The notes under the pieces: generated by a model
What the model saw: only the letters and a program-made list of their open reading frames with translations
Told to the model about the DNA's origin: nothing
The model's database searches: none
Made by a program: the position numbers and the translations under genes
In this document: in pieces, positions 1-27,486 of the stretch
Layout of the letters: each line of letters begins with the position of its first letter
Position numbering within the stretch: position 1 is the stretch's first letter
Source: a virus
Virus record (IMG/VR): IMGVR_UViG_3300021074_000110
Span: 1 to 27,486 of that record
DNA length: 27,486 nucleotides
Strand: one strand, 5' to 3'

Positions 1-421
1 CTATATCTGTATTATCTAATCTATTCTTATCTAATCTATCCTTACCTACTCTTACCTTACCTGCGTATACATCTTGTATACAGTCTGTATACGAACCATT
101 CTCTTTAACAGATAATGTACCCTTTTCTTTTAGATATTTAGTCTCTGAATAGCGGTCCTTTGCAATATAATTATGAATCTTCCAATGTTTTATGACAAGT
201 ATTCCGCTATCAAACGATAGGAGAAACCTTTTAACTAATAGTATTTTCATATCATCTTCATTCACCCCTATAATCTTCATCACTTTTTTAGGGTTGTTTA
301 CAAACCCATCATCATCAGCCCTCATCGCAAGATGAAAATAGAGTAATTGTGATGTGGCTGGCATATCCAGGAACACATCTGTATCTACAATCTGCAAACT
401 AAACATTCTTTTTTGTGCCAA
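1..421 (-). CDS. Phage replisome organizer, DnaD-like N-terminal region (partial)
   Basis: The reading frame is open from a TTG start at 421 to the window edge (about 140 codons), so the C-terminus is missing. TTG is chosen because GGAGGT lies 5-6 nt upstream and because it gives the MAQKRMFS beginning typical of this family; the first ATG is five codons later. The N-terminal block (MFSLQIVDTDVFLDMP, LYFHLAMRADDDGFVNNPKK, HWKIHNYIAKDRY) matches phage replisome organizers of Firmicutes phages. In that family it is a winged-helix DNA-binding domain that binds the origin and recruits the replicative helicase or its loader. After about residue 100 comes a low-complexity linker with short repeats (KVRVGKDRLDKNRLDN), where such proteins usually join a DnaD-type C-terminal domain. 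The linker DNA holds tandem repeats that could form an internal origin. It is the first gene after the promoter at 522-550. The family call is confident; the exact start is less so. Confidence 0.85.
   Translation of the reverse strand, partial: MAQKRMFSLQIVDTDVFLDMPATSQLLYFHLAMRADDDGFVNNPKKVMKIIGVNEDDMKILLVKRFLLSFDSGILVIKHWKIHNYIAKDRYSETKYLKEKGTLSVKENGSYTDCIQDVYAGKVRVGKDRLDKNRLDNTDI
12..41. repeat. Two 15-bp tandem repeats in the linker of the replisome organizer
   Basis: Positions 12-26 and 27-41 are two adjacent 15-mers that differ at one base (TTATCTAATCTATTC and TTATCTAATCTATCC). They encode the RLD-containing linker repeat on the minus strand. Shorter TTACC repeats continue to about 61. 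They may simply be linker codons, or part of an internal replication origin. Confidence 0.7.
65..92. repeat. Three GTATAC palindromes at exact 11-bp spacing
   Basis: GTATAC occurs at 65-70, 76-81 and 87-92, so the sites start exactly 11 bp apart, about one helical turn. They lie in the coding sequence of the replisome organizer. Iterons inside initiator genes are known (for example in lambda O), which makes these candidate initiator-binding sites. This is inference; only the spacing is observed. Confidence 0.6.
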
Positions 422-449
422 AATAACCTCCAGTTAACGCAAACGACTC

Positions 450-518
450 CTCTGAGATAAGCAGAGAAGTCACTTGCGAAAATTTATAAACTTTTTTATT
501 GTTGCTTATCTCAACAAT
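450..518. promoter_or_regulatory. Two hairpins with complementary CTTATCT/AGATAAG loops
   Basis: Positions 498-518 form a perfect 7-bp inverted repeat (ATTGTTG / CAACAAT) around the loop CTTATCT. Positions 450-466 form a 5-bp inverted repeat (CTCTG / CAGAG) around the loop AGATAAG, the reverse complement of the first loop. Both lie in the predicted 5' leader of the replisome organizer, and the first overlaps the predicted transcription start near 515. They could be an operator pair, or RNA hairpins able to kiss through their loops. The function is unknown. Confidence 0.5.
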
Positions 519-521
519 CTT

Positions 522-550
522 ATTATATATTATTTTTTTACTTATGTAAA
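522..550 (-). promoter_or_regulatory. Sigma70-type promoter for the replisome organizer
   Basis: On the minus strand the -35 is TTTACA (550-545, five of six consensus bases), the spacer is 17 bp and the -10 is TATAAT (527-522, six of six). The predicted start is near 515, leaving a leader of about 95 nt before the TTG at 421. It is flanked by palindromes on both sides, which suggests regulation. Confidence 0.7.
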
Positions 551-555
551 TATTT

Positions 556-596
556 GTTGGTAGGGGAGTACCAACTGTTTCTGAGGGATAACTCAG
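556..596. promoter_or_regulatory. Two palindromes just upstream of the promoter
   Basis: Positions 556-575 form a perfect 7-bp inverted repeat (GTTGGTA / TACCAAC) with a 6-nt centre, ending 6 bp before the -35. Positions 581-596 are CTGAG / CTCAG with a 6-nt centre. Their placement directly upstream of a near-consensus promoter fits binding sites for a repressor or activator. The protein that would bind is not identified. Confidence 0.5.
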
Positions 597-614
597 GCGT
601 TGAAGATACTCCCC

Positions 615-664
615 TGTATAGATATCGTCTATTTTTGTATAGATAATATCCAGTTTGTATAGAT
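615..664. repeat. Three TGTATAGAT direct repeats spaced about 20-21 bp
   Basis: Exact 9-mers occur at 615-623, 636-644 and 656-664, spaced 21 and 20 bp, close to two helical turns. They lie between the end of the metallophosphoesterase and the replication promoter. Same-face direct repeats beside an initiator gene fit iterons or activator sites. Confidence 0.65.
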
Positions 665-672
665 TTAGATAT

Positions 673-1254
673 TTAGATAGATATATGGATGTCGTTACGG
701 TCTGCGTCAAGGTGGATGTTGGCCACGCCTACACGCTCTGGCTGATAATTCTTTTGCTCCGCGTAGCTGTCGTCATATTTCAGGAAAGCTCCTGTAAGTA
801 CGAAGTAACGCTTCTTGGTGACCATTACCTTGTTGCGAGCATCATACTCACGATACTCATCGGACTTCATGTCCAAGGTGTGAACATGTCCGTACAGATA
901 AAGGTCTGACTTGTTCCAAGCCGAGATGTCCAGAACCTTCTTGATTTTGGTATGCCTCAGGGTTGCCCCCGAAGAACCATGCGTAGAGAAAACGATGTAA
1001 CGCTGAGAACCAACATGAAGAACATGGTTCATGGCGTAACCGAGGTAACGGATTTTCAGTATCTTGCAGATGACCTTCATGACATTGATGCCCGTAGCCT
1101 GGTAGATACGAAAAGAGTGGTTTCCAATATGTGACCCAATTATCAAGTCACGATACGGTTCAAGCATCTCAATCATATCTTCCAGTTGTGTCTGGGGGTC
1201 GGACTGCTCGTAGACACCAGCCCCGATTGAATATCGGCTAGACGCCTCCAATAG
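673..1254 (-). CDS. Metallophosphoesterase, exon 2 (C-terminal part)
   Basis: This exon follows a group I intron and continues exon 1 (1954-2154) in frame; the joined protein is about 260 aa. It begins CTA TTG GAG GCG, so the splice restores a GD-LLEA motif. Later motifs of the calcineurin-like phosphoesterase fold are visible: GNH (in IGNHSFRIY), FSTHGSSG and GHVH. These residues bind two metal ions and the scissile phosphate in DNA- or RNA-processing and phosphatase relatives. The third motif reads GNHS, where GNHD or GNHE is usual. The substrate is unknown; phage members near replication genes are often assumed to act on nucleic acids. A TTG at 1251 could give a separate start, but the splice model explains the boundary better. 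Confidence 0.85.
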   Translation of the reverse strand, partial: LLEASSRYSIGAGVYEQSDPQTQLEDMIEMLEPYRDLIIGSHIGNHSFRIYQATGINVMKVICKILKIRYLGYAMNHVLHVGSQRYIVFSTHGSSGATLRHTKIKKVLDISAWNKSDLYLYGHVHTLDMKSDEYREYDARNKVMVTKKRYFVLTGAFLKYDDSYAEQKNYQPERVGVANIHLDADRNDIHISI

Positions 1255-1312
1255 CTATATGTTATCGCCAGTTTTTATGTTCTGGCTTCTATTAGTCTCC
1301 TAATAGTTCGGA

Positions 1313-1762
1313 CTATATCTTCAACTTGTATTTATGAACTTTTAAGTGGCAACTTCTGCAGAGTGTTATGAGATTAGTTGGGTCGTTGTTGGCAATTTGG
1401 TTGGGTTTTCTGTTCGTTGTCTCGTCTATGTGATGAATAACCAGTTGGTTATCCGAATCACACACTTGACACACGAACTTATCCCTTTCCAAGATGTCTT
1501 GGCGAATCCCGCCAAATCTTACTCTATCCTTGTTTGTCCTCTTATATCTTCTAACCGCTTCTGGGTGTTCTGCTTGGTAAATTCTACTAAGCATTAGTAA
1601 ACGAGTTTTATTACGATGGTATCTTTCTTTTTGGAGTTTTTGCATTCTCTCCTTGTTGTCTATATACCATTTTTGTTTATACTCTTTTTCGTGTCCAGCA
1701 TAAACATTTTCGTCTTTGGTCCGCTTTCTTTTCCCATCAGCGTCTATATATTGATTAGCCAT
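1313..1762 (-). CDS. Intron-encoded HNH homing endonuclease
   Basis: This 149-aa protein lies inside the group I intron, between the R and S core elements. The N-terminal two thirds is a basic helical region with YxxNKER-like repeats, as in intron HNH proteins. The C-terminus has the HNH/zinc module: CQVC near residue 98, LVIHHID, the N of NLITLC, and CRSCHLKVH, with two CxxC pairs for structural zinc. Homing enzymes of this kind cut intron-less alleles and drive copying of the intron. The stop codon lies inside the S element of the ribozyme, so the gene and the catalytic core share bases. Only a weak Shine-Dalgarno is seen before the ATG, but a promoter is found just upstream. Confidence 0.93.
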   Translation of the reverse strand: MANQYIDADGKRKRTKDENVYAGHEKEYKQKWYIDNKERMQKLQKERYHRNKTRLLMLSRIYQAEHPEAVRRYKRTNKDRVRFGGIRQDILERDKFVCQVCDSDNQLVIHHIDETTNRKPNQIANNDPTNLITLCRSCHLKVHKYKLKI

Positions 1763-1768
1763 ATTCTA

Positions 1769-1797
1769 ATTATAGAGTATGCTATTCAAAAATACAA
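1769..1797 (-). promoter_or_regulatory. Candidate promoter inside the intron for the HNH gene
   Basis: On the minus strand TTGTAT (1797-1792) and TATAAT (1774-1769) are separated by exactly 17 bp. The -10 is perfect; the -35 matches three of six bases. The predicted start falls about at the ATG (1762), so the transcript would have almost no leader, which fits the poor Shine-Dalgarno. Confidence 0.5.
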
Positions 1798-1953
1798 GTG
1801 CTTCCTCTTTAGTCTCTGAACCTTCCCCTTTCGGGGCTTGGCTGCTGATTGACCGTTTGTGCTAAACCTTTCGGTTTTCGCCTCTTGGGTTATCCCAGCA
1901 ATTTAAGAAGTTTTTGTACAAGTCCTCACGGACTTGGGGTGACCTATATGTTA

Positions 1954-2154
1954 ATCACCCATTAACAGTATCCACGCATCGTCTTTGCGGCAGAACTCAA
2001 GCGTGCGTTGAAACTTGTCAACATCACAGTTGATTGCTCCGAAGTGAACATCTCCTATTGGTACAAGGAGTTTTGAGCCTTCGGACTTAACGACATTGAG
2101 TTTTACTGGTCTACCTATGATTTTGTCGTTCATTTCTATCTTCGTGTCCATCAT
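1954..2154 (-). CDS. Metallophosphoesterase, exon 1 (N-terminal part)
   Basis: Exon 1 encodes 67 residues from ATG ATG at 2154, preceded by GAGGTGA; either Met could start. It contains the first metallophosphoesterase motif, GDVHFG, and ends with LLMGD, the first half of the second metal-binding motif (GD followed by LLE in exon 2). If the intron is not removed, translation stops at TAA immediately after GD (1953-1951), giving a useless fragment. Splicing to 1254 keeps the frame and restores the conserved order GDxH, GD, GNH, GHxH. The gene starts a few bases after the broken zinc-finger gene upstream. Confidence 0.9.
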
Positions 2155-2159
2155 TCACC

Positions 2160-2412
2160 TCACTCCATATGGGCGACAGCGTAGCAACAGATGTCCAGAT
2201 ACTCACAGGCTTCGCACTTGTCGGTGTTCATTCCCGTAGCAAGGCAGTCGTGCAAGAAGTCGTAGTGGAATTGTCTGTGACAGATGATGTGAAGCGGAGT
2301 TGTTATCCGACCTTCACTTCTGTTTACGAACTTAGCTTTAGGAAACCAGTAAATAGTGGTGCTTATTCCAAGTCCCCTTCTTAAGGGTTTTCTTACAGAT
2401 TGGACAACGCAC
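2160..2412 (-). pseudogene. Small zinc-finger / HNH-like protein, frameshifted
   Basis: Two reading frames make one sensible protein. The first starts at GTG 2412 (VRCPICKKTLKKGTWNKHHY) and soon stops. A second frame continues from about 2340 with WFPKAKFVNRSEGR, LHIICHRQFHYDF and CEACEYLDICC to TGA at 2160. Removing one T in the run near TATTTAC would give HHYYWFPK and join them; the 253-nt span is one base over a multiple of three. The CxxC pair, HH and CHRQFH suggest a small zinc-binding nuclease-like fold. The gene directly follows a homing endonuclease and seems to have lost its original 5' end (see 2930-2956). A +1 ribosomal shift or a sequencing error are alternatives. Confidence 0.6.
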
Positions 2413-2427
2413 CTGAATCACCCTCTT

Positions 2428-2874
2428 TCAAAGCTCAATGCCTCTTTGGGTCATTTCATCTTGATACGCTTGGTGAGCTTCACCTATGGTATCAAAACGA
2501 CCTATGTGGAATTTCTTGTAGTTGATACATCCCCAAGCTTTCCACTTATTACGAGATTTGTCCCAGTAAACACCCTGCGGTGCAGGATATTTCTTAGACC
2601 TACTCCCTTGTTGGTTTCTAACATTAACAGAGTTGGTTGTTATCCGTAAGTTCTCCCTACGATTATCCAACCTATCTCCGTTTATGTGGTCTACCAACAT
2701 TCCTTTTGGTGGATTCATTATCACCGTGTGCATTCTGATAGATTTTCTCTTTCCGCCTACTTTTCTTGTGCAGTAGGCATATCTATCAAACTGCCATTTG
2801 TGTTGGGTAAGTAATTCATAGTCAGAGTCGTCAACTATTGTTACTCTCCCCTGAGTTAATTTAATTTCCTTCAT
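2428..2874 (-). CDS. HNH homing endonuclease with AP2 domain
   Basis: This 148-aa protein has a strong AAAGGAG before the ATG. Residues about 1-45 form a short beta region common in this family (MKEIKLTQGRVTIVDDSDY). The HNH_3 core follows (VDHINGDRLDNRRENLRI), and then a C-terminal AP2-type DNA-binding domain (GVYWDKSRNKWKAWG, FHIGRFDTIGEAHQAYQ). Free-standing enzymes of this kind spread by cutting related phage genomes. No group I intron core was recognised around it. It lies between a 9-codon fragment MAKCPILW and a gene starting VRCPICKK, so it probably landed in a zinc-finger gene. Confidence 0.92.
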   Translation of the reverse strand: MKEIKLTQGRVTIVDDSDYELLTQHKWQFDRYAYCTRKVGGKRKSIRMHTVIMNPPKGMLVDHINGDRLDNRRENLRITTNSVNVRNQQGSRSKKYPAPQGVYWDKSRNKWKAWGCINYKKFHIGRFDTIGEAHQAYQDEMTQRGIEL

Positions 2875-2929
2875 ATACTCCTTTCCGAGTTATATTACTC
2901 ATTTATTAGAAATTATTTATACTAACATA

Positions 2930-2956
2930 TTACCACAAAATGGGACACTTAGCCAT
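2930..2956 (-). pseudogene. Severed 5' end of the zinc-finger gene
   Basis: A mini-ORF with a good site (AGGGGGAAGTG then ATG at 2956) reads MAKCPILW and stops. It overlaps the previous stop as TGATG. Its MAKCPI matches the VRCPIC start of the gene on the far side of the endonuclease, and joining after CPI would give MAKCPICKKTLKKG. It is most simply the original start of that gene, cut off by insertion of the endonuclease. It is very short, so chance cannot be excluded. Confidence 0.5.
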
Positions 2957-3090
2957 CACTTCCCCCTGACTCCAGGTATTAGATGCCACCACCAACCGAA
3001 GCCAGTGGTCTTGGGGTCTTTCTTGGGTGGGTTTTGATAAGCACAAGTCTTTGAGCCTATCGGGCAACCACACGCCCAATGGCGGTTCAC
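2956..3090 (-). CDS. Small Cys- and Trp-rich protein with GFGWWWHL motif
   Basis: This 44-aa protein starts at GTG 3090, overlapping the end of the one-TM peptide, with AAGGA just upstream. It contains CGCPIGSKTC near the N-terminus (possible metal binding) and GFGWWWHL at residues 30-37. The same GFGWWWHL occurs in the gene at 3735-3884. The tiny tandem overlaps with its neighbours indicate one translated operon. The function is not known. Confidence 0.6.
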   Translation of the reverse strand: MNRHWACGCPIGSKTCAYQNPPKKDPKTTGFGWWWHLIPGVRGK

Positions 3091-3164
3091 GATTCCTTCT
3101 TTGCGTGAAGCAAGTAGGCGATAAAATATCCTACTGCTATCCCTATGAGGATTCCCGAGACCAT
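3087..3164 (-). CDS. 25-residue one-TM peptide
   Basis: MVSGILIGIAVGYFIAYLLH is one hydrophobic helix, followed by the basic tail AKKES. AGGAGG lies 5 nt before the ATG at 3164; an adjacent ATG at 3167 is possible but too close to the site. The stop overlaps the start of the next gene (GTGA). It resembles small phage membrane peptides such as holin-like or regulatory proteins, but nothing specific can be assigned. Confidence 0.65.
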   Translation of the reverse strand: MVSGILIGIAVGYFIAYLLHAKKES

Positions 3165-3173
3165 CATCGCCTC

Positions 3174-3416
3174 CTATTGGCTTGACAAATGCCCGTAAAT
3201 ATCCAGCATAGGCACTTGCTTGTAGATGCAGATAAGCCCAGAACCCTGAACATATCCCCACTTGAGAGCATCTTCGTGCATCCCCGATGCCATTATTCCC
3301 CTGATGATGGTTGTCATCATATCGTCGTAGTTGCCTTCATCTTCAATAAAGATTGTACCGATTAAAACTCTCTTGAGGGAGGTTAGTGGCAAGTAATAAT
3401 CATCTATGGTCGTCAT
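3174..3416 (-). CDS. Hypothetical protein, 80 aa
   Basis: The ATG at 3416 follows GAGG by about 8 nt; in-frame codons further upstream exist, but this start has the best site. The protein is acidic in the middle (IEDEGNYDD) with YYLPLTSLKRVL near the start and GLICIYKQVPM near the end. No signal peptide or membrane segment is seen. It sits in a run of tiny genes between lysis and DNA-metabolism genes. I do not recognise the family. Confidence 0.65.
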   Translation of the reverse strand: MTTIDDYYLPLTSLKRVLIGTIFIEDEGNYDDMMTTIIRGIMASGMHEDALKWGYVQGSGLICIYKQVPMLDIYGHLSSQ

Positions 3417-3563
3417 CACCACCACCTCGCCTTCAGAGAGTAGGTATAAAAGTAGTTTGAGCAACAGTCACACCAGTAAAAAAGAGTTAGTTGATTCCAA
3501 AGCAGACACCAGGTATGGCAAAAGGGCAGACTGCCGCTATCACCAATTCCCCCTGAACTCTTA

Positions 3564-3692
3564 TCAGTTGAGTATGGACCATCGTTCCAGCCCCTTGTTG
3601 ATGAAGCGGACTACCAGGTAGGCAATCCACATACCGACATAGATGGTTGAGAGAGTGACGAACAGCAATATAATTATTCTATTCAGCTTCAT
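3564..3692 (-). CDS. 42-residue one-TM protein
   Basis: The protein starts MKLNRIIILLFVTL and its hydrophobic segment continues through TIYVGMWIAYLVVRF (about residues 5-30). It has a short basic/polar tail (INKGLERWSILN). GGAGG is 6 nt before the ATG. The start lies inside the end of the zinc-ribbon gene, a 14-nt overlap, so the two are probably translationally coupled. It may be an accessory lysis or membrane protein. The 150 bases downstream to 3416 hold no gene I can support. Confidence 0.7.
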   Translation of the reverse strand: MKLNRIIILLFVTLSTIYVGMWIAYLVVRFINKGLERWSILN

Positions 3693-3840
3693 CACAGTCC
3701 TCCACAAACCAGTAGCCGCAATTCCAACATGTCCTTACTTTGAGAGGTTTTTTCTTTCCTGTGACTTGGGTGAGTTTGTGACAACTGGGGCATCGGCACA
3801 TAAGGTAGTCGATGCCTTCATATTCAAGGATGATGTACAT
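3679..3840 (-). CDS. Small zinc-ribbon protein, 53 aa
   Basis: The protein has two cysteine knuckles, CRCPSCH (residues 15-21) and CWNC (38-41), a spacing typical of a zinc ribbon, with a Lys-rich stretch between them (GKKKPLK). The C-terminus is acidic (EDCDEAE). GGAGGT lies 5 nt before the ATG at 3840. It overlaps the GWWWHL gene upstream and the one-TM gene downstream. Such mini-proteins in phages often bind nucleic acid or host proteins; the role here is unknown. Confidence 0.8.
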   Translation of the reverse strand: MYIILEYEGIDYLMCRCPSCHKLTQVTGKKKPLKVRTCWNCGYWFVEDCDEAE

Positions 3841-3884
3841 TTGTTACCTCCGCATAGATGCCACCACCAACCAAACCCTTCCAT
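3735..3884 (-). CDS. Small protein starting with GFGWWWHL, overlapping the zinc-ribbon gene
   Basis: A 49-codon frame opens at ATG 3884 with an excellent GGAGG site and begins MEGFGWWWHLCGGNKC. From 3840 on it shares DNA with the zinc-ribbon gene in another frame. The start of the frame is convincing and shares GFGWWWHL with the 44-aa protein at 2956-3090. The later part has no recognisable features and may only be permitted by overlap. It could be a leader peptide that couples translation of the zinc ribbon. Confidence 0.45.
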   Translation of the reverse strand: MEGFGWWWHLCGGNKCTSSLNMKASTTLCADAPVVTNSPKSQERKNLSK

Positions 3885-3932
3885 TTTTCCTCCTCTAATC
3901 TAAATTTTAAGGTACTTGCTTAGTTGCAGATA

Positions 3933-3954
3933 AATGGCGACTTAAATCGCCATT
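3933..3954 (-). terminator. Hairpin downstream of the holin gene
   Basis: A perfect 8-bp stem (AATGGCGA / TCGCCATT) with a 6-nt loop starts 9 bases past the holin stop. On the minus strand the stem is followed by TTTAT, a weak U tract. It could be a leaky terminator or a processing or stability hairpin that separates the lysis genes from the tiny genes downstream. Confidence 0.5.
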
Positions 3955-3962
3955 CACTAAAA

Positions 3963-4151
3963 CTAAAACTTTGCTTTAGTTGTAGGATTGTTCAAACCTG
4001 CGAATACATTGATAATGGTTGAAAACGCTCCAACCCAAATCTTCACGGTTTCACTTAATTCAGGCATCAGTAAAACAATAATTGTCCCAATGATAGTTAA
4101 TAATTGGATAATAACGACAGGACTTTTAAGCCTTTTTAATACTTCTTTCAT
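3963..4151 (-). CDS. Holin (LC3-like)
   Basis: A 62-aa membrane protein starting MKEVLKRLKSPVVIIQLLT, with AAAGGAGG 8 nt before the ATG at 4151; a GTG three codons upstream overlaps the site and is rejected. It has two hydrophobic segments (about residues 11-28 and 36-54) around a short turn (LMPELSETVKIW), and the tail GLNNPTTKAKF is typical of LC3-type small holins. Holins assemble in the cytoplasmic membrane and release or activate the endolysin at a set time. It is the gene directly after the amidase, the normal lysis pairing. Confidence 0.82.
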   Translation of the reverse strand: MKEVLKRLKSPVVIIQLLTIIGTIIVLLMPELSETVKIWVGAFSTIINVFAGLNNPTTKAKF

Positions 4152-4178
4152 CTTTCTCACCTCCTTTCTAATTTATTC

Positions 4179-5084
4179 TTATTTCTTCCCGAACAATCTT
4201 TTAAAGAGTTGTATAATTACTCCCCACAACGCTTGTAACGCATTCTGAGGCGTTATAACGGGCTTTTCTGGCGTTGGTGGTGTGATAGAGGGGGTAGGAA
4301 TAATCGGGTCAACAGGGGGCGTTGTAGGCGTTTCTGGTGGGTCTAAGATAGGGTCTCCAATAAACGGTGGCTCTACTACTACGATAGGTTTATCTTTGAA
4401 TCCGACTATGTTTCCATCAGGGTCTTTTATTGAGCCAGCTTCTAAAGTATCTAGTTTGTTCTGAGCATTCCCTTGAGATGAATAAGCCCCGACTTGAGTT
4501 CCATTAGCGTCATACACTCTCCAAAATTTAGGAGCTACAACAGGTGGGTCTTGAACTGGCGGTGGAGTTGGCGGTGCGACAACCGAGATACTTCCGCCGT
4601 TACGATACTTCTGAACGCTTGGTAACAGGTTAAATCCTGGACAGGCACTTGCTCCGACTTCTCCGTGACCGAATACATCGTTTGAATCAGCAGGAAACTC
4701 AGGATGTTGAGTGCAGAGTTCGTCTAAGAGTCCTTGTAGGGCTGAGAGTTGTTGAGCTGTGGGTTGTTGTTGGGTGAAGTCCCCATCTAAGCAAATAGCG
4801 ATTGAAGCTCTATTAACTGGATAGTTGCCACAATGCCAAAGGGTATCAGTCCAGTTACGGCATTGATAGACATCTCCTAAGTTTGAAATCTTGTAATGAT
4901 ACTGGAGTCCATCTTCACCCCGACCTATATGAAAGTTCGCTTGTTGAATATACCTTGTTAGGTCATCATAAGCTTCAGGTCGCCACTGGGCGTCGTGATG
5001 ACAAATAAGGTGGGTTATCCCCCCAATATTATGAGGTGTGTCCTGTGTCCCATTCCTGGGTAGTTGTGAAATTATATTTATCAT
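4179..5084 (-). CDS. N-acetylmuramoyl-L-alanine amidase (endolysin)
   Basis: The chosen start ATG 5084 has GGGGGA 3-5 nt upstream and overlaps the previous stop as ATGA. Residues about 20-155 form an Amidase_2 (T7 lysozyme/PGRP) domain: HLICHHD supplies the first zinc His, YHYKI the usual aromatic/substrate segment, and FGHGEVGASACPG the second His and the Cys, eight residues apart as in T7 lysozyme. The enzyme cuts the bond between MurNAc and L-Ala in the host wall. A small module (FWRVYDANGTQVGAY) and long Pro-rich linkers (PPTPPPV, PTPSITPPTPEKP) follow. The C-terminus is a short amphipathic basic helix (ALWGVIIQLFKRLFGKK) that could bind wall or membrane. No signal peptide is seen, so export would need the holin. 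Confidence 0.93.
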   Translation of the reverse strand: MINIISQLPRNGTQDTPHNIGGITHLICHHDAQWRPEAYDDLTRYIQQANFHIGRGEDGLQYHYKISNLGDVYQCRNWTDTLWHCGNYPVNRASIAICLDGDFTQQQPTAQQLSALQGLLDELCTQHPEFPADSNDVFGHGEVGASACPGFNLLPSVQKYRNGGSISVVAPPTPPPVQDPPVVAPKFWRVYDANGTQVGAYSSQGNAQNKLDTLEAGSIKDPDGNIVGFKDKPIVVVEPPFIGDPILDPPETPTTPPVDPIIPTPSITPPTPEKPVITPQNALQALWGVIIQLFKRLFGKK

Positions 5085-5254
5085 TTGTCCCCCTTCCATT
5101 TATTAAAACAATCTTTACAAAGCAATTTTTCCATCCTTATCATTTTCATACACTGGTTGCAGTAATATTTAGGTTCTTCCATTGCTGGCTCTCCAGCCCA
5201 TTTATACATTTCGTTACAATCTCTATCCTCGTGACAAACACTGCACCTATCCAT
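5081..5254 (-). CDS. Cys-rich mini-protein, 57 aa
   Basis: AAAGGAGG precedes the ATG at 5254, which overlaps the previous stop as TAATG; the stop overlaps the amidase start as ATGA. Three Cys pairs are visible: CSVCH (residues 4-8), CNQC (32-35) and CKDC (46-49). This suggests a treble-clef or double zinc finger. Its position inside the lysis operon is unusual for a DNA-binding protein. Tight coupling suggests it is made in step with the amidase. The function is unknown. Confidence 0.75.
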   Translation of the reverse strand: MDRCSVCHEDRDCNEMYKWAGEPAMEEPKYYCNQCMKMIRMEKLLCKDCFNKWKGDK

Positions 5255-5763
5255 TAGTCCTCCTTTAAATTACTTCTTGACGGTGTTGCTCCATAGGCTC
5301 CCGACTCGTCTCTTGTAACTGTAAATTTACTTGTTACCCACTTTACTGTCATATCTCTGATTGGATTTACTTTAAAGGTAGCGTTTGTGGTGAGGGTGTA
5401 TTCTCCTGGTGGTAGAGTTCCAGGAATAGAAACTTCTATAAGTCGGTCATAGTGTCCAGGTTCTCCCGTTGCTTCCATTGCTGGAGTAGTGAAAACTATC
5501 CCGTTTTTGAACTGTCTTATGATTATTGAGTCTATATCAGTATAGCGGTCATAATCTAATTTAATTGAAAGAGTGCTACCCTGTTGGACTTCGGTATTTA
5601 AAACAGTTACATTCTTTATCTTAACAGTCTTATATGGGTAAAATTCCCAGAAGATGATTAAGGCAATAATCCCAAAGGCTAAAATCAAAGTTCCGTAGCC
5701 AAAAAAAGTAAGAAGCCATAATCTTCTAGTTTGAGGAAGGTCGGTTTTTCTTCTAAATTTCAT
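5254..5763 (-). CDS. Membrane-anchored Ig-like domain protein
   Basis: The start ATG 5763 is set by an ATGA overlap with the upstream gene; a longer in-frame extension would run through that gene and is rejected. Residues about 15-40 are one transmembrane segment after a basic head (MKFRRKTDLPQTRR). The remaining 130 residues are beta-rich with Ig-like features (QQGSTLSIKLDYD, IPGTLPPGEYTLTTNATF). Topology predicts an outward-facing domain. It sits between an XhlA-like protein and the amidase, so it may help lysis or alter the infected cell surface. No specific family is recognised. Confidence 0.75.
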   Translation of the reverse strand: MKFRRKTDLPQTRRLWLLTFFGYGTLILAFGIIALIIFWEFYPYKTVKIKNVTVLNTEVQQGSTLSIKLDYDRYTDIDSIIIRQFKNGIVFTTPAMEATGEPGHYDRLIEVSIPGTLPPGEYTLTTNATFKVNPIRDMTVKWVTSKFTVTRDESGAYGATPSRSNLKED

Positions 5764-5987
5764 TTTATCACCACCGCCATTATCGCTGTTAAAACTGCAA
5801 TCAGAATTAACGCTATCATTCCGAAGGTTATCTTTTCTACTATCTTTGCCGCATATAAGCTGTTTGATGCTTCTCTCTCTTTTTTTAGACATTCCATTAC
5901 CCTTATTTCTTCTTCTAGTTTACACACCCTTACCTTTTCAGCCAATCCTTCGGCTAAAATTATTACTTTGTCTGCTTCGGCTTTCAT
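5760..5987 (-). CDS. XhlA-like coiled-coil membrane protein (lysis accessory)
   Basis: A 75-aa protein; ATG 5987 overlaps the stop of the fibre gene (ATGA), and a longer TTG start is rejected. The N-terminal 48 residues are charged and heptad-like (AEADKVIILAEGLAEKV, LEEEIRVMECLKKERE), followed by one C-terminal transmembrane helix (ITFGMIALILIAVLTAIMAVV). This architecture matches XhlA-type proteins, which work with a holin in phages such as PBSX. The match is by layout; sequence identity cannot be tested here. Confidence 0.6.
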   Translation of the reverse strand: MKAEADKVIILAEGLAEKVRVCKLEEEIRVMECLKKEREASNSLYAAKIVEKITFGMIALILIAVLTAIMAVVIK

Positions 5988-7633
5988 ACCCTTTTCCAAA
6001 CATATATCGGGATGCTTTCTATTGTGTATCCTGGGGCAATCGCTTCCCAGGTTCCCCCCAACGCAGTTGTTGGGTCGGTATTTAAAACCGACATATAAAC
6101 TGAACCAACAGGATGAGCTTCTAATTTGGTGTAGTTATCAATTCCAGTATTAACACCAATTTCTGTATTGGTCCCTAAGTCGTTAAGTCCCCCAGACCCA
6201 TTAAGGGTAAAACTACATCCAAGTATCATATTATCAATACTTGTAGCATCTATCATAACCCCGTACCCGTAGTTATAATTTATTGCTCCTAAATTAACCC
6301 CAACCTCAGATGAATTAGATATTTCAACCCCGTTAGCGTTTCCACTAAATGAACTCCCCGTTAAGGCACAAGAATAACTGTCTAAAATATATGCTCCATC
6401 TAAAGCGTTCGCTAAAAATGTCCCACTGATTGTTGTACTGTTACAAGTATCTAATTCTACTCCATTGGTTCCATTCCCCCCGACAAAAGCACTATTAACC
6501 GAGAAATTTGCACACCTATCGAGCCTTAACCCAAAATCAAGACACCCCACAACTCCAGGGGTTTTGTTTTCTTGCAGATGACAATTCTCATAAACCTGTC
6601 CATATCCACAGTAATAAGACCCAACATTAGTAAAGGTTCCATTACAGGAGGAGCTCACGAGCATCCCCACCCCACAGGAAACCGCAAATAATGAATCAAA
6701 TCCAAAATTCCTATGATATTGAGCCAAGACCCCAACATCAGCATTTAAAATTGTCAAATACACAACCTGGGTATCTGAAATTGGCGTAGCAATAACATAG
6801 GCTGAGCTTGAGAGAGGAGACCAAGCATACGGAGAAACCAAGGTCAAAGAGGTGTCGCTTTCTATACTGGCAATCTGTGCCCAATCTTCCTGTAAGAATA
6901 TCCACGGAGAGTTAGCCATATCTACATCTGTCCAAGTCGTGCCAATTCCCGTAACTACGAGTTCCCCAGGAGTTACACCTACAAAGCCCTCATTATAAAC
7001 ATTTCCTCCGATAGATTTAATCCCGTGAGTATTATCTAAGAAATCTAAAATAACTCCTTCGGCAGTTTCTCCCTTAAGATAAACCCCCGATGGGATGTTA
7101 AGGTCATAATCCAAAGGATAATAACCATTTCTAAGCCCTAAAGTTCCTCCTGTAATTGCAACTTCATCAATTAAGTCTTGTAAATTATCCCCAGGGATTG
7201 CTGAAAGTTGACGAGTGTTTGTCGTAATGTCTTTAGCAACCACCGACCCATCTAAATTAACTCTAAATGGAGCAGTAGCTCTATCCGCAAACAATTTCCC
7301 AGAATAAAAAGGATAATCTACTGGTGACATTCCTGCTGATTCGGCATCAGTATCTCCGTCTCTCCATATTTTGTCAGTATCAAATCTCCAGTCTCCGATT
7401 AAAAGCATACTATCGGCAGAAACCCACTGTAATGGCCCATTCTCTCCCCCCAGATAGAAGTTACCAGTATTGTCCATATAGGTTTTCCAGTCAGGACTGT
7501 TGTAAAACCCCAAGTGAGTATCGTCTATGAAAATACCAGCCCCTTCAGGCGGAGCAACGAATGTGGCTAAAGAACTCGGAGTTCCTATTATGCTCCCCCA
7601 ACGGTTACTCGGTGTTTTCTTGAATTTGTTCAT
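5984..7633 (-). CDS. Tail fibre/spike with beta-helix domain
   Basis: A 549-aa protein. The N-terminal part (about 1-135) is a structural head (FIDDTHLGFYNSPDWKTYMD). From about 140 to 490 the sequence has pectate-lyase-like parallel beta-helix character: PGDNLQDLIDEVAITGGTL, then many short coils rich in N, G and S (CNSTTISGTF, NGVEISNSSEVGV). Such helices bind or cut host polysaccharide. The C-terminus carries PVGSVYMSVLNTDP, GGTWEAIAPG and YVWKRV, the frame of a collar-type domain without its middle part; the same frame appears complete at 22129-22629. No catalytic residues could be assigned. Confidence 0.8.
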   Translation of the reverse strand: MNKFKKTPSNRWGSIIGTPSSLATFVAPPEGAGIFIDDTHLGFYNSPDWKTYMDNTGNFYLGGENGPLQWVSADSMLLIGDWRFDTDKIWRDGDTDAESAGMSPVDYPFYSGKLFADRATAPFRVNLDGSVVAKDITTNTRQLSAIPGDNLQDLIDEVAITGGTLGLRNGYYPLDYDLNIPSGVYLKGETAEGVILDFLDNTHGIKSIGGNVYNEGFVGVTPGELVVTGIGTTWTDVDMANSPWIFLQEDWAQIASIESDTSLTLVSPYAWSPLSSSAYVIATPISDTQVVYLTILNADVGVLAQYHRNFGFDSLFAVSCGVGMLVSSSCNGTFTNVGSYYCGYGQVYENCHLQENKTPGVVGCLDFGLRLDRCANFSVNSAFVGGNGTNGVELDTCNSTTISGTFLANALDGAYILDSYSCALTGSSFSGNANGVEISNSSEVGVNLGAINYNYGYGVMIDATSIDNMILGCSFTLNGSGGLNDLGTNTEIGVNTGIDNYTKLEAHPVGSVYMSVLNTDPTTALGGTWEAIAPGYTIESIPIYVWKRV

Positions 7634-7650
7634 TTATTCCTATTTGATTA

Positions 7651-8250
7651 CTATAATGCTTTGATAATAAAATTAGTTACCTGGTATGGTTGAATTGTGC
7701 TATCGGCAGTTCCAGAGCCTAAAGAAATGTTGTGACCGTGGTCGGCAGATATTTGTCCCGTATTTGCCGCGGTTGGTTCATAGTGGTTCCAATAACTACC
7801 CGCGGCAGAGTGTCCAGTTTCGTAGACACCTGTATAGGCGTGAGAGTGATTGGCTGTGACTCCACTAGTTGTTCCTGAGTGTGAGTGAGTTTTGCCTCCG
7901 CCAGTTTTACCCATTGTACCAAAGTCAGCATCACCAGCAACATATCCGACTGGGAGTCTCCCCCGTTTATCTGGTAAATTAAAATGCGTAGCGTCTACAA
8001 ATCCATAGGTCGTTGTAATCAAATTATATAAATCAGGATAATCTGCTCTTAATAATGATTGACCATTTTCCAGCAACCAAACCCCTACGGGAGATGCTGG
8101 AGCTGAACTTCCCACCCACATCATTTCTACACCGATAGGGACTAAATTAGCCATTAAAAAGTCTAAACTATCTCCTATCTCGTTCCATTTAGCCGCAGTT
8201 GGTTTATCCCCCGCAGTTACCGCCCAGTCTGCTGTAAATTCATCTGCCAT
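7651..8250 (-). CDS. Phage tail collar domain protein
   Basis: A 199-aa protein with AAAGGA before the ATG. After an N-terminal part (MADEFTADWAVTAGDKPTA) comes a classic tail-collar domain: MMWVGSSAPASPVGVWLLENG, then LRADYPDLYNLI, FNLPDKRGRLPVGY, and a His-rich GKTHSHSGTTSG / ANHSHAYTG region as found in metal-stabilised fibre tips. It ends QPYQVTNFIIKAL, the usual collar ending. It probably trimerises as a short tail fibre or receptor-binding tip next to the beta-helix spike. Confidence 0.9.
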   Translation of the reverse strand: MADEFTADWAVTAGDKPTAAKWNEIGDSLDFLMANLVPIGVEMMWVGSSAPASPVGVWLLENGQSLLRADYPDLYNLITTTYGFVDATHFNLPDKRGRLPVGYVAGDADFGTMGKTGGGKTHSHSGTTSGVTANHSHAYTGVYETGHSAAGSYWNHYEPTAANTGQISADHGHNISLGSGTADSTIQPYQVTNFIIKAL

Positions 8251-8263
8251 TTTAAAATCCTTT

Positions 8264-10615
8264 CTAAGCTGAGATTATATCCACGCCTTCAATTAATGAT
8301 TCCTCTATTTCAAATAAGTCTGCAATTTCACTATCTAAGACTTCCCTGACTGTAAGTTCTTGAGTCAATCCATCACCAAGATTAAAGACTGTGGAAATTT
8401 TTATAATTCTCATTACATAGTATACATCGTTTTTACGATTAAAGACAGCTACAATGTCTCCTAATTGGAGTTGTGGAACTGCCCGATTGTTCAAAACCAT
8501 CTTATGAAACGGGTCTTTATATTTAGCAATTAATGAAATTGCCAAAGCATCTGCATAGTGGTCATCTTGGAGGTATTTGTTATCTACCTCAAGTAATGTT
8601 TCCCCGTATAAATCAATACTGTCTTGGTCTAATTGTTCTATGATAGTCGCTCCCTGAATAATATAAGGCTCTCCTCTTACTTGTAGATTTGTAATATAAA
8701 CCGTTCCAGCATCATCATTGTAAATATTCATCAACATTGATTCGGCCCATTTAACAAAAGTTCCCGTTATTTTGTTTGTCTTGTCCACACCAGACCCGTC
8801 AGAGATTGAATTTGCTTTAAAGTCAGTATTAGCCACAGGCGTTGTAATCACTCCACAAGGGTCCTCAAAGTTAGCCCAGACAGGTTCTGTTGACTTCCCT
8901 GCAATTTCAATACTTCCACTTGACTCCCAGAGTATCTGAGATGATTTTTTTACCCTAGGATTGACAATTACCCTGACCTTGTTAACGATTTGGTCTTCGT
9001 CATTTGGAAAGTCTATATCTGTTAAATTATTATAGTTAAAGTCCCAGACCTTTTCTTTTTGGTAGGTATTGTAGTGTTGGCGATTCTCAAAAACAAAATA
9101 GCCTTCATCGTTTTGATAAAATCTTCCACCCTCAGCTTCAGCCGCAGTCATAATTTCATAACCAGCAGTATTCCCACCCCACCAGCAAATTGGAATAGTC
9201 TGAAGCCCTGGTTCTATCAAGCTGACGCCACCTTTGGTCCAGTTACTAGAATTATAAAGAGCGTTCCCGTCACTGTCTTTTATCTCAGCTAAAATTAATT
9301 TAATATATTCGTCTGTTGTTTTGCCTAAATAAACACTTCCATCTGGGAGTTTGTAATTATTGAGCATTTTAACATCATCATAGAATTTAATCCTTGCCTG
9401 CTTACTGGACATATTCGCTTTAGGTAATCCACTCCTTCCAGTAAAGACTTGAATCAACTCATTCCCGTTAGTAGTGGTGAATCCTAAGCTTATCTTGGTT
9501 GGTCTCTTTGGTAGAATATCTCCCTCTATTGGAACTCCAGGACTCGGTGATGGACTCGCAGAAGGACTGACTGAAAGACTTGGAGACATAGAAGCACTAC
9601 TAGAATTTGAACTAGATGGAGAGCTTGAAGGGCTTTTTGATGGACTCTTTGATGGACTTTGACTAGAGCTTTTGGAAGAAGAACTGCTTGGCGATTTTGA
9701 GGATGAAACACTCGGACTAGCAGAGGGTGATTTTGATGGACTCTTAGAGGGACTTTTAGAAGGACTAGATGATGGCGATTTTGATGGACTACTTGAGGCT
9801 GAGATTGACGCACTCGGACTCCTCGAAACAGAACTTGATGAACTTCCTAAAGACGGACTCGCAGAAGCACTAGAACTTGGAGAATAGGAAGCACTTGGAG
9901 AATAACTAGCCGAAACAGAACTTGAAATACTAGATGAAGCCGAAACGCTTGGTGAATAAGACGCAGAGGCACTTTTGCTCGGTGAGCTTGACGGACTTCT
10001 TGAAACTGAGGATGAGTTTGAACTAGATGGGCTTGTACTGGGAGAGTATGAACTTGAGGGCGATGAAGAAGGACTGATTGACGGAGAATAAGACGCAGAT
10101 TGAGGAGGACTTTCTCCATAAACATAAAAAATCATATCCCATAAACTAACTTGCCATTCATCACCATCACCTTCGTAGTCATAAGCATTACCATCGTGAG
10201 AATAAGCAGAAGTATCAACCCCAATCATAATATAAGCACCAGAAATATCAGAATATTGAATTTCTATGCAATACTTAGTATCCTTGGTCATCTGATATTG
10301 TTGGTCTCCACTAAAAGTAAATTCAATTAGGGCGGGGGTTGTACTAGACAAAGTTGAAGCTGCGATTGTGCCAGATGTTGCCAACACAGAACCTGTTGGT
10401 AAACTACTTGTACCGAATATCCCTGAATGGGCATACAACTTTGCGGTCATATTATTAACAGGAGAAGCAGATTTCTTCAAATAAAATTTACACGAAGTTA
10501 GTTTAGCACCACTTCCCGTGAATGATTGACCGTGACGGTCTACAAAAAAAGTGTTCCCCTGGTTAACAAAGTCGTTACAATTACTTTCGCTATAACTATC
10601 TATAAGGGTTGCCAT
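8264..10615 (-). CDS. Tail hub protein fused to a beta domain and a Ser-Pro repeat block
   Basis: A 783-aa protein from ATG 10615, which overlaps the mini-ORF stop (TAATG) and has GGGG upstream. Residues about 1-165 form a beta-sandwich-like domain (DSYSESNCNDFVNQGN, KFYLKK, TKDTKYCIEIQYSD). Residues about 172-360 are Ser-Pro repeats (SPS, SAS, SKS). Residues about 362-783 are the body of a phage tail hub/minor tail protein (GDILPKRPTKISLGF, QVFTGRSGLPKANM, KMLNNYKLPDGS). That body normally follows an N-terminal part ending NRFTP, which here is the separate gene at 10702-10929. The beta domain and repeats therefore look like an insertion in an older gene. The product probably sits at the tail tip and displays the repeat block. 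Confidence 0.82.
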   Translation of the reverse strand: MATLIDSYSESNCNDFVNQGNTFFVDRHGQSFTGSGAKLTSCKFYLKKSASPVNNMTAKLYAHSGIFGTSSLPTGSVLATSGTIAASTLSSTTPALIEFTFSGDQQYQMTKDTKYCIEIQYSDISGAYIMIGVDTSAYSHDGNAYDYEGDGDEWQVSLWDMIFYVYGESPPQSASYSPSISPSSSPSSSYSPSTSPSSSNSSSVSRSPSSSPSKSASASYSPSVSASSSISSSVSASYSPSASYSPSSSASASPSLGSSSSSVSRSPSASISASSSPSKSPSSSPSKSPSKSPSKSPSASPSVSSSKSPSSSSSKSSSQSPSKSPSKSPSSSPSSSNSSSASMSPSLSVSPSASPSPSPGVPIEGDILPKRPTKISLGFTTTNGNELIQVFTGRSGLPKANMSSKQARIKFYDDVKMLNNYKLPDGSVYLGKTTDEYIKLILAEIKDSDGNALYNSSNWTKGGVSLIEPGLQTIPICWWGGNTAGYEIMTAAEAEGGRFYQNDEGYFVFENRQHYNTYQKEKVWDFNYNNLTDIDFPNDEDQIVNKVRVIVNPRVKKSSQILWESSGSIEIAGKSTEPVWANFEDPCGVITTPVANTDFKANSISDGSGVDKTNKITGTFVKWAESMLMNIYNDDAGTVYITNLQVRGEPYIIQGATIIEQLDQDSIDLYGETLLEVDNKYLQDDHYADALAISLIAKYKDPFHKMVLNNRAVPQLQLGDIVAVFNRKNDVYYVMRIIKISTVFNLGDGLTQELTVREVLDSEIADLFEIEESLIEGVDIISA

Positions 10616-10695
10616 TATATTACCCCAATCCACAAATCAGAAACTGAACCTTCTATCCAGTTCTGACAAGTTGCTTTATTTCTAAATTTGTCCAT
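10615..10695 (-). CDS. 26-codon mini-ORF copied from a glycosyltransferase 3' end
   Basis: Reads MDKFRNKATCQNWIEGSV..., with AGGA 4 nt before the ATG and a stop overlapping the next start. The segment DKFRNKATCQNW is identical to the end of the GT at 22631-24235, and the DNA is identical over 33 bases. It lies exactly between the two halves of the split hub gene. It may be translated only to couple the halves, or may be a recombination scar. Confidence 0.45.
   Translation of the reverse strand: MDKFRNKATCQNWIEGSVSDLWIGVI
10657..10693. repeat. Copy 1 of a dispersed 33-37 bp direct repeat
   Basis: Positions 10657-10689 equal 22697-22729 exactly (33 bp); the match extends to 37 bp with one mismatch. 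Both copies have the same orientation and are 12,040 bp apart. This copy sits at the insertion boundary of the Ser-Pro cassette in the hub gene; the other is in the 3' end of a GT gene. Confidence 0.95.
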
Positions 10696-10701
10696 TATAT
10701 C

Positions 10702-10929
10702 CTAACTCGGTGTAAACCGATTAGTTTGATTCGCCAAAACCACATCAGCCAAGCAGGAATTAACCCCACCTAAGGGTTCTTCTATTGACCTTTCAACTCC
10801 TAGCGAAAGCAAATACCAGGACTCATCTATGTAGTTTCCCGTTAAGTTCCAGTCTATCTCTACTTTATAAAGAGGCTTTCGTCTTTGATTGCCCGATTCA
10901 GTTGTAAATTCATCTGTAACTGTTCTCAT
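10702..10929 (-). CDS. N-terminal fragment of the tail hub protein
   Basis: A 75-aa product: MRTVTDEFTTESGNQRRKP, KVEIDWNLTGNYIDESWYL, and LANQTNRFTPS at its end. Tail hub/minor tail proteins of this type normally continue after NRFTP into a segment like ILPxRPxxISxGF. That continuation is found at about 9530 in the Ser-Pro gene. The frame stops at TAG (10704-10702). The gene is therefore half of a split protein. It may still fold as a separate subunit that pairs with the other half, since the tail genes otherwise look intact. Confidence 0.78.
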   Translation of the reverse strand: MRTVTDEFTTESGNQRRKPLYKVEIDWNLTGNYIDESWYLLSLGVERSIEEPLGGVNSCLADVVLANQTNRFTPS

Positions 10930-10939
10930 CTTGTTCTCA

Positions 10940-11308
10940 TTATCTTGCGTCTATCTCTGTTAAGACTAGGGTTACTTTTGAGATATAATCAGTCCCCGAA
11001 CCTGCTACAAATTCCTTCGTAGCCATCCTTGCAAAAACATTCTTCGGTTGAGATAATTCAGGAAACTTCTCGTAAATAAAAGTCAAAACAGCGTTAGTAA
11101 TATACTGACTATTAACGATATTTTTCATCACCAGGTAGTCGGTTTCATTTATCGTTTCATAAACTAAGGTGTATTTGTATTTATAATAAAGGACATCCGC
11201 CATACTCGTTCCGCCTAGACTGACGGTATCTGTTTCTGCTACTATGTTTTCCACTTCCCAACTTGTAGGATGTGGAAGCATTGTCCCTGCTAAAACTGGA
11301 TAATTCAT
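10940..11308 (-). CDS. Short tail protein, probable distal-tail or tail-tip component
   Basis: A 122-aa protein with AGGAGG before the ATG, directly after the tape measure. It begins MNYPVLAGTMLPHPTSWEV and is beta-rich with a conserved-looking end (VAGSGTDYISKVTLVLTEID). Its position between tape measure and hub and its beta content fit a distal-tail-type adaptor, though it is shorter than classical Dit proteins. The functional call rests mainly on position. Confidence 0.65.
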   Translation of the reverse strand: MNYPVLAGTMLPHPTSWEVENIVAETDTVSLGGTSMADVLYYKYKYTLVYETINETDYLVMKNIVNSQYITNAVLTFIYEKFPELSQPKNVFARMATKEFVAGSGTDYISKVTLVLTEIDAR

Positions 11309-14300
11309 TATACTCCTCCTAGAATTGGGTCTTTGCCCTTAGCGATAAGGACATCATCCATCGCATTAAATATTTCCGTAGCCATCTTGCGTTTTTCTAT
11401 TTCTGTGCCTCCGTACATTCCTACATTTACACTTAGATTTGTATTCGTAATACTCTGGTCAAAGTTTGGAGAGTTTGGATTGATTGAAACTCCTCCAGCC
11501 TGAAGAACCCCAGTCATCATTGACATTTCTCTTTCAAGCAAAGGCATAGCATTTTTTATCCCTTTAGCATAATTAGTTATAAGATTTTTGCCCCAATTCA
11601 TAGCGGGTAATAATGGATTATAAGATTGATGAGGCCTCTGAAGGATAAGACACATTTGATTTATCGGGTCATCTATATATTTTAACCCAGCGTTTAATCC
11701 TGCCCCAAAGTTAATATCAAAGTTATTCCCCCAAGTCCACGCACTCCCAGAATGTTTGTTCGCAGCAGATACACTGTCTCCTACCGCATTAGCATTGGCA
11801 CTTACCGTACCTTTTCCAGCCCCAATCCCCCCACCGAACTGATTTGAAAACCAACTTCCTTCTCCAAACGCCAAAGGATTATTCTTTTTAAGTCCACTTA
11901 AGGCAGTATCAGAAATAGAACAAGTGGTGGCTTTTACAACTTCTTTTGCTGGCAACATACCACTATTAAAATTAGTAACCATTTCTTTCCCACCGATTAT
12001 CGCATTAACATTTTCGCTTACAAGTCCTCCCTTTGCGTCTATCGCACAGGTTGTAGCGGTGTTGATTGTGTTTTGTTTTTCTGAAGCCATACCATAATTA
12101 AACAAAGCAACTATGTCTTTTCCTAATTTTGCCCAATCCCCGTTCATAACATCTTGAATAATTGCTCCGAGTAATTTCCAGAACTCAGCGGCATCTCTAC
12201 CAAATTTTTGCCAACCAGATAATATTTGTCCATTTTTAAGGTCTATATCAGCCTTAACATTATCACCCATTCCTTGAACTTCTTTAACCACCCCAGCGGA
12301 CATTTCATTTGCCGCCTTAATGGTGTCGTCTCTTTGTTTTGTGGCGTTTGCGATTGCTGTTGCTGCTTGTTCTGCGGTCATTGTTTTTGAAACATCTCTT
12401 GAATAAATTATATTTTTAATTGTAGTATCATATTGTTCATTTGCGGCTTTTATAGTTGAGTCTCTTTGGACTATGCTATTCTTTATTGCCTCCGAAGCCA
12501 TCTCTAATGTTATTCTACCGCTAGACGCTTTTAGTTTTTCTAGTATTAATGTTTGATTTATATTCCCGTCTGTTTGAATCCTTACAACCTCTACCGCCAT
12601 ATCATTAATTTGTTTTACAATGCTTGTTCTCATCTCTTGAGTAACTGTAATCCCTTTATCTTTTAATACAGTAATTCTGTCCTCTATTGCTTTAGCGACT
12701 TCATCTTGTTTTTTCTTTTGTTCATCAAGTTTATCGTTAGCCTTTTTAGCCATAGAGTCGTACTGTTCTGCTGTTATTACCTTTGTAACATCTCTTAAAT
12801 ATTTTAATTTGGCTATTGCTTCATCATTGTTTTTTTGAAATACCGCGATAGCATTTCCTTTCATTTTCTCTATTTCTGCCACCATTCCGTCTGCGATATC
12901 TTTTGTAATAAATTTACAATTATCTTGCAACTCATAAAGTGTCTTTTGTACTCCTTCAGACAATTTCAAAGTAGAGGCAACCGATTTTCCTGCCATATCT
13001 TCAAAAGACTTTGTAGCCTTTTCGGAGGTTCCATTCATCCCATCAGAATATCCTTTGAATAAATCTCCCCATCTTTTCATAGAGTCTGCCAGTGGTCCGA
13101 ACAATATCTTGAATACCTCAATAAGAACTTGTACGGCAACGGTTATTAACTTTATTGCCCATTCTACTTCCTTCATAGTAAGAACAACCATTAACCACGC
13201 CCCAACCCCCAATGCTTCAGCTACAAATTTCAATAAAGAACCGAGGACACTCAAAGCTCCAGATATTCCACCTATTGAAACAAAGGTTGCGTCTAATTCT
13301 TTATATGCTTGATTAAATACAGCTACTAATCCTCCCCAAGCATCAATAATTCCTTGTGCTGCGTCATTTACCAAATTTCTGATTCCTCCCAAATTATCTT
13401 TCCAAGCAAAATACATTCCAACAATAGTTGCTATTACTGCTCCTATTGCTAACGCAATCCAACCTAATCCAGCCAACACTCCCCCACTCCCTATTTCTGC
13501 TAAGGCAATACCGAAGTCCCCTAGTAACGCCACCGCCCCACCAGAAGAACCTAATATTTCTATTAATGCCAAAAATTCCAATCTAAGATTTTTTAATTTT
13601 CCTCCTAATCCACCCAAAAAACTACCAACAGATTTGATATTCGTTAATAATAAATAAATTCCCATTTTATCTAAAACAACATTTAAGGCAATAAGTCCTA
13701 AAGTTACTTTAGCGACATCCGCGATAAATGTTTTCATAGCAGGAGGTAATTCCATAAATTTTCTTACAAGTTCTGCTAACCATTGTGCCACATTAATAAA
13801 GGCTAACACCCACCCTTGCAAAACCTTGGCAATCGCCTCACGGTTCGTATCTAAATATTGTAATAATCCCATTGCGGCATCTTTTATTTGGTCATAAGCA
13901 GAATTAGGTTTAATCTCTCCTGTTAAATCCATTCCCATCATAGCTAAGATAACCCGGGTAATGTTGTCTTTTATATTGGAAAGAATACCTGGAAGTGTTT
14001 TGGATTGAGCATCCATTAGTCCGCCAAACTTGCTACCTGCCTCTGTCATTGAGTCTAACGCCTTTTCTACCTCGGCATATCCTATTTTTCCAGCACTAAC
14101 CATTTCACTGGCGGCTTGTTTAGTTACTCCTAGTGTTTTTGCTAAGTAATCCAACATAGGAATACCTCTAAGGGTAAATTGTAGAATATCTCTAGTATAT
14201 GCTCTCCCCTGAGTTTTTAATGTTCCAAATAAATATGCCATATCTCCAATAGGAATATTCAAAGCCGCTGCCACATCTCCCATTTTTCTCATCATAGGGA

Positions 14301-14724
14301 TTACTTCATCTGCTGTGTAGCCAAAGGCTAATAATTGTTTTGTTCCTGCCACTACCTGCGGTAGTTCAAATGGAGTTTTAGCCGCAAAGTCTGATAATTT
14401 CTTTAATAAATCTCCCGCCAATTCTCCTGACCCAAGCATTGTTTCAAAGGCGATTCGGTTCATTTCATAAGTTCCAGTAGTGCTTAAAGCAAACTTACTG
14501 AAGACAAGTCCTGCTGCCCCTAACGCCAAACCTGCTATTGCCGCAAATTGTATGGTTCTATTTGCTAAACTGTCTAAATGTCCAGTAACCTTTGCCGCCA
14601 TAGATGAAGAAGAACCCTGAAGTGTAGACATTGATGTCTGCATTTGAGTCATTCCCTTAGTAAAGTTTCCAGTTCTAAGGTCTATTTCTGCGTAAGCACT
14701 TCCGAGGAAAACAGTATCAGCCAT
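11308..14724 (-). CDS. Tail tape measure protein
   Basis: A 1138-aa protein with AGGAGAG before the ATG. Residues about 75-260 match the tape-measure N-terminal domain (NRIAFETMLGSGELAGDLL, FAAKTPFELPQVVAGTKQLL, QFTLRGIPMLDYLAKTLGV). The middle has several hydrophobic segments (for example around residues 405-440, LGWIALAIGAVIATIVG), used in membrane passage of DNA. Long coiled-coil stretches with repeats follow (AIANATKQRDDTIKAANE is near a copy of IKNSIVQRDSTIKAANE). The C-terminal third is Gly/Asn-rich. It sets tail length, implying about 170 nm, and is assembled with the two chaperones upstream. Confidence 0.95.
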   Translation of the reverse strand: MADTVFLGSAYAEIDLRTGNFTKGMTQMQTSMSTLQGSSSSMAAKVTGHLDSLANRTIQFAAIAGLALGAAGLVFSKFALSTTGTYEMNRIAFETMLGSGELAGDLLKKLSDFAAKTPFELPQVVAGTKQLLAFGYTADEVIPMMRKMGDVAAALNIPIGDMAYLFGTLKTQGRAYTRDILQFTLRGIPMLDYLAKTLGVTKQAASEMVSAGKIGYAEVEKALDSMTEAGSKFGGLMDAQSKTLPGILSNIKDNITRVILAMMGMDLTGEIKPNSAYDQIKDAAMGLLQYLDTNREAIAKVLQGWVLAFINVAQWLAELVRKFMELPPAMKTFIADVAKVTLGLIALNVVLDKMGIYLLLTNIKSVGSFLGGLGGKLKNLRLEFLALIEILGSSGGAVALLGDFGIALAEIGSGGVLAGLGWIALAIGAVIATIVGMYFAWKDNLGGIRNLVNDAAQGIIDAWGGLVAVFNQAYKELDATFVSIGGISGALSVLGSLLKFVAEALGVGAWLMVVLTMKEVEWAIKLITVAVQVLIEVFKILFGPLADSMKRWGDLFKGYSDGMNGTSEKATKSFEDMAGKSVASTLKLSEGVQKTLYELQDNCKFITKDIADGMVAEIEKMKGNAIAVFQKNNDEAIAKLKYLRDVTKVITAEQYDSMAKKANDKLDEQKKKQDEVAKAIEDRITVLKDKGITVTQEMRTSIVKQINDMAVEVVRIQTDGNINQTLILEKLKASSGRITLEMASEAIKNSIVQRDSTIKAANEQYDTTIKNIIYSRDVSKTMTAEQAATAIANATKQRDDTIKAANEMSAGVVKEVQGMGDNVKADIDLKNGQILSGWQKFGRDAAEFWKLLGAIIQDVMNGDWAKLGKDIVALFNYGMASEKQNTINTATTCAIDAKGGLVSENVNAIIGGKEMVTNFNSGMLPAKEVVKATTCSISDTALSGLKKNNPLAFGEGSWFSNQFGGGIGAGKGTVSANANAVGDSVSAANKHSGSAWTWGNNFDINFGAGLNAGLKYIDDPINQMCLILQRPHQSYNPLLPAMNWGKNLITNYAKGIKNAMPLLEREMSMMTGVLQAGGVSINPNSPNFDQSITNTNLSVNVGMYGGTEIEKRKMATEIFNAMDDVLIAKGKDPILGGV

Positions 14725-14734
14725 TTATTCTCTC

Positions 14735-15109
14735 CTATTTATTGTTCAAAACCACCCCAGTTCCACCCAGTGCTGCTAAAACATCAACTAAATTAGGCAA
14801 TTCTGAAGTTTTCTTTTCTTTTGTTTTGCCTAGCAGAATGGGTTTATAGGGTTGTTGCTTTATCTTTGCTCCCATAGAACGAGATACATTGTTTATTGTT
14901 TCGTGTAGTGCGTTTATATTAAGTAACAAAAAATCTTTATCTAATAGTTCGCTTCTCGTTGCTAGTGCCATATCCAGAGAAAATGCCTCTGCTGCATCAG
15001 AGATACCCAGATATTCTGACGGTTTCTGTCCTGGATATCTCTTACAAACCAAATCCACTAATAACGCTTCCTCACTATTTACGAAAGGTGGCAAGGTCTG
15101 ATTGACCAC
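14735..15109 (-). CDS. Tail assembly chaperone, second frame
   Basis: A 124-aa frame lying between the first chaperone and the tape measure, overlapping the former by 35 nt in the +1 frame. It begins VVNQTLPPFVNSEEALLVD from a GTG with GGAG about 9 nt upstream. It includes RYPGQKPSEYLGI, typical of the second part of G/GT-like pairs in Gram-positive phages. In many phages this part is made only as a frameshift fusion with the first. An independent start is possible here because a usable site exists. The pair coats the tape measure during tail assembly. Confidence 0.75.
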   Translation of the reverse strand: MVNQTLPPFVNSEEALLVDLVCKRYPGQKPSEYLGISDAAEAFSLDMALATRSELLDKDFLLLNINALHETINNVSRSMGAKIKQQPYKPILLGKTKEKKTSELPNLVDVLAALGGTGVVLNNK

Positions 15110-15506
15110 TACCCCCTACTCCATTAATAAATGAAAAAATAAAGTTCTTATCTTCTTCAGATAAGTCCTCTATTGATATTTCTCCTTTATTATAGTCAGG
15201 CTCGTCCTTAATAGTTGGTTCTACTACAGAGATAATAATCATTTTATCTATGAACTCTATGCTTTTTGAGAAGTCTGGCTTTATTTCCTTGTCTTCTCCT
15301 ATTCCCGCTTGTGAATAGACGGCATTTAAGAGTTCCGCTGGAATTGCTTTTTCTTTTAATAATCTTGCTAATTGTGGTTTCTTAACCTTGATTACTAAAC
15401 CACTTGGCAATTCAAGTAACCGTGGTTTATTTCTTTCGTCTGCCTTTTTCTTAAAGTCTGAGGCAGAGGAGATTTGGGGTTCTGGCTTGACTTCCCTACT
15501 ATCCAT
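15075..15506 (-). CDS. Tail assembly chaperone, first frame
   Basis: A 143-aa product with GGAGAG before the ATG. It has a charged N-terminus (MDSREVKPEPQISSASDFKK), a core LLELPSGLVIKVKKPQLARLL and an acidic end (ISIEDLSEEDKNFIFSF). LPSGLxxxVKxP is common in tail chaperones. It sits between the major tail protein and the tape measure, the standard place for this function. The overlap with the next frame suggests a programmed shift, with CTT GCC ACC TTT CGT near the stop as one place to examine. Confidence 0.78.
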   Translation of the reverse strand: MDSREVKPEPQISSASDFKKKADERNKPRLLELPSGLVIKVKKPQLARLLKEKAIPAELLNAVYSQAGIGEDKEIKPDFSKSIEFIDKMIIISVVEPTIKDEPDYNKGEISIEDLSEEDKNFIFSFINGVGGSGQSDLATFRK

Positions 15507-15528
15507 ATTATTCTCTCCTTCTAGTTAA

Positions 15529-16062
15529 TTAGATGTAGAAACTAAGAGTTGCTACTCTGGCTGGTGAAAGTGGTGTTGAACCATTTATTTCAAGAGCTGT
15601 TGGGATTGCAACGCCTTCTAGTTCCATTGTCAATTCTTGTTCGTTTGCTTGAGATATTTTAGTACTCTTAATTTGTACTTTATGCCATATCTTTTTAACC
15701 GTAACTGCTGTTCCGTCTGAGTTCTTGGCTGTAGTAAATGCCTGAACCTCAATATAAGGTGGGCTTTGCTCAGATGTTGTCCCCATAGGAACCTCGCCAC
15801 CTGAAGCAGATGACGAATAAGTGTTGCCTGTAATCGCTTGGATAACATCAAAAGAAACTGCGTTTGCTTTGATAGAAATGGTTTCTTTTTGACCTGAAAC
15901 AAAAGTTCCTAAAATTACATCATCACCTTTAATTTCTGTTTCAGAAATTTCTGGTGAACCTTCTGCGGTTACTATACCTTTAATATCGTAGGTCGTTCCC
16001 GCAAGAACTTTTATCTTTGCGTCAGAGAGTCCAGCACCGAATACGCTTGGTAGTAATGCCAT
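15529..16062 (-). CDS. Major tail protein
   Basis: A 177-aa protein with AAGGAGG before the ATG. It begins MALLPSVFGAGLSDAKIKV and is beta-rich throughout (IKGDDVILGTFVSGQKETIS, EQELTMELEGVAIPTAL). Order and size fit the tube subunit: neck genes upstream, chaperones and tape measure downstream. It polymerises into the tail tube around the tape measure. Confidence 0.82.
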   Translation of the reverse strand: MALLPSVFGAGLSDAKIKVLAGTTYDIKGIVTAEGSPEISETEIKGDDVILGTFVSGQKETISIKANAVSFDVIQAITGNTYSSSASGGEVPMGTTSEQSPPYIEVQAFTTAKNSDGTAVTVKKIWHKVQIKSTKISQANEQELTMELEGVAIPTALEINGSTPLSPARVATLSFYI

Positions 16063-16123
16063 TACTGACCTCCTTCTTTAGTTAATGTTCTATATCTTTT
16101 TCCTGTTTAAGACATCACAAAAC

Positions 16124-16145
16124 TTGTAGCGTCCTACTGCTACAA
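16124..16145 (-). terminator. Hairpin in the 120-bp gap before the major tail gene
   Basis: A perfect 7-bp stem (TTGTAGC / GCTACAA) with an 8-nt loop, followed on the minus strand by GTTTTGTG. It lies in the only sizeable gap among the morphogenesis genes, which also has a small GCC-GAAA-GGC hairpin (about 16165-16175). It could be a partial terminator or an mRNA processing/stability element that sets the high level needed for the tube protein. Confidence 0.4.
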
Positions 16146-16182
16146 TATTCCGTCTCCTTGACTGCCTTTCGGCTTGTATCTT

Positions 16183-16617
16183 CTATAAACTGGAAACTTG
16201 ATACCTTAATTCACGATAGTTCAGCTTTATACCTTCATCTTCTGATTCTGCTAAACTACTCTCATATTTTACCATAACATTGACCCCTTCCGCAAGGGTT
16301 AACCGCTTTTTGTCAAGCAATTCATTCACTCTAATTGCTATTTTCCTGATTTCCTCAAAACCCTTATCTCTGCTATTGTAAATTCTAATCTGATAATATT
16401 CTTCGTGTAAATATGTCCCGACCTTACTATCTGAAGCTATTTTTATTGATATAAATGGGGTTTTTGTTTTCCCCGTAGCGTTTGCCCCTGGAATTATACT
16501 GTTAGCCCGACTCTCTGACCCCGTAGGATTAGAAAATGGCTTATTCAGCCCCAAGAGAGCTAATAATGTACTATCTGTACTTAATATTCTAAATATTGCT
16601 TTTTTTGTATCATTCAT
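16183..16617 (-). CDS. Tail completion/terminator-like protein
   Basis: A 144-aa protein from ATG 16617, overlapping the previous stop as ATGA; a GTG two codons earlier is rejected. It begins MNDTKKAIFRILSTDSTLLALLG, followed by FISIKIASDS, and YQIRIYNSRDKGFEEIRKIAIRVNELL, the pattern of tail terminator proteins that cap the tail and join it to the head. It is last of the neck genes before the tube gene, as expected. Confidence 0.75.
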   Translation of the reverse strand: MNDTKKAIFRILSTDSTLLALLGLNKPFSNPTGSESRANSIIPGANATGKTKTPFISIKIASDSKVGTYLHEEYYQIRIYNSRDKGFEEIRKIAIRVNELLDKKRLTLAEGVNVMVKYESSLAESEDEGIKLNYRELRYQVSSL

Positions 16618-16952
16618 ACCCACGCCCTAACCATATATTTTTTTAATAAGTTGTTGCTTGTTGTTTTCCACACTGGAACGATAATTTGGTATTTAGTGTT
16701 ATTACAAAGTTCAAGAAACACTCCGTAAGACATCTCTGTTGTCATATAGCCTTTAACATTACCAACCCCTATATCAGTAGTTCCCTTGAGACCCTTCCTT
16801 GCTCTACCCGTAATGTCATTCCAGGGAGCTCCATCATACATATTTGTCTGAGCATCTCCCATAGCATCATTCATCCCCCTAGCTATGGCTTTCTTTTCGG
16901 TAGTTTCCCAAGTGGTCATATTTTTACTAATTCTATCTAAACCGACTATCAT
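16614..16952 (-). CDS. Neck protein, HK97 gp10-like
   Basis: A 112-aa protein overlapping both neighbours by 4 nt. It starts MIVGLDRISKNMTTWETTEK and contains NMYDGAPWNDITGRARKGL and YGVFLELCNNTKYQIIVPVW, both typical of the gp10-like family at the head-tail joint (WxDxTGxAR and the YxxxLE motif). The C-terminus is short and basic. The role is head-tail joining or tail completion. Confidence 0.85.
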   Translation of the reverse strand: MIVGLDRISKNMTTWETTEKKAIARGMNDAMGDAQTNMYDGAPWNDITGRARKGLKGTTDIGVGNVKGYMTTEMSYGVFLELCNNTKYQIIVPVWKTTSNNLLKKYMVRAWV

Positions 16953-17275
16953 ATTCTTACTACCGTTATTATTACGCTATCGTTTTCTATGTCGTTGTCT
17001 ATTTTTGTTACAGAGAAGTCCCCGACAGAGCCACTCAGGATGTCCTGAGGCACAACAAATTGACTGTTAGATACTATCTCTATCTTATCTCCTAAGTCCG
17101 AAATAGACCCGTCTATCGTCCCTATAAACACTAATCCACCATCAGTTGTAAATCCATCATTTGTCGTATTCCGATAAACCTCAAAGGAATTTAAATTAGA
17201 AGTAACCATATCTATTACGGATTTGTTCTCCTCTACGATTCTATCTCTCCAGCTGTCTAATCTTGATGGGTGCAT
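16949..17275 (-). CDS. Head closure protein
   Basis: A 108-aa protein, ATG overlapping the previous stop (TAATG) and stop overlapping the next start (ATGA). It begins MHPSRLDSWRDRIVEENKSV and is beta-rich later (GGLVFIGTIDGSISDLGDKI, SVIITVVRI). Size and order fit a head-closure (stopper) protein. The assignment comes mostly from position between the connector and the gp10-like protein. Confidence 0.65.
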   Translation of the reverse strand: MHPSRLDSWRDRIVEENKSVIDMVTSNLNSFEVYRNTTNDGFTTDGGLVFIGTIDGSISDLGDKIEIVSNSQFVVPQDILSGSVGDFSVTKIDNDIENDSVIITVVRI

Positions 17276-17811
17276 TAGTTTATTGAATCATCTCTTGTTA
17301 AATCAATCACTTCCGTAGTTGTTGGAGTGAACGGGTAATCAGTAACAACTCTCTCTGCGATTATAGTTGCGTTTGATTTAAGCTTTAAGATACTTCGCAT
17401 CTCCTTTAATTTAGCAAATATTGTTGTATTGTCTATTGACGAATCCCCTGCTTTATAGTTTGATAACTTAGCTGAGTCTAGTAATAAAACATCTATTGCC
17501 TCAACTAAGGCTTGGTCTAGACCATATTCTGCTATTAAGGCATTAGCTTCAACATCCGTAAATGCGGCATATTCAAATCTAACCCTAACAACAACCTGAT
17601 ATGCTGGAGCTACTGTAAAAAATATAGTCCCAGAAACATTATCTATCGTGTAGCCAGTTGTTTGTAGGACTCCATTAAGCCAGACCTCAGAGCTATTAAC
17701 CCCGACCTTAGCCAAAGAGAAGCTCGTTACTATCCCGTCTCCCGTATAGACCACTTCATTTGTTTTGAGTTGGTCTGATAATCTAAATCTAAGCTTTTCT
17801 AAATCTGTCAT
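17275..17811 (-). CDS. Head-tail connector (gp6-like) with an added beta segment
   Basis: A 178-aa protein with GGAGG before the ATG. It has MTDLEKLRFRLSDQLKTNEV, then a beta segment (VWLNGVLQTTGYTIDNVSGT, TVAPAYQVVVRVRFEY), then a helical part typical of connectors (TDVEANALIAEYG, ALVEAIDVLLLDSAKL, FAKLKEMRSILKLKSN). The beta segment resembles those seen in phage structural fibres. It links the portal ring to the neck. Confidence 0.72.
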   Translation of the reverse strand: MTDLEKLRFRLSDQLKTNEVVYTGDGIVTSFSLAKVGVNSSEVWLNGVLQTTGYTIDNVSGTIFFTVAPAYQVVVRVRFEYAAFTDVEANALIAEYGLDQALVEAIDVLLLDSAKLSNYKAGDSSIDNTTIFAKLKEMRSILKLKSNATIIAERVVTDYPFTPTTTEVIDLTRDDSIN

Positions 17812-18021
17812 TTATCTGCCTCCTGGCATCTTGAGATAAAGAACCTTCCCAGACTTTGATTTCAATCTGTAAGTTCCTTTCATTTTGCCTCGTTTCATTC
17901 TTTTGAGTTTAACGGGCTTATTTCCAGCAGCACCCTTAGATTTTCTTCCAGAACGACCCTTAACGCCATACTCAGTGATGACTTGTTCATTCAACTGACC
18001 TGTTTCTTTTAAAATTTCCAT
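17812..18021 (-). CDS. Small basic protein, 69 aa
   Basis: Starts MEILKETGQLNEQVITEYGV, then a strongly basic region (GRSGRKSKGAAGNKP, KRMKRGKMKGTYRLKSK). AAGGAG precedes the ATG. It is the first gene after the extended -10 promoter at 18040-18068 and directly before the connector. It might be a minor head protein that touches DNA; I do not recognise a family. Confidence 0.7.
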   Translation of the reverse strand: MEILKETGQLNEQVITEYGVKGRSGRKSKGAAGNKPVKLKRMKRGKMKGTYRLKSKSGKVLYLKMPGGR

Positions 18022-18039
18022 AAAATTCTCCTTTCCTTT

Positions 18040-18068
18040 ATTATAGCACTTTTAGGACTTTCTTTTAA
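18040..18068 (-). promoter_or_regulatory. Extended -10 promoter for the neck and tail genes
   Basis: On the minus strand TTAAAA (18068-18063), a 17-bp spacer and TATAAT (18045-18040), with TGC directly before TATAAT (extended -10). It overlaps the last codons of the Ser-repeat gene and would start transcripts about 10-12 nt before the Shine-Dalgarno of the 69-aa gene. It could keep morphogenesis genes expressed whatever happens in the long repeat gene. Confidence 0.6.
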
Positions 18069-21000
18069 GTCGTTTAAAGAAACTCCCTAATAGGGTTATT
18101 TTAATTGTTCCAGCACTAGGACTGGCACTTATACTTGAAGATGGGCTTACACTAGGACTTAAAGAAGCACTAGATGAAGCTGAGGCACTTTCACTCCTGC
18201 TCGGACTCTGACTGGTGCTGATTGACGGAGAAACTGAAGGAGAAACGCTAGGAGAGACCGAAGGACTAACAGAAGCTGAAGATGATGGAGATACAGAAAC
18301 CGAGCTAGAGGCACTCCTACTTGGACTTACAGAAGGACTGACCGAAGCTGAAGAACTAGCACTCCTACTAGGACTGACAGAAGGCGATACAGATGGAGAA
18401 ACAGAAGGAGATGCAGAAGGTGAGCTAGAAATTGACGCAGAGATACTAGATGACTCACTTATGCTGGCAGAAGGAGATAAACTAGGCGAAACACTAGGAC
18501 TGACACTAGGACTGACACTAGGAGACACGCTAGGGCTTACGGAGACACTGCTAGAGGGGCTTTCTGACGGAGAGACACTAGAACTACTACTTGGGCTAAT
18601 TGAAGGGCTTACAGACGCACTGAGAGAGCTTGAGGAACTTTCGCTCAAACTAGGACTAACCGAAGGAGAAACTGACGCACTGCTAGACTCTGAGCTAGAC
18701 TCAGAAGCCGAAGCACTAGAGCTTTCTGACACTGAAGGACTGATAGACGGGCTGATACTTGGTGAAACTGAGGGTGAAACTGATTCACTTTGGCTTTCAC
18801 TGGAAGATTCTGATATTGAGGCTGAAGCCGAAGAACTTTCACTTAAACTTTCTGATAATGAAGCACTCAAAGACTCCGAGCTACTCTCTGACACGCTAGG
18901 AGAGACAGAAGGGCTAACACTTTCAGAATAACTGGCTGATGGACTGACGCTTTCTGAATAACTAGCACTCGCACTAGATGATTCCGACAAAGATTCACTC
19001 AAGCTGGGACTAATAGATGGTGACGAGGACTCAGAAGAACTTTCTGAGATAGACGCAGAGCCACTAGAACTTTCGCTTGATGATTCTGAACTGCTTTCTG
19101 ACACCGAAGGACTAATACTCGGAGAAACTGAAGGGCTGATTGACGGACTGACGCTTTCACTTATAGAGGCAGAGTCACTAGAGCTTTCGCTACTACTTGG
19201 GCTAGAACTAGGACTTATCGATGGAGAAATAGAAGCACTTGAAGACTCAGAACTAGATTCTGAGCTAGATTCTGAAGCACTCTCACTACTCGACTCTGAA
19301 CTAGATGGACTAACTGATGGAGAGGTAGAGGAAGATGAAGACTCACTACTAGATTCACTGATTGAGGCTGAAGGAGAAACTGAAGCAGATGATGACTCGG
19401 AAGAACTCTCAGAACTAGATTCTGATGCCGACTCACTACTTGATTCACTTATAGAAGCTGAATCACTTTGGCTTTCTGAACTTGAAGGACTGGAACTCTC
19501 TGAATAACTCGCAGAAGGACTTTGTGATTCTGAAACTGACGCACTTGAACTTTCACTGCTAGATTCTGAAGCAGACTCAGAATAACTAGCTGAAGCACTT
19601 GATGATTCACTACTTGACTCACTGCTAGAGGCTGAAGCACTATCGGATTGACTAGGACTAACCGAGGGACTAACTGATGGAGATAAGGAAGCAGAGGAGG
19701 ACTCTGAACTTGATTCTGAAGTAGACTCAGAGACACTCGGAGAATATGAAGCCGATTCAGAGGATGATTCACTCGATGAAGGGCTGATACTTGGAGAGTA
19801 TGAAGCACTCTCAGACAATGAAGGTGAAACCGAAGGAGAGACTGACTCCGAACTAGACTCTGAGCTTGATTCACTAATAGAAGCTGAAGCTGATTGACTC
19901 TCTGAAACTGACGGGCTAACAGAAGGTGAAACTGATTCTGAAGCACTCTCTGACGAGCTTTCACTACTACTCTCAGATGAACTTTCAGAAACACTTGGTG
20001 AAACTGAGGGACTGATTGAGGCTGACGAGGATTCACTGCTACTTTCAGAGATTGAAGCCGACTCTGAACTTGATTCGCTTAATGAGGGACTGGAACTTTC
20101 ACTAATAGAGGCTGACTCAGAAACGCTTTCGCTAGATGACGGACTCGCTGATTCAGACGAAGATACCGAAGAACTTTCTGATATTGAGGCACTTTCACTG
20201 CTAGATTCGCTTCGGCTTTCACTGGAAGATTCAGAGACACTAGGTGAAACAGATGGTGAATAACTTGAACTAGGACTTTGACTATCTGAAGAACTAGGAG
20301 AGGCTGAAGCACTGCTAGACTCACTAGCTGATTCAGAACTTGACTCACTAGGACTAACTGACGAACTTTCACTTATGCTCGCAGATGGAGAAACAGAAAT
20401 GCTACTTGAAGGGCTGATACTTGGGCTAACGCTTGGTGATAAGGAAGCAGACGAGCTTTCAGATATTGACGCACTTGCTGATTGAGAAACGCTAGAACTT
20501 GGCGATTTAGATGGGCTAACGCTAGGACTCCCTGAAGGGCTTGAACTAGCCGAAACAGAAGCACTAGGGCTTAATGATGGGCTGACTGACGGGCTTTTAC
20601 TAGCAGATGAGCTGGCTGAACTTGAGACTGAGCTAGAAGCCGATATAGAAGCTGAACCACTAGAGCTAGGTGAACTTGAGGGTGATTTAGAGTTACTGCT
20701 ACTTGGAGAACTACTAGGACTGATAGAAGGAGAATAACTAGCAGAGGCACTACTTGAGACAGAACTTGAAGGGCTTTTTGATGGTGAAACTGAGGGACTA
20801 GCTGAAGGAGATATGGAAGGAGAATAACTGGCACTGGCACTCATAGAAGGAGAACTACTAGGACTCTTAGAGGGTGAGACGCTCGGAGATACGGAAGGAC
20901 TAATACTAGGCGAGTAACTACTTGAGGGAGAACTAGACGGACTAGAACTAATAGAAGCAGAAACGCTACTAGACGGAGAACTGGAAGGACTTATACTTGG

Positions 21001-22119
21001 AGAATATGAAGCAGACGGAGAAGATGATACAGAGTTAGACGGACTGCGTGAAGCCGAACTTGAAGGAGAACTACTAGGGCTGATACTTGGCGAATAGCTA
21101 GATGACGGACTACTACTTATTGAAGCACTTGGACTTTGCGAAGGACTCAAGCTCGGAGATATTGACGAACTCACGCTAGGGCTGTACGAAGATGATGGGG
21201 ATGATGAGATACTAGCTGAGGCCGAAGAACTCGCACTCAAACTAGGGCTAGAACTAGGACTCGCACTGGCTGAAATCGAGGCTGAAGGCGATTGACTAGG
21301 AGAAGCTGATGGAGACAACGAGACACTACTTGAAGCACTTATAGAAGCTGACGCTGAGCTAGAGGCTGAAGAACTGGCACTAGATGAAGGGGATTTACTC
21401 GGACTTTGAGACGGACTAATAGAAGGAGAATAACTGGCACTGGCACTCGATGAGACAGAGCTAGACGGGCTAACACTCGAACTGGAACTTGGAGATACGG
21501 AAGGACTAATACTAGGCGAGTAACTACTTGAGGGAGAACTAGACGGACTCTGAGATGGAGAGACTGAAGGACTAAATGAAGGACTATATGAGGCACTTGC
21601 AGAGCTTGATGGAGACTTGCTCGGGCTGACGCTAGGGCTGACTGAGGGCGAAGCACTAGGACTCTTTGACGGAGAATAAGACGCTGACGCTGAAGATGAC
21701 GGAGATATAGATGGAGAATAGGAAGCTGAGGCTGAAGAACTAGGACTCCTTGAAGCCGAAGAAGAAGCACTAATAGAGGCACTAGGGCTTGAACTTGGGC
21801 TTTTGGAGGCAGAGCGAGATGGAGATGATGAAGGACTTACAGAGGGGCTGTATGAAGCTGAGGGACTTCTTGAGGCAGAACTTGAAGCTGAACTTGAGAC
21901 TGAAGATGATGGAGACTTTGAAGGAGAGACTGAGGGCGAGTAAGAGGCACTGGGAGAACTTGAAGGAGAGTTAGACGGAGATTTAGAGGGACTAGAAGAA
22001 GGACTTACAGAGGGAGAGACTGAGGGTGATTCACTTTCATACCCATCAAGAACAATCTTACTATTTTCTTCTTGTAGTAAGTATCCTGCATCTTCTTTTT
22101 GTAAAAAACTATAAGCCAT
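18052..22119 (-). CDS. Giant serine-dipeptide-repeat protein, 1355 aa
   Basis: Residues 1-29 form a unique head (MAYSFLQKEDAGYLL, IVLDGYES). About 1300 residues follow in which nearly every second residue is Ser (S-P, S-S, S-A, S-V, S-I, S-K, S-E). The tail is AGTIKITLLGSFFKRLKRKS. Three zones are visible. About 30-550 alternates with P, Y and some K/R and has no Glu. About 555-1220 is rich in SES units and acidic. About 1220-1330 is SPSVSPS with a few Arg. Such a chain is expected to be extended and disordered and is an obvious substrate for O-glycosylation; the GT module lies directly upstream. It probably forms a long fibre or coat on the particle. It has exact internal DNA repeats. No signal peptide is seen. 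Confidence 0.85.
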   Translation of the reverse strand: MAYSFLQKEDAGYLLQEENSKIVLDGYESESPSVSPSVSPSSSPSKSPSNSPSSSPSASYSPSVSPSKSPSSSVSSSASSSASRSPSASYSPSVSPSSSPSRSASKSPSSSPSASISASSSASRSPSSSASASYSPSISPSSSASASYSPSKSPSASPSVSPSVSPSKSPSSSASASYSPSFSPSVSPSQSPSSSPSSSYSPSISPSVSPSSSSSVSPSSSVSSSASASYSPSISPSQSPSKSPSSSASSSASSSASASISASSSVSLSPSASPSQSPSASISASASPSSSPSLSASSSASASISSSPSSSYSPSVSSSISPSLSPSQSPSASISSSPSSSYSPSISPSSSPSSSASRSPSNSVSSSPSASYSPSISPSSSPSSSVSASISSSPSSSPSSSYSPSISPSVSPSVSPSKSPSSSPSMSASASYSPSISPSASPSVSPSKSPSSSVSSSASASYSPSISPSSSPSSSNSKSPSSSPSSSGSASISASSSVSSSASSSASKSPSVSPSLSPSASVSASSSPSGSPSVSPSKSPSSSVSQSASASISESSSASLSPSVSPSISPSSSISVSPSASISESSSVSPSESSSESASESSSASASPSSSDSQSPSSSYSPSVSPSVSESSSESRSESSSESASISESSSVSSSESASPSSSESVSESASISESSSPSLSESSSESASISESSSESSSASISPSVSPSVSESSSESSSESSSESASESVSPSVSPSVSESQSASASISESSSESSSESVSPSVSPSLSESASYSPSISPSSSESSSESASYSPSVSESTSESSSESSSASLSPSVSPSVSPSQSDSASASSSESSSESSSASASYSESASESSSESSSASVSESQSPSASYSESSSPSSSESQSDSASISESSSESASESSSESSSESSSASVSPSASISESSSESSSSSTSPSVSPSSSESSSESASESSSESSSESSSASISPSISPSSSPSSSESSSDSASISESVSPSISPSVSPSISPSVSESSSESSSESSSGSASISESSSESSSPSISPSLSESLSESSSASASYSESVSPSASYSESVSPSVSPSVSESSSESLSASLSESLSESSSASASISESSSESQSESVSPSVSPSISPSISPSVSESSSASASESSSESSSASVSPSVSPSLSESSSSSLSASVSPSISPSSSSSVSPSESPSSSVSVSPSVSPSVSPSVSPSVSPSLSPSASISESSSISASISSSPSASPSVSPSVSPSVSPSRSASSSASVSPSVSPSRSASSSVSVSPSSSASVSPSVSPSVSPSVSPSISTSQSPSRSESASASSSASLSPSVSPSSSISASPSAGTIKITLLGSFFKRLKRKS
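20885..20943. repeat. 59-bp direct repeat, copy 1, in the Ser-repeat gene
   Basis: Identical over 59 bases to 21491-21549. The copies are 606 bp apart, a multiple of six, so the Ser-X register is kept. A second shorter identical block lies 606 bp apart just beside it (about 20817-20842 and 21423-21448), with a diverged 44-bp stretch between the blocks. Confidence 0.95.
21491..21549. repeat. 59-bp direct repeat, copy 2, in the Ser-repeat gene
   Basis: Partner of the repeat at 20885-20943. Recombination between them would remove 606 bp in frame. Confidence 0.95.
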
Positions 22120-22128
22120 TTAATCCCT

Positions 22129-22629
22129 CTATGCTGTTCTTGACCACATATAAACAACTACATAGGGTTGTAGATTATTATGAGCATCTGCGGCTGCGGC
22201 TGCGGTAGCATCGGCAGTAACAGCCCCCGTTCCACTTCCCCTAAGAATACCAACACCAAAGGCACCAGCTCCAACATTATAGTTGTCTCCAATAGTATGA
22301 TTATGAGCACGGAGTCCAGATTCAAGAGCACTCAGTGTATGTGTTTCTGCACCCCCAGTTGCTGCGGCAGTGTCAAATGTTCCCGAGGCTGCCTTACTTA
22401 CAAGCACCCGCCCAGCCGCATAAGCCGACCAAGTGCCAACTCCTAATAGTGTCCCAGGATTGGTTGAGAGGGTAGATATATAAATACTCCCTATCGGATA
22501 TAACAACCCAAACAAATCCGCAAAGGTCGTCTTTTTAGTTGTAGTATCTGTCGCATCAACGACAGGGATAGTATCTCCTGTCGCTAAGGTTGTTAGTCCT
22601 GTTAATGCACTTATTTTTTGGTCAGCCAA
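22129..22629 (-). CDS. Short tail/collar-type structural protein
   Basis: A 166-aa product from TTG 22629, with AAGAAGG 6 nt upstream and no better start. The N-terminal part MADQKISALTGLTTLATGD and IPVVDATDTTTKKTTFADL is a common phage fibre motif. Then comes the collar frame YPIGSIYISTLSTNPGTLLG, GTWSAYAAGRVLV, a His-containing loop (RAHNHTIGDN), and QPYVVVYMWSRTA. The same frame, without the loop, ends the spike at 5984-7633. It lies one base after the GT fusion gene and 9 bases before the Ser-repeat gene, so it may be the tip or base of that fibre. Confidence 0.85.
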   Translation of the reverse strand: MADQKISALTGLTTLATGDTIPVVDATDTTTKKTTFADLFGLLYPIGSIYISTLSTNPGTLLGVGTWSAYAAGRVLVSKAASGTFDTAAATGGAETHTLSALESGLRAHNHTIGDNYNVGAGAFGVGILRGSGTGAVTADATAAAAADAHNNLQPYVVVYMWSRTA

Positions 22630-22630
22630 T

Positions 22631-24235
22631 TTATACCTTCTTTCCTATTATTGTTTCTAAATTTATATCTGTTACTTTATCTATCGTACTTTCTTGCCAG
22701 TTCTGACAAGTTGCTTTATTTCTAAATTTATCCGTACTCCACCTGTTTTCTGTTAAATTATTTGTATGGCGTATATCAAGATTCGCCTCGGCTGATTCCC
22801 ACCTATCACTTCGTTTATCTCTAGTCCCTGGTTCGTAACTACCTTTATAATCTTTGCCTTGAGCCACTATCTTTCGGTATTCTTCTATTAAAAGTTCCCG
22901 ATAGGCACACATCTGAGAGGTTGAGTCGTGGTCAAACTTAACCGCAAAGCCATCATCTCTGACCCGCCAGTTATTGTTATTGTAGTAGAACTTATCCTTA
23001 GAGGGTGGTATGAAGTCAAAGTGACTCTTATGATAAATGACATCATGCTCACAGAAGAAAATAATATCTTCGGTCATCGCTTCTAATCCTGCTAGGATTT
23101 GCTTAAACATTGTCTCCCGACCTCTTTTAAGGTGTAGGTGAATATTCCTGCCAAAGTCCATCTTTTTTAGAGAGACAGAAGTAATTGGTAAGCCTGATTC
23201 CTTAATATATATACGACAAGTTTTGGCTAGTTTCATATTTATCTGGTTATCGGTGTAGTATAAAATCCCAGAACTTAGTCCTTTTCCAACCGCAGAATCT
23301 TTTTCTTTTATCTTTTTCAAATCTTCATCACTCCAACCAGGAATAGGCCAGAACTTTTCTACCAACCAACTAAGAGGTCTTGTTTGTTTGTCCCATTTAT
23401 TATTAAAAAACAAATCTCTAGCATATTTTTTAGCGTCTTGTACTTTACTGCCAGGGTTAGGATAAGGAAACCCGAAATCTCCACCAGCGGTTCTAAAACA
23501 ATGAGCATACCAGGTGGAATGATTTATTAAAACCCTGCCACCAGACAACCAAAACTTGCAGGCAACGGTTAATCCTTGACTTCCCCAACTACCAAAACTT
23601 TCATCATCTATATCTAATTCAAAATATTTGTCCCTAGTCATCATAAAAAACGAACCCTGCAAACTCATTGACTCAGTTAGGTTGTTTTCTTTTACTGCCC
23701 TCTTTTTATACTCCTGAAAATATTGGAAGTGAGGCTCTGAATCAAAACAATATGACCAACTGTGAGGATTGGTTTTAGCTATCCAGACTACATCCTTAAC
23801 TGTTTCTTTGCCACACTCTTTACAAATACCAGATTGGCCTTGGTATCTAGTATGTCCATCAGGGCAAACCCAATTAAACACCCATAGATTCCTCATCGTG
23901 GGACAAATTACCACATTATCTCCAGCCGTTTCAAATGCTTCTAACATTTTAACATCAAACCCCTCATCAAAAGCACAATGAGCATCCGTTTTTGCGATAA
24001 ATTTTGCTTTAGAAATTCTAGCACATTGTTTTGTAATGGCTCTTTGTCCAATGGACTCAGGATAATATAAAATAACCACATCGGGATGCGTCTGTATCGG
24101 TGCTTCTGGCCAATCACCATCTAACCCAACAATAATCTGAGTTTTGCCTCGTTTATTTTTCAATATATCCTCAATGGTTTTATTTAACCATTCTTCTCTC
24201 CTGGCAGGAATTATTATAGACAAATCATAGTTCAT
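22631..24235 (-). CDS. Two-domain glycosyltransferase (GT2/GT27-like plus second GT-A domain)
   Basis: A 534-aa protein, ATG overlapping the previous stop (ATGA). Domain 1 (about 1-290) begins LSIIIPARREEWLNKTI, has the metal motif KTDAHC, a zinc-ribbon-like insert (CPDGH, CKECG), and FGSWGSQGLTVACKFWLSGG with HSTWYAHCFR, resembling the acceptor-side region of polypeptide GalNAc-transferases. Domain 2 (about 300-520) has FCEHDVIYH and FYYNNNNWRVR, a second GT-A-like fold often seen in phage and bacterial loci. The last residues (DKFRNKATCQNW) are copied at 10695. It probably adds sugars to a phage structure or to host glycans; acceptor inferred only. Confidence 0.85.
   Translation of the reverse strand: MNYDLSIIIPARREEWLNKTIEDILKNKRGKTQIIVGLDGDWPEAPIQTHPDVVILYYPESIGQRAITKQCARISKAKFIAKTDAHCAFDEGFDVKMLEAFETAGDNVVICPTMRNLWVFNWVCPDGHTRYQGQSGICKECGKETVKDVVWIAKTNPHSWSYCFDSEPHFQYFQEYKKRAVKENNLTESMSLQGSFFMMTRDKYFELDIDDESFGSWGSQGLTVACKFWLSGGRVLINHSTWYAHCFRTAGGDFGFPYPNPGSKVQDAKKYARDLFFNNKWDKQTRPLSWLVEKFWPIPGWSDEDLKKIKEKDSAVGKGLSSGILYYTDNQINMKLAKTCRIYIKESGLPITSVSLKKMDFGRNIHLHLKRGRETMFKQILAGLEAMTEDIIFFCEHDVIYHKSHFDFIPPSKDKFYYNNNNWRVRDDGFAVKFDHDSTSQMCAYRELLIEEYRKIVAQGKDYKGSYEPGTRDKRSDRWESAEANLDIRHTNNLTENRWSTDKFRNKATCQNWQESTIDKVTDINLETIIGKKV
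22697..22733. repeat. Copy 2 of the dispersed 33-37 bp direct repeat
   Basis: Lies inside the 3' end of the two-domain GT gene and encodes DKFRNKATCQNW. Partner of 10657-10693, same orientation. Confidence 0.95.
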
Positions 24236-24900
24236 TTCTTGTGACTCCTATATTCCCAGTAAGGATAATCTTTAATCTTTTTGTCCATTACTTTAACCTC
24301 AATATCTTCTCTGTCTAAAACCAGACTCATTGTCAGCTGGTCGTCTAGGTGAAATCTTGAGTCGTAATACCACCACTCTTTAAGGGCGGTTCTCATTGCT
24401 TCATTATTTCTATAAATAAATATAGCTGCGTGATAGGCAGGAAGGTCTCCTTTGTCGCTCCCACAGATTTCATCTATCTCATAATAAAGTTCTTCTAACA
24501 GTTCTCCCTCGTATCGTTGTTGAAGATATTTACTCTTAGGAAGGTTATCTCTCAGAAAATTGAACTCATCTTCAACGGTATCGTGAAACGGATGGGGAAA
24601 AACTAAAATATCGTTATCGCCTAATTCCTTAATCAGAAAGTCAACCGCTCCCTCTTTTAAGATGTAATTAGCATCTACCCAGATATAAAAATCATAACTA
24701 TCGTGATTCTCATCATAAGGGATTAAATCCCAGCCAAAACACTTAGGGATTTTACTCTGGGCGTGAGGCGTGAGAGCCTTTCTTAAAGGAAAGTTCGTCT
24801 CATTGTATCTCATTATATCGGCTGGCTGGTCTGCCCACTCGTTGGGTTCATCAAAACCATTAAACGAAGCCGAAGTGATTAAAGTTTTGTGTACATCCAC
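24232..24900 (-). CDS. DUF616/TOD1-like glycosyltransferase
   Basis: A 222-aa protein from GTG 24900 with GGAGGA about 9 nt upstream; it overlaps the methyltransferase by 22 nt. DFYIWVDANYIL is a GT-A-type metal/nucleotide segment. It continues with FPHPFHDTVEDEFNFL and FHLDDQLTMSLVL, which together match the DUF616 (TOD1/MUCI70-like) family. It is part of the sugar module. Donor and acceptor are unknown. Confidence 0.72.
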   Translation of the reverse strand: MDVHKTLITSASFNGFDEPNEWADQPADIMRYNETNFPLRKALTPHAQSKIPKCFGWDLIPYDENHDSYDFYIWVDANYILKEGAVDFLIKELGDNDILVFPHPFHDTVEDEFNFLRDNLPKSKYLQQRYEGELLEELYYEIDEICGSDKGDLPAYHAAIFIYRNNEAMRTALKEWWYYDSRFHLDDQLTMSLVLDREDIEVKVMDKKIKDYPYWEYRSHKK

Positions 24901-25412
24901 GATGGAAAGTCCTCCGTTGTTATTTGTAAGTCTTTAATCCTATAGGCGTGTACCCAAGCATCTACGACATCTTTAACCTGACATTCACAACTTGACCTGT
25001 AAGGAACATAATCGTGACCTGAAACTATCCCACCTTTTCGGACTTTACGAGACCATTCTGCTATGTCATTTGTGACATTCTTAAAATCATGGTTACAATC
25101 AATGTAGACAAAATCCAGAGATTCGTCTTTAAACTCCTTAACTGCGTCCATTGACCACCCCCTGATAAGCTCTACCCTTGGAGAGAACTGACTTAGCAAT
25201 TCTTTGGTCTCTTCATAGTATCTATCTAGTTTGTCTTGTCTGGTGTGGTCTCTATACCCCTTGTAGACGCACCAGGCGTCTATACAAGAGAGTTTTAGCT
25301 TAGGATTAGCATCTAGTAGGGTTTTAGCAAAGTAGCCCCTCTCAGTGCCTATCTCAGCCCCTACGGTGAATCCCTTGTCTGCAAAGTATTTGCCTAAATC
25401 TTCTCTGACCAT
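24879..25412 (-). CDS. Class I SAM-dependent methyltransferase
   Basis: A 177-aa product from ATG 25412 (GGAG upstream; a longer start is rejected). Motif I is VGAEIGTERGYFAKTLL, followed by LSCIDAW, then FVYIDCNHDFKNVTNDI and KGGIVSGHDY, as in the Methyltransf_24 type acting on sugars or small groups. Set between glycosyltransferases, it most likely methylates a sugar of the added glycan, a common cap in surface glycans. The acceptor is not proven. Confidence 0.85.
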   Translation of the reverse strand: MVREDLGKYFADKGFTVGAEIGTERGYFAKTLLDANPKLKLSCIDAWCVYKGYRDHTRQDKLDRYYEETKELLSQFSPRVELIRGWSMDAVKEFKDESLDFVYIDCNHDFKNVTNDIAEWSRKVRKGGIVSGHDYVPYRSSCECQVKDVVDAWVHAYRIKDLQITTEDFPSWMYTKL

Positions 25413-26251
25413 ATCAACTCCTTCCAATTCTTTGGGTAATTCGGGACTGGCATAAATTTCTCAATTACGCTTATAAAAAAATCTTTATTATCGTACAACC
25501 AAGTTTGTCTTGAATAATCATAACTTGCTTGGACTTCGCTTTTATTCTGGTGATACATCCTCCCGTATGTTTTTCCTTTATGAAGGTGAGCATAATGGGT
25601 GTTTTTATTCGTCTTAACTTCTCCTCCCATCAACCGAGTCTTTAAACCTAATTCTTCGGCTTCTTGACCCCAGCCAGTATATCCCTCAATCTGCATAAAC
25701 CCGCATTTATTGAACCAATCCTTAGTCATAAACCAGCAACTTCCTTGAAATTCCAGAGTATCGTCTATCATTATATCTGCTCTCTCTAAAGTTCGTGAGT
25801 CCCACTTATATCCGTGGAGACTTTCGCCCCTTGTTAAGGGTCTGAACATAAAGTATTCGTAATCAATCGGTGGTCTACCAAATTGGTCTTGTATTTCCCA
25901 TTTCTCAGCATCCAGCCTGTGCCTTCTCGGTATCTGAACCCAGTTAGGTTTGTGGTCTTTGGCGAGTTGTTCGTCAAAGCCTTTAGCAACCAGACAATGA
26001 GCATCTAGACTCATTACATAATCCCCCTTAGCTTGTCTAACCATCTCATTGACTCCGTGTCGTTTCTTCATCTCTGGCGTAGCTGGTAAGCGGATATATT
26101 TAACCCGTGAGTCCTCTATTATCTCGTCTGGTTCGTAACCATCCAAGACTGGGAATATTTCTATCTCTCCTGTGGCATTCTCTAAGACATCTCTAATGGT
26201 TTGGTTGAGGAATTTCTCCCCCTTACTTGGAATTGCTATTGATAAGGACAT
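25394..26251 (-). CDS. GT2/GT27-like glycosyltransferase
   Basis: A 285-aa protein; ATG 26251 is preferred (GGAGG 6 nt away) over the adjacent ATG 26254. It begins MSLSIAIPSKGEKFLNQTI and has the metal motif MSLDAHC, like DSHC of polypeptide GalNAc-transferases. FQGSCWFMTKDWF is followed by GWGQEAEELGLKTRLMGG and THYAHLHKG, again like the GalNAc-transferase order (WGxE...GG...H). Transfer to Ser/Thr would fit the Ser-repeat neighbour. The similarity is by motif order only. Confidence 0.82.
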   Translation of the reverse strand: MSLSIAIPSKGEKFLNQTIRDVLENATGEIEIFPVLDGYEPDEIIEDSRVKYIRLPATPEMKKRHGVNEMVRQAKGDYVMSLDAHCLVAKGFDEQLAKDHKPNWVQIPRRHRLDAEKWEIQDQFGRPPIDYEYFMFRPLTRGESLHGYKWDSRTLERADIMIDDTLEFQGSCWFMTKDWFNKCGFMQIEGYTGWGQEAEELGLKTRLMGGEVKTNKNTHYAHLHKGKTYGRMYHQNKSEVQASYDYSRQTWLYDNKDFFISVIEKFMPVPNYPKNWKELIWSEKI

Positions 26252-26981
26252 CATTCACCTCCAAGAGTTTATTTGTTAATTCTGGGGTGTAGCCACAAGA
26301 TTCAGCCCAACTAGACCAACCGTAAACATCCTTTGGAATACATTTAGAGTTGAATCCTCTGTCTTTATAGATAGCGGTCCACCAGAGGTTCATTCTAGGG
26401 TCGTCTCCGTAAACAGCATCTCTTATAGCATAGTAATCTATCTTAGCGGCTTCACAGGCATCATAGAGTTCCTGACATTGAGCTACTTTGAAAGCGATTG
26501 CTCTATTCTCTGATAATTTAACGACTTCTGCCTCATACGAGGTCATTTGCCTGATTTTAAGGTTCGCATTGAATACGGTCATATATAAACTGATTACTTT
26601 TCGTCTCTTTTCAGGACTGCCACCCAAGATGATGAATGGTCTTGAATGTTGGTCGGTCATCGGATGATTAACCGTCTCTCCTAAGTATTCTGGCTGAAAG
26701 ACAGCGTCATACTTCTCACAAGTCCCTGGCATTACCGTAGACCTGACCACGATTAAAGGTTCTTCAGCTTCTTTTAGGACATTTTCTACTATCGAGGTGT
26801 CCAGCTTCCCGTCTTTTAGTGGTGTTGGTACACACACAAACGCTACATCACCTACTTCTTTTGAAAAAAACCCTTGTTCAGGGTCGTGTATTAAGGCGTC
26901 TGGGAATAAAGTATGCATCGCTTTTCCAACCCAGCCGTACCCGTAAATGACAACCCTTATTTCTTTATTTGAAGTTGCCAT
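26223..26981 (-). CDS. UDP-glucose/GDP-mannose dehydrogenase family protein, short form
   Basis: A 252-aa protein with GGAGG before the ATG. The NAD-binding motif is YGYGWVGKAM, then CVPTPL, VRSTVMPGT, PEYLGE, AEVVKLSENRAIAFKV and the active-site segment FNSKCIPKD, whose Cys is the catalytic thiol in this family. Family members are about 400-450 aa; this one ends soon after the Cys and lacks the C-terminal nucleotide-binding domain. It may oxidise a nucleotide sugar to a uronic acid for the GT cluster, or have a changed role. Confidence 0.85.
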   Translation of the reverse strand: MATSNKEIRVVIYGYGWVGKAMHTLFPDALIHDPEQGFFSKEVGDVAFVCVPTPLKDGKLDTSIVENVLKEAEEPLIVVRSTVMPGTCEKYDAVFQPEYLGETVNHPMTDQHSRPFIILGGSPEKRRKVISLYMTVFNANLKIRQMTSYEAEVVKLSENRAIAFKVAQCQELYDACEAAKIDYYAIRDAVYGDDPRMNLWWTAIYKDRGFNSKCIPKDVYGWSSWAESCGYTPELTNKLLEVNDVLINSNSK

Positions 26982-27486
26982 TATATCCTCCTTAATTCTT
27001 TAATTATTTTATTCGCAGTATTGTTGGTTGTCCAGTTAGACCGAACCCACTTTGAAGCTTTTAAACCTTTGGCTTTTGCTTCTTCTTTGTGGTCAAAAAC
27101 ATATTTCATCAATGTTTTAAATTCTTCATAGTCTGGTTCGTACCAGTTGCCAACATCTCCCCAATTATGAGGGTATCTAAATGCTGGAGTTAATACATTC
27201 TTTCTAATTGGATAGTTATACTTATCATTCGCAAACTCGTGCATCCCTGTATGGTCTGCAAATATCACAGGAAGTCCAGTTGCCATCGCTTCTACTGGAG
27301 GTAGCCCAAAGCCTTCTCCCCTGGTTGGAAAGACGAAACAATCTGCGTCAGCGTATAACTTTTTAATCCTCCATCTAGGATAAGGCTTATCTATTATCTC
27401 TATATTATTAGTTGGAAACTCTAAATGTCCCAAGGTTCCGTCTTGTGTTTTAAGAACAAGTTTGACATCTTTCCTATCTCCAAATA
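26981..27486 (-). CDS. GT4 glycosyltransferase (partial, N-terminus beyond the window)
   Basis: The frame is open from the right edge (FGDRKDVKLVLKTQDG) to the stop at 26981, giving about 167 residues of the C-terminal lobe. The GT4 signature is clear: LYADADCFVFPTRGEGFGLP then PVEAMATGLPVIFAD, with the EGFGLPPVE donor-binding motif. It is the most upstream visible member of the sugar module and uses a nucleotide-sugar donor. The real start lies outside; an internal TTG at 27433 is not the start. Confidence 0.88.
   Translation of the reverse strand, partial: FGDRKDVKLVLKTQDGTLGHLEFPTNNIEIIDKPYPRWRIKKLYADADCFVFPTRGEGFGLPPVEAMATGLPVIFADHTGMHEFANDKYNYPIRKNVLTPAFRYPHNWGDVGNWYEPDYEEFKTLMKYVFDHKEEAKAKGLKASKWVRSNWTTNNTANKIIKELRRI

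Follow-up and report, generated by a model that had tools for sequence, protein, structure and literature searches.

A candidate mucin-like O-glycosylation cassette with serine-alternating repeat proteins in phages and Patescibacteria

Results and Discussion

We analysed a 27,486-bp IMG/VR fragment of a phage genome (the window, meaning the whole stretch) and consider it likely that it carries a self-contained O-glycosylation cassette, whose cytoplasmic enzymes would decorate virion stalks made of strictly alternating serine (Ser-X), and which is homologous to a surface system of Patescibacteria. Glycosylation, the identity of the sugars and the route of export are here read from gene content and sequence. 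We regard as evenly poised the broader proposal that a mucin-like system of the GalNAc-transferase type is shared, and repeatedly traded, by Patescibacteria, which would use it for Tat surface export, and phages, which would use it for virion stalks serving mimicry or adhesion.

Gene content of the glycosyltransferase module

By gene calls, every gene of the glycosyltransferase (GT) module lies on the minus strand (Table 1). The remainder of the window is a siphophage neck, tail and lysis set on the same strand, with neck, tail, tape-measure, fibre and amidase genes, and the module is placed upstream of the neck genes. Because the IMG/VR record is a fragment, the module lacks its upstream end. 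The preliminary description had listed co-directional, overlapping genes for at least four GTs, a dehydrogenase and a methyltransferase, running into a collar protein and a Ser-repeat protein. Pfam and similarity searches bear out this content and its coordinates: the four GTs are a partial GT4, two GT2s (of 286 and 534 aa; the smaller and larger GT below) and a 222-aa TOD1_MUCI70-related protein. All genes share one strand, neighbors within the GT module overlap by 1–34 nt, and gaps of 1 nt (GT to collar) and 9 nt (collar to Ser-repeat gene) follow.

Table 1. Features of the glycosyltransferase module and of the second Ser-X locus in the window
Feature	Coordinates	Strand	Evidence
GT4-type glycosyltransferase, C-terminal part, cut by contig end	26981..27484	-	PF00534 4.5e-13; phrog_2170 2.7e-24
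Short nucleotide-sugar dehydrogenase, UDP-glucose dehydrogenase-like (UDPG_MGDP_dh)	26223..26981	-	PF00984 3.8e-13; PF03721 2.1e-8; phrog_9148 1.2e-23
286-aa GT2, polypeptide GalNAc-transferase-like	25394..26254	-	PF00535; DAHC, WGQE, GG, YAH motifs
Class I methyltransferase (Methyltransf_24)	24879..25427	-	PF13578 1.2e-18
222-aa TOD1/MUCI70-like glycosyltransferase	24232..24900	-	Similarity to L107 protein
534-aa GT2, polypeptide GalNAc-transferase-like (residues 1-305), plus second domain with invariant EHD	22631..24235	-	PF00535
Tail collar/fibre-end protein, Gp10_C	22129..22629	-	PF21939 1.8e-24
1355-aa Ser-X repeat protein, proposed glycosylation substrate	18052..22119	-	Alternate Ser
75-aa ORF ending in TAG, read as severed Tal N-terminus	10702..10929	-	Sequence; tentative reading
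Exact 33-bp copy of the 534-aa GT gene 3' end	10649..10681, +/- a base	-	blastn 33/33
789-aa Tal-like tail protein: recurrent 178-aa module and second Ser-X stretch	8264..10633	-	phrog_10359, phrog_35697

The two GT2 domains match PF00535 at 1.7e-11 and 2.7e-10. The 222-aa protein itself has no Pfam match; it is 34% identical over 208 residues (3e-40) to a protein of the Patescibacteria chromosomal locus L107 that matches TOD1_MUCI70 (PF04765, 6.8e-8). The methyltransferase recurs in the module, its family (A3) being present in 100 loci. In a Pfam search the C-terminal UDP-binding domain of the dehydrogenase was unmatched. Among the genes annotated in the window there is no export gene, and no accessory Sec component.

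The Ser-X repeat protein

The statement that every second residue of the 1355-aa protein is Ser holds exactly, with Ser at 654 of 654 alternate positions across 1308 residues. The intervening X positions are led by P (154), S (119), A (99), E (79), V (76) and I (44), Glu thus making up 12% of them. All six Ser codons occur in the whole protein (451 TCN, 326 AGY); exact DNA repeats in the gene are few, and none reaches 60 nt. TCN and AGY codons do not interconvert by a single synonymous step. As the six codons are mixed and the two families are not one such step apart, selection acts on the protein to maintain the alternation. The mixed codons and the scarcity of exact repeats rule out slippage, or simple-repeat DNA, as the origin of the array.

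Across the loci collected below, we counted 197 distinct Ser-X ORFs, which use both Ser codon families and have runs of up to 1936 residues. Their X is most often Pro (35%), Ala (17%), Val (14%), Ile or Leu and is seldom charged. In mucin-type O-glycosylation, the mucin repeats abound in Pro and small residues and carry little charge; by analogy, the composition of the Ser-X proteins resembles that of mucin repeats.

Linkage of glycosyltransferase and Ser-X genes

With the 534-aa GT as sole query, a search retrieved seven contigs, and in all seven a Ser-X gene lies directly downstream. A profile search of IMG/VR with the same enzyme returned 454 relatives, of which 80 were kept and duplicates then removed. 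Among the 45 resulting viral loci in which 3.5 kb or more lie downstream of the larger GT, 42 have a same-strand Ser-X ORF within 3.5 kb; the median gap from GT to Ser-X ORF is 40 bp, and none of 121 Ser-X ORFs in the viral loci of this GT is on the opposite strand. The repeat lies upstream in two of the exceptions and is absent from one. Sampling by the smaller GT, in a set that partly overlaps the first, gave a Ser-X ORF in 32 and the larger GT in all of 35 loci with at least 6 kb downstream. The co-occurrence of GT module and Ser-repeat gene in related phages, anticipated in the preliminary description, is therefore seen in both samplings; frequent separation of the two, which would have spoken against it, was looked for and is rare, a Ser-X ORF being present at some position in 44 of the 45 loci.

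The linkage was also approached from the other side, by a reverse scan that took a nucleotide pattern of the repeat, instead of the GT, as its starting point. The GT was present in 12 of 33 fragments with a true Ser-X repeat and in 1 of the 87 others (p 3.6e-7). Of fifteen contigs whose Ser-X fragment lacked the GT, five bear it elsewhere, and ten contigs, several of them short and two of 42 kb and 190 kb, have a Ser-X gene and no larger GT. Ser-X proteins without this GT do exist.

Both the window and L089, a metagenome-assembled contig that surfaced among the genome hits described below and is a phage, place the GT genes within a phage structural gene set. The order in L089 is terminase, portal, GT module and Ser-X gene, protease, major head protein, neck and tail; used as a query, its major head protein matched one contig. 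Portal and major head proteins are found in L089 and L007, and a terminase in 27 of 41 viral contigs. TatC had zero matches among the viral loci examined. Misclassification of bacterial contigs as viral was rejected for most of the set on these two grounds, terminase presence and TatC absence.

The same linkage bears on what the enzymes modify. The Ser-X stretch might be an unmodified flexible spacer, the GTs glycosylating other virion proteins (collar, capsid or globular domains) as proposed for mycobacteriophages. Glycosylation of capsids by phage-encoded enzymes has been suggested (PMC11256854), and many globular modules sit on Ser-X proteins; however, a spacer would require neither strict Ser alternation through 1308 residues nor the near-constant company of a partner GT, and we think this reading improbable.

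Two enzymes related to polypeptide GalNAc-transferases

Two of the GTs had been noted to share the motif order of polypeptide GalNAc-transferases (ppGalNAc-Ts), with comparison by profile and structure put forward as the check. Both GT2s have the DxH metal motif, the Gal/GalNAc-T motif and the His that is the third metal ligand. In the 286-aa enzyme, D84, H86 and H223 are invariant in 48/48 relatives; in the 534-aa enzyme, DxH, WG, GG, H245, R248 and EHD are kept in 36/36, and the R of the GalNAc-T 'HVFR' motif is retained. WGSQG and WGQE replace WGGEN in the two proteins. The best solved relatives of both family profiles are ppGalNAc-Ts; GALNT1 is matched at 8e-10 by the smaller enzyme's family, with the entire catalytic domain covered, and at 4.9e-8 by that of the larger.

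AlphaFold models (pLDDT 95.4 for the 286-aa and 89.6 for the 534-aa enzyme) were compared with the PDB by VIA-align. For each model the top 29 entries are all ppGalNAc-Ts, with Z 22.5–26.2 for the smaller enzyme and 24.0–27.8 for the larger, ppGalNAcT2 scoring highest in both cases (26.2 and 27.8); superpositions have an rmsd of mostly 2.4–3.4 Å across about 255–275 residues. The first entries outside the family follow at Z 19.2 (chondroitin polymerase, 286-aa model) and 20.3 (534-aa model). By profile and by model, both GT2s are closest to ppGalNAc-Ts, well clear of other GT-A enzymes, with acceptor and donor as predictions; likeness of fold is no proof of a polypeptide acceptor or a GalNAc donor.

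The 286-aa enzyme is a single catalytic domain. The 534-aa enzyme has an additional insert that bears Cys pairs of the CxxC type, and its second, C-terminal domain, which is unclassified, is encoded by a gene of its own in two loci (L009, L010). A ricin-type lectin domain and an N-terminal membrane anchor had no Pfam match in either protein. Searches by tblastn for both GTs in annotated phages, and for the small GT in plasmids, gave zero matches.

Phage GTs commonly alter host surface glycans. The enzymes might likewise remodel the host cell surface, for superinfection exclusion or receptor masking, their adjacency to Ser-X genes reflecting a shared variable late region; in one published account, auxiliary genes of this kind in Patescibacteria phages are read as cell-surface modification (PMC12911398). 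Against this stand the nearly universal, tight, same-strand linkage across very diverse phages and bacterial chromosomes, and the fact that the structures nearest to the GT2s are polypeptide-acceptor enzymes. We judge surface remodelling unlikely, if less so than an unmodified spacer.

Occurrence in Patescibacteria and association with Tat

The larger-GT profile matched 36 loci among 84,980 species genomes, and all the named ones belong to Patescibacteria/CPR, spanning Saccharibacteria to Microgenomates and Parcubacteria groups. The trait is patchy within the phylum, since 5 of 380 sampled Patescibacteria genomes carry the GT. On GT kinship, the window phage is probably a virus of these ultra-small bacteria.

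Elsewhere among the genome hits the locus is plainly part of a chromosome. In 16 of the 22 GT-bearing Patescibacteria genomes that have tatC, which is single-copy wherever present, this gene lies on the same contig as the GT and within 15 kb of it. On six contigs longer than 140 kb, closeness of this degree has a chance of ~4e-7, given that both genes are on the same contig. TatA is also beside the GT locus in two cases (L120, L121). The chromosomal Ser-X proteins, read by eye, have no evident signal peptide. Near them, a conserved membrane protein combines a Tat-like [KR]RxFL signal, present in 9/9 chromosomal copies, with a small C-terminal domain; in phages (six contigs; seven loci, two of them on one contig) this domain is free-standing and the signal is absent. 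A possible reading is that the chromosomal Ser-X protein would be exported as a Tat hitchhiker.

Exchange between phages and hosts

In a quick, midpoint-rooted tree of 108 GTs, viral and chromosomal sequences are intermixed, with at least seven changes between virus and cell, an upper view in that a few cell rows are phage (e.g., L089); five changes are forced by well-supported branches. Phage and host versions thus appear to have been exchanged, in a direction that the tree does not decide. Tentatively, and at somewhat less than even probability, the Tat-linked chromosomal loci may be domesticated phage modules, the system having arisen in phages instead of having been acquired by them from hosts. 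The viral GTs are the more diverse and surround the chromosomal sequences on the midpoint-rooted tree, and one of the host Ser-X proteins, which as a group lack an evident signal peptide, matches a tail fibre family; yet the tree is quick and unrooted, and the sampling was seeded by a viral query. A phage-born system concerns origin, not mechanism, and fits with a glycosylation cassette.

Proposed mechanism

In the cytoplasm of the infected cell, the two GalNAc-transferase-related GT-A enzymes would attach the first sugars, perhaps densely, to the serines of the 1355-aa protein and probably also to those in the Ser-X part of the 789-aa tail protein. The TOD1-like and GT4 enzymes and the second GT domain would extend the chains, while the dehydrogenase and methyltransferase would supply or cap a modified sugar. 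Decoration would precede particle assembly, after which the stalks, assigned to the virion by gene position, would be mounted to give mucin-like glycosylated structures near the head–tail region and at the tail tip. In Patescibacteria, the glycoprotein, after cytoplasmic synthesis, would be exported together with the Tat-signal membrane protein. The virion may in effect wear the host cell's own sugar coat, which would help adsorption, aggregation or protection; sequence alone does not decide among mimicry, adhesion and shielding.

Comparison with known systems

Glycosylation of phage virions is already a known kind of system, as are the Ser-rich glycoproteins that bacteria make with dedicated GTs. 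The preliminary description drew a parallel to the latter, and a long Ser-rich repeat protein with adjoining GT genes indeed recurs in relatives of the window. Like the streptococcal serine-rich repeat (SRR) glycoproteins Fap1, GspB and Srr, the present system has (i) a huge Ser-rich stalk with ligand-type domains, (ii) dedicated, adjoining GTs, (iii) an expectation of cytoplasmic glycosylation and (iv) a dedicated export machine beside the cellular version. It differs in its strict Ser-X alternation with Pro, its ppGalNAc-T-like GTs, its chromosomal TatC/TatA where SRR loci have SecA2/SecY2, and the location of the window copy in a phage virion gene set.

With CAZy GT27 and mucins it shares the GT-A fold, DxH, the Gal/GalNAc-T motif and the His, as well as a candidate substrate rich in Pro, Ser, Ala and Val like mucin repeats; ricin-type lectin domain and membrane anchor are missing here, and the CxxC-type insert and EHD domain belong to the larger phage enzyme. 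Mycobacteriophages are similar in that phage GTs are proposed to act on virion proteins, with other GTs and other hosts; we know of no dedicated Ser-X stalk gene described for them. The account of Patescibacteria phage auxiliary genes shares the host phylum, nucleotide-sugar genes and concanavalin-like lectins, whereas the passages found in it do not report the Ser-X substrate, GalNAc-T-like GTs, their linkage or Tat (PMC12911398).

In the open-access literature we found no description of Ser-X repeats, GT27-like phage enzymes or Patescibacteria surface glycoproteins, nor of the combination of ppGalNAc-T-like enzymes, strict Ser-X, Patescibacteria phages and chromosomes, and Tat. Recurrence in phages and chromosomes points to a type of surface glycoprotein that both share and that is as yet undescribed. 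Surface display and phage recognition in Patescibacteria are little understood, and a cassette common to both parties offers a testable handle. If the proposal is true, the system would give mucin-type O-glycosylation a prokaryotic and viral counterpart, acting on natural substrates of exceptional regularity, and would present a Ser-rich glycoprotein served by Tat instead of accessory Sec.

A second Ser-X protein and modularity

The 789-aa Tal-like tail protein was absent from the preliminary description, as were the tie to Patescibacteria and the Tat-linked chromosomal form. In this protein a 178-aa module, which recurs in other loci, precedes the Ser-X stretch; all other matches to the module are Ser-X proteins, including two encoded on Patescibacteria chromosomes (L107, L118). 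The 33-bp copy of the 534-aa GT gene 3' end adjoins the gene on its upstream side. The simplest reading is that a cassette comprising the GT 3' end and a Ser-X gene recombined into a gene that we take, on the severed N-terminus, to have been tal. No uninterrupted Tal relative was found by tblastn with Tal pieces in annotated phages or with Tal in IMG/VR, where searches with the tape-measure, Tal and amidase proteins gave one weak relative or none. Together the Ser-X ORFs bear 246 globular segments, one cluster of 23 being typified by a Laminin_G_3/concanavalin-like lectin.

Domains and possible insertions associated with the GT module

The C-terminal domain of the window's 534-aa GalNAc-transferase-like glycosyltransferase (GT) is a recurrent domain with an invariant EHD motif, found either fused to the GT or free-standing, that possibly constitutes a new glycosyltransferase family; a Pfam search with one copy (L010, 9992-10720) gave no match. 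A second, small domain (GxWYIMxE...RYxKG...LxYDYYNxIF) is free-standing in phages, but fused behind a Tat-like signal on Patescibacteria chromosomes. In three relatives, ORFs that, as read from sequence, look like HNH-type homing endonucleases lie between GT-module genes.

Near the gene for the window's second Ser-X protein (Ser at every second residue), the exact GT duplicate and adjoining ORF have the appearance of a cassette inserted into a tail gene.

Features of the window and related loci (L numbers)
Feature	Locus	Positions	Remark
EHD domain	window	22631-23270	GT C-terminal part
EHD domain	L009	9983-10594	
EHD domain	L010	8728-9363; 9992-10723	
Small domain	L007	7524-7877	free-standing, phage
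Small domain	L018	8131-8475	free-standing, phage
Small domain	L320	9711-10007	free-standing, phage
Small domain	L107	3848-4480	fused, chromosome
Small domain	L118	1833-2423	fused, chromosome
Small domain	L121	2565-3263	fused, chromosome
Putative HNH-type ORF	L005	740-1195	
Putative HNH-type ORF	L008	8055-8570	
Putative HNH-type ORF	L089	6534-7133	
33-bp exact duplicate of GT 3' end	window	10649-10681	upstream of second Ser-X protein
75-aa ORF, TAG-terminated	window	10702-10929	adjoins 33-bp duplicate

Ser-X repeats on other contigs

Long Ser-X runs also occur without the window's GT family, on contigs L196 (190-kb) and L171 (42-kb), and the repeat may therefore be paired with other partners. 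On a Woesebacteria chromosome (L119), two identical stop contexts (SPQLE stop; 14127-14150 and 14630-14650) break Ser-X ORFs.
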